From Arcobacter nitrofigilis DSM 7299 (GTDB lineage: Bacteria; Campylobacterota; Campylobacteria; Campylobacterales; Arcobacteraceae), in assembly GCF_000092245.1 (NCBI RefSeq), contig NC_014166.1, positions 1,922,001 to 1,986,000 on the forward strand: DNA of 64,000 nt. Reading direction: 5' to 3'. The translations under genes were made by a program, and so were the position numbers. Below are positions 1 through 64,000 of this stretch, piece after piece (position 1 is the first letter of the stretch; each line of letters opens with the position of its first letter). The notes under the pieces were generated by a model that was not told the DNA's origin, ran no database searches, and saw only the letters and a program-made list of their open reading frames with translations.

Positions 1-470
1 ACGTCACATGTAAGAATTGGAGTTAAACCATCAGTTAATGGAGTTCCAGCATTTGCAGTAGCAACAATTGATAATTTTCCACTTGCATCTTTTACTAACC
101 AAGCCCATCCTGAACCAAAGTGAGTTACTGCTTTGTTTGTAAATTGAGTTTTAAACTCTTCAACTGATCCAAAAGCTTCAACTAAAGCAGCTTCTACATC
201 ACCAGAGATAGTTGAACCACCTGGAGTTAAACCATTCCAGAAAAAGTCATGATTAAATACTTGTGCAGCATTATTAAAAAGACCACCTTCAGCCTCTTTT
301 ACAATCTCAACTAGAGATAAATCTTCAAACTTTGTTCCAGCTATTAAATTATTTAAATTATTTACATATGTTTGATGATGTTTTCCATAGTGAAATTCTA
401 AAGTCTCTTTTGACATTAATGGTGCTAATGCATCCATTTCGTAAGGTAGTTTCATTAATTCGTGTTTCAT
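1..470 (-). CDS. sodB: Fe-superoxide dismutase, 3' end cut by window edge
   Basis: Converts superoxide to oxygen and hydrogen peroxide in the cytoplasm. The visible N-terminal ~156 residues begin MKHELMKLPYEMDALAPLMS and carry the family's FHYGKHHQTYVNNLN helix and the VFNHDFFWNGL segment, which hold the first two metal-binding histidines; the C-terminal Asp/His ligands lie outside the window. The ATG at 470 has AGGAAT a few bases upstream. The gene reads leftward and is single as far as can be seen. The Fe rather than Mn assignment follows from the family in this phylum and is not proven from the sequence. Confidence 0.95.
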   Translation of the reverse strand, partial: MKHELMKLPYEMDALAPLMSKETLEFHYGKHHQTYVNNLNNLIAGTKFEDLSLVEIVKEAEGGLFNNAAQVFNHDFFWNGLTPGGSTISGDVEAALVEAFGSVEEFKTQFTNKAVTHFGSGWAWLVKDASGKLSIVATANAGTPLTDGLTPILTCD

Positions 471-585
471 TTTAATTCCTTTAAAAAATATTGTTGAGTA
501 ATAATGATACCCCTATTTAATTAAAAAAGAATAATAAGTTCAAATTAGTTTTATATTTAAGAGAAGTTTTTTTGTAATATTAGAT

Positions 586-616
586 AAAAAAAGGGAAAGA
601 AAATCCCTCTTTTTTT
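586..616 (-). terminator. A-/T-flanked hairpin, probable terminator of the YtfJ-like gene
   Basis: On the minus strand an A-rich arm and TCCC-type stem (GGGA at 593-596 pairing with TCCC at 604-607, 7-nt loop) are followed by a run of seven T. The structure overlaps the stop codon at 615-617. The shape fits an intrinsic terminator, but the GC part of the stem is only four pairs. Confidence 0.5.
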
Positions 617-1205
617 ATTTTAATAAGTCTACTAGTGGTTGTAAAGAAGCTTTTTTCTCATCTTCACTCATTGAGCCTTCCATTGCATCTTCTTTAACTT
701 TTCCATTGTAAATATTTGTTATATTTCCATTTTCATCAATCAAATATGCAAAAAACCCAGTTTTTGAAGTATCATATTGATTTAAAGATTTTACCATAGA
801 ACCATCATAATCATAAACCATAGGTATATTAGAATCCTTTGTCAACTCTTCTAGTTTTCCAGGGATAGCCCACTTTTTGATAAACCATGGAGCTGCTGAA
901 ATATTTGCAACCATTACATATGGCATATCAATAGGAAAGTATTTTTTCAAATCTTTTACAACAGATAATGAATCATGATTTCCAACAATAACTAAAGTTT
1001 TAGTACCTTTTTTAAATACTTCACTTGAAGAAATAATATTTTTGCTTCCAACAAGTTCAATATTTTTTGGTAGATTTTCTAAAGTTAACTTACTATTTGC
1101 AACAACATTTGGATTAACTTGTTCTGGTTTTTCAGCAGTAAAATAAACAAGTAATCCAAAACCTATTAAACCCAGAATTACAATTTTTAATATATTTTTA
1201 AACAA
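615..1205 (-). CDS. YtfJ-like membrane-anchored or exported protein, thioredoxin-like fold
   Basis: 196 residues. An N-terminal hydrophobic helix (about residues 5-23) acts as signal anchor or signal peptide, so the rest is periplasmic. The body resembles the YtfJ family: a strand/helix start GTKTLVIVGNHDSL, then VMVANISAAPWFIKKW, then a DYDG segment and a C-terminal FAYLIDENGNI strand, which is the order of a thioredoxin fold. No cysteine is present, so a thiol-redox role is unlikely. YtfJ proteins have no settled function. It is monocistronic, with sodB on the left and a separate FAD-oxidoreductase unit on the right. Confidence 0.7.
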   Translation of the reverse strand: MFKNILKIVILGLIGFGLLVYFTAEKPEQVNPNVVANSKLTLENLPKNIELVGSKNIISSSEVFKKGTKTLVIVGNHDSLSVVKDLKKYFPIDMPYVMVANISAAPWFIKKWAIPGKLEELTKDSNIPMVYDYDGSMVKSLNQYDTSKTGFFAYLIDENGNITNIYNGKVKEDAMEGSMSEDEKKASLQPLVDLLK

Positions 1206-1272
1206 TTTTTTTCCTTTTATAAAATTGGAAGAGTTTAACTATTTATTATAAAAATTAGATTAATAAAGAATA

Positions 1273-2430
1273 TCATTTTATTCTTCTAACCCATTTTTTA
1301 AACAATCTATCAACTGTAATTTCATCTTCTAAAGTGTCATTTCTTTTAATAAAATCTACAAGTTTTTTTGCTAAATATGGAGATAAAACAAAACCTCTTC
1401 CTCCTACTCCATTTAGTACAAAAAGGTTATCATATCTTATAAATCTTTCACTTTTTACAGGTGTTCCATTTTTTAAATATGGAAACATATTTAATGTTTC
1501 TTTAGAATCAATCAAACTTCCTACTAATGGAAAATAATCAAAGCTACTAGCTCTTGGTCCAAAGTAAGTTTTGAGTACTTTAACATCATTTAAAGGTCTG
1601 ATATTATTAGCTTTATCTAAAAGTTCAAAAGTATCTTTTTTGTATAAGTTATTTGTATAACCAATATTGACTAAATTTGATAATTCTGGATTTTCAAAGG
1701 CTTTATATTTCTTTTCAAGATTATTATCAAACCTATGATGTGTAGCACCTATTGATACTTTATAGGTTTTATCATCTAACTTTTCATGTGAAGTTGATAC
1801 AGAACACTCTTTATGATAGTTAAAGTCTATACAAGTTGTAGTGGAAATATCAATTCTTTGTCCCCATACAGCTCTTATTTTTATATACTCTTCATCTATT
1901 AATTCTATGTCAGAGCCAGTAGTTAAAATAAGGTTTTTTGCTTTTATTTCATCGTTAATAATATAAAAATTATCTATTCTTTTTATATGTTTTACATCAT
2001 AATTAAATTTCTTATCAATATTCTTTGTGAGCTTTTTACACATATCATAAGAAAATACCTGAGACCCTATTTTGAAAAAAAATCCATCATTTTTCTCTTC
2101 ACATTCAAAATCAAAATGTTTTTTGTATTCATCAAATTTTAATCTATCTTCATCATCTTTTGGGAGTCTTAAAACACCTTTTTGCACTATCAAATCTTCA
2201 TCCAAATTCTTATAAAAATCAACTGCAAATTTCAAAGATGTAGTTACAAGTTCTTTAAACTTATTTGGTTTTCCAAGTAAAGGAGATAAAAATCCACCAG
2301 CTACTCCTGAAGCAAATTGTGCAACATCATCAAATCTATCTAATAAAAGAGTCTTGTCATCTTTTAAAAAATGTGCTACACAAGATCCTGCAATCCCTGC
2401 TCCAATAATTACATAATCATAATTTTTCAT
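1273..2430 (-). CDS. FAD-dependent oxidoreductase of the DAO family, MnmC C-terminal-domain type
   Basis: 385 residues. The N-terminus has the dinucleotide-binding motif VIIGAGIAGSC (residues 7-17) and the ASGVAGGFLSPLLG segment typical of DAO enzymes. The C-terminus, GPRASSFDYFPLVG followed by NGVGGRGFVLSPYLA, matches the FAD domain of MnmC, which removes the carboxymethyl group from cmnm5U at the tRNA wobble position. The methyltransferase half of bifunctional MnmC is absent, so this is a stand-alone MnmC(o)-like or glycine/sarcosine-oxidase-like enzyme. Its start overlaps the end of the upstream rhodanese gene by 14 bases, indicating one operon. The substrate is inferred. Confidence 0.8.
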   Translation of the reverse strand: MKNYDYVIIGAGIAGSCVAHFLKDDKTLLLDRFDDVAQFASGVAGGFLSPLLGKPNKFKELVTTSLKFAVDFYKNLDEDLIVQKGVLRLPKDDEDRLKFDEYKKHFDFECEEKNDGFFFKIGSQVFSYDMCKKLTKNIDKKFNYDVKHIKRIDNFYIINDEIKAKNLILTTGSDIELIDEEYIKIRAVWGQRIDISTTTCIDFNYHKECSVSTSHEKLDDKTYKVSIGATHHRFDNNLEKKYKAFENPELSNLVNIGYTNNLYKKDTFELLDKANNIRPLNDVKVLKTYFGPRASSFDYFPLVGSLIDSKETLNMFPYLKNGTPVKSERFIRYDNLFVLNGVGGRGFVLSPYLAKKLVDFIKRNDTLEDEITVDRLFKKWVRRIK

Positions 2431-2764
2431 TTTTATCTTTTTTATTTAATAATTTAAAATTTGGTCTCCAATACCCTCTTCCACCATGTAAACTTACACA
2501 TCTAAAACCTGGTAATTTATCTTTATAAAATTCTAATCTACTTTTAGTAGTTTTACCAGTATCACAATAAAATACAAATACTGTTTTATCTTTTGGTAGA
2601 AGTTTCATTTCATAGGGATTATAAGTAATATATTCAGCTCCAACAATTGGCTTTAAAATAGTATCTACTAAAATTACATCTATACCATCTTTTTGAAGTT
2701 CTTCTTTGTATTTTAAGTACTCTTCTTGAGTCCATTCATCTTTTTCAAATATTTTATCATTCAT
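2417..2764 (-). CDS. rhodanese-like domain protein
   Basis: 115 residues, one domain. The rhodanese active-site loop is visible as FYCDTGKTTKSR (Cys at about residue 67), followed by a CVSLHGGRGYWRPN segment that corresponds to the usual L-x-GG-x-x-x-W end of the fold. The cysteine suggests sulfur transfer through a persulfide. It is translationally coupled to the MnmC-like oxidoreductase; a role in the same tRNA wobble modification or another sulfur-relay step is an inference. It is divergently transcribed from cbpA. Confidence 0.8.
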   Translation of the reverse strand: MNDKIFEKDEWTQEEYLKYKEELQKDGIDVILVDTILKPIVGAEYITYNPYEMKLLPKDKTVFVFYCDTGKTTKSRLEFYKDKLPGFRCVSLHGGRGYWRPNFKLLNKKDKNEKL

Positions 2765-2831
2765 ATAATGATTTTAGTATATATTTACTTTTTTAGCAAT
2801 TAATTTACTTTTTTGCTATTAATTATTTTAA

Positions 2832-2852
2832 CTTGATTGACTACGACTCAAG
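2832..2852 (+). promoter_or_regulatory. HAIR operator (HspR binding site) of cbpA-hspR
   Basis: The sequence reads CTTGATT-N7-ACTCAAG. It matches the HspR-associated inverted repeat consensus CTTGAGT-N7-ACTCAAG at 13 of 14 arm positions. It overlaps the -35 box of the cbpA promoter, so bound HspR would block RNA polymerase. HspR is encoded in the same operon, giving the autoregulation known from Helicobacter and Campylobacter. Confidence 0.9.
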
Positions 2853-2865
2853 TTTGTGATATAAT
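2837..2865 (+). promoter_or_regulatory. sigma-70 promoter of cbpA-hspR
   Basis: TTGACT (2837-2842), a 17-base spacer and TATAAT (2860-2865). This is the most consensus-like vegetative promoter in the window, as expected for a repressor-controlled heat-shock operon. The start would fall near 2872, leaving a leader of about 25 bases with TGGAG as ribosome site. Confidence 0.85.
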
Positions 2866-2897
2866 TAGATAAAAAATTAATAATATATGGAGTTTTA

Positions 2898-3776
2898 ATG
2901 GCAAAAAGTTTATATGAAACTTTAGAGGTGAGTGATAGTGCCTCAAGTGATGAAATAAAAAAAGCATACAGAAAATTAGCAAGAAAATATCACCCTGATG
3001 TAAACAAAGATAAAGATGCAGAAGAAAAATTTAAAGAAATTAATGCAGCTTATGAAGTTTTATCAGATAAAGAGAAAAAACAACAATATGACCAACATGG
3101 TGATTCTATGTTTGGTGGACAAAATTTCCATGACTTTGCAAGAGGTCAAGGTGGAAATGTAGATTTAGATGAGATTTTAAGACAAATGTTTGGTGGCTCT
3201 GGTGGCTTTGGTGGAAGTAGTTTTGGAAACCAAGGATTTGGAGGACAAGGTTTTGGTAGTTATAATGAACCAGATTTAGATATGAGTGCTCAAATCACTA
3301 TTGCCTTTGATATTTCTATTCTTGGAGGAAAACAACAAGTATCTTTCAATAATGAATCATTTGATATCAAAATACCAGAAGGTATTAGAGATGGACAAAA
3401 AATAAGAGCAAAAGGTAAAGGTAAATCATACAATGGCAAAAGAGGAGATTTAATCATAAAAATCAATGTAGCTCCTAGTCCTGAGTATACACTTGAAGGA
3501 GATACGTTGACAAAGTATTTTGATATACCTTTAAAAACAGCTCTTTTTGGTGGAAAAGTAGAGATAAGAACAGCACACAAAACTATAACTTTAAAAGTTC
3601 CAGAAAGTACTAAACAGTACCAAAGATTTAGAGTAAAAGAACTAGGTATTTTAAATAGAAAAACTGGAACAAAAGGTGATTTATATTTAAAAGCAAATAT
3701 TGTTTTACCAAAAGTTGAAGATTTAGATGAAAACTTAGTTACTTTATTAAAAGAGAAACTACCAGAAACTATTTAA
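2898..3776 (+). CDS. cbpA: DnaJ-family co-chaperone CbpA
   Basis: 292 residues. The J domain (residues 3-70) has the HPD tripeptide in KYHPDVNKD, needed to stimulate DnaK ATPase. A glycine/phenylalanine-rich linker follows (about 72-125), then the DnaJ C-terminal substrate-binding domains (about 130-285). There is no CxxCxGxG zinc finger, which separates CbpA from DnaJ. The gene follows a HAIR-controlled promoter and is 11 bases upstream of hspR, so it is expected to be derepressed by heat or unfolded protein. Confidence 0.95.
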
Positions 3777-3787
3777 AAGAGGATATC

Positions 3788-4168
3788 ATGGAAACAAACT
3801 CATACACAGAACCTGTATATTTAATCTCAGTTGTTGCACAGATTCTAGAAATCCATCCACAAACTTTAAGACAATATGAAAGAGAGGGGTTAATAACCCC
3901 CTCTAGAACAAATGGTAAAATTCGTTTGTATTCCCAAAAAGATATTGACCATATAAAATATGTATTAAGACTTACAAGAGAGTTAGGAATAAATCTTGCT
4001 GGAGTTGATTTAATACTTCAATTAAACAAAAAAATAAAAAATTTAGAAGAAGATGTTCAAAAATATAAAACACAATTAAAACAAATAGATAAGTTTGGAG
4101 TTGTACCATCATCAAAAGCTTTAGTGATTAAAAAAAGCTCTTATGATATAGTGATTTTTGAAGAGTAG
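3788..4168 (+). CDS. hspR: MerR-family heat-shock repressor HspR
   Basis: 126 residues. The N-terminal winged helix-turn-helix (residues 9-75) has the HspR/MerR pattern HPQTLRQYEREGLITPSRTN followed by RLYSQKDIDHIKYV. A coiled-coil segment (about 88-112) would support dimerisation. HspR represses chaperone operons through HAIR sites; the perfectly placed HAIR at 2832-2852 points to autorepression together with cbpA. An AGAGGAT ribosome site precedes the ATG. Its stop lies inside a hairpin shared with convergent ftsZ. Confidence 0.93.
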   Translation: METNSYTEPVYLISVVAQILEIHPQTLRQYEREGLITPSRTNGKIRLYSQKDIDHIKYVLRLTRELGINLAGVDLILQLNKKIKNLEEDVQKYKTQLKQIDKFGVVPSSKALVIKKSSYDIVIFEE

Positions 4169-4183
4169 AAGCTTTTCTACTCT
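4162..4183. terminator. bidirectional hairpin shared by hspR and ftsZ ends
   Basis: Perfect 9-bp stem AGAGTAGAA/TTCTACTCT with a GCTT loop. It contains the stop codons of both convergent genes (hspR TAG at 4166-4168, ftsZ TAG at 4179-4177). There is no long T run on either side, so it is a terminator or 3'-end stabiliser rather than a textbook intrinsic terminator. Confidence 0.6.
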
Positions 4184-5313
4184 GATAAGTGATATTGAAC
4201 TACGTAATCTCTCATTAATGGTGGCACATCTAAATAATTATCTTTATCAGTAATTATATTTTGTTTAGCTCCATCTGAAGGTTCAGACTCTTGTTTTTTA
4301 GGTTCTGGTTTAGACTCAAAACCAGTGGCAACTATAGTAATTTTTACTTCATCTTTCTGTAAAGAATCATCTGAAGTTGTACCAAAAATAATCTCTGCAT
4401 TTGAATCAATAGTTTCATGTATTTTTTCCATAACATTATTAATAGCAAACATAGAAATTTGAGGATGAATATTAAAGTGGATTAAAATACCTTTTGCACC
4501 ACTTAAAGACATCTTATCAAGTAAAGGAGAGTTTGTAGCAGCATCTAAAGCTTTAATAGCAGCATCTTCACCTTTTGCTCGCCCTATTCCCATAAGCGCC
4601 ATACCTTTATGTTGCATAATTGTTCTTACATCAGCAAAGTCAGTATTAATATCACTATTCCCTGGATTTAAAATAACTTCACTCATACCATTTACTGCTT
4701 GATATAAAATATTATCGATGATTTTAAAAGCATCTTTCATACCTATATCTTTATCAACAATATCAAGAAGTCTATCATTTGGTACTACAATTATAGAATC
4801 ACTTACTTTTTTAATCTCTTCAAGACCAAGATTTGCCAATCCTGCTCTTTTTTTACCTTCCCATGTAAAAGGCTTAGTTACAACAGAAACAGTTAATGCA
4901 CCTATTTCTTTAGCTGCTTTTGCGATAATAGCAGCAGCTCCTGTTCCTGTACCACCTCCTAGACCAGCAGCAATAAAAACAATATCAGCACCAGTTAAAG
5001 TACTTTTTATCTCTTCATAACTTTCAATTGCAGAATCTCTACCAACTTCTGGCTTCATACCAGCCCCTAACCCTTTGGTTAGTTTTGCACCTAATTGTAT
5101 TTTTTTAGGAGCTCTTGAGATATTTAAAACTTGTAAATCTGTATTAGCTGAGATTAAGTCAATTCTTCGAGTACCCTCTTGAATCATATGATTGACCATG
5201 TTACAGCCACCACCACCAACTCCAACAACTGTGATTTTTGCTACATTATCTGACAAAGTTTTGTTTGGCATTTCTACTGTTATATCGTCCACTCTAAATA
5301 ATCCATTATCCAT
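4177..5313 (-). CDS. ftsZ: cell division protein FtsZ
   Basis: Tubulin-like GTPase that assembles the division ring. The GTP-binding signature AGLGGGTGTGA lies near residue 115, with VGVGGGGCNMVNHM near the N-terminus and NTDLQVL after it. A variable linker rich in Glu/Lys/Pro leads to a C-terminal conserved peptide YLDVPPLMRD that binds FtsA and other partners. I chose the ATG at 5313 (378 residues): it overlaps the ftsA stop as TAATG and has GGAG eight bases upstream. A GTG nine bases earlier is in frame but has no spaced ribosome site. Translation is coupled to ftsA. Confidence 0.95.
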   Translation of the reverse strand: MDNGLFRVDDITVEMPNKTLSDNVAKITVVGVGGGGCNMVNHMIQEGTRRIDLISANTDLQVLNISRAPKKIQLGAKLTKGLGAGMKPEVGRDSAIESYEEIKSTLTGADIVFIAAGLGGGTGTGAAAIIAKAAKEIGALTVSVVTKPFTWEGKKRAGLANLGLEEIKKVSDSIIVVPNDRLLDIVDKDIGMKDAFKIIDNILYQAVNGMSEVILNPGNSDINTDFADVRTIMQHKGMALMGIGRAKGEDAAIKALDAATNSPLLDKMSLSGAKGILIHFNIHPQISMFAINNVMEKIHETIDSNAEIIFGTTSDDSLQKDEVKITIVATGFESKPEPKKQESEPSDGAKQNIITDKDNYLDVPPLMRDYVVQYHLSE

Positions 5314-6701
5314 TAAAACCACTCCGAAACTTTATTCCAAAATCTAGCCATACCTTTACCTTTGTTTGTTTTCGATATTTTAGGTAATTGAGTAGGATCT
5401 TCAGTTTTAAGTTTTATATCTACATTTGACTTGTTTCCAGGCTGTCTAATATCTCTTTGTATTTCTCTTGCTTCTTCTTTTGGAATAGCTTTTTTCTCTA
5501 TTATTTTTCTTCTAAGTTTTTTATTTGAATCTAGCTCGAAGTTTCTATTTTTATCTAAAGAATAAAAAAGAAGTCCTACAATTGTAGCCATAGCAGAATC
5601 ATCAAAATTCATATAACCATTTTTGATATTTTTAGGATTTGCTACTTTTACAGGTTGATTTTCAAAAACCAAAGTTGCTAATTCTCTTATACCTTTTAAT
5701 TTACTCATACCACCAGTTATAACTATTCCTGCATCTAAATTATCAGCAATTCCACTTCTACTTAATTTTTGTTTTACAAGGATTAGAGTCTCTTCAACTC
5801 TTGCATGAATTATATTTCTAATATCAACTAAAGAAATCTCTTCAGTTACTTGTTCATCCCCAATTCTTGGGATTTTTATTTTTTTGATAGCTAAGTGATC
5901 ATCTTCATTATTATTTGAAAGTAAGCTACCATATTTTATTTTTATTAGTTCTGCTGCATTGTGTGGTGTGTGAAGCATCACTGATAAGTCATTTGTAATA
6001 TGATTTGAGCCAACTGGTATAAAATCAGTATATAAAATTGACCCACCTTTATAACAAACAAACTCTGTAGTTGTACTTCCCATATTTATTACTAAACTTC
6101 CAAATTTATTTTGTTGTTCATCTAAAACTGAAATTGCAGTTGCATATCCATTTAAAACAAAATTAGTAATCTCTATATTTGATTCTTTGAAAGCTGATTT
6201 TAGATTGGTTAAGGCAGTTCTTTTTGCAGTCACAATATAAACTGATACTTCAAGTCTTGCTCCATTCATATTTAAAGGATTATCAACATCTGCTGAATCA
6301 TCTACTTTAAAAAATATTGGAATAACATGTACAACTTCATATTCAGGAACAATAGTAGCATTATACAAAGCCATTTGCATAACTTGGTTTATTTCATGTT
6401 CTGTGATTATTCCATTTGGAACATTTACACTTCCCATGCTTCTTATACCTTTAGTATAAGAACCAGATATCGCAACTACTGTTGACTCAATAGGTTCAGA
6501 GGTACTTCTTCTTGCTTTTAGTACAGCATTTTGTATAGACTTTGAGGCTAATTCAATATTTGTGATAAGCCCTTTATTTATTCCATCACTTGCTTCAATT
6601 CCTGTACCTAAGATATTAATTTTATAGTCTAAATCATTTTTAGCAATAATTGCTGTAACATCAGTAGATCCAATATCTATTGCTAGAAGAGTGCTACCCA
6701 A
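5313..6701 (-). CDS. ftsA: cell division protein FtsA
   Basis: 462 residues. Actin-like ATPase that tethers FtsZ filaments to the inner membrane. The phosphate-1 loop LLAIDIGSTDVTA is at residues 4-16; a phosphate-2-like loop LVINMGSTTTEF is near 205 and the adenosine motif VITGGMSKLKGI near 325. The C-terminal end GMARFWNKVSEWF is an amphipathic membrane-targeting helix. It lies between the PpiD-like gene (3-base gap) and ftsZ (TAATG overlap), the usual pairing in this phylum. Confidence 0.95.
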   Translation of the reverse strand: MGSTLLAIDIGSTDVTAIIAKNDLDYKINILGTGIEASDGINKGLITNIELASKSIQNAVLKARRSTSEPIESTVVAISGSYTKGIRSMGSVNVPNGIITEHEINQVMQMALYNATIVPEYEVVHVIPIFFKVDDSADVDNPLNMNGARLEVSVYIVTAKRTALTNLKSAFKESNIEITNFVLNGYATAISVLDEQQNKFGSLVINMGSTTTEFVCYKGGSILYTDFIPVGSNHITNDLSVMLHTPHNAAELIKIKYGSLLSNNNEDDHLAIKKIKIPRIGDEQVTEEISLVDIRNIIHARVEETLILVKQKLSRSGIADNLDAGIVITGGMSKLKGIRELATLVFENQPVKVANPKNIKNGYMNFDDSAMATIVGLLFYSLDKNRNFELDSNKKLRRKIIEKKAIPKEEAREIQRDIRQPGNKSNVDIKLKTEDPTQLPKISKTNKGKGMARFWNKVSEWF

Positions 6702-6704
6702 TTT

Positions 6705-8171
6705 TTACTCCTTTGAATCTGAAGAAGAGATAACTTCATATTTGCTTTTAAGATTATTTATCAAGTTATTCATTAACTCTGTTCTTTCTAATTTTGATAA
6801 AATATCATTTACAGATGATTCTTCTTCTTTTGTTATATTATCAGCTAGTTTACTTGAATTTACTTTGTAAACTATAACTTTTCCATTTATATCAATTTGA
6901 CCTTCTTTTTCTTTAGCAATAAAAAGTTTGCTTAAAAATGAATAAGCTTCATTTGCAGTTAAACCTTTGATTTTATCAATAGATTTTCTACTAACAAAGC
7001 CTAAATCTTCACCTGTAAAGTTTTTAAGTTCATTTGCTACTAAAGCTTTCATTTTTTCGCTTCTTTGGATATCAATATAATCAGCTTTTACCATATCTTT
7101 TGATAATTCGTAAGAAAGAGGTTTCGGATCGTTTTTCTTAAGTACTTTTACAATTGTAAAACCATCTTTATCTTCAAAAGGTTTTAATACAACACCTAGT
7201 TTTGAAGTTTTGATTTCATTTATATTTTCAGCAGAAAAAGGTAATTTATCTTCATAAATTGTTTCAGTTTTATCAAATTTTGCTTCACCTTTTTTAAGAG
7301 TTAAATATTTTCTTAAGGCATCTTTTTTTGATTCTTTTAAACTAATTACTTTTATCATATCATCTTTTGCTTCATCAAAAGTTTTTAATTTGCCATCTTC
7401 TTTTTTATAATCTGTTTTAAATTTAGCATAATGCTCTTTTAACTCATTTTCACTTGGAGTGATGATTTTTACTGGTAATTTAGAGATTTCCAAATCATAA
7501 GAGTCTGTTGATAAATATTTTATTTTATTTGTTGACCAATACTCTTTTAACTTTTCATCTGTAACATCAACTTTTATTGATTTTGGATCTAATAACTTAA
7601 TAGATACATCATCTTGTGAAAATAATAGTTTTGCTAAGTTATGTACTTCATTAGCTTGAGGAGTGAAATTTAATAAAGATTCAACTTTTTGTAAAAGTAA
7701 ATCTCTTTTTAAAGATTTCTCATAAACAACAGGTGTTGTACCATTTTGAGATAAAACTTTTACATAAAGCTCTTTATCAAATTTTCCATCTTTTATAAAT
7801 GAAGGCATTTGAACTAACTCTTTTGCAATATCTTTATCAGTTACAAGTAAACCTAAATCATCAGCATAAGATAAAATAAGATTTTTTTGAATAACTAAAC
7901 TTAATGCAGCATCAGGAAGACCAATTCTTTTAGCCATCTCTTGATTAAATTTATTTCCATAAACTTGTGAATATTGTCTATATAAAGAAGAATATTCTCT
8001 TTGGTACTCTTCAACACTTATTTTTCTATCACCTACAACTGCAACTGAACCAGAAGAACTTCCGTATTGATAACTTCCCCAACCAACGAAACCAGCGCCC
8101 ACAAACGCTATCACACTTATCCAAATTGTAATTACTAACCACTTTTTATGTCTTTGCATCCAAGTTAACAT
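6705..8171 (-). CDS. PpiD-like periplasmic foldase, SurA-N type with parvulin-like region
   Basis: 488 residues. A single N-terminal membrane anchor (about residues 12-34) leaves the rest in the periplasm. A SurA_N-like chaperone segment follows (about 42-180, VAVVGDRKISVEEYQREY). A region ending GVVLKPFEDKDGFTIVKVL (about 330-350) matches the last part of a parvulin domain, but the central parvulin core is poorly preserved, so peptidyl-prolyl isomerase activity is doubtful, as for E. coli PpiD. It heads the ftsA-ftsZ unit; a role in folding exported proteins is inferred from the family. Confidence 0.82.
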   Translation of the reverse strand: MLTWMQRHKKWLVITIWISVIAFVGAGFVGWGSYQYGSSSGSVAVVGDRKISVEEYQREYSSLYRQYSQVYGNKFNQEMAKRIGLPDAALSLVIQKNLILSYADDLGLLVTDKDIAKELVQMPSFIKDGKFDKELYVKVLSQNGTTPVVYEKSLKRDLLLQKVESLLNFTPQANEVHNLAKLLFSQDDVSIKLLDPKSIKVDVTDEKLKEYWSTNKIKYLSTDSYDLEISKLPVKIITPSENELKEHYAKFKTDYKKEDGKLKTFDEAKDDMIKVISLKESKKDALRKYLTLKKGEAKFDKTETIYEDKLPFSAENINEIKTSKLGVVLKPFEDKDGFTIVKVLKKNDPKPLSYELSKDMVKADYIDIQRSEKMKALVANELKNFTGEDLGFVSRKSIDKIKGLTANEAYSFLSKLFIAKEKEGQIDINGKVIVYKVNSSKLADNITKEEESSVNDILSKLERTELMNNLINNLKSKYEVISSSDSKE

Positions 8172-8239
8172 TCTATTAAAATCCTCGATAAAATTTTAAA
8201 TATATTACTCAAATGTAGCTTTTGAAAATGTTAAACTAC

Positions 8240-10522
8240 TTAGCTTAATAGGTCATTTATCACAGATTCTCGTTTTGTAGTCTCAATTCTTTTACAAGCA
8301 CCCTTAAAAGCATCTTCTTCTCCTACGATATAACACATGCTTTTAGCCCTTGTAATTGCTGTATATAATAGCTTTGTATTATGCATAATATAATGGGAAA
8401 AACTCATAGGAATAAGAGCATTATCATACTCCATACCTTGAGTTTTATGTATGGTTAAACAATACGCTAAGGATAATAATGAATCCAAATCATCAAAGTC
8501 ATAAAATACTACCATATCATCATTTGGATATAAAACTATACATTTACTCTCTTCAAAATCAAGTTTAATTATAAGTCCTAATTGTCCATTAAAAACTCTT
8601 CTTTCCAAATATTCAGTTGAACCTGTTCTGTACATTTGCATAGTTTGGGCTCTCATATTTTCATTTTTTATATGAATTACTTTATCACTTAGTTTATATT
8701 CATAAAGTTTAGTTTGTTTTGACTCTTCCCTTGAACTATTAAATATTTTTTGCAATTGGATATTTAGATTCTCAGCACCTAACATACCGCCTTTCATAGG
8801 AGTAATTATTTGAAAAAGAATAAGAGCTTTTGATATATCTTTGCCCTTAATTAATTTGTAAAATTCTTTAATATAAGCACTTGATATATTTAATATCATA
8901 CTTAATATCATCTCAGAATTTTGGCCTCTTAAATTTGAGAATTCATTTTGTCCTAAAGAGTTTTTAGAAGCATAATAATTTGATATAGAAACATCCATAA
9001 ATTTAAAATCTTCATAATCACCATTGTATTCGGGCACATTTCCTTGTCTTATTTCATTTGCTATTACAGCTATTGCTTGATTTTCATTTTGTCTATATAT
9101 TTTTGTAAGTTTACAAATAGGTGCTAGTTCATATTTTATAGAATCACTTAATATATTTCCAGCACCAATAGCTGGTAACTGCCCATCATCACCCACTATT
9201 ATAAAAATAGTATCTTGACCGATTTTTGATATTATTTGATAAAACATAACAGAATTTACCATTGAAGCTTCATCAAGTAATATTACTTTATATGGAAAGT
9301 GTTCATTCTCTTTATGTTTTACAAAAAGGGATTGTATAGTTGAGCTATTATAACCTGTAGTATCTGCAATTCTTTGAGAGGCGATACCACTTAAAGCAAT
9401 AGCAATAATATCATCATAAGAGTTTATCTCTTGAAGAAGTTCAAGAATTGCTCTACTTGATGTTGATTTCCCTGTTCCTGCATAACCTATTAAAAACAGT
9501 GTTTTATGACCTTCATTTATAAGTTCTACTGCTTTTCTTTGTTCAGGACTTAAAGTGAAACCTAAAGTTTTCTCTTTTTTATCTAAATATTCAGTTATAT
9601 TTGAAACTATTTTTTTCAAATACATATCATTTTCTCTAGCTTTAAAAAACTCTAAAACTCTTTTTTCTGCAAAATACAACATTGAAGGAGCATATCTATT
9701 CTCTTTTGTTTTATAAATATCTTCATCAAGTTCCATTTTTGCTATTGCATTTTCATATAACATCTCTTCATTTTGGAATCTTAAGGCTTCATCTAATAGT
9801 CTAAAAAGATGATATTTATCTATTGAAGAGTTTCCATTATTATCACAATACTCTCTTAAAGTATAGTTCAAACAAGCCATAATCCTAAAATCTGACCTTT
9901 CATCTATTCCTAAGGCTTTTGCTATTTCATCAGCTCTTTTAAATCCTATACCTTTTATACGAATCAATACATATGGATTTTCTTTTATCACTTCAATTAG
10001 ATTTTCTACTTCACTAAACTCTGAATAAATCTTTGTAATAAGATTTGAAGTAACTCCAAACTTTGATAAAAAAGAACCAAGTTCCCTTAAGTGTTTAAAC
10101 TTTTGCCATGAAGTCTTTATAGTTGTTAGTTTTTTTTCTCTTATTCCTTTGAAGTTTAAAAGCTCTTCTGGCTTGTCATTTAAAACAGTAACCAACTCTT
10201 CTTCAGTATATTTTTCTAGTAATTCTAAAGCTACTTTTCGCCCTATTCCTTTAACTATTTTTGTCAAAAAGAAATAAAGCTCCTGTTCTTTTAACTCTAA
10301 AGTATCAAAAGCAAATTGTATTCCATATTTTTTATGAGTTACCCAATTACCTGTTAAAACTATATTTTCACCCACAATTTTTTCAATATCAGTATCAAAA
10401 TATGTTCCACATATCTTTTGATCATTATCCAATACTGCAATACAAAATCCCGTATCTCTGTTCGAAAATAGTACTTTTTTTAATATTCCTGAAAGTTTAA
10501 AACTTTTATTCTCATCCTGCAT
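8240..10522 (-). CDS. recD2: RecD2-type ATP-dependent DNA helicase
   Basis: 760 residues, superfamily 1B 5'-3' helicase. An N-terminal OB-like and helix-hairpin-helix region (about 1-250, e.g. VKGIGRKVALELLEKY and LIRIKGIGFKRADEIA) is followed by the Walker A loop GYAGTGKST (about 347), the DEAS Walker B box (LLDEASMVNS), and C-terminal motifs LAYCLTIHKTQGMEYD and LLYTAITRAKS. No recB or recC partner is nearby, which fits stand-alone RecD2. The ATG overlaps the stop of the upstream 118-residue gene as TAATG. Confidence 0.9.
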   Translation of the reverse strand: MQDENKSFKLSGILKKVLFSNRDTGFCIAVLDNDQKICGTYFDTDIEKIVGENIVLTGNWVTHKKYGIQFAFDTLELKEQELYFFLTKIVKGIGRKVALELLEKYTEEELVTVLNDKPEELLNFKGIREKKLTTIKTSWQKFKHLRELGSFLSKFGVTSNLITKIYSEFSEVENLIEVIKENPYVLIRIKGIGFKRADEIAKALGIDERSDFRIMACLNYTLREYCDNNGNSSIDKYHLFRLLDEALRFQNEEMLYENAIAKMELDEDIYKTKENRYAPSMLYFAEKRVLEFFKARENDMYLKKIVSNITEYLDKKEKTLGFTLSPEQRKAVELINEGHKTLFLIGYAGTGKSTSSRAILELLQEINSYDDIIAIALSGIASQRIADTTGYNSSTIQSLFVKHKENEHFPYKVILLDEASMVNSVMFYQIISKIGQDTIFIIVGDDGQLPAIGAGNILSDSIKYELAPICKLTKIYRQNENQAIAVIANEIRQGNVPEYNGDYEDFKFMDVSISNYYASKNSLGQNEFSNLRGQNSEMILSMILNISSAYIKEFYKLIKGKDISKALILFQIITPMKGGMLGAENLNIQLQKIFNSSREESKQTKLYEYKLSDKVIHIKNENMRAQTMQMYRTGSTEYLERRVFNGQLGLIIKLDFEESKCIVLYPNDDMVVFYDFDDLDSLLSLAYCLTIHKTQGMEYDNALIPMSFSHYIMHNTKLLYTAITRAKSMCYIVGEEDAFKGACKRIETTKRESVINDLLS

Positions 10523-10878
10523 TAATATCCATCATCAAATTTTTTATGTTTATGTTTGTCTTTTTTATAGGCATTTTGGTTTTTATCTTTTTGAAGTAAA
10601 TTTGCTTCTTTTAAAAGTCTATTTTTCTCTTCTTCAAAATCATCACTATGATTTTCTAAATATAAAAGCGTCAAATCTATAAATTTTTTTAAACTAAGTA
10701 AATAAGCAGAGGTTAATTCTACTTTTTTTACTCTTTTAGTATCTTCAAAGTTTTTTAATGTTCTTTGTTTAAAAATCTCAAAATCAAAATCTTCTAGTTT
10801 AAGTAGTGAAACAGTTCTAGTGAAAAATTTTTCTAAAACTCTTATATATCTTATTCTTAATTGTTTGTCATGTATCAT
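10522..10878 (-). CDS. hypothetical protein, all-helical, charged
   Basis: 118 residues, not recognised. It is rich in Lys, Glu and Leu, without signal peptide or membrane segment, and predicted largely helical (e.g. LLSLKKFIDLTLLYLEN). The C-terminal ~20 residues are a lysine/histidine-rich tail (KDKHKHKKF), which could bind nucleic acid. It overlaps recD2 downstream by one base (TAATG) and its start overlaps the arsC-like stop upstream, so the three genes form one transcript. A DNA-related role is only suggested by the neighbour. Confidence 0.7.
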   Translation of the reverse strand: MIHDKQLRIRYIRVLEKFFTRTVSLLKLEDFDFEIFKQRTLKNFEDTKRVKKVELTSAYLLSLKKFIDLTLLYLENHSDDFEEEKNRLLKEANLLQKDKNQNAYKKDKHKHKKFDDGY

Positions 10879-11225
10879 TAAAACAATTCATTTATTTTTT
10901 CTAAAGGTCGTGCAATAACAGCTCTCCCATCTTTTATAATAATTGGTCTTTCAATTAGTTTGGGATTATTTATCATTGCTTCGATTAACTTTTCTTCATC
11001 ATTTTCATCTTTTAAATTCAATTCTTTGTAAATATCTTCTTTTGTTCTCATTAATTCTCTAGCACTCATATTTAACATTTGAAGAACTTCTTTCATATCT
11101 TCTTTTGTTAGTTTTGCATCTAAATATTTAATAACACCTAAAGCTATTTTTTTTTCTTGTAAATGATTTAAAGCATCCCTTGATTTTGAGCATCTAGGAT
11201 TGTGCCAAATAGTTATTTCTTCCAT
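10878..11225 (-). CDS. ArsC/Spx-family arsenate reductase-like protein
   Basis: 115 residues, the full length of the family. The thioredoxin-like N-terminus IWHNPRCSKSRDAL carries the catalytic Cys (residue 12) in the CxxS/R-type loop of glutaredoxin-dependent ArsC. The later ERPIIIKDGRAVIARP segment supplies the arginines and the cis-proline region of the family. There are no other ars genes nearby, so arsenate as true substrate is uncertain. GGAGAGATACC precedes the ATG. It is the first gene of the arsC-118aa-recD2 unit. Confidence 0.82.
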   Translation of the reverse strand: MEEITIWHNPRCSKSRDALNHLQEKKIALGVIKYLDAKLTKEDMKEVLQMLNMSARELMRTKEDIYKELNLKDENDEEKLIEAMINNPKLIERPIIIKDGRAVIARPLEKINELF

Positions 11226-11287
11226 GGTATCTCTCCTATTGTTATTTTTACTTTATTATACCAAAAAAGATTTATGATTTAATTTTA

Positions 11288-11296
11288 TGATATACT
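11288..11296 (+). promoter_or_regulatory. extended -10 element upstream of fliK-like gene
   Basis: TGATATACT forms an extended -10 (TG-N-TATACT). The expected start, 7-8 bases downstream, coincides with the ATG at 11304. No Shine-Dalgarno sequence is visible and no clear -35 box is present. Confidence 0.4.
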
Positions 11297-11303
11297 TTGT
11301 AGT

Positions 11304-13388
11304 ATGTTAGTCTCTACAAATACACAACTTAATATACTAGTAGCAAATAGTACAAACAAAGTCTTAAAAGAGGTTTTGAAAGAAGCTGATGTTAAAACTT
11401 TGATAACTAGTCAAAATAAAGACTTAAATGTTTCTACCTTATTAAAAAGTCTTTTTAACAATATCCAAAATAATTCAAAATCAAATGAGACTATATTAAA
11501 CTTATTAAAAAATTCAAATTTAAATAAAGACTTAGGCTCATTTACTTCAAATTTACAATCACTTGTAAAATCTTTACCAGATGATAAAAGTACAGAACAA
11601 TTAAAAACATTCCTACAAAAATTTTCAATCACACCTGAACAAACCACATCAAAAGAGGTAAAAGAACAAATACAAAAAAGTGGTATATTTTTAGAATCAA
11701 AACTTTTAAATCAAGCAACTAATCCAAACAGTAAAAATGAAAATAGCCTATTAAATGACATGAAAGCTGTTTTACTTAAAACAAAAGCCCAATTGGAAGC
11801 ACAAATTTCCAATCAAGTTAAAGTACAAGTACCAAGTCAAAGTAAAGTAGAAACACCACTTCAAAATAGTAATCAAACTATTAGTCAAAACGTAAGTAAA
11901 GAGAGTATCAATATCCCTGAAACATTAAAACAAATAGACAAACTTTTAACCCAAATAAAAAATCTTGAAACTTCAAATGTAAAAGAACAAGTTACAAAAC
12001 CTAATATTAACAATGAATCAAAACCTACACAACAAGTAAATCAACAAACAACTACAACATCTACTCAAACTGTTAAAAGTGATTCTCCTTTGTTAAATGA
12101 CATCAAAAATGTCTTAACTAAAGTTCAAGCCCAACTTCAATCTCAGATTTCTAATCAAGGAAAAGTAGAAGTACCAAGCCAAAGTAAAGTAGAAACTACA
12201 CCACTTCAAAATAGTAATCAAACTATTACTCAAAATGTAAGTAAAGAAAATATCAATATTCCTGAAACAATAAAACAAATAGATAAATTTTTAACACAAA
12301 TAAAAAATCTTGAAACTTCAAATGTAAAAGAACAAGTTACAAAACCTAATATTAACAATGAATCAAAACCTACACAACAAACAACAACCACTCAAACTGT
12401 TAAAAGTGATTCTCCTTTGTTAAATGACATCAAAAATGTCTTAACTAAAGTTCAAGCCCAACTTCAAGGACAAGTTAACAATCAAGATAAAGCACAAGCA
12501 AGTAATCAAAAAATAGAAACTACAGTTGATAATCCTTCAAAACAAGTAGAAAATCCACAAGGAAAAGAGCAACAAATAAAAAGTACTGTTCAAAGTACTT
12601 CTCAACTTCTACAAATGAAAATACAAATAAAAGAAGAAGCCAAACCTCAAATTCAAAATTTAAACAAAGATAATATAAATATAAAAGATACTTTAAAACA
12701 AATTGATAAAATATTAACTGATATAAAAAAAATAGACCTACAAAATCCAAAAGATGCAGCTGTAAAACTTGCTACAAATTTAGATGCAAAAACAGCTCTT
12801 GCTCCAAATACTTTTTCAATAAAAACTGACTCACCTATTTTTAATGACATAAAAACAGTTTTATCAAAAGTACAAGCACAACTTCAAAATCAAATTCAAA
12901 ATCAATCAAAAGATATTGATGAAATAAAACACCATATTACTAAAGATATCGATCACAAAGAGACACTAAAACATGTTGATAAACTTTTAACACAAATTGA
13001 TTATCATCAACTTTATTCAATAGCAAACTCTTCAAATAATGTGTATATTCCTTTTTTATGGGACTTACTTGAAGATGGTTCTATTGATATAAAAAAAGCA
13101 GATGAAGAGAAATTTTATTGTTTGATTGATTTGACTCTAAAAGATTTGGGAAAAATAAATTTACATCTTTATTTATATGAAGATGACAAGTTGGATATTT
13201 CAGTTTTTGTAGAAAAAGAAGAGACAAAACAATTAATAAGACAAAAAGCAACAAGTTTGAGACGAGAGTTAAATGGCACAGGGATAAGTGTGATTGGATT
13301 GAATATACATACACTAAAAGAAGATACAAAACAAAATTTTTATAAACAAGATGATGATTTTGATTTTGGTGTAAATATCAAGGTTTAA
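11304..13388 (+). CDS. fliK: FliK-like flagellar hook-length control protein with large internal repeats
   Basis: 694 residues. The C-terminal ~120 residues (GKINLHLYLYEDDKLDISVFVE, then LRRELNGTGISVIGLNIHTL) match the Flg_hook domain of FliK, which talks to FlhB to switch export from hook to filament. The central part is a low-complexity Gln/Asn/Lys/Thr/Ser region with four copies of a unit that starts like SPLLNDIKNVLTKVQAQLQ and continues to KQIDKLLTQIKNLE. Two pairs of repeats are identical at DNA level for 84 and 78 bases. The next gene, one base later, encodes an FlhB C-terminal-like protein, which supports the call. The symbol is assigned by domain and context. Confidence 0.8.
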   Translation: MLVSTNTQLNILVANSTNKVLKEVLKEADVKTLITSQNKDLNVSTLLKSLFNNIQNNSKSNETILNLLKNSNLNKDLGSFTSNLQSLVKSLPDDKSTEQLKTFLQKFSITPEQTTSKEVKEQIQKSGIFLESKLLNQATNPNSKNENSLLNDMKAVLLKTKAQLEAQISNQVKVQVPSQSKVETPLQNSNQTISQNVSKESINIPETLKQIDKLLTQIKNLETSNVKEQVTKPNINNESKPTQQVNQQTTTTSTQTVKSDSPLLNDIKNVLTKVQAQLQSQISNQGKVEVPSQSKVETTPLQNSNQTITQNVSKENINIPETIKQIDKFLTQIKNLETSNVKEQVTKPNINNESKPTQQTTTTQTVKSDSPLLNDIKNVLTKVQAQLQGQVNNQDKAQASNQKIETTVDNPSKQVENPQGKEQQIKSTVQSTSQLLQMKIQIKEEAKPQIQNLNKDNINIKDTLKQIDKILTDIKKIDLQNPKDAAVKLATNLDAKTALAPNTFSIKTDSPIFNDIKTVLSKVQAQLQNQIQNQSKDIDEIKHHITKDIDHKETLKHVDKLLTQIDYHQLYSIANSSNNVYIPFLWDLLEDGSIDIKKADEEKFYCLIDLTLKDLGKINLHLYLYEDDKLDISVFVEKEETKQLIRQKATSLRRELNGTGISVIGLNIHTLKEDTKQNFYKQDDDFDFGVNIKV
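11952..12380 (+). repeat. direct repeat in fliK: 84-base identical copies 345 bases apart
   Basis: Bases 11952-12035 are identical to 12297-12380. The spacing of 345 bases is a multiple of three, so recombination or slippage would remove or add 115 codons without a frameshift. The encoded segment begins QIKNLETSNVKEQVTK. Confidence 0.95.
12063..12467 (+). repeat. direct repeat in fliK: 78-base identical copies 327 bases apart
   Basis: Bases 12063-12140 are identical to 12390-12467; the 327-base spacing is 109 codons. This pair partly interleaves with the 84-base pair, the 18-base difference in spacing coming from an indel in a Gln/Thr tract. Confidence 0.95.
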
Positions 13389-13389
13389 A

Positions 13390-13665
13390 ATGAACGAACA
13401 AAAAAAAATATTAAAAGTTGCAGCTTTAAAATATAATATGCAAGATGATACTGCACCAAGAGTTGTAGCAAAAGGAATTGGAGAACTTGCATCTAATATT
13501 ATAAAAATAGCAAAAGAGAATAATATTCCCATAAAAAAAGATGAAGATTTAGTTGAACTTTTAACAAAACTAGATGTAAATCAACAAATTCCAAATAACT
13601 TATATAAAGCAGTTGCCGAAGTTTTTGCTTTTATTTATGACTTATCAAAACAAAATAAAACCTAA
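13390..13665 (+). CDS. FlhB C-terminal-domain homologue (FlhX-type)
   Basis: 91 residues without membrane segments. APRVVAKGIGELASNIIKIAKENNIPI followed by a DLVELLTKLDVNQQIPNNLYKAVAEVFAFIY-like region is the cytosolic domain of FlhB after its NPTH autocleavage site; the NPTH site and the membrane domain are missing. Such proteins can replace the cleaved FlhB C-terminus in some bacteria. It follows the FliK-like gene by one base, and FliK is the known partner of this domain. (No stretch here is quoted in full.). Confidence 0.85.
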   Translation: MNEQKKILKVAALKYNMQDDTAPRVVAKGIGELASNIIKIAKENNIPIKKDEDLVELLTKLDVNQQIPNNLYKAVAEVFAFIYDLSKQNKT

Positions 13666-13730
13666 TGATATCCTAGTATAAGACTATTTATAATATAATC
13701 AGCAAAAAATATAATAAGACTGCTAATTAA

Positions 13731-14171
13731 ATGAAAAATATACTTTTACACAATCCTTACTTTATATTCTTTTTAGGAATTATCACAGTTTTAGTAAATA
13801 TTATTTCTTCTGTACATTTTTTCCCTATTTTAATGGCAGGTATAATTTTTTTAGCTTTTTTAAAATCTATTAAATATCAATATTATTACTCTTTAACATA
13901 TCTGATAATAGTCTTTTTATTTATAGAATATAATAATGGCTTTTTACCTTTTACTTTTACCTTTCTATCTCTATTTATATATACTTTTATATTGCCAAGT
14001 TTAAATAGAGTTATCTCATTACACAATCTAAATAATTATATTTATATCTTAACTTTTTACTTAGGTGTTCTTTTAGTTTGGGTTTTTTCTAATGATTTAA
14101 ATTTTAACTTAGTTAGATATATTATATTAAATATTGTGATTGACTTTTTAATTTACGGACTATTTCTATGA
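13731..14171 (+). CDS. small integral membrane protein, probable MreD-like
   Basis: 146 residues, almost entirely hydrophobic, with about four or five membrane helices and no soluble domain. It directly precedes and overlaps the PBP2 gene by four bases (ATGA). In many bacteria MreD sits just upstream of mrdA and links MreB to the elongation complex, so an MreD-like role is inferred from position, size and topology; sequence similarity alone is too weak to be sure. Confidence 0.6.
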   Translation: MKNILLHNPYFIFFLGIITVLVNIISSVHFFPILMAGIIFLAFLKSIKYQYYYSLTYLIIVFLFIEYNNGFLPFTFTFLSLFIYTFILPSLNRVISLHNLNNYIYILTFYLGVLLVWVFSNDLNFNLVRYIILNIVIDFLIYGLFL

Positions 14172-15952
14172 AAAAACGGCTCAATTTAATTCTTATCCTT
14201 ATTGGTGTTGTATGTTTACTTTTAGTATATAGATTATATTACTTAAGCATAAAATCAAATACATATTATGAACAATTATCAAAACAAAACTATATAAAAA
14301 AAGTGTATCAAGCTCCTTCAAGGGGACTTATAAAAGATAGAAATGGAGTTGCCTTAGCGATTAATGAACTTGGTTTTTCTATAAGTATTAAGCCCCACTT
14401 ACGTTCATATAAAAATAAACATATCTTAGAAGAGTTAGTTAATACTATAGTTAGATATTTTCCAGATTTTGAAAAAGACAAATTAATTAAAAAATATAAT
14501 AAATTAGATTCACCATATAAACATGATTTTGTAAAAATTATTGATTATATAGCTTATGATAAATTTTTTGATAAATATACTCTTTTTAATTCATTAGATA
14601 ATTTAAAAGTAGAATCAGCAGTAAAAAGAAACTACCCTTTTAAAAAAGTTGCAGCACATATTATTGGATATGTAGGAAAAGCTTCTAGAAAAGATATTGA
14701 TGCTAACCCTATTTCTAGATATAGTGGCATAATTGGTAAAAATGGTTTAGAGAAATATTATAATAATATTTTACAAGGAAAACTTGGATACAAAAAAGTA
14801 AAAGTAAATGCTCTAAATAAAGAACTTGAAGTATTAGAAGAAAAAGATGTAACTATTGATAATAATATTACTACAACTATTGATATCAAACTTGAACAAT
14901 ACATTCATGATATTTTTGATCAAAAAGCTGGTGCTGTAATTGTAATGAATGTGAAGAATGGTGAAATATTAGCTGCTGCTTCTTTTCCAGAGTTTGATAA
15001 TAATGTTTTTGTAAATGGAATTTCTTATAAAGAATGGGATGATTTACAAAATGATATTAATAAACCTTTTACAAATAAAATAACAAATGGTATGTATCCT
15101 CCAGGAAGTGTATGGAAGATGGGTGTAGCTTTAGGCTTGTTAGAAAATGGAATAAGCAAAAACTTCAAAGTAAATTGTACAGGAACATATGAATTTGCAA
15201 ATAGAAAATTCAGATGTTGGAAAAAAGATGGACATGGGATAGTTGATTTTGTTAAAGCTATTAGAGAAAGTTGTGATGATTTTTTCTATAAAGCTAGCCA
15301 AAAAGTAGGTATAAACAAAATTAGTGAAACAATGGCAAAATTTGGATTTGGAGAGAAAACAGGTGTGGACCAAATGTATGAATTCATTGGAATCAATCCA
15401 AATGAAGCTTGGAAAAGAAAAAAATACAATAGAGCTTGGTTTACAGGTGAAACACTCATTTCTTCTATTGGACAAGGTTCTGTACTTGTAACACCTATGC
15501 AAATTGCAAGATATACTTCTTTTTTAGCAACTGATAGATTGGCCACTCCTCACTTCTATAAAAAGGCTTATAAAGAGCCTACAAAAGTTGATATTGACCC
15601 AGAAAATTTAAAACTTGTACAAAAAGGTATGTATGAAGTGGCAAATGATAAACATGGAACTGCTTATTGGCACTTAAGAGGTATAAATCCTAAAATAAAA
15701 GTTGCTGCAAAAACTGGAACTGCTCAAGTTATTGGAATAGATCAAGATGTTAAAAAAAGAGTTCATGAAAAGGACTTAGAATATTTAAAAAGATCCCATG
15801 CTTGGTTGACGACATATGGACCTTTTAATAATCCTCAATATGCTGTGACAATATTAGTAGAACACGGTGGACATGGTGGAAGTGCAGCAGGAGAAATTAC
15901 AACTAAAATATATAATAAATTAATAGAATTAGGTTACATAAAAGTAAACTAA
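14168..15952 (+). CDS. mrdA: penicillin-binding protein 2, cell elongation transpeptidase
   Basis: 594 residues. One N-terminal membrane anchor (about 5-25), a dimerisation/pedestal region (APSRGLIKDRNGVALA, SAVKRNYPF, HIIGYVGKA) and the transpeptidase domain. The active serine lies in YPPGSVWKM (SxxK), the second motif in RESCDDF (SxD, as in many PBP2s) and the third in AAKTGTAQ. It cross-links peptidoglycan of the lateral wall with RodA. It overlaps the MreD-like gene by four bases and ends convergently next to a chemoreceptor gene. Confidence 0.95.
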   Translation: MKKRLNLILILIGVVCLLLVYRLYYLSIKSNTYYEQLSKQNYIKKVYQAPSRGLIKDRNGVALAINELGFSISIKPHLRSYKNKHILEELVNTIVRYFPDFEKDKLIKKYNKLDSPYKHDFVKIIDYIAYDKFFDKYTLFNSLDNLKVESAVKRNYPFKKVAAHIIGYVGKASRKDIDANPISRYSGIIGKNGLEKYYNNILQGKLGYKKVKVNALNKELEVLEEKDVTIDNNITTTIDIKLEQYIHDIFDQKAGAVIVMNVKNGEILAAASFPEFDNNVFVNGISYKEWDDLQNDINKPFTNKITNGMYPPGSVWKMGVALGLLENGISKNFKVNCTGTYEFANRKFRCWKKDGHGIVDFVKAIRESCDDFFYKASQKVGINKISETMAKFGFGEKTGVDQMYEFIGINPNEAWKRKKYNRAWFTGETLISSIGQGSVLVTPMQIARYTSFLATDRLATPHFYKKAYKEPTKVDIDPENLKLVQKGMYEVANDKHGTAYWHLRGINPKIKVAAKTGTAQVIGIDQDVKKRVHEKDLEYLKRSHAWLTTYGPFNNPQYAVTILVEHGGHGGSAAGEITTKIYNKLIELGYIKVN

Positions 15953-15954
15953 TT

Positions 15955-17211
15955 CTAAATAGACTTCATCTTAGCTAGCTCTTTTCCTATAAACTCTTTT
16001 TCATTTGCTTTTGAAACAATCAACTTAGAAATTTCATCTGTAATCATTGCCATATCATTAGTTTTAGATGCAATATTGGCATTTTCTTGGGTTTGTCTAT
16101 CAAGTAAATTTACCGCATGATTAATTTGTTCAATTCCTAATAATTGTTCCCTTGATGCAGTTTCAATATCAGAAATAAGTTCAGTTGTTTGTGATACATT
16201 GTTATATAATAACTTATAACCATTTTTCATCTCATCTGCAATACTTTTCCCATAATTTGCTTTTAAATTTGCACTTTCTACTATCTTTTTTATCTCTTTA
16301 GCAGCTTCTGCACTTCTTGAAGCTAAGTTTCGCACTTCTGCAGCAACAACAGCAAAACCCTTTCCTGCTTCTCCAGCAGTTGCAGCTTCTACTGCTGCAT
16401 TTAATGATAAAATATTTGTTTGAAATGCTATTTGATCAATTATTGTGATTGCCTCATTTATTGAACTTACTTGTGTATTAATTTCATCCATAGCAATTGT
16501 TGTTTTATTTGCTAGTTCTTCACCAACATGAACAGAGCTAGTAACTTCATTTGAAAACTCTGACATTTTTACTATAGTTTCAGTATTTAGCCTAATATTT
16601 CCAGTTATTTCTTCAATTGCAGCAGCTGTTTCTTCTATACTTGCAGCTGCACTTGTTGAACTTTCATTTAATTTTTGAACATTTTCAAGTAATTCATTTG
16701 AAGTATAATCTAGTGTTAAGCCATTTGATTTATTTTCATATAAAATTTGAGAAATCAAATCTGTAACATTATTTAATGCTAAAACTAATTTTCCACTTTC
16801 ATTCTCAATTTTACTAGTAAAGTCTAATTTTGCATATTTATCTAATACATAGGTGATTTTGTGAAGATTTGAACCCAACATATCCTGAAGCTTATCTACA
16901 AGATTGTTTATTGTTTTTGCTATATAGTTTAACTTTTTATTAGAAGTGTTTGTATAATGAATTTTATCTGAGATATATCCATCTGATAGCTTTTCAGCAA
17001 TCAACATTATTTCACCAAAAACTAATAGTTCAGCTTCATTTTTTCTACACATCTTTTCACTTATAATAGATAATTTATCTATTATTTTTTGATTAAATCC
17101 AGAAGATTTATAATCTATTTTTGGTATAGAATTTATCTCACCATCAACAAATTTTTCTAAATTATCAAAAATTTCTAATATCTTATTTTCACTTGAATTA
17201 TTAAAAAACAT
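15955..17211 (-). CDS. soluble methyl-accepting chemotaxis protein without membrane segment
   Basis: 418 residues. No hydrophobic segment long enough to cross the membrane is present, so the receptor is cytoplasmic. The C-terminal half is a chemoreceptor signalling domain with the hairpin tip sequence [39 protein letters not shown], which binds CheW/CheA. The N-terminal half is helical and unclassified. The gene lies 13 bases after a PAS-domain gene on the same strand. This PAS-plus-receptor layout resembles CetB/CetA of Campylobacter jejuni, in which the PAS protein senses redox state and the receptor signals. Confidence 0.88.
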
Positions 17212-17224
17212 ATTTTGCCCTATT

Positions 17225-17608
17225 TTATTTCAAAGTTTTATATAAATTTATTGCAGTATTTATTTCTTCATCTGTAGGTTTAACTCTTACAGAAATATAT
17301 CTTAAATCTCCAGATGGAGTTTTTGAAGGATAAGCTGTAGCATTAACCCAATAGTATCCACCACTTTTTGTAATATTTTTAACAATACCCTTCCATACTT
17401 TTCCAGATTTAATTGTTTTCCATAAGTCCTCAAAAGCTGCTTTTGGCATATCATTATGTCTTACATAATTATGTGGTTTGCCGATTAATTCATCTTTTGA
17501 ATAACCAGCTATTTCACAAAAATCATTATTTGCATAAACAATTATTCCTCTTACATCTGTTTCTGATACTATCATTGTATTTTCAGATAATTTTATTTCT
17601 TGTGACAA
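17225..17608 (-). CDS. Aer/CetB-type PAS sensor protein
   Basis: 127 residues, a single PAS domain. [21 protein letters not shown] begins the fold; [21 protein letters not shown] and [19 protein letters not shown] follow, the signature of FAD-binding Aer-type PAS domains (shown here in pieces). It probably senses redox or energy state and passes it to the chemoreceptor encoded 13 bases downstream. FAD binding is inferred from the family. A paralogue lies at 21478-21882. Confidence 0.88.
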
Positions 17609-17760
17609 AATAATTTCCTTTTGAAAGTAAAAAATTTATTTTAATTATTTTCATACTTAATTTAATTTTAAATATATTATTATAACTTTTAGTTAAGATT
17701 AAATTAATCGAATCTTATCAAAATGTAATTTTATTTATTCTTAAATAATGATATAAAAAA

Positions 17761-18510
17761 TTATTTAAACCATTTCTGATAAATCTTTTCATAGGAATTA
17801 TCATTTTTACTTTCAATAAATAATAAATTTAATTTTTCTTTTAAGTCTTCATTACTCTTCTTCAAAGCCATTGAATAATTTATTTGACAAATAACATCGC
17901 TTAAAATTCTAAATTCATTAGGATGACTTTCGACCTGCTCTTTTGCCCAACTAGAACCAGCTGTAACTGCATCTATATTATTATATGCCAATGCTTTTGT
18001 TAATTGTGGATATTGAGAAAAACTAACGGTTAATACATTTGGCTGTATTTTTAGAAAATTTGTTAAATAATTTGTTCCTTTTAAAGAACCTACATGCATA
18101 TTATCCATGTCTTTTAAAGTTTTAACATTCTTATTACTATTTAATAATATAACTTGTTCATCCGTATAATAAGGTTTAGTAAAAATGATATTTTTATTGC
18201 TTTGTTTATCTTTACTCATTCCTGCAAAAAGAATATCTAACTTATCATCTAAAAGCATTTTTTCTTTATTAGTAGAACTTACTTCTATAAATTTAACTCT
18301 AAGTTCTAGTTTGTTCATCATTCTTTTAATTAAATCAATATCAAAACCATCAAGTATTCCATCATTATTTATAAAACCAAAAGGTATATAATCGTAACTC
18401 ACTCCAACTCTTATATATCCATCATTAAGAATTTCTTTAAAACTTTTCGAATAAGAATATTGAACTAACAATATTAAAATAATAATGCTTTTCATAATAG
18501 TAGTATGCAT
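17761..18510 (-). CDS. periplasmic substrate-binding protein, family 3
   Basis: 249 residues. A signal peptide (about residues 1-21, ending SYSKS) is followed by a type II periplasmic-binding fold: GYIRVGVSYDYIPFGFINND, then GFDIDLIKRMM, KLDILFAGMSKDKQ and IDAVTAGSSWAKEQ. This is the SBP_bac_3 family that binds amino acids or other small ligands. No ABC permease or ATPase gene is adjacent, so it may serve a distant transporter or act as a sensor subunit; the ligand is unknown. AAGGA is seven bases before the ATG. Confidence 0.83.
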   Translation of the reverse strand: MHTTIMKSIIILILLVQYSYSKSFKEILNDGYIRVGVSYDYIPFGFINNDGILDGFDIDLIKRMMNKLELRVKFIEVSSTNKEKMLLDDKLDILFAGMSKDKQSNKNIIFTKPYYTDEQVILLNSNKNVKTLKDMDNMHVGSLKGTNYLTNFLKIQPNVLTVSFSQYPQLTKALAYNNIDAVTAGSSWAKEQVESHPNEFRILSDVICQINYSMALKKSNEDLKEKLNLLFIESKNDNSYEKIYQKWFK

Positions 18511-18650
18511 AATTCATTCCTTCTTGATTTACCAATGATTAAAATTATCTTAAATAATTAAATTCATTATAATATAAATTTCCTGAATTATCTTTTGAAT
18601 TTAAACTTTTTTTAGTTATCATTCCTTTTTACTTTTCTTAAGGATACTAA

Positions 18651-19379
18651 TTGAAAATTATATTAGCACTTTTTATATTTTCTATTTCACTTTTTGCTGC
18701 TGATAATTTGCCAGTGATAAATCTTTCAATTGCATCAATCGATCAACCTGCACAATTTGTAAAAACAATAAATATAGCTATTATTCTTATACTACTAGCA
18801 ATGGCACCAACCTTACTATTAATGGTGACAAGCTTTACAAGACTTATAATCGTATTATCATTGCTAAGACAAGCAATGGGGCTTCAACAAGCACCTCCAA
18901 ACCAAATAGTAATATCTATGGCACTTATTTTGACTATATTTATTATGGAACCATATGCTAAGACCTCTTATAATGAAGGTATTAAACCTTACATGGAAGA
19001 GAAAATTGGTTATGAAGAAGCTTTTGCTAAAAGTGTGAAGCCATTTAAAGAATTCATGATAAAAAATACAAGAGAAGAAGATATTGCCCTTTTTTATCGT
19101 ATAAAAAAAGAAAAAAATCCTAAAAATATAGATGATGTTGCTCTTACTCTTTTGATGCCTGCATTTATTGTAAGTGAATTAAGAACAGCCTTTGAAATAG
19201 GATTTTTAATATTCTTACCTTTTTTAGTTATTGATATTATTGTAGCTTCCATACTTATGAGTTTAGGTATGATGATGCTACCTCCTGTAATGATATCCTT
19301 GCCCATAAAGGTTATCTTTTTTATTATTATAGATGGGTGGCAACTTATTATTGGAAATCTTGCACAATCTTTTAAATAA
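18651..19379 (+). CDS. fliP: flagellar export-gate protein FliP
   Basis: 242 residues, typical length. After a signal peptide (MKIILALFIFSISLFA), membrane segments surround the FliP signatures SFTRLIIVLSLLRQA, APPNQIVISMAL and MPAFIVSELRTAFEIGF; the C-terminus has SLGMMMLPPVMISLPIK. FliP forms the export gate with FliQ and FliR. The start is TTG with AAGGA six bases upstream; no ATG fits. It stands alone between a binding-protein gene and a chemoreceptor gene, as is common for scattered flagellar genes in Arcobacter relatives. Confidence 0.95.
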   Translation: MKIILALFIFSISLFAADNLPVINLSIASIDQPAQFVKTINIAIILILLAMAPTLLLMVTSFTRLIIVLSLLRQAMGLQQAPPNQIVISMALILTIFIMEPYAKTSYNEGIKPYMEEKIGYEEAFAKSVKPFKEFMIKNTREEDIALFYRIKKEKNPKNIDDVALTLLMPAFIVSELRTAFEIGFLIFLPFLVIDIIVASILMSLGMMMLPPVMISLPIKVIFFIIIDGWQLIIGNLAQSFK

Positions 19380-19405
19380 CACTTTTAATTGCCTTATTAC
19401 TTCTC

Positions 19406-19445
19406 TTAATTCTAGATAAATAATTAATTATATATTTAGAATTAA
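19406..19445. repeat. inverted repeat downstream of fliP
   Basis: Arms TTAATTCTA (19406-19414) and TAGAATTAA (19437-19445) are perfectly complementary, with a further palindrome TAATTAATTA between them. It is almost pure A/T and lacks a T tract, so its role as a weak terminator or protein site is uncertain. Confidence 0.5.
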
Positions 19446-19560
19446 ATTATATTAACAAAACAACTCAATTATAATATTAACAATATCTTAATATAATTTT
19501 ATTTTTTAGTAAATTTTTTTTATTAGTATTAATTGTAAAATAAAAACTACTGGAGAGATT

Positions 19561-21468
19561 ATGAGACCTTTATCAATTAAGACAAAAACTCTAGCACTTA
19601 TTACTATTATAATTATTATGATGTCAATAATAATTTCTCAAATAGCAATTTACCAAATTAATGAACTAACCAAAACCCAAACCAAACAATACAGAGAAGT
19701 TGAATATGAAGAAAAGACTTTAGAACTTACGCATAATATTGAAATTATTACTAATCTTATAACACAATATCAAAAAAAATATGCAGATGAAGGGAAAAGT
19801 CAAGTAATTGAGTTAATTAAAAATATTAAATTTGGAAATGATGGTTATTTTTGGATATATAATTTAAATGGAAAAATGATAATGCACCCATTTAAACCTT
19901 CATTAGATGGCACAGATATATCAAAAACAAAAGACTCTAATGGGAAAATATTCTTTCAAGAAATGCAAAAAGTCATAAAAGATAAAGGAGAAGGGAAAGT
20001 ACATTATTTTTGGGCAAAGCCAAACTCTTCAAAAACAGAAGAAAAGCTTTCATATATCAAACTATTTAAACCATGGGGATGGGTAATTGGTACTGGAATG
20101 TACATTGATGATATAGAAAGTGAAATTGCAGAAATAAAAGTACAAAATACGCAACAAATTGGTTCTATAATACTAAAAGTATCAATATTTACTCTTATAA
20201 TTGTAGTTTTTTCATATTTTGTAGTATTGTTTTTCTTTGATAAAATGGTAAAAAAACCATTGGAAAGATTTAAAATCAATTTCAATAATTTTTTAGACTT
20301 TATTACAATGGTAAGTAATAAATATATTCCAGATGAAAATACTAACTCTGATGAAATTGGAGAATTAACTTTACTTATCAATGAAACAGCTTTAGAAATA
20401 GATAAAAAACTTAAAGATGATATAAGAGTTATGGGAGAAGTTGTATTAACAGCTGATAAAGTAGAACAAGGTATTTACAAGTGTAGAATACATGGAGATT
20501 CTGAAAATCCGATGATATTAACTCTAAAAAATACACTAAATAAAATGTTAAATATTCTTGAGAAGAATATGTTAAATGTAAAAGATACTTTAGATGAATA
20601 TATAAATGGTGATTTTAGAAATAGAGTTATTATAGATGAGAGCTTAAAAGAAGAAATGCTTGCAGTTATGACAAGAGTTAACGGTCTGGGTGATGCTTTA
20701 AGCCATAGTGCAAAAACAAACTTATCAAATGGACAAGCATTAGAGAAAAATTCTTATAATCTAACAAACTCTATGAAAAACTTAGCAGATAAAGCTAATG
20801 ACCAAGCAGCTTCATTGGAAGAAACAGCTGCTGCAGTTGAAGAAATAACATCAATAACAAGAAGTAATGCTAACAATGCTTCAAAAATGTCAGATTTAGG
20901 ACAAACAGTTAAATTATCTGTTTCAAAGGGACAAGAACATGCAGCAAATACAGCCTTAGCAATGGAAGAGATAAATGAAAAAGTATCTGCAATAAATGAA
21001 GCAATTAATATAATCGATCAAATCGCCTTTCAAACAAATATTTTAAGTCTAAATGCAGCAGTTGAATCAGCAACAGCAGGAGAAGCTGGAAAAGGATTTG
21101 CAGTTGTAGCACAAGAGGTAAGAAATCTAGCTTCAAGAAGTGCAGAAGCTGCACGTGAAATAAAAGAGTTAGTAGAAGATGCAAATAGTAAAGCTATGGA
21201 AGGTAAAAAAATATCTGATGGAATGATTGAAGATTACAAAGAGTTGAATAAACATATTTCAGAAACAATCCATATTATTGAAGATGTCTCATCAGCTTCA
21301 AAAGAACAGATGAATGGAATAGAACAAATAAATGATGCCGTGACAAAACTTGATAGTGTTACCCAAGAAAATGCAAGTGAAGCAAATAAAATAAAAAATA
21401 TATCAAGTGAAGTTTCTAATATGGCAAATGGACTTGTGGAAGATGCAAAAGATAAAAAATTTAACTAG
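19561..21468 (+). CDS. methyl-accepting chemotaxis protein with periplasmic single-Cache domain
   Basis: 635 residues. Membrane helix 1 (about 11-33), periplasmic sCache_2-type domain (about 45-200: [17 protein letters not shown] and [17 protein letters not shown]), membrane helix 2 (about 203-226), a linker, and a cytoplasmic signalling domain with [20 protein letters not shown] and [19 protein letters not shown]. Cache domains of this type bind small organic acids; the ligand here is unknown. GGAGAG precedes the ATG. A PAS gene follows nine bases later, so this is a second receptor/PAS pair in the opposite gene order to the one at 15955-17608. Confidence 0.93.
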
Positions 21469-21477
21469 GGAGTTAAT

Positions 21478-21882
21478 ATGTCAGCTGGAAAAGAAATTGT
21501 TTTAGATAAATCAGCTTTCTTAGTAAGTGAAACTGATGAAAAAGGTATTATAAGATTTGCAAATGATACTTTTTGCAAAATTGCAGGATATAAACTTGAA
21601 GAACTTGTTGGACAACCACATAGTATAGTTAGAAATAAATATATGCCAAAAAAAGCATTTAAATCTCTTTGGGATACTGTACAATCTGGTGAGATTTGGA
21701 CAGGATATGTAAAGAATGCTACCAAATCAGGTGATTTTTACTGGGTATATGCAACTGTTTTTCCATTTAAAAGTTGTGATGGTTCTAAGGGATATCTATC
21801 ATGTAGAAGAAAACCTTCAGAAAAAGAGATTGAAGAAGCTGAAGAGTTATATACAATTTGGAATAAAGAAGAAGGAAAATAG
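21478..21882 (+). CDS. Aer/CetB-type PAS sensor protein, second copy
   Basis: 134 residues, one PAS domain with the same landmarks as the product of 17225-17608: SAFLVSETDEKGIIRFANDTF, GYKLEELVGQPHSIVRNKYMP and WTGYVKNATKSGDFYWVYA. It probably binds FAD and reports redox state to a receptor. Its nearest partner is the Cache receptor nine bases upstream, or the soluble receptor at 15955-17211. Paralogy with the first copy is clear from these shared blocks. Confidence 0.88.
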   Translation: MSAGKEIVLDKSAFLVSETDEKGIIRFANDTFCKIAGYKLEELVGQPHSIVRNKYMPKKAFKSLWDTVQSGEIWTGYVKNATKSGDFYWVYATVFPFKSCDGSKGYLSCRRKPSEKEIEEAEELYTIWNKEEGK

Positions 21883-21995
21883 AAAATATTTCATACATAT
21901 TTTCATCAATAATTATAAGAAAATATAATATATGATTTTACATTATTTTAATTAAAATACTATTATAATAACCTTTTAAAAAATAAAGGTTACTT

Positions 21996-23345
21996 ATGAA
22001 TAAACTACTTGTATTATTGTTAATAACTTCCATATACTCTTTTGCAAAAGAGATAACATTTGATGAAGCATTACATTTATTGCTTAAAAATAATAAACAA
22101 CTAAAATCTAAAAAACTAGATATAAAACAATCACATGCAATACTAGATGAAATATCTGCAAATAATTATGGGGCTTTAAATTTCAAAGAGACATATACAA
22201 CTACAAATCATGCAGGATATGCTTTTAATTCAAAACTAAGTTCTAGAAAAGCTACCTTTGGTGATTTTGGATTAGGTTCATATACAGGTCCTGGTTCTAT
22301 TGGAGAGGCACCAGATGATTTAAATTATCCAAAATCTACAGAGAACTATGAAACAAAGATTACTTATGATATTCCATTATTTACAGGTTTTAAAATATCA
22401 AATGCAAAAGATGTTGCTCAACTTCAAGTTCAAGCTAAAAATAAAAAATATCAATATGATGAAAAACTTTTAACTTTAGAATTATTAAGAGCTTATAATG
22501 CTTGTGTTGCAGCTAAAGAGTACTTAAAATCTACACAAAAAGCAAAAGAAGTAACTAAATCTTTTGTAAATTTTTCAAATGAAATGTTCAAAGAAGGATT
22601 AGTTACAAAAATTGATTTAAATGAAGCACAAGTGAGAGATTTAAATACTAATGTAAAACTAAAAGAAGCGCAAAATAAAGTATCACTTGCTCTTTCTTAT
22701 TTAAGTTTTTTAGTTGGTGATGAAATTACAGATGTTAAAAACTTTGAAGAGGTAAAACTTTCAAATCTTGTTCTAAAAAATATTCAAGAAGAGGCTATAA
22801 ATAAAAGGGAAGACTATAAATATATTGATTTAAATGTTAAATCATCAAAGAAAAATATAAAAGTAGAACAAGCTGATTATTATCCTAAAATTAATGCGCA
22901 TGTAGAATATGGATATAGTGATGATAAATTAAAGAATTTTGATGATACCCAAGATTTCTATCTAGCAAAAGTACAATTAAATATGAAAATATTTGATATG
23001 ACAAGAGAAGCTAAAGTAGAACAAAGTAGAATCAATTACAATAAATTGATGTTAGAAAAAGAACAGTTTAAAGATTCTATTAAACTTGAAGTAAAACAAA
23101 ACTATTTAAATTATTTATCAAATGAAGAAATTTTAGTAGAAAAAATTAAAGCTCAAAATTTAGCAGAAGAAGTTTTAATAAAAGCAGAAGATATGTATAA
23201 AAATAAATTATTAAAAATGACAGATTTATTAGCACAACAAGCTTCACTGCAAAAAGCAGAAGCAGAAGTAATTATGTCAAAATTTGATCTTACTTTTATG
23301 AAAGCAAAATTAAAGCTATCAATTGGAAAATCGTTGAAGGAATAA
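21996..23345 (+). CDS. TolC-family outer membrane efflux/export protein
   Basis: 449 residues. A signal peptide (about 1-17, ending SFAKE) precedes two outer-membrane-efflux-protein repeats made of long helices with short barrel strands, e.g. ITYDIPLFTGFKISNAKDV and EMFKEGLVTKIDLNEAQVRD. Such proteins form trimeric channels for RND pumps or type I secretion. No membrane-fusion or pump gene is adjacent. A TATAAT box at 21964-21969 lies about 27 bases before the start. It is separated by 142 bases and its own promoter region from the Slam-like pair, so a functional link is possible but not shown. Confidence 0.88.
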   Translation: MNKLLVLLLITSIYSFAKEITFDEALHLLLKNNKQLKSKKLDIKQSHAILDEISANNYGALNFKETYTTTNHAGYAFNSKLSSRKATFGDFGLGSYTGPGSIGEAPDDLNYPKSTENYETKITYDIPLFTGFKISNAKDVAQLQVQAKNKKYQYDEKLLTLELLRAYNACVAAKEYLKSTQKAKEVTKSFVNFSNEMFKEGLVTKIDLNEAQVRDLNTNVKLKEAQNKVSLALSYLSFLVGDEITDVKNFEEVKLSNLVLKNIQEEAINKREDYKYIDLNVKSSKKNIKVEQADYYPKINAHVEYGYSDDKLKNFDDTQDFYLAKVQLNMKIFDMTREAKVEQSRINYNKLMLEKEQFKDSIKLEVKQNYLNYLSNEEILVEKIKAQNLAEEVLIKAEDMYKNKLLKMTDLLAQQASLQKAEAEVIMSKFDLTFMKAKLKLSIGKSLKE

Positions 23346-23436
23346 TGCGCATTTTAAAATACTATTTTCTAATATTCTTTAATTAAATTATTAATCTCTA
23401 TCTGCCATTATTTTGTAGTTTTTTACTCATTTAATC

Positions 23437-23451
23437 TTAAGTATTACTTAA
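23437..23451 (+). promoter_or_regulatory. perfect palindrome, candidate operator of the Slam-like operon
   Basis: TTAAGTA-T-TACTTAA is a perfect 15-base inverted repeat that ends right at the TATAAT box (23453-23458) in front of the Slam-like gene. Its position between the -35 and -10 regions is typical of a repressor site. The regulator is unknown. Confidence 0.55.
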
Positions 23452-23452
23452 A

Positions 23453-23458
23453 TATAAT
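23453..23458 (+). promoter_or_regulatory. -10 box of the Slam-like/FecR operon
   Basis: TATAAT 30 bases before the ATG at 23488. The -35 region is poor (TTTAAT near 23430), which fits a regulated promoter. Confidence 0.5.
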
Positions 23459-23487
23459 AAATGAATATTATATAAAAAAGATACCTA

Positions 23488-24804
23488 ATGATAAAAAAAA
23501 TACTATTGGTAACTACTTTTACTCTCTCTATTGTTTTTGCTTCTGAAAGCTTAACCTCATATGAGCAAGCAGTAAAACTGTTTAATGAAAAGAGTTATGA
23601 GAAAGCTTACAAAATATTTCTTTCTTTATCAAAAAATGATTTGGAAAACCAAAATCTAAACTTCTATCTTGGAAGATGTGAATATGAACAAGGAAAATAT
23701 GATATAGCAATAAGTTATTATGAGAGAATACTTTTTGCTCAACCAAATAATTTAAGAGCTCAAATAGAAATAGCCCAAAGTAACTTGATGCTTAAAAACT
23801 ATACTCAAGCAATAAAAGACTTTAATGTTGTTTTAGTAAATGCAGATACTCCAGCTGATGTAAAAAAAAGTATTGAAGAAAGACTGGCTTACATAAAAAA
23901 AACTATGCAAAAACACTTTATAAGTGGAGCTTTAGTATTTGATTTAAGTTATGATTCAAATGTAAATAACTCAGCAACAGCAGGTGAGTACTCAGTCTTT
24001 GTACCCCAATTGGGAACTGATTTTAAATTATCAAATAATGCAAAAGAAGAATCAGATTACTATTATGATGCCATTGCTGTTATAAATCATGTATATAAAT
24101 ATAATGAAAACTTCTCTTTAAATAATAGCCTTGTAGCTTATACTCAAGATTATCATACTAAAAAAGATAGTAATATTGATGTTATCTCATTTACTTCCAC
24201 TCCTACTTTTTATGAAGGGGCAAATAAATATGGCACTGGACTTGGAATTGATTATGTTAGATACAATGATAAAGACTATTTAAAAAACTATAATCTAATA
24301 TTTTCAAACTCTCATATTTTTGCACAAACAACTTTAAATAATATTACTTTTAAACTAAGTAAAAAACTCTATGACCAAGAAGAAGATAAACAAAAAAGTG
24401 CTTATGTATTTGATTTAACAAATAGCTTAAAATATAAAACAGAAAACTTTGGACTTTTTACTTTAGATACTGCATATAGCAAAGAAATAGAAATATATGA
24501 ACAAAGAACAGATGTAAGTAAAGAATCATTTGAAGTAGGTTTAGAAAATAGTTTAGCTTTACCATATAAATTTAATCTAAACACAAATATAAATAGTAAA
24601 AAAGTAATCTATAGAGATACGGATGTTAACTTTCTATCTAGAAGAGTTGATAAGATAAATAGTGTCTCACTTGGAATAAGTAGACCATTAAGAAAAAACT
24701 TAATCTTTGCCTTAAAAGGAACAGCTACAAACAATATGTCAAATCAAGCACCCTTTGATTATAAAAAACAAGTTATTAAATCTTCATTGATTTATACATT
24801 TTAA
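23488..24804 (+). CDS. Slam-like outer membrane protein: periplasmic TPRs plus DUF560/SlipAM-type barrel
   Basis: 438 residues. A signal peptide (about 1-18, ending VFASE) is followed by TPR helices (about 24-140, e.g. YLGRCEYEQGKYDIAISYYE). From about residue 148 alternating strands form a beta-barrel of ~290 residues that ends in a terminal Phe (SSLIYTF), the outer-membrane insertion signal. The first strand reads GALVFDLSYDSNVNNSATAG, close to the DSNVN motif of Slam (DUF560) translocons, and total size and order match Slam, which delivers TbpB-like proteins across the outer membrane. The next gene, nine bases later, encodes a protein with a TbpB-like C-terminal domain. The Slam assignment is from motif and context and needs a profile search. 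Confidence 0.68.
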   Translation: MIKKILLVTTFTLSIVFASESLTSYEQAVKLFNEKSYEKAYKIFLSLSKNDLENQNLNFYLGRCEYEQGKYDIAISYYERILFAQPNNLRAQIEIAQSNLMLKNYTQAIKDFNVVLVNADTPADVKKSIEERLAYIKKTMQKHFISGALVFDLSYDSNVNNSATAGEYSVFVPQLGTDFKLSNNAKEESDYYYDAIAVINHVYKYNENFSLNNSLVAYTQDYHTKKDSNIDVISFTSTPTFYEGANKYGTGLGIDYVRYNDKDYLKNYNLIFSNSHIFAQTTLNNITFKLSKKLYDQEEDKQKSAYVFDLTNSLKYKTENFGLFTLDTAYSKEIEIYEQRTDVSKESFEVGLENSLALPYKFNLNTNINSKKVIYRDTDVNFLSRRVDKINSVSLGISRPLRKNLIFALKGTATNNMSNQAPFDYKKQVIKSSLIYTF

Positions 24805-24813
24805 GGATTTAAC

Positions 24814-26259
24814 ATGAAAAAGATACTCTTATTACTTTTTATCCTTGCAAACTTTTTATTTGCTAGTATAGGACAAATAACAGCCTTAGTTGGTGATATT
24901 AAGATATCTAGGGATTCTAAAACTATCATAGCTAAACTTGGAGAAAAATTAGAAAAGAATGATGTTATAAATTCTTCAAAAGGTTCTAAAGCTCAAATTA
25001 CCATGAATGATAATACTATTATTACCATTGGGCAAAATTCTACTTTAAATATCTTTGATTATGTTTATGATGAGAGTAAACCAAAAGATTCTAAGGCTAG
25101 TTTTGGGTTTATGAAAGGCTCTTTTAAATCTATTACTGGGAAAATTGGAAAGTTAAATAAAAATAGGTTTAAGCTAAGAACTAAAAGTGCTTCTATCGGT
25201 ATTAGAGGAACTACTATTATTGGGAATCAACAAATCATTATTTGTACTGATGGAGCTATTAGTGTTACTGCTAATGGAGTAACTGTAGATGTGGCAAAAC
25301 AAGAGTTAACTAGAATTTCACAAGATGGTACTCCAACTCCTCCTGAGCCTTTAAAACAAGACACTTTAGAAAAATTAGAACAATTAGCAGATACTAGTAA
25401 TACTACAACACCACAAAAGAATGAAAGTAAAGAAGAAAAAAATATTTCTCCTGAAACACCTACAGTTGTAAATAATACTCCAAATAATGATCCTGTTAAA
25501 TATGAACTTCCTACTGTGAGATATAAGAAAAAAGAACATTCTAACTTATCTGGCTTTACTACTTTAGGATATGCAAATACAATAATTAAAGATAGTAATA
25601 ATAATGATGCATTTGAATCTTTCAAAAATGGTGAAATGGGAATAAAGGGATTTGATTCTTCTATCACGCAAGGGACAATAGGTAACTCTTCTCGAATAAA
25701 TATTGACAACAATAAAGTCCTTGATTCCACATTAAAAAATGGAACTACTATTGGAACATTTTCTGATGAAAATGAAACATACTTATCATGGGGAGAATGG
25801 CAGGGAACATCTCAAAATAATATAACCTATACTGGAGGATGGATTGCAGGAACAAAAACTGCAGGGAGTATTATACTTGACTTAATTGGTGGACTAACTA
25901 CTAGTAAAACATTTACGGGTAATGTTATACATGGAGACATATTTGATGGAAATACGCTATATGATATATCTGATCAAAGTACTGTAAATTTTACATTTAA
26001 TTTTGGTGGAGGAAATAATTCTTTTACAGGAAATATGAACTTATTATATAATGAAGGCTCAGAATACAAAATCAACTTTAATAATGGAGCTGTAAATTCT
26101 TCTGGTTTTTCTTCATCTGATTTAAAACATGGAGGAAACAGTATAACGGGAAATATAAATGGTTCATTTTATGGAAGTGGAGAAATTAAAGCAATAGGTG
26201 GTAAATTTGACTTTAAAGATGGAGTAATAGAAGGAAGTGGTTTATTTAAAGCTCAATAA
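24814..26259 (+). CDS. FecR-domain protein with TbpB-like barrel domain, putative Slam client
   Basis: 481 residues. Signal peptide without lipobox (ANFLFASIGQ), so a soluble exported protein. A FecR domain (about 20-150) shows ALVGDIKISRDSK, GDIKIS-type strands and the RTKSASIGIRGTTII end. A Thr/Asn/Pro linker (about 180-240) follows. The C-terminal ~240 residues are Gly/Asn/Ser-rich strands with YLSWGEWQG, GGWIAGTKT, and finally ITGNINGSFYGSGEIKAIGG, which fits the G-x-F-[FY]-G-x-x-A/E-x-x-GG pattern of TbpB barrel domains. It is co-transcribed with the Slam-like gene. The FecR domain suggests envelope binding; secretion to the surface is inferred. Confidence 0.68.
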   Translation: MKKILLLLFILANFLFASIGQITALVGDIKISRDSKTIIAKLGEKLEKNDVINSSKGSKAQITMNDNTIITIGQNSTLNIFDYVYDESKPKDSKASFGFMKGSFKSITGKIGKLNKNRFKLRTKSASIGIRGTTIIGNQQIIICTDGAISVTANGVTVDVAKQELTRISQDGTPTPPEPLKQDTLEKLEQLADTSNTTTPQKNESKEEKNISPETPTVVNNTPNNDPVKYELPTVRYKKKEHSNLSGFTTLGYANTIIKDSNNNDAFESFKNGEMGIKGFDSSITQGTIGNSSRINIDNNKVLDSTLKNGTTIGTFSDENETYLSWGEWQGTSQNNITYTGGWIAGTKTAGSIILDLIGGLTTSKTFTGNVIHGDIFDGNTLYDISDQSTVNFTFNFGGGNNSFTGNMNLLYNEGSEYKINFNNGAVNSSGFSSSDLKHGGNSITGNINGSFYGSGEIKAIGGKFDFKDGVIEGSGLFKAQ

Positions 26260-26290
26260 AGTGGCTAAAGGTCAAAGACCATAGCCACTT
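26259..26290. terminator. strong hairpin between convergent FecR and acetyltransferase genes
   Basis: Nine-bp outer stem AAGTGGCTA/TAGCCACTT plus inner stem GGTC-AAA-GACC. It covers the end of the FecR gene and the last codons of the acetyltransferase gene (stop TAG at 26267-26265). The minus strand continues TATT, a weak T tract. It probably ends transcripts from both sides. Confidence 0.65.
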
Positions 26291-26726
26291 CATCACAAAC
26301 TGGGAAGTGTTTACATCGTATACAATCAGCCCAGATTTTGTGTTCTGGGATTTGGTCTTTTTCTATTATTCTAAAACCACAGCTTTCAAAAAAACCTGCT
26401 TCATAAGTCAATGATAGAAGTTGTTCTAGACCGTAAAATTTAGCCTCTTTTATACAGGCATCAACTAATTGTTTTCCTAGTTTCAAACCTCTAAAATCTT
26501 TTGATACTATTAAACTTCGCACTTCTGCTAGTCTTATTGAATGAATATGAGTTGCTACAAAACCTGCTAGTTTTCCATCAACTTCAACAACAGTATATGA
26601 CCGTATTGTATTAGCCATTTCATCTTCTGTTCTAAGTAAGATAGTACCCTTCTCTACTTCTCCTTTTACAAGGCTTTGCATAGGAATAATATCTTTTGTT
26701 GTTGGTTTATAAAATCTAATTTCCAA
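26265..26726 (-). CDS. argA: GNAT acetyltransferase, short ArgA-like N-acetylglutamate synthase
   Basis: 153 residues, one GNAT domain. The acetyl-CoA loop is FRGLKLGKQLVDACI (about 78-92). The C-terminal IWADCIRCKHFPVCDEVAM cysteine-containing segment is typical of the short N-acetylglutamate synthases that replace full ArgA in Campylobacterota, where arginine synthesis begins by acetylating glutamate. The start overlaps the ysxC end by 11 bases. It is the last gene of the leftward envelope operon. The specific substrate is inferred from the family, hence the symbol is tentative. Confidence 0.75.
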   Translation of the reverse strand: MEIRFYKPTTKDIIPMQSLVKGEVEKGTILLRTEDEMANTIRSYTVVEVDGKLAGFVATHIHSIRLAEVRSLIVSKDFRGLKLGKQLVDACIKEAKFYGLEQLLSLTYEAGFFESCGFRIIEKDQIPEHKIWADCIRCKHFPVCDEVAMVFDL

Positions 26727-27324
26727 ATAAATATCCTGTTATTTTATTTTGGAGGTCACTTATACCTCTTTTTTTAAGATTTGATATAAAAATACCCTCT
26801 GGATACTCTCTTTTTAATTTTGCCAAATCATTTTGTTTTAGCTTATCTGTTTTTGTAAAAGCATGAACGATAAGCTGATCACCTCTTTTTATTTTTTCTA
26901 AAAATTCATCCACATTTTTGTCTATTTCAAGTTCTGGATGCCTAGCATCAATTAGATGAATAAACATCTGCAAGTTTGGTCTTTGTTCTAAATAATTTGT
27001 CAGATTCTTATTCCACTCTGCTTTTAAACTCTTAGAAACCTTGGCATAACCAAATCCTGGTAAATCTACAAATCTAGCAAATAAATCAGGTGGCATACCA
27101 TTTTCTTCATCTGTTTTAAACTTTATATTAAAATAGTTTATAAGCTGAGTTTTCCCAGGTGTAGAAGATGATTTTGCTAGACCTTTTCTATTTGTAAGAG
27201 TATTTAGTAAAGAGCTCTTACCCACATTACTTCGTCCTAAAAATGCTATTTCAGCTACATCTGGACCTGGTGAGTCACTTATACTTTGAGCTGATTGCAT
27301 AAAAGAGGCATCTACTATTCTCAT
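26716..27324 (-). CDS. engB: ribosome-biogenesis GTPase YsxC/EngB
   Basis: 202 residues. GTPase motifs are in order: G1 GRSNVGKSSL (residues 31-40), G2 around STPGKTQLIN, G3 DLPGFGYA (about 89), G4 TKTD (about 159). The family takes part in late 50S subunit assembly. It overlaps lptA by four bases (ATGA) and argA-like by 11 bases. It sits in the standard Campylobacterota order lptC-lptA-ysxC. Confidence 0.95.
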   Translation of the reverse strand: MRIVDASFMQSAQSISDSPGPDVAEIAFLGRSNVGKSSLLNTLTNRKGLAKSSSTPGKTQLINYFNIKFKTDEENGMPPDLFARFVDLPGFGYAKVSKSLKAEWNKNLTNYLEQRPNLQMFIHLIDARHPELEIDKNVDEFLEKIKRGDQLIVHAFTKTDKLKQNDLAKLKREYPEGIFISNLKKRGISDLQNKITGYLFGN

Positions 27325-27863
27325 TGTTTTGCCTCAGTTTTATTTGTTTTTTCTACAACAGGACTAGCTTGTTTATCTTCTTTTTTCTTTTTATTTGTAT
27401 CACCTAAATCAATTATAAATCTAACTGGTTTATTTTCACTTCCTGTAACTTTTGCCTCACCTGTAATTTGATTGATTACAATTTTATCCCCAAAAAGTCT
27501 TTTATCTTCTGTTACTTCTTTTAAAAATCCATTTCCAGTAATTACATATTTTAATTTTTTAGGTTCATAAACAACTTTATCACCCTTACCTTCATAAGAC
27601 TTACCTGCTGTTTTAACTTTAAATTTAACATTACCAGTTGCAATGTATTTTAAAGGTTCTCTTTTAGTATTAGGCTTTTTTTTACTTAAATATACTTCTA
27701 ATCTATCAGATTCTAATTCATCACTTGATTTTACCATTTTTACATCACCTGTAAAAATAGATAAGCCTTTTTCATCATAGGCTTCAAAATTTTTTGCATC
27801 TATAATTAACTTTTCTGAAAATAAAAAACTAACTAAAAACCCCAATATTAAAATAAATCTCAT
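27321..27863 (-). CDS. lptA: LPS transport periplasmic bridge protein LptA
   Basis: 180 residues. A signal peptide (1-16, VSFLFSEK) is followed by an OstA/LptA beta-jellyroll with repeated strands KLIIDAKNFEAYDEKGLSIF, YIATGNVKFKVKTAGKSYEG, KLKYVITGNGFLKEV. It forms the periplasmic bridge carrying lipopolysaccharide from LptC to LptD. A Lys/Glu-rich tail ends the protein. It overlaps lptC by four bases and ysxC by four bases, so translation is coupled through the block. Confidence 0.92.
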   Translation of the reverse strand: MRFILILGFLVSFLFSEKLIIDAKNFEAYDEKGLSIFTGDVKMVKSSDELESDRLEVYLSKKKPNTKREPLKYIATGNVKFKVKTAGKSYEGKGDKVVYEPKKLKYVITGNGFLKEVTEDKRLFGDKIVINQITGEAKVTGSENKPVRFIIDLGDTNKKKKEDKQASPVVEKTNKTEAKQ

Positions 27864-28390
27864 TTATTACCTTTGTTACTATTTAATAAAACTTCAAAAT
27901 GCGTATCTTTTGCTTTAAAAATTTGTTTATTTGTATCATAATATAAAGCTTTTCCCTTTATAGTACTATTATTATATACACCATCAAATGCAATTGTATT
28001 TGTAGCTATTTTTTTGATTCCGTCATAAAACATCTCATCTGTATTTAAAAGGATATTATTCTCTCTATTATATTTTACATCGTTTAAAAATTTATATTGC
28101 TCAAGTCTTTTAATAATAATATCAGATTGAATATAATCTGTTCCATTATCAACTCTTCTTAATATAATTTTCCCATCATACATAACATCTTTTGTTTTGT
28201 ATTTCATGGCTCTTGTTGAATTTACAATTCTTTCTAAATTCTCTTCATTAAAAGTGTATAAAGTAGAATTCTCAAAGACAATTTGAGGTTGTTCTTCTTT
28301 ATTTTTATCTTTTTCTTTAGGTGCAAGTGCAATTATTGTTGAAATAAAAGCACATACTAACAAAATATAAGTAAAATATTTTATCGCCAT
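27860..28390 (-). CDS. lptC: LPS export protein LptC
   Basis: 176 residues. One N-terminal membrane anchor (about 5-22) and a periplasmic jellyroll (about 35-170, e.g. VFENSTLYTFNEENLERIV and KGKALYYDTNKQIFKAK). LptC links the LptBFG transporter to LptA. Similarity is weak as usual for this family; gene order kdsC-lptC-lptA gives most of the support. It overlaps kdsC by 10 bases. Confidence 0.88.
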   Translation of the reverse strand: MAIKYFTYILLVCAFISTIIALAPKEKDKNKEEQPQIVFENSTLYTFNEENLERIVNSTRAMKYKTKDVMYDGKIILRRVDNGTDYIQSDIIIKRLEQYKFLNDVKYNRENNILLNTDEMFYDGIKKIATNTIAFDGVYNNSTIKGKALYYDTNKQIFKAKDTHFEVLLNSNKGNK

Positions 28391-28878
28391 AAATTTAAAA
28401 ATTCCTCTTCTAAACCATCTTCTTTGAAAATATATTCCATCATCTCTCTAACAGCACCTTCTCCACCTCTGTTTTTACAAACTACATTAACTATCTCTTT
28501 AATGTATTTTGAACCATTTTGAGGAGTAAAAGAAAGCCCTGCTTTTTTAAGCATTTTATAATCGTTTAAATCATCACCAATAGCAGCAACTTCACTCCAA
28601 GAGATTCCCTCAGCTTTTAAAATTTTTTCTAAAACTTCATCTTTATTGTGTACACCTTGATGAAGATGTTCTATATTTAAATCTTTTGCTCTTTTTTCTA
28701 CTAAAGAAGATTTTCTTCCAGTTATAATAGCTGCTTTTTTAGCAAATTTTTTTGTCCAAACTGCAATTGCTAAACCATCAGCCACATCAAAAGATTTTAT
28801 TTCATCACCATTATTTGTATAAATAATTTTTCCATCAGTTAATGTGCCATCAACATCAAGAACAATTAACTTAATCAT
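28381..28878 (-). CDS. kdsC: 3-deoxy-manno-octulosonate-8-phosphate phosphatase KdsC
   Basis: 165 residues, HAD superfamily without a cap domain. Motif I is LDVDGTLTDG (residues 7-16), motif II IITGR (about 52), motif III/IV AAIGDDLNDYKML (about 99). It hydrolyses Kdo-8-phosphate to Kdo for the LPS inner core. It overlaps hisB upstream by four bases and lptC downstream by ten. Confidence 0.93.
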   Translation of the reverse strand: MIKLIVLDVDGTLTDGKIIYTNNGDEIKSFDVADGLAIAVWTKKFAKKAAIITGRKSSLVEKRAKDLNIEHLHQGVHNKDEVLEKILKAEGISWSEVAAIGDDLNDYKMLKKAGLSFTPQNGSKYIKEIVNVVCKNRGGEGAVREMMEYIFKEDGLEEEFLNLWR

Positions 28879-29447
28879 AAAATCCCTTTAGTACTTGGAA
28901 TTCCCAATCTTTCATTTTTGATTAAGGCTCTTCTTAAAGCTACTGCAAAAGCTTTAAAAGAAGCTTCTAATATATGATGTTTATTTCTTCCTCTTTCATT
29001 TATAATATGAGTAGTCAATCCTGCATTCATAACAAGTGCATGGAAAAATTCTTCAGCAAGTTCAACATCAAACTCCCCTACTTTTCCACTAACATTTACC
29101 TCATATACCAAATATGGTCTATTTGATAAATCTAAAGCACATGTAGTTGAAGCTTCATCCATAACTACAGTTGCATTACCATATCTCTCAACTGCTTTAA
29201 TTGGGAAAATTTCATCTTTTAGTGCTTTTCCTAATACTATTCCACAATCTTCAACCGTGTGATGAGCATCAATATGTAAATCACCCTTACAAGTCAATTC
29301 TATATCTATTCCACTGTGTTTAGAAAGAGCTTCTAACATATGATCAAAGAAGCCAACACCTGTGTTTATAGTTGATTTCCCACACCCATTAATATCAATT
29401 TTACAATATATATCTGTCTCTTTTGTTTTTCTATTAAATTCAGCCAT
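28875..29447 (-). CDS. hisB: imidazoleglycerol-phosphate dehydratase HisB
   Basis: 190 residues, the monofunctional form (no phosphatase domain). The manganese-binding signatures DAHHTVEDCG (about 61-70) and NKHHILEASFKA (about 155-166) are intact. It performs step six of histidine synthesis. Its place inside an LPS/peptidoglycan operon with no other his genes is typical of this phylum and not a sign of transfer. It is coupled to kdsC by an ATGA overlap. Confidence 0.95.
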   Translation of the reverse strand: MAEFNRKTKETDIYCKIDINGCGKSTINTGVGFFDHMLEALSKHSGIDIELTCKGDLHIDAHHTVEDCGIVLGKALKDEIFPIKAVERYGNATVVMDEASTTCALDLSNRPYLVYEVNVSGKVGEFDVELAEEFFHALVMNAGLTTHIINERGRNKHHILEASFKAFAVALRRALIKNERLGIPSTKGIL

Positions 29448-29458
29448 ATTATTTCCTA

Positions 29459-30268
29459 TTACTCTGCGATTATCATACCTGGTAGAGAATTTTTCTCTTT
29501 GAAGTCTTTAACTTCTTCTTCTGACCTAAAACCACTAATCCAAACTCTATTTATCTCTTTATTGTTAAAAATACCTTTTTTAATTATAACATCATATCCA
29601 TCATTTAACATTATTTTAAATTTATGTTGAGTGATTTTAGCTCCTGAATATTTGCTGAAAGCTCCAACTTGTAAATAATATTTACCTACACTAGCAACCT
29701 CTTCTTTTTCTGCTTTAGTTTCGGCAATTTTGCCACGGAAACCTATAACTGTAATTCTAACTTTTGCAGTTCCTTTTGCAACCATATCAATATCACGTGC
29801 AGCTTTATTTGACAGGTCAATTATTCTTGTACCTACAAAAGGTCCTCTATCATTTACTCTTACGATAGTTGATTTTCCATTTTCTAAATTTTCAACTTTT
29901 AACATTGTATTCATAGGTAAAGTTTTATGTGCAGCTGTTGCTTTATACATATTATAAATTTCACCATTTGATGTGGGTTTTGCATGGAAATTTGGTCCAT
30001 ACCATGAAGAAATACCAGTTTGAGTATCACCAATTTTTGCAACAGTTGGATAATACCACTTTCCAAATACTTGATAAGGTCTCATCGTAGCTCTATGCAT
30101 AGCTTCTGAATTTTTCATTTTTTGTTCAGGAACCTTTATACTACTTCTATCTTTTTTAAATACATTAAAATTACTATAATTATAAGAAGATGAAAAACAA
30201 CCAGTAAAAAGAATCGTAATTAAAAATGTGAAAACTAATTTAAATAAATTATCTATAGGTAATAACAA
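29459..30268 (-). CDS. rlpA: septal-ring lytic transglycosylase-like lipoprotein RlpA
   Basis: 269 residues. The lipobox is LFTGC near residue 24, so a lipoprotein. A double-psi beta-barrel domain (about 85-175) has GISSWYGPNFHAKPTSNGE and VRVNDRGPFVGTRIIDLS with the catalytic-type Asp. A SPOR domain closes the protein (YYLQVGAFSKYSGAKI), which binds denuded septal glycan. The start is TTG at 30268, six bases after GGGGAG; no ATG fits. It overlaps mltD by 20 bases; the two glycan-cleaving enzymes probably work together at division sites. Confidence 0.92.
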   Translation of the reverse strand: MLLPIDNLFKLVFTFLITILFTGCFSSSYNYSNFNVFKKDRSSIKVPEQKMKNSEAMHRATMRPYQVFGKWYYPTVAKIGDTQTGISSWYGPNFHAKPTSNGEIYNMYKATAAHKTLPMNTMLKVENLENGKSTIVRVNDRGPFVGTRIIDLSNKAARDIDMVAKGTAKVRITVIGFRGKIAETKAEKEEVASVGKYYLQVGAFSKYSGAKITQHKFKIMLNDGYDVIIKKGIFNNKEINRVWISGFRSEEEVKDFKEKNSLPGMIIAE

Positions 30269-31625
30269 GTTTATCTCCCCTTTTTATAGAACTATTTTTT
30301 AAATTATTATCTGCCATTAATTTACTAATTTCTACTCTAAACATTTTTGCTATTGATAATAAAGTATCTCCATTTTTAACATAATAGTTTTTTGTTTTTA
30401 ACTTAGTTCCTTCTACAAATGGAATAGTCAATTTTTGGTTTAATGCTAATCTATTACTTTTAAGTTTATTAAAACTTTTAATAACTTTATAAGAGATTCC
30501 ATATTTTCTACCAATATCATAAAGGTTGTCACCCCTTTTTACAATATGAATTTGATATTTCGTTGGTTCAATGTTCATTTTATTTTGATTAAAAATAGAT
30601 AATCTACTATATGGAATATATATTTGATAATCTTTTTTATAAGTAGGAATGATATTTCTAATAAGTTGTTTGTTTAACATTTTTAAATCTCTATAATCCA
30701 TCCCAATTGCTTTTGCAATATTTTTTAAATGCAAGCCACCTTTTACTCTAACAGTAGCAATTGGTGAAGTCACTCCGATATTTCTAATATGAGAATGATC
30801 ATTTTCAGTTACAAAACTTTGATTATTCATCATTGCAAGTGAGATTATTTTTCGTATATAGTTTCTACTCTCTTCAGGTAAATATTGTCTTCTAACATCT
30901 TTTTGTTCCATTAAAAGTTCATAAATATCTGGTTTTACATCCCATGTTAAGACTTCTTTATAGATTTTATTTAATTGGCTAAATCTAACTCTTTTTTGTT
31001 GGTATAAAGTAATAGTATGTCTATATTTCTTTATCTCATTTGATTTATCATTTTTTTTACCATTTTCATCTTCATACAAATCAAGAGTTGCTCTTGTAAT
31101 AGCTTCAATTACTCTTCCTTGTCCACAATTATATGCAACTGCTGCAAGATACCATTTACCAAACTCTCCATGCAAATATTTTAAATATTTAGCTGCTGCG
31201 TATGTCGATTTAACGATATCCATTCTTTCATCAACATAAATATCATTTTTCAATCCAAGATTTCTACCAGTTGCTGGCATAAATTGCCACATACCTGTAG
31301 CTCTTGATCTTGATTTTGCATCCAAAGTAAAACTTGATTCTGCCATTGCAAGATATAAAAAAGTCTCAGGTAAGCCCTCTTCTCTTAGTATATCTTTTAC
31401 TTTTGGAACAAAAAGTGAAGCTCTATTAAATCTTTTTACATATTTATCTTGAATATTTTGTAAATATCTATTATAAGTTTTTTGTAGTTTATAATCTGTA
31501 ATATAAGCTGGGTCGATATCTAGCTCTTTTAAGATTTGTAAATCTCTTTGAGAGAAGTTACTTCCTATTAACGATGCATTTGCACTCAAAAAGAGAGTTA
31601 TGATTATTAGAAAAATTTTAAACAA
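30249..31625 (-). CDS. mltD: membrane-bound lytic transglycosylase MltD-type with LysM repeats
   Basis: 458 residues. Signal peptide (1-17, LFLSANAS), a goose-lysozyme-like SLT domain (about 70-200) with catalytic Glu in YLAMAESSFTLDA and the GMWQFMPATGRNLGL block, and two C-terminal LysM repeats (about 353-396, YQIHIVKRGDNLYDIGRKYG, and 410-455, YYVKNGDTLLSIAKMF). It cuts peptidoglycan strands with anhydro-muropeptide formation. No lipobox is visible. It is the first gene of the mltD-rlpA pair. Confidence 0.92.
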   Translation of the reverse strand: MFKIFLIIITLFLSANASLIGSNFSQRDLQILKELDIDPAYITDYKLQKTYNRYLQNIQDKYVKRFNRASLFVPKVKDILREEGLPETFLYLAMAESSFTLDAKSRSRATGMWQFMPATGRNLGLKNDIYVDERMDIVKSTYAAAKYLKYLHGEFGKWYLAAVAYNCGQGRVIEAITRATLDLYEDENGKKNDKSNEIKKYRHTITLYQQKRVRFSQLNKIYKEVLTWDVKPDIYELLMEQKDVRRQYLPEESRNYIRKIISLAMMNNQSFVTENDHSHIRNIGVTSPIATVRVKGGLHLKNIAKAIGMDYRDLKMLNKQLIRNIIPTYKKDYQIYIPYSRLSIFNQNKMNIEPTKYQIHIVKRGDNLYDIGRKYGISYKVIKSFNKLKSNRLALNQKLTIPFVEGTKLKTKNYYVKNGDTLLSIAKMFRVEISKLMADNNLKNSSIKRGDKLVITYR

Positions 31626-31662
31626 TTATCAATCCTATTTATGTAAATAGTTGAGATTTTAT

Positions 31663-32451
31663 CTAAATTATGCTAGAAAACTCTTTAAATAGATTTTTTG
31701 CGTTATTTGTAGTCAAATTTTGAACTTCTTCATCGCTAATATTTAAGAGTTCTGCTATCTTTTGGGATACAAATTTTGTATAAAATGGCTCATTTCTTTT
31801 TCCCCTATGAGGATGGGGAGTCAAATATGGAGCATCCGTTTCAATTAATAGTTTTTCTAAAGGAATTTTTGGTAAAACTTCCACTAGTTTCTTTGCATTT
31901 TTAAAAGTTAAAACTCCACCTATCCCAAAATAAAAACCATGCTCACTTAAAGAGAGTAAATGTTCACTTGCATTATAACAGTGCAAAACACCACCAACCT
32001 CACGTGCTCCATACTTTTCTAAAATAGTTTTAGAATCATCAGAAGCTTCTCTAACATGTACAATAAGAGGTTTCTTCACTTTTTTGGCAAACTCTATTTG
32101 AGAAATGAAAACTTCTTTTTGCAACATTTTTTCTTGAAGTTTTTCTTCTTCGTTTTCAGGTAATCTATAATAATCTAATCCACACTCGCCAACAGCTATA
32201 CATTTAGGATGATTGATATACTCTTTCATAATGTTCTCATCATATGATAGAGCATCATAAGGGTGAATTCCAACTGCAAAATAAACTTCTTTATATTTTT
32301 CAGCTAATTTTATAGATTGTGCTAAGTCTTTAAAATCTGCACCAGGAATTAAAAATCCCTTAATGCCCTTTTCAAGTGCTGTTTGAAGTACTATATCTAC
32401 ATCTTCGTAAAATTGTTCGTTGTCTAAGTGACAATGTGTATCAATAATTAT
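31663..32451 (-). CDS. tatD: TatD-family metal-dependent DNase with non-canonical start codon
   Basis: 262 codons. The N-terminus reads IIDTHCHLDNEQFYED, the metal site of the family, and VGIHPYDA, GECGLDYYRLPE, VHVREASDD, HCYN, IETDAPYLTPHPHRG follow in order; all are intact. The frame is open from 32463, but contains no ATG, GTG or TTG before the internal ATG at 32229, which would remove the first 74 residues and the metal-binding HxH. The likely start is ATA at 32451, seven or eight bases after AAAAGG, giving M-IIDTHCHLD exactly as in relatives. It overlaps the upstream gene's stop. Hydrolase of TatD type, probably DNA 3'-end exonuclease. Confidence 0.85.
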   Translation of the reverse strand: MIIDTHCHLDNEQFYEDVDIVLQTALEKGIKGFLIPGADFKDLAQSIKLAEKYKEVYFAVGIHPYDALSYDENIMKEYINHPKCIAVGECGLDYYRLPENEEEKLQEKMLQKEVFISQIEFAKKVKKPLIVHVREASDDSKTILEKYGAREVGGVLHCYNASEHLLSLSEHGFYFGIGGVLTFKNAKKLVEVLPKIPLEKLLIETDAPYLTPHPHRGKRNEPFYTKFVSQKIAELLNISDEEVQNLTTNNAKNLFKEFSSII

Positions 32452-32750
32452 GATAAAAACCTTTTATTTAAAACTGTAATTAATTCATTTATTTTAGATA
32501 AATCTTCATGTTTAATCCAAGCATCAATACCAAAGTTTTTAAATGCATCATAGTCATCTTGATCATCAAGAACAGCAATAGAAACATATTTAGCTTTGCA
32601 AGAAGTTGCTTTATTTTCTTCAAAATCAAATATTGAATTGATATCTATAATTGCAATATCTGCTTCACCAGATGTTTCTTCATAACTCTCTACAGTAAAA
32701 CTAGAGTCCAATAGTTTTTCATCAATATTGCAAAATGTTACTATTTTCAT
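32448..32750 (-). CDS. receiver-like small protein, pseudo-response regulator
   Basis: 100 residues, not assigned to a named family. The order of strands and helices resembles a receiver domain: MKIVTFCNID, an ADIAIIDINSI strand, then YVSIAVLDDQDDYDAFKNFG and IDAWIKHEDLSKINELI, the last matching the usual K-x(n)-L end. An acidic cluster for phosphorylation is not clear, so it may be a protein-interaction module. Its stop overlaps the start of tatD, so it is co-translated with it; the next gene upstream, hslU, is 55 bases away. Confidence 0.65.
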   Translation of the reverse strand: MKIVTFCNIDEKLLDSSFTVESYEETSGEADIAIIDINSIFDFEENKATSCKAKYVSIAVLDDQDDYDAFKNFGIDAWIKHEDLSKINELITVLNKRFLS

Positions 32751-32805
32751 GGGTTCGCCTTTTAAATTACTTATTTAACTTATTTTAGCTAAAAAAAAAT
32801 AAAAA

Positions 32806-34134
32806 CTACAATATATATCTTGCAGTATCTTCATCTTTTACTATATCTGATAATTTCTCTTCTACCAATTTTTTAGTAATGATAATAGTTTCTCCGTTTT
32901 TTTCATCTGCGTCAAAACTTATATCTTCTAAAACTTTTTCAATAACAGTATGTAATCTTCTTGCACCAATATCTTCAGCTTTTTGATTTGCTTCAACTGA
33001 AAGATGAGCAAAGGAATGAATTGCTTCATCATCAAACTCTAAAGTTACACCTTCTACTTCTAATAATGCTTTGTACTGTTTTAATAACGAATTTTTAGTA
33101 TTTGTCAATATTTTATATAAAGCCTCTTCATCTAAAGCATTTAATTCAACTCTTAAAGGAAATCTTCCTTGTAATTCTGGTAATAAATCACTTGGTTTGC
33201 TAACATGAAATGCTCCAGCTGCTATAAATAAAATATGGTCAGTTTTTACTTGTCCATATTTTGTTTGAACATTACTTCCCTCTACTATTGGAAGTAAGTC
33301 TCTTTGAACCCCTTCTTTACTTGGGTCTTGATTTTGATTACTTTTTCCAGATGCTATTTTATCTATTTCATCAATAAAAATAATTCCTCCATTTTCAACT
33401 CTTCTTATGGCTTCATGTTTAATAGATTCTTGATCTATTAATTTTTCACTAGCTCCACTTCTTAAAAGTTTTCTCGCATCTTTTATTTTTACTTCTTTTT
33501 TAATTTTATCTTTATTTAGAGAACCTAACATATTATTTAAACTCTCTTGCATAGAAGTCATATCAATAGGAAAAGATGAATCTATAACTTCAACATGAGC
33601 TTTTTTAGGAAGCTCTATTTCAATTACTTTATCTTCTAATTCACCTTTTAATAATTTTTCTTCCATTTTGTTAAAAGTTTTAATAAAAGACTCTTTTGAA
33701 CTTTCACTAGCACCTTCTGGTAAATGAGGAACAAGTTTTTCAATTATTTGTTTGTTTACTTCTTGCTCTATTCCATCTTGTATTTTTTCTTCATACTCTT
33801 TTGTTACTAAGTCCATTGAGGCAAAAACTAAGTCTCTTATCATAGACTCAACATCTCGACCTACAAAACCAACTTCTGTATATTTACTAGCTTCAACTTT
33901 TACAAAAGGAAGACTCATCATTTTTGCTAATCTTCGTGCAATCTCAGTTTTTCCAACACCAGTGCTACCTATCATAAGAATATTTTTTGGCATTATTTCT
34001 TCTTGGATTTCTGGAGCTAATTGCATTCTTCTGTATCTATTTCTAAGTGCCAATGCAATAGTTTTTTTGGCATCATTTTGACCAATTACATAATCATCTA
34101 GAAATTTTACAATCTCTTTAGGAGTCATATTCAT
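32806..34134 (-). CDS. hslU: HslU, ATPase subunit of the HslUV protease
   Basis: 442 residues. AAA+ unfoldase: N-terminus MTPKEIVKFLDDYVIGQ, Walker A GSTGVGKTE (about 58), an I domain (about 110-240), Walker B IIFIDEIDKI, sensor and C-terminal motifs RLHTVIEKVLEDI and the final RYIL tail that docks into HslV. I start at the ATG at 34134, five bases after the hslV stop; the open frame extends 18 codons into hslV but relatives begin at MTPKEI. Confidence 0.95.
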   Translation of the reverse strand: MNMTPKEIVKFLDDYVIGQNDAKKTIALALRNRYRRMQLAPEIQEEIMPKNILMIGSTGVGKTEIARRLAKMMSLPFVKVEASKYTEVGFVGRDVESMIRDLVFASMDLVTKEYEEKIQDGIEQEVNKQIIEKLVPHLPEGASESSKESFIKTFNKMEEKLLKGELEDKVIEIELPKKAHVEVIDSSFPIDMTSMQESLNNMLGSLNKDKIKKEVKIKDARKLLRSGASEKLIDQESIKHEAIRRVENGGIIFIDEIDKIASGKSNQNQDPSKEGVQRDLLPIVEGSNVQTKYGQVKTDHILFIAAGAFHVSKPSDLLPELQGRFPLRVELNALDEEALYKILTNTKNSLLKQYKALLEVEGVTLEFDDEAIHSFAHLSVEANQKAEDIGARRLHTVIEKVLEDISFDADEKNGETIIITKKLVEEKLSDIVKDEDTARYIL

Positions 34135-34139
34135 TTGTA

Positions 34140-34676
34140 TTAATCCTCTATTTTTAATAATTTTATGTTTTGATTTGTATAAATACAAAGTTCACCTGCA
34201 ATCATTAGTGATTCTTTCACTAAATCTTCAGGATCTAAATTTGAGTGCTTTTGAAGTGCCCTTGCAGCAGAAATAGCAAAATTCCCACCACTTCCAATAG
34301 AAGCTATCATTCCATCTTCTGGTTCAACAACATCACCAGTACCTGATAATATAAAAATATGCTCTTTATTTAAAACTATCATCATAGCTTCAAGTCGTCT
34401 TAAAACTTTATCTTTTCTCCACTCTTTTGAAAAGGCAATTACAGCTTTTAATAGATCACCTTTTGTATTTTCTAAGTGAGATTCAAACATATCAAAAAGA
34501 TTAAAAGCATCTGCTGTACTTCCAGCAAAACCAGCTAGAATTTTATCTTTATAAAGTGTTCTTATCTTTGTAGCATTACCTTTTAAAACCGTATTTCCAA
34601 AAGTAACTTGACCATCTCCACCAATTACAGCTTTATCTTTTGCCTTATAGGCTAATATCGTAGTAGCATCAAACAT
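34140..34676 (-). CDS. hslV: HslV, peptidase subunit of the HslUV protease
   Basis: 178 residues. The threonine protease begins [17 protein letters not shown]; processing would expose Thr5 as catalytic residue, as in Campylobacter Hsl[18 protein letters not shown] and the [14 protein letters not shown] segment are typical. It forms the double hexamer proteolytic core with HslU. rplI is three bases upstream and hslU five bases downstream. Confidence 0.95.
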
Positions 34677-34679
34677 ATT

Positions 34680-35126
34680 TTACTCAGCGATTACATCAAA
34701 TTTAACTGTTCCATGAATACCATGTCCCAATTTACAATCTGCTTCAAAGATACCTTCTGTTTTTACTTTTGAAGTTAATGTTATATTTTTTTTATCTAAA
34801 TCAATATCAGCTTGCTCTTTTAAAACTTCTGCAATCTCTTTATTTGTAACAGAACCTATTAAGTGTCCATTGGCCCCAATTTTATGTTTTATTGTGAATT
34901 TTTGAGAATCAAGTATTTTTGCAGTCTCTTTTGCAGTTTCTATTTCTTCTGCTTCTTTTTGAGCATCTCTTCTCATTTGAGCTTTATGTTTATTTAAAAC
35001 TTCATTTGTCGCAAGTAATGCTAAACCTTTTCCAATTAAAAAATTTTTCCCATATCCATCAGAAACCTCTTTTACTTCACCAGCTTTACCAGTACCTTTT
35101 ACATCTTTTAATAATAATACTTTCAT
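34680..35126 (-). CDS. rplI: 50S ribosomal protein L9
   Basis: 148 residues. [20 protein letters not shown] and [13 protein letters not shown] form the rRNA-binding N-domain signature, followed by the long connecting helix and the C-terminal domain ([20 protein letters not shown]). It is the first gene of the rplI-hslV-hslU unit; a GGAGAATAT ribosome site precedes the ATG. Confidence 0.97.
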
Positions 35127-35210
35127 AATATATTCTCCAAATTTTAAATAGCTAATATGATACTATAATATATTTGAAGTAAATATAAATATGAAAGTGG
35201 AGGTATAAAT

Positions 35211-35852
35211 TTAACTAGCTAGCTCTTCAAGAGAAGTACTATGTTCTCTAATATTTCTTTTTTTAACATAATTATTTAAGCCAATATGATTGTTATAACC
35301 TAAAAGTTTTGCTATTTTTCTAACAGATAATCCTACGCTTAAAAGCTCTTCTATTTTATCTCTTTGTTTATCAAATTTTGATTTTTGAATAGTTCCTTTT
35401 GGTTTACCTAAACTTTGACCATTTAGTTTTTTTGCAGTTAAAGCCTCTTTTGTTCTTAAACTCATTAAGTCTTTTTCTAAAGCAATTGTCATAGATATCA
35501 TTCCTAAAACCATTTTTGTAAGCATGTCATCATTATCAACTAATTCTAGATTTTGTTTTATCACTAAAATTCTTACTTTATTTTCCAACAAAAATTTAAC
35601 AATTTCTAAAATTGTTTCAATCGTTCTTCCAAAAACATTTAAATCGTATACGATTAGAGTAGAGTTCATTTTACATGATTTTAATAATTCTAGAATATTT
35701 TTTTCTTCAGATGGAGTATTAATTTCTACCTCGATATTATGAAAAATTTCTATATTATGTTTTTTTACATAATTAATAATTCCATCTTCTTGATCTTTTG
35801 TATATTTTTTATTATTTTTATTTATTCTTAAATAAGTGAAATTTTTAGACAT
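35211..35852 (-). CDS. serine-recombinase homologue with lost catalytic residues
   Basis: 213 residues with the resolvase/invertase layout: N-terminal catalytic fold, helix E (IALEKDLMSLRTKEAL) and a C-terminal Hin-type helix-turn-helix (LLSVGLSVRKIAKLLGYNN). The usual Y-x-R-V-S start reads Y-L-R-I-N, so the nucleophilic serine is Asn11. The DRLGR motif reads NVFGR (72-76), losing the first arginine. Strand exchange is therefore unlikely and a DNA-binding or architectural role is more probable. There is no transposon or inverted segment around it. The 235-base gap upstream holds a 14-bp inverted repeat that could be its binding site. Confidence 0.8.
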   Translation of the reverse strand: MSKNFTYLRINKNNKKYTKDQEDGIINYVKKHNIEIFHNIEVEINTPSEEKNILELLKSCKMNSTLIVYDLNVFGRTIETILEIVKFLLENKVRILVIKQNLELVDNDDMLTKMVLGMISMTIALEKDLMSLRTKEALTAKKLNGQSLGKPKGTIQKSKFDKQRDKIEELLSVGLSVRKIAKLLGYNNHIGLNNYVKKRNIREHSTSLEELAS

Positions 35853-35956
35853 GATTATCCTTTTAACATTTAGTATAACTTAAATATTATAATTATACAA
35901 AATGATTGCTTTATATTTATTTATAGTAATACAAAATGTTAACATTCCATTGATTA

Positions 35957-36054
35957 ATATTAGCTTAAATTTAACTTATAAATAAGTTTGTTTGAATTAA
36001 ATTTAAAAACATAATCTAGAAGTATTTGAAAATAAAGATTATTTAAGCTAATAT
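35957..36054. repeat. 14-bp perfect inverted repeat in the recombinase/ubiX gap
   Basis: ATATTAGCTTAAAT (35957-35970) and ATTTAAGCTAATAT (36041-36054), 70 bases apart. A smaller inverted repeat AACTTAT-AA-ATAAGTT lies inside at 35973-35988. The gap (35853-36087) separates the divergent recombinase-like and ubiX genes and has no open frame. It may be a regulator binding region or remnant recombination site. Confidence 0.75.
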
Positions 36055-36087
36055 CACTAATTTATCTAAAGAAGACAAGGATCTAAA

Positions 36088-36648
36088 TTGAGATTAGTTG
36101 TAGCAATTAGCGGTGCTAGTGGAGTAAATTTAGGAATTAAATTTTTAGAGCTTTTACCTCAAAATATTCAAGCCTTTGTTGTTATTTCAAAAAGTGCAAA
36201 AGTTGCTTTGAAGTATGAGAATAACTTAGCATTTGAAAAACTAAAAAATCAAGAGAATATCAAACTTTTTAAAAATAGTGACATAGCTGCACCTATTGCT
36301 TCAGGGTCGTTTCAAATTGATAAGATGGTAATTATTCCATGTTCTATGAATACCTTAGCAAAGTGTGCATATGGTTTTGCCGATAACTTAATTACAAGAG
36401 CATTTGCTGTATCCTTAAAAGAAAAAAGAGAAGTTTTAATAGCACCTAGGGAAATGCCCTTTTCTCAAATTCCCTTAGAAAATATGACCAAATTGTCATC
36501 ATTAGGTGTTACAATTTCACCACCAATTTTGGGTTATTACTCAAATAACAGTACAATTGATGAAATGGAAAACTTTATTATTGGAAAATGGTATGACAGT
36601 TTGGGAATAGAAAATAGTTTATATAAAAGATGGAAAGAAGATGAATAA
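36088..36648 (+). CDS. ubiX: flavin prenyltransferase UbiX
   Basis: 186 residues. N-terminal MRLVVAISGASGVNLGIK is the FMN-binding start of UbiX; the IIPCSMNTLAKCAYGFADNL and REMPFSQIPLENM segments follow. UbiX attaches a dimethylallyl group to FMN to make the prenyl-FMN cofactor for UbiD decarboxylases of the quinone pathway. The start is TTG with AAGGAT upstream. It heads a rightward operon in which every junction down to hisS overlaps. Confidence 0.92.
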   Translation: MRLVVAISGASGVNLGIKFLELLPQNIQAFVVISKSAKVALKYENNLAFEKLKNQENIKLFKNSDIAAPIASGSFQIDKMVIIPCSMNTLAKCAYGFADNLITRAFAVSLKEKREVLIAPREMPFSQIPLENMTKLSSLGVTISPPILGYYSNNSTIDEMENFIIGKWYDSLGIENSLYKRWKEDE

Positions 36649-37135
36649 AGAAAATAAAGAACAAATCTCATCGTACAAAAGTGCTATATATTCAGGTACC
36701 TTTGATCCAATTACAAATGGACATATGGATATTATAAAAAGAGCAGCAAATATTTTTGATGAAGTTATAATAGCAGTTGCAAAAAGTGAAAGAAAAAAAC
36801 CAATGTTTTCCCATGAAAAAAGAGTTCAATTTGCAAAAGAAGCCACTAAAAATATTACTGGTGTAAAAGTTGTAGGATTTGATACTTTATTGGTTGATTT
36901 AGCAACAAGTTTAAATATTACAACTATTATCAGGGGTTTAAGAGCCGTAAGCGATTTTGAATATGAACTTCAAATGGGATATGCAAACTCCTCAATTAAT
37001 AAGACAATTGAGACTTTATATCTTATGCCAACCCTTGAAAATGCTTTTGTTAGTTCTACAATTGTAAGAGAAATTATATTATTTAAAGGTAAGTTTCAAC
37101 ACTTAGTTCCAAAAGAGGTTATAGAATGTATGTAG
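36641..37135 (+). CDS. coaD: phosphopantetheine adenylyltransferase CoaD
   Basis: 164 residues. YSGTFDPITNGHMDII holds the HxGH-like nucleotidyltransferase motif (TNGH), and RGLRAVSDFEYELQM plus FVSSTIVREI complete the active site. It makes dephospho-CoA from phosphopantetheine and ATP. It overlaps ubiX by eight bases and tmk by ten. The first ~12 residues form a short hydrophilic extension relative to many homologues. Confidence 0.95.
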   Translation: MNKENKEQISSYKSAIYSGTFDPITNGHMDIIKRAANIFDEVIIAVAKSERKKPMFSHEKRVQFAKEATKNITGVKVVGFDTLLVDLATSLNITTIIRGLRAVSDFEYELQMGYANSSINKTIETLYLMPTLENAFVSSTIVREIILFKGKFQHLVPKEVIECM

Positions 37136-37692
37136 TAATAGAAGGAATTGATACAGCTGGTAAATCTACTCAGCTTGAAATTCTGTCAAAAAAGTTTAGT
37201 AATGCGATTTTTACAAAAGAACCAGGGGCAACAAAACTTGGTAGTAAACTAAGAGAAATGGCACTTAATGGTGAAGCAAAATCAAAAATTGCAGAGATGT
37301 TTTTATTTTTAGCTGATCGTGCTGAGCATATTGAAGAAGTAATAAAACCAAATATTGACAAAATGATTATTTCAGATAGATCAGTTATTTCAGGTATTGC
37401 TTATGCCTCAAGTTTACCAATTGAAGTTGTTACAACTTTGAACTTAATAGCTACAGAAAATACTTTACCAAGTCATACTATTTTATTAGAATTAAGCAAA
37501 GACGAGTTAACAAAAAGATTAGGAAACAAATCAAATGATTCAATTGAATCAAGAGGAATTGATTATTTAATTGATATTCAAAATAGAATGAAAAAGACTA
37601 TTGATTTGTTAAGTTTAAACTACATCTTTATAGATGCAAGTTTAAGTATAGAAGAGATTGCAAAAAGAATTGAGGATTTTATTAATGGGTAA
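37126..37692 (+). CDS. tmk: thymidylate kinase
   Basis: 188 residues. The P-loop is EGIDTAGKSTQ (residues 5-15), the substrate-binding DR motif is in ISDRSVISGIAYAS, and a lid-like segment ELTKRLGNKSND follows. It phosphorylates dTMP to dTDP. It overlaps coaD by 10 bases and hisS by eight. Confidence 0.94.
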   Translation: MYVVIEGIDTAGKSTQLEILSKKFSNAIFTKEPGATKLGSKLREMALNGEAKSKIAEMFLFLADRAEHIEEVIKPNIDKMIISDRSVISGIAYASSLPIEVVTTLNLIATENTLPSHTILLELSKDELTKRLGNKSNDSIESRGIDYLIDIQNRMKKTIDLLSLNYIFIDASLSIEEIAKRIEDFING

Positions 37693-38908
37693 ACAAAATA
37701 TTCAAAGTCTAAGAGGGATGAATGATATTTTAGGAAAAGAGAGTGAACTTTTTACATATTTTGTTGAAAATGCTTCAAGAATAGCTAAAAACTATGGATT
37801 TACATACATGGAAACTCCTATTTTAGAAGAGACTGCTTTATTTAAAAGAAGTGTGGGAGAAAGTAGTGATATTGTAAATAAAGAGATGTATCAATTTATC
37901 GACAAAGGTGAAAATGATGTATGTCTAAGACCAGAAGGAACAGCTGGGGTTGTAAGAAGTTTTGTAGAAAATAAATTTGACCGTGCTGGTGGAACATACA
38001 AATGGTACTATTATGGTCCTATGTTTAGATATGAAAGACCACAAAAAGGAAGACTTAGAGAATTTCATCAATTTGGATGTGAAGTCTTTGGAATAGATTC
38101 TGTTTATGAAGATGCAAATATTATAATGATGTTAAAAGAGATTTTAGATTTCTTTGGTATTGACTTCACTTTACAACTAAACTCATTGGGTTGTCCTATT
38201 TGTATGCCTCCATACAAAGAAAATCTTGTGAAAGTTTTAACAAATATAAAAACAGAACTTTGTGAGGACTGTAATAGAAGAATTGAAACAAATCCCATAA
38301 GAGTTTTAGATTGTAAAAATGAAAAATGTCAATCACTTTTAATAAATGCTCCAAAAATAACAGATAATTTATGTGAAAAATGTGATAGTGATTTTGAAAA
38401 ATTAAAAGAAATTTTAGATTTTAATAATATAAATTATGTTATAGATTCAAACTTAGTTCGAGGTTTAGATTATTATTCTCAAACTGCCTTTGAATTTACA
38501 TCAAATGAAATTGGTGCTCAAAGTGCAATTGCAGGTGGTGGAAGATATGATAGACTAGTAGAGTTTCTAGGTGGAAGAGCAACTCCTGGAATTGGATTTG
38601 CTATAGGAATTGAGCGATTACTTGAACTAATAAAACAAAAAGATATAAAAGAAGATACAATTTATTTAGGTGCTATGAATGAAGAAGCACTAAATACAAT
38701 AACAAAAGTTGCTCTTAAAAAGAGAAAAACAACAAAAACTATTATAGAGTATGCTCCAAGAAGTTTTGGTAAACACTTTAAAATAGCCCAAAAGCATGGT
38801 GCAAATATTGTCGCGCTAATTGGTGAGACAGAGCTAAATAATGGGACAATTTATATAAAAAATATAGATACACAAGAAGAACAAAATTTAAAATTAGAGG
38901 ATTTTTAA
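37685..38908 (+). CDS. hisS: histidyl-tRNA synthetase
   Basis: 407 residues from the ATG at 37685. Class II motifs: motif 1 around YMETPILEETALFKRSVGE, motif 2 FRYERPQKGRLREFHQFGCE, histidine-A motif LVRGLDYYSQTAFEF and motif 3 GIGFAIGIERL. A four-cysteine knuckle pair (CDDCN-like CEDC and LCEKCD) lies in the insertion domain. A TTG nine codons earlier is in frame inside tmk but relatives start at this ATG, preceded by GAGGAT. It charges tRNA-His. Confidence 0.95.
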   Translation: MGKQNIQSLRGMNDILGKESELFTYFVENASRIAKNYGFTYMETPILEETALFKRSVGESSDIVNKEMYQFIDKGENDVCLRPEGTAGVVRSFVENKFDRAGGTYKWYYYGPMFRYERPQKGRLREFHQFGCEVFGIDSVYEDANIIMMLKEILDFFGIDFTLQLNSLGCPICMPPYKENLVKVLTNIKTELCEDCNRRIETNPIRVLDCKNEKCQSLLINAPKITDNLCEKCDSDFEKLKEILDFNNINYVIDSNLVRGLDYYSQTAFEFTSNEIGAQSAIAGGGRYDRLVEFLGGRATPGIGFAIGIERLLELIKQKDIKEDTIYLGAMNEEALNTITKVALKKRKTTKTIIEYAPRSFGKHFKIAQKHGANIVALIGETELNNGTIYIKNIDTQEEQNLKLEDF

Positions 38909-38910
38909 TA

Positions 38911-40716
38911 GTGAATGATTATGGTATTGACATCTGGAGTGATGATAATTTTATTATTGAAGATGGATTAGCAAAAGTTAATTTTGACTGTAAACCATCA
39001 CTAATATCTATTGTAAAAGATATTAGAAAACAAGATTTTAAAGGCCCTTTGCTTTTAAGATTTCCACATATAACAAAAAAACAAATACATACACTTTATG
39101 ATGTATTTAATGCAAGTATAAAAGAGTATAACTATCAAGGAACATTTAATGCAGTGTTTCCTTTAAAAGTAAATCAATTACCTAACTTCATTCACCCTTT
39201 GATACATGAAGGAAAAAAATTCAATTATGGATTAGAAGCTGGGAGTAAAGCAGAACTTGTTATTGCAATGACATATAATAATATAGGTTCTCCTATTACT
39301 GTAAATGGATTTAAAGATAAAGAGATGATTCATTTAGGTTTTATTGCAAAAAAAATGGGACATAATATTACTTTGATTATTGAAGGTTTAAATGAACTTG
39401 AGATGATTGTAGAAGTTCTAAAAGAGACAAAACTTGAATGTCCAAATATAGGATTAAGAGTAAGACTTCATAGTGGTGGAAGCGGATTATGGGCTAAAAG
39501 TGGAGGAATAAACTCTAAATTTGGTCTTACATCAACTGAGATCCTTGAAGCATATGAATTAATGGAGGAGTGTAATATTGTTGATTATCTTACTATGATT
39601 CACTTTCATATAGGTTCAGCAATGAACTCAATAAAACCATTAAAAAAAGCACTAAGAGAATCTGGACATATTTATGCAGAACTTAAAAATTTAGGTGCAA
39701 CTAACTTAAAATCAATTAATATTGGTGGTGGTTTAGCAGTTGAATATAATGCCTATGAAAGAACAAGATTTTATTCACTTAGTGAGTTTGCAAGTGATGT
39801 TATATTTACATTAAAAGATATTGCTAAGCAAAAAGGTGTTGATGAACCAAATATCTTCACAGAATCAGGAAGATTTATTTCAGCTGCTTCAACAGTACTT
39901 ATAACTCCTGTACTAGAGCTTTTTTCATCTGAATATGAACTTGATCAATTAAAACTAAAAGAAAAAAATCCCCCACTAATTCAAGAGTTATTTTATTTAC
40001 ATAGAGATATGACTAAAAAAACTGCTTATGAGTATATGCATGATAGTACAGATCACATGGAATCACTTTTAACACTTTTTGATTTAGGTTATATTGATTT
40101 ACAAGATAGATCAAATGCAGAAGTTCTAACCCACCAAATAATAAAAAAAGCTATTTCATTTTTAGAAATTAATGATTATGGTGAATTAAAAAAACTTAAT
40201 GAAAGTATTCAAGAGAAATATTTATTAAATTTTTCACTTTTTCAATCTCTTCCTGATTATTGGGGTATTGATCAAGAATTTCCAGTAATGCCATTAACAC
40301 ATTTAGATAAAAACCCTACAAGAAGTGCTTCTTTATGGGATATTACTTGTGACAGTGATGGTGAGATTCCTTTTGATTCAAAAAAACCACTTTATTTACA
40401 TGATATAAATTTAAATGAAGAGGACTATTTCTTAGGCTTTTTTAATGTTGGAGCATATCAAGATACATTAGGAATGAAACATAACCTCTTCTCTCACCCA
40501 ACTGAGGTTAATGTTGTATTTAAAGATGGGGAAGTAGTATTAGAAAAAATATTAGAATCTCAAAAAATAATAGATATCCTTGAAGATATTGATTATGACA
40601 CAGATGATATGAAAAATATTTTAAGAAAAAATCTTGATCCAGAGATTTACAAAGACTTAAAAAAATATCTAAGTGAAAATAGTTATTTAAAAACTATATG
40701 GAGTTATTATGAATGA
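38911..40716 (+). CDS. speA: biosynthetic arginine decarboxylase SpeA
   Basis: 601 residues, PLP-dependent fold-type III. The PLP lysine is in FPLKVNQLPN (about residue 86), the GGGLAVEY glycine loop near 275 and the FTESGRFISA block near 314. It turns arginine into agmatine as the first step to polyamines. The start is GTG with AGAGGA ten bases upstream and directly follows hisS; it overlaps cysE by eight bases. Confidence 0.94.
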   Translation: MNDYGIDIWSDDNFIIEDGLAKVNFDCKPSLISIVKDIRKQDFKGPLLLRFPHITKKQIHTLYDVFNASIKEYNYQGTFNAVFPLKVNQLPNFIHPLIHEGKKFNYGLEAGSKAELVIAMTYNNIGSPITVNGFKDKEMIHLGFIAKKMGHNITLIIEGLNELEMIVEVLKETKLECPNIGLRVRLHSGGSGLWAKSGGINSKFGLTSTEILEAYELMEECNIVDYLTMIHFHIGSAMNSIKPLKKALRESGHIYAELKNLGATNLKSINIGGGLAVEYNAYERTRFYSLSEFASDVIFTLKDIAKQKGVDEPNIFTESGRFISAASTVLITPVLELFSSEYELDQLKLKEKNPPLIQELFYLHRDMTKKTAYEYMHDSTDHMESLLTLFDLGYIDLQDRSNAEVLTHQIIKKAISFLEINDYGELKKLNESIQEKYLLNFSLFQSLPDYWGIDQEFPVMPLTHLDKNPTRSASLWDITCDSDGEIPFDSKKPLYLHDINLNEEDYFLGFFNVGAYQDTLGMKHNLFSHPTEVNVVFKDGEVVLEKILESQKIIDILEDIDYDTDDMKNILRKNLDPEIYKDLKKYLSENSYLKTIWSYYE

Positions 40717-41473
40717 TGAAATAAATAAAGAAACAATTAAACCAGAATTAGATACTGAAAGAATATCTCTTTGGAAACAGATAAAAGAAGACTTTTCTGT
40801 TCCAAAGTTAAATGACCCAGCGTTAAATTCAAATATTGAACTAATTTTTAATTATCCTGGTGTTTGGGCAGTTATCAATCACAGAATTGCAAATAGACTT
40901 TATAAAAAGAATTTCAAACTAACTTCTAGAATAATAATGGGACTTACTCAATTTTTATGTAATATGGATATTCATCCAGCAGCAACTATTGGACGAAGAG
41001 TATTTATAGATCATGGTATTGGTGTAGTCATCGGTGAAACTGCAATAGTTGAAGATGATGTACTAATTTACCAAGGGGTAACTCTTGGAGGAGTTAGTTT
41101 AAATAAAGGAAAAAGACACCCTACTATTAAATCAAACTCTGTAATTGGAAGTGGTGCAAAAGTTTTAGGGAATATTACTGTTGGTAAAAATAGTAAAATT
41201 GGAGCAAATTCTGTTGTAATTTGCGATGTTCCAAAAAACTCAACTGCAGTTGGAGTACCTGCTAAAATTATCAAAAGAGATGATAAAAATGGTAGATTAA
41301 ATCATGGAGATTTACCTGACATCAATAAGGAGATGTTTGAATACCTACTAAAAAGAGTTGCTGTTTTAGAACATGCTATTAAAAAATATGATGGAATTGA
41401 TTTAAGTAATGAATATACAGATCTTGAATGTATTTACAAAAAATTTATTTCAGCAATGAACTCTATTAGATAA
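40709..41473 (+). CDS. cysE: serine O-acetyltransferase CysE
   Basis: 254 residues. A helical N-domain (about 1-75) precedes the left-handed beta-helix with hexapeptide repeats (DIHPAATIGRRVFIDHGIG, VIGETAIVEDDVLIYQGVTL, VGVPAKIIKR). It makes O-acetylserine for cysteine synthesis. The C-terminal ~70 residues extend beyond the usual short tail. It is coupled to the TauE-like transporter by a TAATG overlap, which fits a sulfur theme. Confidence 0.93.
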   Translation: MNDEINKETIKPELDTERISLWKQIKEDFSVPKLNDPALNSNIELIFNYPGVWAVINHRIANRLYKKNFKLTSRIIMGLTQFLCNMDIHPAATIGRRVFIDHGIGVVIGETAIVEDDVLIYQGVTLGGVSLNKGKRHPTIKSNSVIGSGAKVLGNITVGKNSKIGANSVVICDVPKNSTAVGVPAKIIKRDDKNGRLNHGDLPDINKEMFEYLLKRVAVLEHAIKKYDGIDLSNEYTDLECIYKKFISAMNSIR

Positions 41474-42207
41474 TGATTTTTGAACTTCTATTTTTAGGGC
41501 TTGTTACAGGTTTTGTTTCAGGTTTTTTTGGTGTTGGGGGAGGAATGATACTTGTTCCAATGCTTTTATTATCTGGATTAGTTATGAAAGAAGCCATATC
41601 TATTTCAGTGGTTCAAATGGTATTCAGTTCAATCTATGGTTCCTTTTTAAATAGTAAAAAGCAATCAGGTATATTAATTGATGGAATAGCTATTGGTGGT
41701 GGAGGCTTTATAGGAGGTCTGTGCTCAGGATTTGTAGTTGCTGCATTTTCAAATCTGACTTTACAATATATATTTATACTAATTATGCTAGCTTCAATTT
41801 TAAAGCTTTTTTTTACACCTGCTGAACATGATAAAAAAGAAAAAAATCAATCTATTTTATTACTTGTATTAATTGGTGCAATTTCAGGCGCAATTGCTAT
41901 GAGTGTAGGTGCTGGTGGTTCTATTATTATAACTCCAATTTTAGTTGGATTTATGAATTATAATTTAAAAAGAGCAACAACTCTAGGGCTATTTTTTGTA
42001 ATTTTTTCTTCTACTGCTGGATTTATCTCTTTAAGTTTCAATGGTCATATGCTTTATTCTCAAGGGATAATGGTAGGTCTAGCCTCTTTAGTTGGTGTAT
42101 ATTTAGGTATAAAAATAAAACATATGATTAATATAGTCTCTTATAAAAAATACATTCTTATTTTATATACTTTAACTTTTTCAATAATGATTTACAAAAC
42201 TATTTAG
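41473..42207 (+). CDS. TauE/SafE-family membrane transporter
   Basis: 244 residues with about eight membrane helices and the two internal repeats of the family, each with a glycine-rich start (GLVTGFVSGFFGVGGGMILV and GAISGAIAMSVGAGGSIIIT). The family exports sulfite, sulfonates or other organic anions. Overlap with cysE (TAATG) supports a link to sulfur metabolism, but the substrate is not known. Its end overlaps the convergent helicase gene by eight bases. Confidence 0.88.
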   Translation: MIFELLFLGLVTGFVSGFFGVGGGMILVPMLLLSGLVMKEAISISVVQMVFSSIYGSFLNSKKQSGILIDGIAIGGGGFIGGLCSGFVVAAFSNLTLQYIFILIMLASILKLFFTPAEHDKKEKNQSILLLVLIGAISGAIAMSVGAGGSIIITPILVGFMNYNLKRATTLGLFFVIFSSTAGFISLSFNGHMLYSQGIMVGLASLVGVYLGIKIKHMINIVSYKKYILILYTLTFSIMIYKTI

Positions 42208-43438
42208 TCTTTTTTAAAGCTTGTTCTCTTAATTTATCTTTTTTACTTTTTCTTTTTCCCTTTACAGGTGGCAAGCCCTTCTCTTTTTTTATAGGGCTTC
42301 CAGTTAATTCAAAGCCTTTTATTTGTTCTTTTTCAAGACTTATATCACTTCTTTTTTCAATCAAAGCAAAATGCTCTTTATCTTCATGGGATATAAAAGA
42401 GACTGCAATTCCACTCTTCCCTGCTCTCCCTGTTCTTCCAATTCTATGGATATAATCAGCAGTAGCCCTTGGTAAGTCATAATTAACTACACATGAAATA
42501 TTTTCTATATGAAGTCCACGTGCTGCTATATCTGTAGCAAATAGTACTTTTATCTTTTTTGCTTTAAAACCTTCTAAAGTCTCATTTCTCTCTTCTTGAA
42601 TTAAATCACCATGAAAAGACTCAGCCTCAAAGCCATATTTCCTAAATTTAAAAGCTAAATTATCACATGAACGTTTATTTGCCATGAAAACTAAAACTTG
42701 TTGCCAATTCTCTTCTTTTATCAAATGTCTAAGTAAAGCACTTCTATTCTCTTTATTTACTTCTATTACCCTTTGATTTATACTTTGAACTGTTGCTTCT
42801 TCATTTTCAATAGATATTTCAATAGGATTTTCTGTTATTTTTGATGCAATATTTAGCATCTTTGTAGGATATGTTGCAGAAAAAAGAAGATTTTGTCGTT
42901 TTTTTGGTAAAACTTCTAATAAAAGTTCTAACTCTTCTTCAAAACCAAAATCAAGCATTTTATCGGCTTCATCTAAAACAAAAAAATCAAGATTTGATAA
43001 ATCCATTTGTTTTTTCTTTAAAATATCAAGTAACCTTCCAGTAGTAGCAACAATAACATCACACCCTTTTTGGATATTTAATAATTGCTCACCAATACTC
43101 TCTCCACCAATAACACTTACAACTTTTGGTTTTTTATTCATATATTTACTAAATGTTAAAAAAGCAGTAGCTACTTGTAGTGCCAACTCCCTTGTAGGAG
43201 TTAAAACCAAACATCTAATTTTTGGTTTTCCTTCATAATTTTGCTTGTACCAAAGATTTAATATGGGTAAAACAAAACTAGCAGTTTTTCCACTTCCCGT
43301 TTGTGCTTTTGCAATAATATCTTTATGTTCTAATACTAAAGGAATTACTTTTTCTTGAATTTCAGTTGGTTTAATATATCTATTCTCAGTAAGTGATTTA
43401 TTTATCTGATCGGATAGTTTTAATTTGAAAAATGACAT
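42200..43438 (-). CDS. DEAD-box RNA helicase, RhlE-like
   Basis: 412 residues. All core motifs are visible: Q motif PTEIQEKVIP, Walker A AQTGSGKT, VLTPTRELALQ, FVLDEADKMLDFG, FSATYPTKM, and in domain 2 LFATDIAARGLHI and YIHRIGRTGRAGKSG. A short Lys-rich tail (about 385-412) likely adds RNA affinity. Such helicases aid ribosome assembly or RNA decay, often in the cold. It is monocistronic. Confidence 0.93.
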   Translation of the reverse strand: MSFFKLKLSDQINKSLTENRYIKPTEIQEKVIPLVLEHKDIIAKAQTGSGKTASFVLPILNLWYKQNYEGKPKIRCLVLTPTRELALQVATAFLTFSKYMNKKPKVVSVIGGESIGEQLLNIQKGCDVIVATTGRLLDILKKKQMDLSNLDFFVLDEADKMLDFGFEEELELLLEVLPKKRQNLLFSATYPTKMLNIASKITENPIEISIENEEATVQSINQRVIEVNKENRSALLRHLIKEENWQQVLVFMANKRSCDNLAFKFRKYGFEAESFHGDLIQEERNETLEGFKAKKIKVLFATDIAARGLHIENISCVVNYDLPRATADYIHRIGRTGRAGKSGIAVSFISHEDKEHFALIEKRSDISLEKEQIKGFELTGSPIKKEKGLPPVKGKRKSKKDKLREQALKKTK

Positions 43439-43475
43439 ATCGTCTAATCCCTTTTATAATTTTTATACTTTATTA

Positions 43476-45968
43476 TTATTTTGCTATCAAATCATTTAAT
43501 AATGAACTTAAGTTACTATTATTTTTATAATTACTTTCATCAATACTATTATTTAATTTAGTATCAATAATTCCCCTATTTGAACTTATTATTAAATTAT
43601 ATAAACTATTTGTTTTTATTCTTTCATCTAAGTAAATATCAATAAGCTCATCACCTTTTAAAGCTAATATATTTATATCTTCATTCTCTGTAAATTCTAA
43701 AGCTAATATTCCAAGACAGTGTAAATCTGATTTATACTTTTTATCAAAAGACTTTGCAATTATAGCTCTTATTCCAAGTTCCTTTATTCCTTTTATTGAC
43801 CACTCTATTTCCTCACCTATTCCAAAATTTTCACCAGCAAACAAAACTAAAGGTCTTTGTCTTTGTTTGAACCTTTGGGCTAGTTCATAAATAGATACTA
43901 TCTCATCTTTTTCAAAATCTTTTGTAAAACCACCCTCTTTTGAAATAATTTTGTTTTTTAAACTCACATTATCAAACATTCCCCTTGACATAATTTCAAA
44001 GTTTCCACATCTACTCTCAAAAGTATTATAATCAAATGATTTTATTCCTTTTTGTTCTAAATAATTACCAGCTTCTGAATATAAAGATATTTGACCTTGG
44101 GGAGAGATATATTTAGTTTCTATATTATCTCCTAAAAGTGCCAGTATAGCTGCATTTTCAATTTGATTATTTTCATCTTCAACACTATTTATAAAATTTG
44201 ATTGTTTTATATCTATGGAGTTTTCATCCCAATCAAAAGTTTTGCTTTTAAATATTTGTATATTTTGCCAAGAGATATCACCTAAAAATATATTATTGTA
44301 TATCTCTTTATAAAATTTAAAATCTAACTTATCTAGATACTCAATTACTAAATCATTATTTGGCCAAAATTCACAACTCTTCATCTCTTTTATAATATTA
44401 CTTTTTATTGTTTGCCCTAAGGTATATACAATAAGTAAAGATGGAGACATAAGATAACTTGATTTTATCAAAGGATGAATTTTTTCTTTTAGGTGTCTAT
44501 TTCCAGAACTTATTGAAACAACATTTAAATTATATTTTCTAATCTCTTCTTCTATTCTCTCATCTAATAAATAAATAGTATCACACTCATTACCAATAAT
44601 ATCAAAGCCTAAATATTCAAAGTATTTCAATAAATCTAGTTTTGTTAAATAACTCTTTACAATATGAGATTTTATTATCAATACTTTTTTTATATTTTCA
44701 TTAGCTTTAAGTCCTAATTCATAAGCTTTTTTTGCCACAAGTCCAGCATGTATCAATAAATAAGGATTTGATACCATTGTACACGTATTAATAGAGGCTA
44801 ATACAATAGATGTATCCTTTAAAGTTATTCCTTCTTTAGTTATATATAGATTATCTAATTCTTTTATTCGTACTTTATTTTCAATATCCTTATAATCAAA
44901 AATAATAGGTTCTAACTCATCTAAGTTTATTTCAATTGTTTCATCAAAAGATAACTCTTTGTTCTCAAAGAAAAGCTCTTGATTTTTTAAGTATCTTTTA
45001 ATAAGTTTTGAAAACTCATTACTATTTTTTGTATTAGTAAAATATAGTAATGTTTTATCCTCTATTGGGAAATAAAAAGAAATCGCACCATATTTTGTAG
45101 CCATATTAGATAAATAAGATCTATCTTCTAAAGTTAATTCAGAAAGTCCATCACCTAAAAACTCAACTATTTGCTTATTTATCCCATGTTCTTTTAATCT
45201 AAATTTTAAATATAACACTAAATCAGATGAAGTAAGCCCTTTTCGTAGTTTCCCTTTTATATTTACACCTAAAACTTTTGGTAACTTAAATTTTATAGGA
45301 TAGCCTAATAGTGACAATTGGGTATCTATTCCTCCCACAGAATAACTTAATACTCCTAGTGAATTTGTAATAGAAGAGTTTGAATTACTACCTAAAACTG
45401 TTTCTGGAAATAAGTAGTTTTTCCCATCTTTTTGTTCTAGATGAATAATTGTAGATAAATATTCTAAATTTAATTGATGACAAATTCCAGAACCAGGAGG
45501 AATAACACGAAAATTACTAAAATTAGTTTGAGACCATTTTATAAATTTATATTTATCTTTATTTTTTTCTATTTGAGATTTAATATTTTCAGACAAACAA
45601 TAATGTTCTAAATCATAATCAAAAAGTAAATCAACCGTAAGCTTAGGATTGATTTTGTCTATTTTTTCTGGAGTATCTTTTACTTTTTCCCTTAAACTTG
45701 CCAAATCAATCAAAGAAGGAAGTATTGTAAAATCTTGAGTAATCATTCTTGAAGGGTAAAAATTAATAAAAGAGTTTTTTCTAGTCAAAAAGGTATCAAT
45801 TATATACTCAATTTCTTCATCACTTGTTGCTTTTCTTAAATTCTCTTCTAATAAAATTTTCAAAGAAATTGGAAGGTTTCTTAAACTTTCATATATTGAA
45901 AAAACTTTTTTTAAATCATAATAATAAAAAAGTTCATTCTCTATTTCAAAACTATTAAGAATATTCAT
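43476..45968 (-). CDS. degenerate aconitase (AcnA/IRP family) lacking active-site residues
   Basis: 830 residues, collinear with aconitase A over its length: an N-terminal RNLPISLKILLEENLRKA, RVIPPGSGICHQLNLEYLS, SSGNRHLKEKIHPLIKSSYL, ESRCGNFEIMSRGMFDN. The family signatures have changed: IDHS-type DHS reads DYD (118-120), GTDSHTT reads GSNSNSS (193-199), the Fe-S pair GCTTC keeps Cys462 but has Ile465, and GSSRDW reads GEEIEW (718-723). Only the CTN-type Cys396 and Cys462 remain, so neither a 4Fe-4S cluster nor hydratase activity is expected. A regulatory or RNA-binding role, as in IRP1, is an inference. It is monocistronic. Confidence 0.85.
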   Translation of the reverse strand: MNILNSFEIENELFYYYDLKKVFSIYESLRNLPISLKILLEENLRKATSDEEIEYIIDTFLTRKNSFINFYPSRMITQDFTILPSLIDLASLREKVKDTPEKIDKINPKLTVDLLFDYDLEHYCLSENIKSQIEKNKDKYKFIKWSQTNFSNFRVIPPGSGICHQLNLEYLSTIIHLEQKDGKNYLFPETVLGSNSNSSITNSLGVLSYSVGGIDTQLSLLGYPIKFKLPKVLGVNIKGKLRKGLTSSDLVLYLKFRLKEHGINKQIVEFLGDGLSELTLEDRSYLSNMATKYGAISFYFPIEDKTLLYFTNTKNSNEFSKLIKRYLKNQELFFENKELSFDETIEINLDELEPIIFDYKDIENKVRIKELDNLYITKEGITLKDTSIVLASINTCTMVSNPYLLIHAGLVAKKAYELGLKANENIKKVLIIKSHIVKSYLTKLDLLKYFEYLGFDIIGNECDTIYLLDERIEEEIRKYNLNVVSISSGNRHLKEKIHPLIKSSYLMSPSLLIVYTLGQTIKSNIIKEMKSCEFWPNNDLVIEYLDKLDFKFYKEIYNNIFLGDISWQNIQIFKSKTFDWDENSIDIKQSNFINSVEDENNQIENAAILALLGDNIETKYISPQGQISLYSEAGNYLEQKGIKSFDYNTFESRCGNFEIMSRGMFDNVSLKNKIISKEGGFTKDFEKDEIVSIYELAQRFKQRQRPLVLFAGENFGIGEEIEWSIKGIKELGIRAIIAKSFDKKYKSDLHCLGILALEFTENEDINILALKGDELIDIYLDERIKTNSLYNLIISSNRGIIDTKLNNSIDESNYKNNSNLSSLLNDLIAK

Positions 45969-46012
45969 TCCACTTAACCTTTACAATTAATAATAAGTAA
46001 AATACCAAATGA

Positions 46013-46039
46013 TTGTTTAATCTTTTATTATGGTATAAT
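46013..46039 (+). promoter_or_regulatory. extended -10 promoter of the mscS-type gene
   Basis: TTGTTT (46013-46018) and TGG-TATAAT (box 46034-46039), spacer 15. It lies upstream of the ATG at 46070 and rules out translation from the in-frame TTG at 46013, which is inside the -35 box. Confidence 0.55.
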
Positions 46040-46069
46040 GGCTGCTTTAATTTTTACAATGGATGGCAA

Positions 46070-48070
46070 ATGCACAATACTACAAAATATAATTTATTAA
46101 AAATAATTTTTCTTTTATTACTATCAATAAACCTCTTTGGAAACAATCTTCTTTTAGGAGAAACAAAAACAGAAGATCAACAAAATAGCCAAACTACAAG
46201 TGATGAACAAACAGATACAAATACTGCAACTCAAGATGTAGATCCTTATGATTTGGGTTTTATTATTAAACTTATTCAAAGCAAAAACTTTAAATTGCAT
46301 ACAGATAAACAAATTGAAAAAATTGATGATGAGATGGAGAAAATTGTAAAAAATATAAATAAAGAGATTCCTTATAATTTTGATGAAAATGATTATGAAC
46401 AAAAAACTAAATTTTTAAATAGTAAAATAAATGTTAACTCTAAGTATGATAATAATTTAGCCGTATCAAGAGACCTTTTAAAAATAACTATTTTAGAAAA
46501 TAAAAAGAACTTTGCCCAAACAATCAATTCAATTATAGATGGTAAAAACTCTTTTAAAGATAAAAAATATTATGTTTCTCTACTCGATGATTCCATAAAA
46601 AAATTAAATACCATAGATTTAAGTATATTCAAAAAAACAGCTTCACAAGTAAGTGATTTAAATGATACTCTTTCGACTGATTTTAAAACTTCTTTAGATA
46701 TATTAGAGTCTCAAATAAAAGCAAATTTACTTGTCTTTAACTATTTAAGATCAAATATGAATGAATATAGACCTAGTAATTTTATTTTGGATGAACTAAG
46801 TTTAAAATATGTAATTAAAAAAATTGATTCTACTAGTTATATAAAAAATATATCTGAAATATTTGATTATTACTTTCATATTTCAATAGGTAAGATTGTT
46901 ATTCTTATATTTATATTTATTATGTTTTTCATAACTAATAGAAAAATACTACCATTTTTTGCAAGTTTATTTAGTAAAAAACTATCAAAAAAAATAAAAA
47001 CTTTGGATATATCTATTTTGGATATTATTCCTAATAGTTTTAGTTTTTCTGTTTCTATTCTTATGTATATTTTTGCTTTACAATTATCTCTTTTTTTACT
47101 TATTGATAGTCCAAGTGTTGTAAATAAACTTGTTCCTTGGTTTAGTACTATTTATTTAGCACTTTTATCTTATATGTTTTATAGAATTTTGACTAATTAT
47201 ATAAATCTATCATCTGATAAAATCTTTAATGATTACCCAAATATGAGAAAAGAGATGGTAGATTTTATATTAAGAATTTTAAAAATTTTAATTCTTATTT
47301 GTCTACTTCTATTTTTACTAGTTCAATTAGGCTTTGATATTAAAGCTATTATTGCTTCTCTTGGTATTGGTGGTATTGCTGTTGCATTAGCTGCAAAAGA
47401 CACCCTTACAAACTTTTTTGGATCATTAAATATTATTACAGATAATTCATTTTCTCAAGGGGATTGGATAGAAGCTGGTAGTGTTGAAGGAACTGTTGTT
47501 GATATTAGAATGAGAACAACAAGAATAAGAACCTTTGCAAATGCAATGATAACAGTACCAAATGCCCAATTAGCAAATATGTCAATACTTAATTGGTCAA
47601 AAAGAGTAATAGGAAGAAGAATAAAAATGGCTTTAGGTATTACGTATGGAAGCAAAATGGAGGATATAGAAAATCTTGTTGTTGATATCAGAGAGATGTT
47701 ACAAGAACATCCATCAATTGCAAGTTCTAAGTTAAATATTGATAAAAAACCTTACTTACTAAAAAAAGAGGATTTAATTGGTGTAAAAAATACTACTTTA
47801 GTATATATTGATGAATATGCAGCTAGTTCAATCAATATCTTAGTATATTGCTTTAGTAGAAGCCCAGATTGGGAAGATTGGTTAGAAACAAAACAAGATG
47901 TTATTGTAAAAATTTCACAATTAGTAGCTAAAAACAATTGTTCATTTGCTTTTCCTACTCAAACTATTCATTTGGAAAAAGAAAAATTTGAAAATGAAAA
48001 AAATGAAAAAAATGAAAAAAATGAAAAAAATGAGAAATTTGAAAATGAAAATGAAAAAAGTAAAGAATAA
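46070..48070 (+). CDS. MscS-family mechanosensitive ion channel, large form
   Basis: 666 residues from the ATG at 46070. A signal peptide (about 8-25, IIFLLLLSINLFGNN), a periplasmic helical domain (about 30-255), about four or five membrane helices, then the MscS core (pore helix GIGGIAVALAAKDTLTNFFGS-like, with IITDNSFSQGDWIEAGSVEG and the vestibule) and a cytosolic C-terminus ending in (NEK)5-type repeats. It releases solutes on hypo-osmotic shock. Start choice is supported by the promoter at 46013-46039 and GGATGG upstream. Confidence 0.88.
   Translation: MHNTTKYNLLKIIFLLLLSINLFGNNLLLGETKTEDQQNSQTTSDEQTDTNTATQDVDPYDLGFIIKLIQSKNFKLHTDKQIEKIDDEMEKIVKNINKEIPYNFDENDYEQKTKFLNSKINVNSKYDNNLAVSRDLLKITILENKKNFAQTINSIIDGKNSFKDKKYYVSLLDDSIKKLNTIDLSIFKKTASQVSDLNDTLSTDFKTSLDILESQIKANLLVFNYLRSNMNEYRPSNFILDELSLKYVIKKIDSTSYIKNISEIFDYYFHISIGKIVILIFIFIMFFITNRKILPFFASLFSKKLSKKIKTLDISILDIIPNSFSFSVSILMYIFALQLSLFLLIDSPSVVNKLVPWFSTIYLALLSYMFYRILTNYINLSSDKIFNDYPNMRKEMVDFILRILKILILICLLLFLLVQLGFDIKAIIASLGIGGIAVALAAKDTLTNFFGSLNIITDNSFSQGDWIEAGSVEGTVVDIRMRTTRIRTFANAMITVPNAQLANMSILNWSKRVIGRRIKMALGITYGSKMEDIENLVVDIREMLQEHPSIASSKLNIDKKPYLLKKEDLIGVKNTTLVYIDEYAASSINILVYCFSRSPDWEDWLETKQDVIVKISQLVAKNNCSFAFPTQTIHLEKEKFENEKNEKNEKNEKNEKFENENEKSKE
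47993..48037 (+). repeat. five tandem 9-base units at the mscS 3' end
   Basis: Unit AATGAAAAA encodes Asn-Glu-Lys; the last copy has G for A. The array is in frame, so copy-number change by slippage would alter tail length without frameshift. Confidence 0.9.
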
Positions 48071-48105
48071 ATCAATAACAAACTAGATGGTTCATGAAAA
48101 TAGAA

Positions 48106-48139
48106 AATGTAAGTTTAAGTATAAAAGACAACTTACATT
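48106..48139 (+). terminator. hairpin after mscS-type gene
   Basis: Perfect 10-bp stem AATGTAAGTT/AACTTACATT with a 14-base loop, followed by GTTTC. It could end or stabilise the mscS transcript; the T tract is weak. The rest of the 180-base gap to uvrA shows TTGAAA-17-TATAAA (48207-48235) as a possible promoter. Confidence 0.45.
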
Positions 48140-48250
48140 GTTTCTAAGTTTATAGTTAAACTTCCAAAAAAAAGGTACTAAATATCAGTTTTTTTGATAG
48201 AATAACTTGAAAATACAACATAAATAATTTATAAAAGATGGATAACAATT

Positions 48251-51064
48251 ATGACAGACTCAATAAAAATATATAATGCAAAAGAAAATAACTTAAAAAA
48301 TATAAACCTAGAAATTCCAAAAAATAAACTAATAGTTTTTACAGGTCTTAGTGGTTCGGGAAAATCAACTTTAGCTTTTGATACACTATATGCAGAAGGT
48401 CAAAGAAGATATATAGAATCACTATCTGCTTATGCTAGACAGTTCTTAGATAAAGTTGGGAAACCTGATGTTGAAAGAATAGAAGGATTAACTCCCGCTA
48501 TTGCAATTGACCAAAAAACAACTTCTAAAAATCCAAGATCAACAGTTGGAACAATCACAGAAGTTTATGATTACTTTAGACTTTTATATGCAAGAGTAGG
48601 AACACAACATTGTCATAAATGTGGAAAACCTATTTCAAAGATGAGTGCTTCTGATGTAATTGAGCAAGTATTACAATTACCAGATGAGTCAAAAATAGTA
48701 ATTCTAGCACCCTTAGTAAACAGAAAAAAAGGTTCTTTTGCAGATATGTTAGAGAGTCTTCGAGGTAAAGGTTATGTAAGAGCCACCATTGATGGAGTAA
48801 TGGTTAGACTTGATGAAGAAGTTGAACTAGAAAAAAATAAAATGCACACTATCAAAGTAGTAATAGATAGGGTCGTTGTAAAAGCTGAAAATAAAGATAG
48901 AATTGCACAAGATGTTGAAAAAGCTCTAAAAGAGAGTTTTGGAGAACTTGAAATAGAGATTATGAATCACGAAGAAGTAGGAACGCAAAAACATATTCAT
49001 TACTCTGAACATATGGCTTGTTTTGATTGTAAAATCTCTTTTGAACCACTTGAACCATTAACTTTCTCATTTAACTCACCAAAAGGTGCTTGTCCATCTT
49101 GTGATGGTTTAGGTATTAGATATGCACTTGACATGAAAAAAGTAATCAATGAAAGCTTAAGTATTGATGATGGAGCTATTAGAGTTATCTATGGTTTTAA
49201 TAAAGGTTATTACTTTAAGATGCTAAAAGCACATTGTGAAGCAGCAGGTATTGATACTTCAGTTCCTTTTGATACACTAGAAGAACATCAAAAAAAATCA
49301 ATCCTTCATGGTGGAGTTGAAGATGCAGTTTTTACGTGGAAAAGACATCAACTTACAAGAAAATGGGAAGGTATAGTTAAAATCGCCTATGACATGATAA
49401 AAGATGAAAAAGATTTAGGTGAATATATGACTGAAAAGTCTTGTAGCGATTGTGGTGGTAATAGACTTAAACCCTCTTCTCAAGCTGTTAAAGTAGCTAA
49501 TAAAACTATTTCTGAGATTATTACCTTACCAATAGAAGATGCTTTTAAATTTTTCCATGATGAAGAAAACTTCAAATATTTTAATGATCAGTCACAAATG
49601 ATTTCAGCTCCAATTTTAAAAGAGATAAAAGAGAGAATTTTCTTTTTAAATGATGTTGGACTAGGATATATAACTTTAGGAAGAGATGCAAGAACAATAA
49701 GTGGGGGAGAAGCCCAAAGAATAAGAGTAGCTTCACAAATTGGTTCAGGTCTTACGGGTGTAATGTATGTTCTTGATGAACCTTCAATTGGACTACATGA
49801 AAGAGATACAAATAAACTAATTAAAACTCTAAGAGCCTTACAAGAAAAAGGCAATACAGTAATAGTAGTAGAACATGATAAAGAGACTATTGAAGCTGCA
49901 GACTTTATAGTAGATATTGGACCAAATGCAGGTAAATATGGTGGTGAGATTGTATTTGCAGGAACATTAAAACAAATGATGAAAGCAAAAACTTTAACTG
50001 CACAATATATGACTGGAAAGAAAAAAATAAATTATGTTCACAACAGACCACAAGAAAAATTTATTGAAATAAAAAATGTAACTATAAATAATATAAAAAA
50101 TCTTGATATACAGATTCCTCTTAAAAACCTATGTGCAATCACAGGAGTAAGTGGAAGTGGAAAGTCTTCACTTATATTACAAACTCTACTTCCAGTTGCA
50201 AAAGAACTTTTAAACCATGCTAGAAAGGTAAATAAAGTAGATGGTGTTTCTATTGAAGGACTTGAAGACCTTGATAAAGTTATTTATCTTGACCAATCAC
50301 CAATAGGAAGAACGCCAAGAAGTAATCCAGCAACTTATACAGGACTTATGGACGAAATTAGAGTTCTTTTTTCAAAAACAAAAGAAGCTCAACTTAGAGG
50401 TTATCAAATAGGAAGATTTTCTTTCAATGTAAAAGGTGGAAGATGTGAAAAATGTCAAGGTGAAGGTGAAATAAAAATCGAGATGCACTTCTTACCAGAT
50501 ATCATGGTTAAATGTGATGAATGTCATGGGAAAAGATACAATGCTCAAACTTTAGAAATTCTATATAAAGGAAAATCAATATCTGATGTTCTTAATATGA
50601 GTGTTGATGAAGCTTTAGAGTTTTTCAAAAAAGTCCCAAAAATATTTGCTAAACTAGAGACTTTACAAAATGTTGGTTTAGGATATATTACCTTAGGACA
50701 AAATGCGGTAACACTTTCAGGGGGAGAAGCTCAAAGAATAAAACTAAGTAAAGAGTTAAGTAAAAAAGATACTGGAAATACTCTTTATGTACTTGATGAA
50801 CCAACTACTGGATTACATTTTGCAGATGTTGATAGATTAACAAAAGTATTACACCATCTAGTTGATTTAGGAAATTCAGTACTTGTAATTGAACATAATC
50901 TCGATGTAATAAAAAACTCTGATTGGGTTATTGATATGGGTCCAGATGGAGGAAATAAAGGTGGTCAAATAGTTGATATTGGAACACCTGAACAAATAGC
51001 AGCAAATCATAAAAAATCTGGTTCTTACACAGGATATTATTTAGAAAAAGAACTTAATTCTTGA
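48251..51064 (+). CDS. uvrA: UvrA, damage-recognition ATPase of excision repair
   Basis: 937 residues with two ABC modules. Walker A copies are GLSGSGKSTLAF (near 32) and GVSGSGKSSL (near 640); ABC signatures ISGGEAQRI and LSGGEAQRIKLS; zinc modules CHKCGKP/CFDC and CEKCQGEGEI with CDECHGKRY. With UvrB it scans DNA for bulky lesions. The start has a GGATAACAATT leader; the TGA stop overlaps the TTG of the DUF309 gene. Confidence 0.97.
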   Translation: MTDSIKIYNAKENNLKNINLEIPKNKLIVFTGLSGSGKSTLAFDTLYAEGQRRYIESLSAYARQFLDKVGKPDVERIEGLTPAIAIDQKTTSKNPRSTVGTITEVYDYFRLLYARVGTQHCHKCGKPISKMSASDVIEQVLQLPDESKIVILAPLVNRKKGSFADMLESLRGKGYVRATIDGVMVRLDEEVELEKNKMHTIKVVIDRVVVKAENKDRIAQDVEKALKESFGELEIEIMNHEEVGTQKHIHYSEHMACFDCKISFEPLEPLTFSFNSPKGACPSCDGLGIRYALDMKKVINESLSIDDGAIRVIYGFNKGYYFKMLKAHCEAAGIDTSVPFDTLEEHQKKSILHGGVEDAVFTWKRHQLTRKWEGIVKIAYDMIKDEKDLGEYMTEKSCSDCGGNRLKPSSQAVKVANKTISEIITLPIEDAFKFFHDEENFKYFNDQSQMISAPILKEIKERIFFLNDVGLGYITLGRDARTISGGEAQRIRVASQIGSGLTGVMYVLDEPSIGLHERDTNKLIKTLRALQEKGNTVIVVEHDKETIEAADFIVDIGPNAGKYGGEIVFAGTLKQMMKAKTLTAQYMTGKKKINYVHNRPQEKFIEIKNVTINNIKNLDIQIPLKNLCAITGVSGSGKSSLILQTLLPVAKELLNHARKVNKVDGVSIEGLEDLDKVIYLDQSPIGRTPRSNPATYTGLMDEIRVLFSKTKEAQLRGYQIGRFSFNVKGGRCEKCQGEGEIKIEMHFLPDIMVKCDECHGKRYNAQTLEILYKGKSISDVLNMSVDEALEFFKKVPKIFAKLETLQNVGLGYITLGQNAVTLSGGEAQRIKLSKELSKKDTGNTLYVLDEPTTGLHFADVDRLTKVLHHLVDLGNSVLVIEHNLDVIKNSDWVIDMGPDGGNKGGQIVDIGTPEQIAANHKKSGSYTGYYLEKELNS

Positions 51065-51366
51065 GTATAGAACAATTTATAGAAGCTATAAAAGAAGAAA
51101 AATTTGTTGAAGCCCATGAACTTTTAGAAGAAGAGTGGAGATATTATAAACGAATAGAAGAAAAAAACAAAGCAAAAGCAGTTCAAGGTCTTATTAATGG
51201 AGCTACTGCCTTGGCTTTGTATAGAAAAAAAAGACCTGATGCTTATAAAAGAGTTTGGGATGTATTTAAAAAATATAATTATTTATTGAAAGAATTAGAT
51301 AGTAATGAAAAATATTATGAAGCAAGCAACTTATTAGAATTAAAAAATAAATCTGTAGTTAACTAG
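51061..51366 (+). CDS. DUF309 domain protein
   Basis: 101 residues. The DUF309 pattern is clear: EAHELLEEEWRYYKR, then KAVQGLINGATALALYRKKRP and RVWDVFKKY. This small helical family has no known function; the conserved His-Glu-Trp residues suggest a site. The start is TTG overlapping the uvrA stop (TTGA), so translation depends on uvrA. Its last eight bases overlap the end of the convergent gene. Confidence 0.85.
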   Translation: MSIEQFIEAIKEEKFVEAHELLEEEWRYYKRIEEKNKAKAVQGLINGATALALYRKKRPDAYKRVWDVFKKYNYLLKELDSNEKYYEASNLLELKNKSVVN

Positions 51367-51715
51367 CTTCATTTTGATTTGAACTTAACATAAATGCTTT
51401 TAATCTCATCATCTCATCTGTAGGATATTGAGCTTCAAAATCACCCCTTTGTACTTTTACAAAAAAGTCTTTAGATTCTTCGTTATAACCAAAACTCAAA
51501 TTAGTCAGAGTTACTTCATTATACGTTGAGAAGTCTCCTTTTTTAACTTTATTCGTTTTAACTTCTTCTGCTATTTTATCTTGAACACTTTGAACTTTTT
51601 TAGGTTCTTGGTCATTATCAACTTTTTTACTAGGATTTATTTCATTAATTACTTCAAATTTTTTAACACTATCCATCTGAAATTCATTTAGTGCTGGTAT
51701 TGGTCCAAATTCCAT
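51359..51715 (-). CDS. small protein with FlaG-like C-terminal segment
   Basis: 118 residues. The N-terminal two thirds are polar, Lys/Asp/Glu/Val-rich and probably disordered. The C-terminal ~50 residues (LTNLSFGYNEESKDFFVKV, then YPTDEMMRLKAFM) resemble FlaG: a strand pair with a V-K-V middle and an IP.EE-type end. The likeness is weak. A perfect AAGGAGG lies seven bases before the ATG, so it is strongly translated. No flagellar gene is adjacent. Confidence 0.55.
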   Translation of the reverse strand: MEFGPIPALNEFQMDSVKKFEVINEINPSKKVDNDQEPKKVQSVQDKIAEEVKTNKVKKGDFSTYNEVTLTNLSFGYNEESKDFFVKVQRGDFEAQYPTDEMMRLKAFMLSSNQNEAS

Positions 51716-51852
51716 AATAACCTCCTTTATAAAATCTACTTATTCTGATACATTTATTATACATCTTTTTAAACATTTTTGTCAAATTTATAGCATTTTT
51801 TAAAAAAATTTGCTATCATACGATGTTAATTATATTAAAAAGGAGCGGTATC

Positions 51853-51918
51853 TTGGAAGATAATTCCCAGAGGAATAACTTAAATTTACAAAACAGTAGG
51901 ACAATATGGAACTTCTAA
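51853..51918 (+). other. possible leader peptide ORF overlapping the CNNM gene start
   Basis: TTG with AGGAG seven bases upstream opens a 21-codon frame (MEDNSQRNNLNLQNSRTIW...) that ends at TAA 51916-51918, inside the next gene whose ATG is at 51906. The strong ribosome site and the overlap suggest translational coupling, but the ORF may be chance. Confidence 0.35.
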
Positions 51919-52967
51919 TATTACTATTTGTTTTAGTTATCGGTGTTTCATTTTTGTGCTCTGTTTTAGAGTCAATTATTCTTTCGTTAAATGTTTCTTA
52001 TATTTCTGTTATAGAAAAAGAAAAACCAAAATCTGGTAAACTTCTAAAAAGTCTAAAACAAGATATAGATAAATCAATTGCATCAATTCTAATCTTAAAT
52101 ACTATTGCAAATACACTTGGAGCGACTGCTATTGGTGTACAAGCAAATGATGTATTTGGTGGAGACTCGTCTTTTGTCATTATTATTTCTATTATTTTGA
52201 CATTCTTAATACTTTTTGTTGCTGAAATTATTCCAAAAACAATTGGAGCAGTTTACTGGAAACAACTTGCACCTGTTGCAGCAATTGTTATTAGATTCTG
52301 TATTTTTATAACTTACCCAATAATTATAGTAACTCAATTTGTTACAAAAAAAATTGCTAATGGTGATTTTTCTAGTGATTCAATTTCCAGAGAAGAATTA
52401 ATTCATTCAACTCTTTTAAGTGAGGAAGAAGGTATTATTGGAGATTTAGAATCTGATATTATTGAAAACACTTTAACTATACACAGCATAAAAGTTAAAG
52501 AGATTTTAACTCCTAGATCTGTAATGTATTCAATTGAAAAAAATACTAAAATAAAAGATATTTTAGATGACAAAAGAACATACAAATTTTCAAGGGTTCC
52601 AATATATGATGGAACAATTGATAATATGGTTGGAGTTGTTCTTACTAAAAAGATATTTAAACAAGCAATTAGAGATAGTGAAGTTACAATAGATTCTATT
52701 ATGACTCCTGTTTTTGCTTTAAATGAGAATATTCCAGTTTCAAAAGTATTAAATACTTTTATCAAAAAAAGAGAACACATGTTTGTTGTACTTGATAATT
52801 ATGATCAAACAGAAGGTATAGTTACTCTTGAAGATTGTATTGAAACACTGCTTGGATTGGAAATCATGGATGAGTCAGACACTATTGCTGATATGAGAAA
52901 ACTTGCTTTAACAAAAATGAAAAACAAAAGAAAAGAGCGAGAGAAAAGAAGAGCTAATTTAGCTTAG
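51906..52967 (+). CDS. CNNM/DUF21 membrane protein with CBS pair
   Basis: 353 residues. The DUF21 domain has four membrane helices (about 1-155) with FVAEIIPKTIGAVYWKQLAP in its conserved part. A CBS pair follows (about 205-325, KEILTPRSVMYSIEKNTKI and FVVLDNYDQTEGIVTLEDC). The CorC_HlyC domain of longer family members is absent. Family members act in magnesium or other cation homeostasis. AGTAGGACAAT precedes the ATG and a leader ORF with a strong ribosome site lies just upstream. It converges with the next gene. Confidence 0.85.
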   Translation: MELLILLFVLVIGVSFLCSVLESIILSLNVSYISVIEKEKPKSGKLLKSLKQDIDKSIASILILNTIANTLGATAIGVQANDVFGGDSSFVIIISIILTFLILFVAEIIPKTIGAVYWKQLAPVAAIVIRFCIFITYPIIIVTQFVTKKIANGDFSSDSISREELIHSTLLSEEEGIIGDLESDIIENTLTIHSIKVKEILTPRSVMYSIEKNTKIKDILDDKRTYKFSRVPIYDGTIDNMVGVVLTKKIFKQAIRDSEVTIDSIMTPVFALNENIPVSKVLNTFIKKREHMFVVLDNYDQTEGIVTLEDCIETLLGLEIMDESDTIADMRKLALTKMKNKRKEREKRRANLA

Positions 52968-53695
52968 CTCTCTTTTGCTTTTTCTTTAGCTGATGTCTCT
53001 TCTTTTAGAGCTTCAGCAGGGCTATCTCCCAATTCACTAGTTTTATCTTCACTAGTTTTATCTTCACTAGATTTTGTATCTTTATTTAATAGTTCTGCTA
53101 TTCTTTTATCTACAAGTTCTAAAGTCTTATCTTGAGTTTGATAAGATATTTCTGGAAGTTTTCCTCCCCAAAGTTTTTCAGCTTCATCAAAACCTTTTAC
53201 AAGACCTTCTCTTGATTTTTTTAAAAGCTCAACATCATTATTACTAATAGTAAACGCAAAATTTGAAACTCTTTCTGAAGTTTTTGTTACACCAAAAAAA
53301 CCTTTGTCTGAAACTAAATCCTTAGCTTCATCGGCAGTTAATTGTGTAATTGGTTTTCCTTCATAGCCTAAATCTTTAAGATTTAAACCACTAGAACTAG
53401 CATTACCATCTAAAAAATGGAAAACCTCTTTATTATTAAATATATTATGTAACATGTCTTGAGCTTCAGTATTTGTTTGAACAAACTCTAAACTTCTAAC
53501 TTGTACATAAATCTGCATGCTTTGCATCGAAATAGATACATTTACAGCTTGATTATTTATTTCATTTTCAGAACTATTTTCAACTTTTGGTATGTTTTTA
53601 TTAGTATTAGTACTTGCATTAATTTCTGTATTTTGATTCATACTAGAATTATTAGCCATAAATGCACTCATTTGAACACTGTTAATACTATTCAT
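52964..53695 (-). CDS. unrecognised protein, possibly secreted or flagella-associated
   Basis: 243 residues from the ATG at 53695, which has AAGGAGG six bases upstream (the open frame runs 11 codons further but without ribosome site). The N-terminus (about 1-60) is Asn/Ser/Thr-rich and disordered. A folded middle (about 70-215) contains LNLKDLGYEGKPITQLTADE and KGFDEAEKLWGGKLPEISYQ. The tail has tandem SEDKT repeats. I recall similar proteins in this phylum labelled hydrogenase-4 component G; nothing in the sequence or context supports a hydrogenase role. Confidence 0.7.
   Translation of the reverse strand: MNSINSVQMSAFMANNSSMNQNTEINASTNTNKNIPKVENSSENEINNQAVNVSISMQSMQIYVQVRSLEFVQTNTEAQDMLHNIFNNKEVFHFLDGNASSSGLNLKDLGYEGKPITQLTADEAKDLVSDKGFFGVTKTSERVSNFAFTISNNDVELLKKSREGLVKGFDEAEKLWGGKLPEISYQTQDKTLELVDKRIAELLNKDTKSSEDKTSEDKTSELGDSPAEALKEETSAKEKAKES
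53035..53076 (-). repeat. 15-base tandem repeat coding SEDKT
   Basis: Two full copies of a 15-base unit plus a partial third (plus-strand unit CACTAGTTTTATCTT) near the 3' end of the gene at 52964-53695. In frame. Confidence 0.85.
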
Positions 53696-53829
53696 TACAC
53701 ACCTCCTTATAACAAATATAACAATCATATCTATACATTTCTTAAATATAGCTTAATAATATTATTGGTTATCATAATATCTTATATTTTTATTAATTCT
53801 TTTATAATAAACTTACAATATAATACGAT

Positions 53830-54456
53830 ATGACAAATACTAGAGAATATTGTTACAATTGCAATAGAGCAAAAATCAGTTGCCTTTGTAATTTAATTAA
53901 ACCATTTAATACAAATACTAAATTTATATTTTTAATGCACCCAAAAGAGTTTAGAAAAACAAAAAATAATACAGGTAAAATAACCCATCAATCACTTTTA
54001 AATAGTAAGATTTTTGTAGGTATTGATTTTACACATAATAAAGAGTTAAATTCTATAATAGATGATACTAATAACTCGTGTTATATTCTTTATCCAGGGA
54101 TTGATTCTATAAACTTAAGTAAGAATAACATAGAAAATAAAAAACAAAAAGTAATATTTCTTATTGATTCTACATGGGCTTGCTCGAAAAAAATACTAAA
54201 ATCAAGTACAAATTTGAGTTCTCTACCCAAAATAAGTTTTAATTATGAAAATAGCTCTGCTTATGAGTTTAAAAAACAACCATCTAATTACTGTTTATCT
54301 ACAATAGAGTCTACTTTGGTTCTTTTAAAACTATTAAATAAACACCATATTGAAAATGTAGAAAAAAACTCTTTAGATAATTTTTTAGTTCCATTTAAAC
54401 AAATGGTAAAATTCCAAGTTACTAAATCCCTTGAAAAAAGGATAAGATATAAGTAA
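53830..54456 (+). CDS. tapT: DTW-domain tRNA-uridine aminocarboxypropyltransferase
   Basis: 208 residues. A N-terminal zinc-type cysteine cluster CYNCNRAKISCLC is followed by IFLMHPKEFRKTKNNTG and the family box IFLIDSTWACSKKIL (a DSTW form of the DTW motif), then YEFKKQPSNYCLSTIES. The enzyme transfers the acp group from SAM to uridine in tRNA (acp3U). The ATG has no clear Shine-Dalgarno and lies five bases after a TATAAT, so leaderless expression or an upstream promoter is possible. It converges with the following gene. Confidence 0.85.
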   Translation: MTNTREYCYNCNRAKISCLCNLIKPFNTNTKFIFLMHPKEFRKTKNNTGKITHQSLLNSKIFVGIDFTHNKELNSIIDDTNNSCYILYPGIDSINLSKNNIENKKQKVIFLIDSTWACSKKILKSSTNLSSLPKISFNYENSSAYEFKKQPSNYCLSTIESTLVLLKLLNKHHIENVEKNSLDNFLVPFKQMVKFQVTKSLEKRIRYK

Positions 54457-54457
54457 T

Positions 54458-55612
54458 TTAAAAAGTTTTTATTATTGAGATATTTTTATTTATATGATTT
54501 ATATCATTTAAAGTCAAAACAAATTTTTCATCTAAAACATTTAACATAAATTTTATTTCAGCATTAGTAAAACCTTCTGCTTCTTTGTCTTTTACTTTAA
54601 TACTTGTTTCATCAACTTTTACTCGTTTTAATTGACCATTTTTATTTTTAGGGTAATAAATTATTCCATAAGTTTTTTGATTTATTTTTTCAATACTTAC
54701 GATTACTTTATCATCTCTCACATCATAATCATAATCTTTTGCAATTTGTCTAAAATCTTCTATTTTTAAATAACCTATATAAAGTTTTGTATATATATCA
54801 AAATATAAATTTAAATCTTTACTATTAAAAAAACTTAAATCTACGCTAAAATTTTTATGTGATCTAGCCTTATAAAGTATCCATTTCAATGTTTGAAAGT
54901 ATTTGAAGTTTGAGTGAGAAATTGCACTTGCTTCAATAAACTTTGCATCTTTTTTTTCACTGGGAAAAGTAATTTTCTTTTGTCTTTTTCTCTCAATAAG
55001 CTCTTTTAGAAAATCTTCATCTTCAAAATCATTTGTAACCCAAACAGTACAGTATGAAGGGAAATTATTAAGTCCAACCGAACCTTTAGTTAAAACAATC
55101 AAAGCCTTTACTTCTAAATAAGGAAATAATACTTTTAATAAAGCTTGCTTTTTAAATAATCTTTTGTTTAAACTTGCAGTTTTTTTAGAAGTACTCATTT
55201 CCACAAAATATATTTCATTATTTGTAAAAAAAAGTGCATCAAATTCACTTATATCTTTATACGAAGCTTTATAAACTATTTGATTACTATTATCAATCAA
55301 TAGCCCACTTTTATTTGGAATCAAATCTCTTTTTTGGTGAGGACCTTTTAAAATAAATCTTTTTATTTCAGGAGCAGTTTTCGCATATTCTAAAAGTAGT
55401 TCATAGATTATATTTTCATAAACTTCACCTTTAAAACTACTATAAAAATGTTCTAGTTCTTCTGTAGGATTTTGGAAATAAGCAGATAACCTTTTTATAT
55501 CATATTTATAACTAAAAAGGTTATCTTTTATATTTGTTAGATTTAGATTTTTTACATCATCAGATATTGAAAATTGACTCACTACTCTTCTTGTTGTTTT
55601 ATTTAATTTCAT
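54458..55612 (-). CDS. uncharacterised protein with PD-(D/E)XK nuclease-like core
   Basis: 384 residues, no signal peptide or membrane segment. The central region YKDISEFDALFFTNNEIYFVEMSTSKK shows the restriction-endonuclease-like order: acidic Asp, strand, then E-x-S/T with following lysines, preceded by the helix KGEVYENIIYELLLEYA with a conserved Glu (quoted in parts). The C-terminal half is a mix of helices and strands with no recognised domain. A nuclease-like fold is inferred only from this motif. It is monocistronic. Confidence 0.65.
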   Translation of the reverse strand: MKLNKTTRRVVSQFSISDDVKNLNLTNIKDNLFSYKYDIKRLSAYFQNPTEELEHFYSSFKGEVYENIIYELLLEYAKTAPEIKRFILKGPHQKRDLIPNKSGLLIDNSNQIVYKASYKDISEFDALFFTNNEIYFVEMSTSKKTASLNKRLFKKQALLKVLFPYLEVKALIVLTKGSVGLNNFPSYCTVWVTNDFEDEDFLKELIERKRQKKITFPSEKKDAKFIEASAISHSNFKYFQTLKWILYKARSHKNFSVDLSFFNSKDLNLYFDIYTKLYIGYLKIEDFRQIAKDYDYDVRDDKVIVSIEKINQKTYGIIYYPKNKNGQLKRVKVDETSIKVKDKEAEGFTNAEIKFMLNVLDEKFVLTLNDINHINKNISIIKTF

Positions 55613-55665
55613 TATAACAAAAGAGTTCTATTTTATAAATTAAAATATTCAATTTCATTATTTTG

Positions 55666-56904
55666 TTAATATTTACTCTTTCTAATTTTATTTATGTTTA
55701 AAAGCATAGCTAGTGAAATGATTAATGCCACAATAAAAAATCCTGCAAATACATAAAGTGTTTGAGAATAACTTCCTGTCATATCTTTTACAATTGATAT
55801 AATAAGAGGTCCTACTAATCCTGCTGCCGCCCATGCTGTTAAAATATATCCGTGAATTGCACCTAACTCTTTGGTTCCAAATATATCACCAATATATGCC
55901 GGAATAGAAGCAAATCCTCCTCCATAACAAGACATAATAAAATATAATACAAATTGAAAAACTACAATTTCAGTAATTGATGGCAACATATAAAAAGCAA
56001 TAGCTTGTGTAAAGAAAAAGATTATATAAACTACAGGTCTAGTTAGATAATCAGATAATGAAGCCCAAACAATTCTTCCAGCTCCATTAAATATCCCCAT
56101 AAGACCAACAGCCGCAGCTGCAGCTAATGCAGATAATCCTATAACTTCTTGTAATAAAGGAGAAGCAACACCAATGATTGCAATTCCACAAGTTACATTA
56201 ATAAATAACATTAACCAAAGACCATAAAACCTTGGTGTTTTAATGGCTTCATTTAACCCAAGACTTTGTAAATCTTCTTTTATCTTTTTCTTACCTTCTT
56301 TTAGCTTTTTCTTAAAATGTTCAGGCATATAATCTTTTTCTGGCGCTTGTAAATATAAAGCAGATAAAGACATAATCACAAAATAAGAAAAACCTAGTAT
56401 AAAAAAAGTACTTGAAATACCTACTTTTCCAATAAGTATTTTAATAGTTGGTCCCCAAATAGCTGAAGCAAAACCAAATCCCATAATAGCTAATCCCGTT
56501 GCCATTCCCCTTTTGTCGGGAAACCACTTAACCAAAGTAGAAACAGGAGAAATATAACCTATACCTAAACCACAACCACCTAAAACTCCATAAAAAAAGT
56601 ACAAAAGTAGTTTTGATTCCATCATTATTGCAAGACCAGAACCCATAGTTCCTAAACCAAATAAGGAAGCCGCAAGTAATGCAGAAACTTTTGGTCCATT
56701 TTTTTCAACAAATTTACCCATTAGGGCTGCTGATAATCCTAAAAAGAATATTGCAATACTAAAGGCAATTGTTACATCAGTTAGGTTCCAAGACATTTGC
56801 TCTTGAATTGGTTTTACATAGACACTCCATGCGTACACAGAACCTATACACAAATGAACACCAACAGCGGATAACGCCATAAGCCAACGGTTTTTTTCAA
56901 TCAT
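55666..56904 (-). CDS. OFA-family major facilitator transporter
   Basis: 412 residues with 12 membrane helices. The OFA (oxalate/formate antiporter-type) start GVHLCIGSVYAWSVYVKPI, the GLGIGYISPVSTLVKWFPDKRG loop and GFGFASAIWGP segment are clear (given in pieces). Substrates in the family include oxalate, formate, lactate and pyruvate; which applies here is unknown. I chose the ATG at 56904, seven bases after GGAG; the in-frame GTG four codons earlier is part of that ribosome site. Confidence 0.88.
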   Translation of the reverse strand: MIEKNRWLMALSAVGVHLCIGSVYAWSVYVKPIQEQMSWNLTDVTIAFSIAIFFLGLSAALMGKFVEKNGPKVSALLAASLFGLGTMGSGLAIMMESKLLLYFFYGVLGGCGLGIGYISPVSTLVKWFPDKRGMATGLAIMGFGFASAIWGPTIKILIGKVGISSTFFILGFSYFVIMSLSALYLQAPEKDYMPEHFKKKLKEGKKKIKEDLQSLGLNEAIKTPRFYGLWLMLFINVTCGIAIIGVASPLLQEVIGLSALAAAAAVGLMGIFNGAGRIVWASLSDYLTRPVVYIIFFFTQAIAFYMLPSITEIVVFQFVLYFIMSCYGGGFASIPAYIGDIFGTKELGAIHGYILTAWAAAGLVGPLIISIVKDMTGSYSQTLYVFAGFFIVALIISLAMLLNINKIRKSKY

Positions 56905-56959
56905 TATATTCTCCACTCTTTAAGTATATAGGATTTTAGCAAATAATATTTAAACTTAT

Positions 56960-57181
56960 CTATATTTTATAGTGTAGTTTTTTTATAAAATTTTCACTAT
57001 CTTCTTGAAAAGATAAAATACATTTTTTACAAATACAAGCTTTCATTCTGTTTTCTTGGGGAATTAATTCTCTTAATTCCATAGGTACTTTTATAGTATT
57101 ACACCAACAAGAGTTATTTGGAATATGAGCTTCACATAAATTTTCATTACCACAAAAGGGACATAATTTAGGATTTATCAA
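56960..57181 (-). CDS. cysteine-rich CWC-family protein
   Basis: 73 residues with eight cysteines: CPFCGNENLCEA, NSCWCNTIKVP and CICKKC. This is the CWC family pattern, probably one or two structural zinc sites. Function unknown. Its ATG overlaps the stop of the methyltransferase gene by four bases, so the two are co-translated. Confidence 0.85.
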   Translation of the reverse strand: MINPKLCPFCGNENLCEAHIPNNSCWCNTIKVPMELRELIPQENRMKACICKKCILSFQEDSENFIKKLHYKI

Positions 57182-58095
57182 TTTATTTTCCTTTTAAAAA
57201 TCATATTTTTTAGGCTTTTTTCTTCATTGTTACTAGGAAAAGTATCTAAATTATCTAGTCTTTTTACAAATTCAAATTCACTAGCATTTTCTTCAAATAA
57301 GTTTTTTATAAAAGTTGTATCAAGTTCGGGGGCATTTAGACAAGATAAAACTATGCAATCTTCACTTGCTAGTTCTTTTAATCTTCGAATAATCTTTTCA
57401 TAATCTTTACTTGCAGCAAAACTTCCCTTTTGAAAAGATGGTGGATCTATAATAATAATATCATATGGAGCGTATTTTTTAATTCTACTCCATGATTTTA
57501 AAATATTATATGGTAAAAATTTCACATTTTTAGTATCTAGATTATTTGTTCTATGGTTTTCTCTTCCAGTATTAAGTGCACCTTTTGACATATCTACATT
57601 TACAACTTGTTTTGCCCCTGCACTAATTGATACAACTGAAAAAGCGCAAGTATATGAAAAAAGATTTAATATATTTTTATCTTTTGATATTGATTTAATA
57701 AATTCTCGTCCTATTTTCATATCAGGGAATAAACCTATATTTTGATTTGAAAAATTAATATTATATTTAAGAGTATTTTCTATTGCATATGCATTATTTG
57801 GTAAAGTACCTCTTAGTACTTCATAAGAATCTTCTTTTAAATATCTTTTTTGAATAATCAAAGAAGAAAAACTCATCTCATCAAATATTTCAATAAACAT
57901 TTTTTTTAAATCAGATTCTATTATTTCATCAACACTTTGAAATAAACTAATAAGTAAAACCTTATCTATTTTGTCAACACATAAATAAGGAAAGTCTTCA
58001 TAAAAATTGCCTCTTCCATGGAAAACTCTTTTAAATTCGTTTGTGCTATTTTCTAAATTTAATAATATTAATTCTTTTAATTGAGTGATTTTCAT
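57178..58095 (-). CDS. class I SAM-dependent methyltransferase, RlmI/RlmK-like
   Basis: 305 residues. The SAM-binding loop LNLFSYTCAFSVVSISAGA (about 141-159), VVNVDMSKGALNTGRENH and the catalytic IIIDPPSFQKGSF (about 215) match the 23S rRNA m5C/m2G methyltransferase group, minus the N-terminal PUA domain. The likely target is a rRNA base. It is co-translated with the CWC gene downstream. Confidence 0.85.
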   Translation of the reverse strand: MKITQLKELILLNLENSTNEFKRVFHGRGNFYEDFPYLCVDKIDKVLLISLFQSVDEIIESDLKKMFIEIFDEMSFSSLIIQKRYLKEDSYEVLRGTLPNNAYAIENTLKYNINFSNQNIGLFPDMKIGREFIKSISKDKNILNLFSYTCAFSVVSISAGAKQVVNVDMSKGALNTGRENHRTNNLDTKNVKFLPYNILKSWSRIKKYAPYDIIIIDPPSFQKGSFAASKDYEKIIRRLKELASEDCIVLSCLNAPELDTTFIKNLFEENASEFEFVKRLDNLDTFPSNNEEKSLKNMIFKRKIN

Positions 58096-58148
58096 GAATA
58101 CCTTATTTATAAAAAATAGTTTGGAGATTTTGTGTATTTAAAGTAGGA

Positions 58149-58176
58149 TTTAAAAAGGGATAAGACCCTTTTTAAA
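58149..58176 (-). terminator. intrinsic terminator of the RRM gene
   Basis: Perfect 11-bp stem TTTAAAAAGGG/CCCTTTTTAAA with a 6-base loop, just downstream of the RRM stop at 58185. On the minus strand the GGG/CCC stem is followed by a T run, the classical form. Confidence 0.8.
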
Positions 58177-58184
58177 GTTTTAGA

Positions 58185-58463
58185 TTAATATCTATTGTTG
58201 AATTCTCTTCTTGGCTTCTCTTCTTTTGGTTTAGCTTCATTAATTCTTAAAGTTCTACCATCATACTCTTTACCATTCAATTCTTCAATAGCTTTTAGTG
58301 CTGCGCTATCATCATTCATAGCAACAAAACCAAAACCTTTTGCTCTACCAGTATCTCTATCTGTTATTAATTTTACACTACTTACTTCCCCATATTGTGA
58401 AAATAAAGTAGTTAAACCCTCTTCTGTTGTACCGTAAGACATATTACCCACATAAATTTGCAT
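58185..58463 (-). CDS. RRM RNA-binding protein
   Basis: 92 residues, one RNA-recognition motif (about 1-78) with RNP2 IYVGNM and RNP1 RAKGFGFVAM intact, followed by a short Lys/Arg/Glu/Asn tail ending FNNRY. Bacterial RRM proteins bind single-stranded RNA and are often cold-induced. AAAGGAA precedes the ATG and the gene has its own terminator. The 198-base AT-rich gap upstream likely holds its promoter and a leader of some tens of bases. Confidence 0.93.
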   Translation of the reverse strand: MQIYVGNMSYGTTEEGLTTLFSQYGEVSSVKLITDRDTGRAKGFGFVAMNDDSAALKAIEELNGKEYDGRTLRINEAKPKEEKPRREFNNRY

Positions 58464-58661
58464 TTTTCTTTTTTCCTTTAAATATGTATATTTTCAACAA
58501 AAATTATACATACAATGAAAATTTCAATAGTCAGTATAAAGTCATTAAAAAATATTTACAATTATACAATAATAATTTACACTTTTGTCATTTTTATGAA
58601 TTTTTTAGAAATTTTAGAAATTTTATATCCATTTTTTACCCAATTTTTCAATCATTCTTTA

Positions 58662-59621
58662 TCACTCAATTAAGAATGGCTTATATATAGATTTAAATAC
58701 TTTGACATCTTTTACCTCTTTAAACAACATTTTTATTCCCTCATGTTCATTTAAATTTCCATGTACTAAAATTATATTCCCATCTATTGCAACTTTTTTT
58801 GATTTTACTAACCAGTTACTAGTTCCAAGAGGAATTAGAGAAAATTCATTTATCACTCTTTTGTTGATTTTTGCACTGGAGATTAAACCTGGAAATCTAA
58901 AAAATATAGAGGGTATTTGATTATTTAAAAGTAGCATTTTTTCCACATCTAAAATCTCAACATTTAAATTAGTTTTAAAATAAAGCATAAAGTTTTTTTC
59001 TAATACTTTTTCATTTTTATCATAATAATGATTTCTGGAATGATTTATCCAAGTTATATCTAGTTTTTTATTATTTATAAGAGATAAAAACTCTTTTTTA
59101 TGTCCTTTTACCCATCTATATGTTATAGAAATAGCGATTGGAATTTTTTTATCTATTTGTTTCAAATCCAAAAACTTTTCGAATAATTCTTGTTCATAAC
59201 CTTTTTTAGAAGATGGACACATATCAATAGTGAGATACATTTCATGAGGCTTCTTTTTTATACTATCATTTATACCAGCATTTGATAAAGCAAAAGAGTT
59301 TTGTAGAGCTTTATTAACTAAAATATTATAATTGGTATTTTCTAAAATAGATTTATCTGCTTTTGTTAATTTTTCTTTTTCATTTTGTGTCATTACTGTT
59401 GTTTTTAAACTGTTAAGATTGATAGCTAAAAAAAAGGTTTTAGTTTTATAGTTGTATGATCTTATGATTAAAAACTTATTTTTAGAGTCTTTGTAAAAAG
59501 ACTTTATAACTTTATAGTTTTTTATTTTTGAAGTATCCAGTTGTACATCAGCTTTTAATGGAGTTAAAGCCAATAATACAACTAAAGATAGATAGCACAA
59601 AAGTACTTTATGATTTTTCAT
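58662..59621 (-). CDS. divergent NodB-type polysaccharide deacetylase, exported
   Basis: 319 residues. Signal peptide 1-24 (LTPLKADVQ). The NodB homology domain (about 128-310) has YLTIDMCPS at 129-137 in place of TFDDG, the zinc pair NHSRNH (His194, His198), FRFPG with Arg242, and ILVHGN near 288. The catalytic-base Asp is kept, but the second Asp of motif 1, a metal ligand, is Met134. Activity on peptidoglycan or polysaccharide is therefore uncertain. Residues 25-125 form an unassigned N-domain. Monocistronic. Confidence 0.78.
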   Translation of the reverse strand: MKNHKVLLCYLSLVVLLALTPLKADVQLDTSKIKNYKVIKSFYKDSKNKFLIIRSYNYKTKTFFLAINLNSLKTTVMTQNEKEKLTKADKSILENTNYNILVNKALQNSFALSNAGINDSIKKKPHEMYLTIDMCPSSKKGYEQELFEKFLDLKQIDKKIPIAISITYRWVKGHKKEFLSLINNKKLDITWINHSRNHYYDKNEKVLEKNFMLYFKTNLNVEILDVEKMLLLNNQIPSIFFRFPGLISSAKINKRVINEFSLIPLGTSNWLVKSKKVAIDGNIILVHGNLNEHEGIKMLFKEVKDVKVFKSIYKPFLIE

Positions 59622-59685
59622 ATAATCTCAATAATTAATTTTACGTATTATATGTAAAAAGATATTAAACTAGATACTATTTTAT

Positions 59686-60039
59686 TCAACTTTTTAGTTT
59701 CAAAAAATCTCCATCAATTATCAATAGTTTTACACCCTCTTTTGTAACTGAGCGGTGAGAACTTAATTCATCAGAAACTATGTATGACATACCAGCTTTC
59801 AAAATAGAACTTTCTCCATCTTTTTGTTCATTAATAACTTCACCTTCTAAACAATATACAATATGACCTTTTTCACACCAATGATCTGCCACATAGTTTG
59901 CTGAATACTCCACAATTCTTACTCTTAATCCTTCAAATTGCAAAGTTTGCCAATATGCAACTCCTGATTCACCTATATGTTCTGTTTTGGGTATTTTTGA
60001 CCAATCAATTGTTTGAAATGGAATATTTTTATTATTCAT
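59686..60039 (-). CDS. cupin-fold protein of the DHCW-motif family
   Basis: 117 residues, single small cupin barrel. The family motif region reads VADHWCEKGHIVYCLEGEV, with His residues that can bind metal; here the tetrad is DHWC rather than DHCW. A second cupin motif lies around ELSSHRSVTKEGVKLLIIDG. No function is known. Monocistronic. Confidence 0.8.
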   Translation of the reverse strand: MNNKNIPFQTIDWSKIPKTEHIGESGVAYWQTLQFEGLRVRIVEYSANYVADHWCEKGHIVYCLEGEVINEQKDGESSILKAGMSYIVSDELSSHRSVTKEGVKLLIIDGDFLKLKS

Positions 60040-60134
60040 ATTTGCTCTTTATATTTATTTTATAAATTATACTAAAATAACCATTATATCAAATAGAAAC
60101 AGCTAAAATTTCATAAATCAAATAGGATTATAAT

Positions 60135-60983
60135 ATGAACACTTTTTTTTCAATACATGAACTTAAAAACTATGCCTATATAATAATAGGCTCTATTTTT
60201 TTAGCACTTGCTGTTGTTGGTTTTTTTGCACCTAGTGAACTTATTACAGGAGGAACTGCTGGACTTGCCTTATTGATTCACTATATTACAAGTTTAACCA
60301 TTGGTACAATAATTGTGTTAATTAACTTTCCTCTAATCTTACTGGGTATTAAATTCCTTGGAAAAATGTTTGCTGTTCGAACTATTATTACTATTCTTTT
60401 AATATCAATATTTATTGACTTTCTAACTCAAGTAGTTCATTTAAAACCTTTTATTGTAGATAATGCTTTAGGTGCTATTTTTGGAGGTATTTTTGTTGGT
60501 ATTGGATTAGCTTTTATTATAAAAGGAGAATCAACAGCTGGTGGTTCAACCATCTTAGCAAAAATAATTTCATCAAAAACAGAAATGAAACCTGGACAAG
60601 TTATTTTAATAATTGACTTTATGATTATCTTCTCATCACTTTTTATTCTTGAAGATACGGGAAAAGTATTATGGAGTATTATAAGTATTTATATTACAGC
60701 AAAAGTTATTGATGTAATGCTAACTGGTAATCTTAATAAAAAAGTTGTCTATTTAGTTACTCAAAAAACAGATCTTTTTAAAGAATTAATTAGAAATGAA
60801 TTAGGACCACAAGGAACTATAATAAGAGGTGATGGTCTTTTTGATAATGAAGATAAAAAAATGATTTTGATAGTTGTAAAAGTTGATAAACTGCAAAAAC
60901 TAAGGGAACTTGTAAAAAAGAATGATCCAGATGGATTTTTAATCATCACAGAAGCTACAGAAATGCTAGGACGTGGACATTAA
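60135..60983 (+). CDS. YitT-family membrane protein
   Basis: 282 residues: five or six membrane helices (about 12-195), including GFFAPSELITGGTAGLALLI and the GESTAGGSTILAKIIS segment, then a cytosolic DUF2179 domain (about 205-280, VVYLVTQKTDLFKELI, GLFDNEDKKMILIVV). Family role is unknown; some members are linked to small-molecule export. A possible promoter lies in the gap from 60040 to 60134. Confidence 0.88.
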   Translation: MNTFFSIHELKNYAYIIIGSIFLALAVVGFFAPSELITGGTAGLALLIHYITSLTIGTIIVLINFPLILLGIKFLGKMFAVRTIITILLISIFIDFLTQVVHLKPFIVDNALGAIFGGIFVGIGLAFIIKGESTAGGSTILAKIISSKTEMKPGQVILIIDFMIIFSSLFILEDTGKVLWSIISIYITAKVIDVMLTGNLNKKVVYLVTQKTDLFKELIRNELGPQGTIIRGDGLFDNEDKKMILIVVKVDKLQKLRELVKKNDPDGFLIITEATEMLGRGH

Positions 60984-61088
60984 CCATTAATTTAAACTTC
61001 TTTTTTTATCTAGTATAAAAACAAAAGCCACTTTTAAGACACTTAATATAGTTATAGTTTATGACTAAAACATATAAAAAGGAAATAT

Positions 61089-62324
61089 ATGGCTAAGAAG
61101 TCGTTATTAAAAAACATAGGATTTCAAATCTTAATTGCTATGATTTTGGGTACTGTTATAGGTATCATTATGGGAGAGGAAGCATCAATTTTTGCTCCTT
61201 TAGGTACTGTTTTTATTCACTTAATAAAAATGCTAGTTATACCATTGATAGTTATTTCTATTATTTCTGGTGCTGCAAACTTAAGTGATAGTCCAAGTGC
61301 TGGAAAAGTAGGAATTGGAACAATTGTTTTCTTTCTTGCAACTTCTGCAATTGCTGTTGCCCTTGCACTTCTTGCAGGTGAAATATTTAAACCAGGTGTT
61401 GGTTTAGATTTAAGTAGTGTTCATCACATGTTTTCAAATCAATATGCTGACAAAGGTGAATTACCAAGTGCAATAGAGACAGTTATAGGAATGATTCCAA
61501 CAAATATATTCCAATCACTTTTAGATGCAAATATCTTACAAATCTTAGTATTTTGTCTATTTTTTGGTATCGCTCTTTCAAAAGTGCCAAAAGAAAAAAG
61601 TGCTCCTATTATGAATAGTTTAGAAGCTACAACTCAAGCACTAATTTGGATGGTAACAGTTGTTATGTTACTAGCACCAATTGGGGTATTTGGTCTTATG
61701 GCTGATTCTGTTGGAACATATGGCTTTGAAATGCTTAAACTTGTTGGAAAACTATTTCTTGTATATATGGGTGCCCTATTGGTTTATGGTTATGGGTTTT
61801 ATCCTTTACTTATTAAACTATTTTCAAAAATGCCAATACTTAAATTCCTTTCTGCTATGAAAAAACCTCAAATAGTAGCATTATCAACAGCTTCATCTAT
61901 GGCAACACTTCCTGTTAATATGAAAACATGTGAGGAAGAACTTAAAATTTCTAAATCAACTTGTTCTTTTGTACTTCCATTGGGAGCAACTATTAATATG
62001 AGTGGAAATGCTATTTATTATGGATTAGTAGCAATTTTCTTTGCTCAAGTTTATAATATAGATTTAGGCCTTGGTGGATATGTAGCTATTATCTTTACTG
62101 CAACAATTGGTGCTATTGGACAAGCAGGAGTTCCTGGTCCTTCATTCTTAGTAGTTGCTGTATTAATTGCAGCTGGTATTCCAATAGAAGGTCTACCTTT
62201 ACTTATTGCCTTAGATAGAATGTTTGATATGACAAGAACTGCTTTAAATATTACTGGTGATGCAGCTTGTGCTGTTATTATTGATAACTATAACACTAAA
62301 AAAGACAAATTAGAAGCAATATAA
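61089..62324 (+). CDS. dicarboxylate/amino-acid:cation symporter (DAACS)
   Basis: 411 residues, eight membrane helices and two re-entrant loops. Substrate-binding signatures ALSTASSMATLPVNMKTCEE (serine-rich HP1), LPLGATINMSGNAIYYG (NMSG motif), GVPGPSFLVVAVL (HP2) and DRMFDMTRTALNITGD with the Arg/Asp pair are intact. It takes up glutamate/aspartate or C4-dicarboxylates with Na+ or H+. AAAGGAAATAT precedes the ATG. Confidence 0.92.
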   Translation: MAKKSLLKNIGFQILIAMILGTVIGIIMGEEASIFAPLGTVFIHLIKMLVIPLIVISIISGAANLSDSPSAGKVGIGTIVFFLATSAIAVALALLAGEIFKPGVGLDLSSVHHMFSNQYADKGELPSAIETVIGMIPTNIFQSLLDANILQILVFCLFFGIALSKVPKEKSAPIMNSLEATTQALIWMVTVVMLLAPIGVFGLMADSVGTYGFEMLKLVGKLFLVYMGALLVYGYGFYPLLIKLFSKMPILKFLSAMKKPQIVALSTASSMATLPVNMKTCEEELKISKSTCSFVLPLGATINMSGNAIYYGLVAIFFAQVYNIDLGLGGYVAIIFTATIGAIGQAGVPGPSFLVVAVLIAAGIPIEGLPLLIALDRMFDMTRTALNITGDAACAVIIDNYNTKKDKLEAI

Positions 62325-62351
62325 AAAGAAGAGTTTTAAACTCTTCTTTTT
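62323..62351. terminator. bidirectional intrinsic terminator
   Basis: Perfect 14-bp inverted repeat AAAAAGAAGAGTTT/AAACTCTTCTTTTT around one T, flanked by A and T runs, so it works for both the symporter and the convergent EamA gene. It overlaps both stop codons' surroundings. Confidence 0.88.
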
Positions 62352-63226
62352 TCTACTCTTAAAACAAATTTATAAATCCTATTTCCCAATACTGAAATAA
62401 ATAATCCCGACAATATCAAAATAGCACCAAGAGTTTCTATATGATTTAATTGCTCATTAAGCAAAATATTTGAACCAATAATCCCAACAACAGGTATTGC
62501 TAAAGCAAAGGGAGTAACAACAGCAGAGTTATAATTTTTAAGTAACCATCCCCAAATAGCAAAAGCAACCAAAGTGGAAATATACCCAGTATATGCAACT
62601 GAAGCCCAAGTTTTAACACTAGAGTTTAACAATAAAGTTAATGGTTCATGTGACTCATAAAAATAAGAGAGTATAAATAAAGGAAGTGGTGGAATCAAAC
62701 TTACCCAAACCATAAAATGCAAAAGATTTACATCTTTTATTTGTTTCATAATTATATTTGATACTGACCAAAAAATTGAAGCACATAGTATTAAAACTAT
62801 TCCTAGAAGAGTAATATTTGTATCAACTGTAAAAAAGAAAAATCCAAATCCAATAAGGGCTATTAGCATACCTATTGATTGTGCTATTGTAACTTTTTCT
62901 TTAAAAATAATCATACTAAGAATTATTGTGAATATAACTTGCGCTTGTAAAAGTAGCGAAGAAATTCCTGCACTTGCATCTGCTTTCATGGCAATAAATA
63001 AAAACGAAAATTTCAAAACACCTAAAAACAGTCCAACTCCCAAAACATTCCAAACAGATGTTTTAGGAAAAGGTACAAAAAATATGGCAGGAATAGCTAC
63101 TATAAAAAATCTTAAAGAGGAAAAAAGTATGGGAGGTAACTCTTCTAATCCAAACTTTATCACTGAGAAATTAACTCCCCAAATAAAAACAACAATTAAT
63201 GCTAATAAAATACTTTTTAAATTCAC
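62336..63226 (-). CDS. EamA/DMT-family permease
   Basis: 296 residues with ten membrane helices in two EamA repeats (about 5-135 and 145-285); the starts IVVFIWGVNFSVIKFGLEEL and IFWSVSNIIMKQIKD are typical. It probably exports amino acids or metabolites, substrate unknown. The start is GTG at 63226, five bases after AAGGAG. The protein ends in a Lys/Arg tail. Confidence 0.88.
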   Translation of the reverse strand: MNLKSILLALIVVFIWGVNFSVIKFGLEELPPILFSSLRFFIVAIPAIFFVPFPKTSVWNVLGVGLFLGVLKFSFLFIAMKADASAGISSLLLQAQVIFTIILSMIIFKEKVTIAQSIGMLIALIGFGFFFFTVDTNITLLGIVLILCASIFWSVSNIIMKQIKDVNLLHFMVWVSLIPPLPLFILSYFYESHEPLTLLLNSSVKTWASVAYTGYISTLVAFAIWGWLLKNYNSAVVTPFALAIPVVGIIGSNILLNEQLNHIETLGAILILSGLFISVLGNRIYKFVLRVEKRRV

Positions 63227-63286
63227 CTTCTCTCCTTAAAATGAGAATTATAGAAAATGAATTAAATTAAGTATAGTAAAAAATTG

Positions 63287-64000
63287 CTATTTTAATCCAT
63301 TAACAATATTTATTGGTTTTTTTCCATCTAATACTCTTTTTGCGTTTAATGCAGCTTTTTGTCTCATCTCAAAATAAGCTTTATCACTATAAAAAGCAGA
63401 ATGTGGATTTATGATAAATCTACCATCAAGCCAACTCTCTTTTGCTTTCCATGCATCTATCATCAAACCATTTTTTGGTGGTTCACTTGGAAGAACATCA
63501 AGATTTACACAATTTAAATGTCCAGATTTTAAAGGCTCATAAAAGACATCTAAATCTTTTACAATAGGACCACGAGCCGTATTTACTATAGAAGAACCTT
63601 TTTTCATCTTAGAGATAAAATTTTCATCAACTAAAGCATTTGTTTGGGCATTTAAAGGGCAGTTTATAGAGATAATATCACAAGTTTTTAATAACTCATC
63701 CAAAGATTCAACTCTTTTTGCACCTAACATTTTTTCAGTTCCACTTGATAAATATGGATCATAAAAATATGTTTGGAATCTCAAAGCATTTGCTTTTAAA
63801 ATAACACTTCCACCTATTCTTCCAGCACCTATGACTCCAAGTTTATAATCACTAGTTCTTTTAATATTAGTAAAAGTATTTGTTTGCCAAGAGCCATCTT
63901 TATAATCTCTACATTGATAATCATATCTTGTAATTCCTCGAGCAATATTCATAATCATAGCAATTGCAGTATCACTTACCTCTTCTGTTCCATAATCAGG
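63287..64000 (-). CDS. D-2-hydroxyacid dehydrogenase, CtBP-like, 5' end beyond the window
   Basis: 237 codons are in the window; the frame is open through the right edge, beginning PDYGTEEVSDTAIAMIMNIA. The NAD-binding fold is seen in LGVIGAGRIGGSVILKA, NTARGPIVKD supplies the active-site Arg, and a late INPHSAFYSD holds the His; the VPDYGTEEV-type start is that of the CtBP subgroup. It reduces or oxidises a 2-hydroxy acid, identity unknown. The true start is to the right of the window. Confidence 0.88.
   Translation of the reverse strand, partial: PDYGTEEVSDTAIAMIMNIARGITRYDYQCRDYKDGSWQTNTFTNIKRTSDYKLGVIGAGRIGGSVILKANALRFQTYFYDPYLSSGTEKMLGAKRVESLDELLKTCDIISINCPLNAQTNALVDENFISKMKKGSSIVNTARGPIVKDLDVFYEPLKSGHLNCVNLDVLPSEPPKNGLMIDAWKAKESWLDGRFIINPHSAFYSDKAYFEMRQKAALNAKRVLDGKKPINIVNGLK

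Follow-up and report, generated by a model that had tools for sequence, protein, structure and literature searches.

In the window, a 64,000-nucleotide stretch of the Arcobacter nitrofigilis DSM 7299 genome, two open reading frames follow one another on the forward strand, at 23488-24804 (438 amino acids) and 24814-26259 (481 amino acids). A 9-bp gap (24805-24813, + strand) separates the stop of the first from the start of the second. This is also the median gap between client and barrel genes in 71 related pairs, 66 of which fall between -30 and 60 bp, and it is consistent with a barrel protein and its client being produced from one transcript. A sequence-only reading of the region had proposed both genes and the nine-base spacing, and we recover these, although its start at 23437 lies upstream of the gene, the ATG of which is at 23488. 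Promoter-like sites in the region were no more frequent than in shuffled sequences. A TolC-family gene identified by domain search (21996-23345) lies upstream of the pair. It was considered as a partner and set aside; the gene upstream of a second copy of the pair in this genome is response-regulator-like.

The first gene (23488-24804, + strand) is predicted to encode an outer-membrane protein of the Slam family (type XI secretion system, T11SS). Its product begins with a signal-peptide-like sequence, MIKKILLVTTFTLSIVFA (23488-23541; by inspection), contains the motif YDSNVNN and ends in YTF. TPR helices at residues 24-140 (23557-23907; TPR_16, 4.1e-12; TPR_Slam, 2.7e-4, which is below the cut-off) are expected to be periplasmic, and a beta-barrel occupies residues 143-437 (23914-24798). 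An AlphaFold model built with 52 relatives (pLDDT 94.5) has helices up to residue 140, 14 long strands between residues 143 and 437, and, in addition, a short hairpin (residues 166-183). Among solved barrels it aligns best with CymA (Z 22.5) and OmpG (Z 21.8), both of which have 14 strands. The signal peptide, TPRs and Slam-like barrel with a DSNVN strand and a final Phe, all suggested earlier from the letters alone, are therefore present, and the modelled strand number is the one expected of a Slam-type barrel. In published accounts, Slams combine two TPRs with a barrel predicted to have 14 strands (PMC7857515; PMC5449769).

Searched by itself against Pfam, the window barrel protein gives no match to SlipAM (DUF560), and a PDB sequence search with it returned TPR proteins only. 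Homology to SlipAM is instead found through its relatives. Two copies in genome G035, which share 33-35% identity with the window protein along almost all of its length, exceed the SlipAM cut-off and are included in the matches above it in 16 of 100 related genomes. Of the 52 barrel relatives in the alignment, 14 have a SlipAM match (1.6e-14 at best) and 30 a TPR_Slam match. Searching with a profile built from window-type barrels recovers the full-length SlipAM protein of locus L200 (SlipAM, 2.3e-25) at 2e-70. Because these relatives pass the cut-off, and with a TPR domain after a signal peptide and a C-terminal 14-strand barrel, we assign the gene product by homology to the Slam (T11SS) translocons, and transport of its neighbor to the cell surface is predicted.

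The second gene (24814-26259, + strand) encodes the putative client, in which a FecR domain, a spacer and a TbpB-type barrel were delineated by domain searches, family profiles and AlphaFold. The protein begins with MKKILLLLFILANFLFA, continues with SIGQ, and is inspected as having an SPI-type signal peptide (24814-24864); no Cys occurs in residues 1-35, in line with the lipobox-free start already noticed. The mature N-terminus is a FecR domain (residues 20-180, 24871-25353; PF04773, E 1.6e-10). It is followed by a low-complexity linker rich in T, P, N and E (residues 181-310, 25354-25743), predicted to be disordered (pLDDT <50 at 197-298 and 300-310), and by a C-terminal handle and beta-barrel (residues 311-481, 25744-26256), the predicted export-recognition and surface part, which ends in GSFYGSGEIKAIGGKFDF...GLFKAQ. 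The AlphaFold model follows the same order, with FecR at about 20-180, disorder at 197-310, and then the handle and barrel.

As with the translocon, the assignment of the client C-terminus comes from the family. The window client alone has no match to TbpB_B_D in Pfam, a single-sequence PDB search with it gave nothing useful, and a plasmid search gave no match. TbpB_B_D is above the cut-off in 19 of 100 relatives and is matched by 20 of 38 aligned clients, and the NCBIfam model 'Slam-dependent surface lipoprotein' is also matched by 20 of the 38 (best 3.9e-15). A profile of the C-terminal family that includes the window sequence (profile A5) matches TbpB best in the PDB, at 2.1e-17, with LbpB, NHBA (GNA2132), hemophilin and fHbp also among its matches. 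The modelled C-terminus aligns to the TbpB C-lobe (5kkx, Z 15.7) and the NHBA C-domain (Z 14.8). Since client relatives pass the TbpB_B_D cut-off and the family profile matches TbpB in the PDB, we place the C-terminus, a handle plus 8-strand barrel encoded next to a Slam-type gene, in the TbpB barrel family; the window client itself is below the Pfam threshold, and structure and family profile agree. Lacking a lipobox or other N-terminal lipid anchor, as do the other clients with FecR and TbpB-type domains, it is not classed as a surface lipoprotein. Of the Pfam profiles that the sequence-only reading had named, FecR was thus found in the window client directly, and SlipAM and TbpB_B_D were found in relatives of the two window proteins. 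Its broader interpretation, a Slam paired with an exported client that carries FecR, a Thr/Pro-rich linker and a TbpB-like C-terminus, largely holds on barrel model, TbpB family and conservation.

Conservation and divergence of the pair

Every barrel homologue in a first set of related genomes has a FecR client as its same-strand neighbor, and the pairing is therefore far beyond chance. Using the alignment of the FecR domain, we then scanned 84,980 species genomes. This single scan gave 278 relatives, and the best 80 of the 278, which were kept, come almost entirely from Campylobacterota; Thiomicrospira (L170) is the one clear exception. The pooled set contains 127 distinct FecR proteins, 80 of which have a TbpB-type domain, and no lipobox was found among these 80 distinct clients. 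Of 63 clients whose flanks are complete, 56 have a barrel gene less than 1 kb away. A FecR and TbpB-barrel client with an adjacent barrel gene is standard in Campylobacterota. The two genes are kept together across relatives, as the sequence-only reading required, and the FecR-bearing cargo that it considered unusual is the rule in this phylum.

The TbpB-type domain is at or near the client C-terminus (median of 0 residues past it), and the spacer between it and FecR varies from 27 to 2640 residues, with a median of 169. Among the spacers are repeats of coiled-coil-like, Ala/Glu and C-GYTG-YPNC type, as well as an Ig/cadherin domain. The shortest, of 27 residues, was counted toward FecR being the periplasmic end. 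A Pfam HGD-D match in a client of 2991 amino acids was taken as spurious. Seven clients that appear to lack FecR (L197, L199, L211, L213, L201, L218 and L120) resemble frameshifts or truncated contigs and were left uncounted.

Across the 71 pairs, distances between TbpB-type domains correlate with those of the neighboring TPR domain (rho 0.50) and barrel (0.42), and less with those of the FecR domain in the same client (0.24). By bootstrap, the excess of TPR and of barrel over FecR spans 0.11-0.42 and 0.02-0.32, respectively, both intervals excluding zero, and the partial correlation between FecR and TbpB-type domains is 0.00 (-0.16 to 0.15). This covariation is confounded by shared ancestry, and for specificity between translocon and client we use it as supporting evidence only.

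The window genome has a second copy of the pair (C1:3166963-3169770, L078). Between the two copies, dS is 0.07-0.13 for the barrel protein and 0.22 for FecR (91% identity), and about 0.8 for the linker and TbpB-type domain, which are 43-46% identical. This jump near residue 180 suggests that the surface part may have been exchanged, rather than having diverged by selection alone.

CHASE2 cyclases as a frequent third gene

Of the 63 clients with complete flanks, 39 have a CHASE2 cyclase gene no more than 1.5 kb from the pair, and such a gene lies equally close to 8 of 12 short proteins that have FecR only. Pfam searches of the scanned neighbors confirmed CHASE2 and class III cyclase domains. 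As the window genome (3.19 Mb) has only three CHASE2 genes, we estimate chance adjacency at well under 1%.

The window pair and its close relatives have no adjacent CHASE2 gene. The related cyclase of the window genome is an orphan at C1:2052180-2054372, about 106 kb away, that branches within the pair-linked clade (SH-aLRT 98). Of the 19 rows in this clade, 17 have an adjacent FecR client and barrel gene, and the remaining two are the orphan itself and a duplicate record for one of these loci. Because the orphan sits in the pair-linked clade and is retained, apart from the pair, in both congeners, the module of cyclase and pair seems to have been dispersed in the window genome rather than lost.

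FecR genes beside CHASE2 enzymes are known from Burkholderia BiofilmReg (LysM-FecR with a CHASE2 kinase) and from Sinorhizobium meliloti (SMc02177 and CyaD1, with NsrA), although there the FecR protein lacks a fused TbpB-type domain. In S. meliloti the outer-membrane barrel NsrA acts upstream of CHASE2 cyclases (PMC13001267). We placed SMc02177 next to its CHASE2 cyclase by locus number. The BiofilmReg paper never uses the terms 'barrel', 'outer membrane' or 'TPR', and neither of the two T11SS surveys that we searched mentions FecR, Arcobacter or Campylobacter. In the open-licence literature that we searched, Slams, T11SS cargo and FecR-CHASE2 operons appear separately, and the terms we used yielded no work that joins them; the present loci link Slam translocon, FecR and CHASE2 cyclase, and offer the poorly understood CHASE2 sensors a candidate periplasmic partner. 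They also fill a gap in the 2017 survey of Slam neighborhoods, from which epsilonproteobacteria were left out (PMC5449769).

A model for the pair and its alternatives

The predicted FecR fold of the client is close to the PupR signalling domain (6ovk, Z 14.9) and to 5ix9, described as a 'cell surface anchoring domain' (62 columns at rmsd 1.2; TM 0.75 when normalized by target length). The latter is also the best PDB match of the FecR sequence profile (9e-4). In FecR/PupR signalling, which involves a TonB-dependent transducer, a FecR anti-sigma protein and FecI, the fold is shared and is likewise predicted to be periplasmic. The client differs in that its signal peptide directly precedes FecR, with no cytoplasmic anti-sigma domain or membrane helix, that FecR is fused to a domain predicted to be exported, and that the partner barrel is of Slam type and not a TonB-dependent transducer.

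Natural variants of the pair bear on what FecR does. Eleven of the loci with FecR only fall into one barrel clade, at the base of which lies a long-FecR locus, and the twelfth (L186) is separate, within a group with TbpB-type clients; the existence of such loci means that a set of FecR, barrel and cyclase persists without the TbpB-type domain. In a single case (L198), a barrel of the same family adjoins a client that has no FecR and instead combines a lipobox, an OmpA domain (7.2e-14) and a TbpB-type domain. OmpA domains bind peptidoglycan. The likeness to PupR and 5ix9, the FecR-only loci and the OmpA-bearing client agree with a client whose N-terminus stays in the periplasm while its C-terminus is exported. 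FecR is therefore more readily seen as the end of the client that is held fixed in the periplasm than as cargo on display, and judging by sequence and models it is probably an anchor or signalling end. In L200, a clear Slam is paired with a VWA-TbpB client that lacks both FecR and a lipobox, which means that such anchors are not required by all clients of this kind. Together with the duplicated pair and its diverged C-terminus, these variants make the role of each part testable.

Building on the computed family membership, domain order, fold predictions, conserved linkage and CHASE2 association, we read the pair as a predicted T11SS variant that builds a tether or sensor across the outer membrane, in which a Slam-family translocon serves a non-lipidated client anchored by FecR, with a FecR/CHASE2 readout (probability roughly 0.6). 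Both proteins would cross the inner membrane through Sec, after which the TPR/barrel protein would recognize the TbpB-type domain of the client, and this domain would thread through the barrel and fold outside. The FecR domain would fold and remain in the periplasm as both stopper and docking end, leaving the client to span the outer membrane through its disordered spacer, and a protein anchor would replace the lipid anchor of ordinary Slam clients. This points to a lipid-free way to hold a Slam client at the surface. Pulling by folding has been proposed for Slam (PMC9090332).

The ancestral partner of the pair may be an inner-membrane CHASE2 class III nucleotide cyclase, to which FecR would be the likely link, reading out the state of the surface domain; in the window genome this partner would be the cyclase encoded at C1:2052180-2054372. 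Because the pair recurs in Campylobacterota, usually beside a gene for a cyclic-nucleotide enzyme, the evidence suggests that the client may span the outer membrane as a receptor or adhesin. A more tentative extension is a phylum-wide trans-envelope sensor, in which Slam would thread the receptor or adhesin halfway and the periplasmic FecR would switch the CHASE2 cyclase upon binding or pulling at the surface. Several points count against a tether or sensor: FecR could equally be carried to the surface, neither window protein matches the SlipAM or TbpB profiles by itself, the window pair has no CHASE2 gene beside it, FecR and lipobox are both missing from the client of L200, and the OmpA-bearing client is a single case. 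Counting against signalling, the S. meliloti FecR protein SMc02177 is dispensable for signal perception upstream of CHASE2 cyclases (PMC5498481).

Ordinary non-lipidated T11SS export, with the whole client including FecR released or displayed in the manner of hemophilin, is an alternative we consider somewhat unlikely. FecR would then be a passenger, and the CHASE2 linkage regulatory or historical. Known T11SS pairs (with clients such as TbpB, LbpB, fHbp, NHBA and hemophilin) share the TPR and 14-strand barrel protein adjoining a handle and 8-strand-barrel client, and their substrates can be non-lipidated (PMC7857515), as would suit the SPI signal peptides and missing lipoboxes of FecR clients and the VWA-TbpB client of L200. 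The window client departs from them in its FecR domain at the mature N-terminus and its lack of a lipobox, and the locus in having no TonB receptor immediately nearby; the family adds long, variable spacers and the frequent CHASE2 cyclase. To our knowledge, FecR domains of known function are periplasmic, which argues against display, as do the retention of FecR next to barrel and cyclase where the TbpB-type part is missing and its resemblance to the anchoring domain of an adhesin.

The CHASE2 linkage, the FecR-only clade and the NsrA precedent would also suit a purely signalling role, in which the barrel acts as an NsrA-like receptor, not as a translocon, and the FecR-TbpB protein relays to CHASE2 without leaving the periplasm. 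We regard this as improbable, given that the C-terminal domain of the client belongs to a family exported by Slams and covaries with TPR and barrel, and that stalk-like spacers of up to 2640 residues are implausible inside the periplasm. A polysaccharide or nutrient channel of BcsC/PelB or porin type with a coincidental neighbor is very improbable: relatives match SlipAM and pair near-universally with a TbpB-type client, and the top Foldseek matches to BcsC, FadL, CymA and OmpG are expected because no solved Slam structure was among the fold-search matches, an absence that is itself uninformative. Least probable of all is a LapA-like adhesin secreted by a type 1 system through the upstream TolC-family protein: in its favor are the position of the TolC-family gene and a weak match of the client to the LapA retention module (2.4e-6; 27.8 bits, where the cut-off is 50), and the client shares with LapA/MpAFP retention modules an N-terminal anchoring domain of similar fold (5ix9), a long stalk and possible retention in an outer-membrane pore, but no LapG-type AA-G site was found on reading FecR and linker, the upstream neighbor of the second copy is not TolC, and its Sec signal peptide predicts export by Sec and Slam rather than by type 1 secretion.

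The pair and its relatives in the Arcobacter nitrofigilis genome

The Slam-type barrel and client pair is duplicated in the window's genome, with the second copy at 3166963-3169770 of the same contig, G000:C1 (locus L078, 6964-9786). The barrel proteins of the two copies are 94% identical, and the FecR part of the client is also conserved between them; the linker and TbpB-type part shows only 43-46% identity, and dS jumps there.

This genome also encodes an orphan CHASE2-cyclase (G000:C1:2052180-2054372; L233 7181-9373), which was placed by phylogeny inside the pair-linked CHASE2 clade. At another locus (L235 1541-7595, about G000:C1 1227541-1233595), genes for a two-partner-secretion (TPS) exoprotein, a FecR protein and a CHASE2-GGDEF protein follow one another, so that FecR/CHASE2 in this genome also adjoins a secreted surface protein of another type. 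A short FecR-like protein is encoded divergently from another CHASE2 gene of this genome (L234 7201-9941).

Clients of unusual composition

The client at locus L081 (6397-15372) has 2991 aa, including a repetitive, coiled-coil-like spacer of ~2600 residues. Other clients lack FecR. One, adjoining a Slam-type barrel (L198 3394-6329), combines a lipobox, an OmpA domain and a TbpB-type C-terminus. Another, of 1165 aa, has no lipobox either and is a VWA and TbpB-type protein that is paired with a clear Slam (SlipAM match 2.3e-25) in a Campylobacterota genome (L200 7606-12430).

FecR-only proteins and split genes

Loci in which a FecR-only protein (210-280 aa) is flanked by the barrel and the CHASE2 cyclase form a clade that includes L176, L181, L188, L189, L191-L193 and others; several of these proteins have similar C-terminal motifs, (D/E)RP or DRP. 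Elsewhere, two ORFs replace a single barrel or client (loci L161/L212, L173/L222, L211 and L197), which may reflect phase variation, decay or assembly error.
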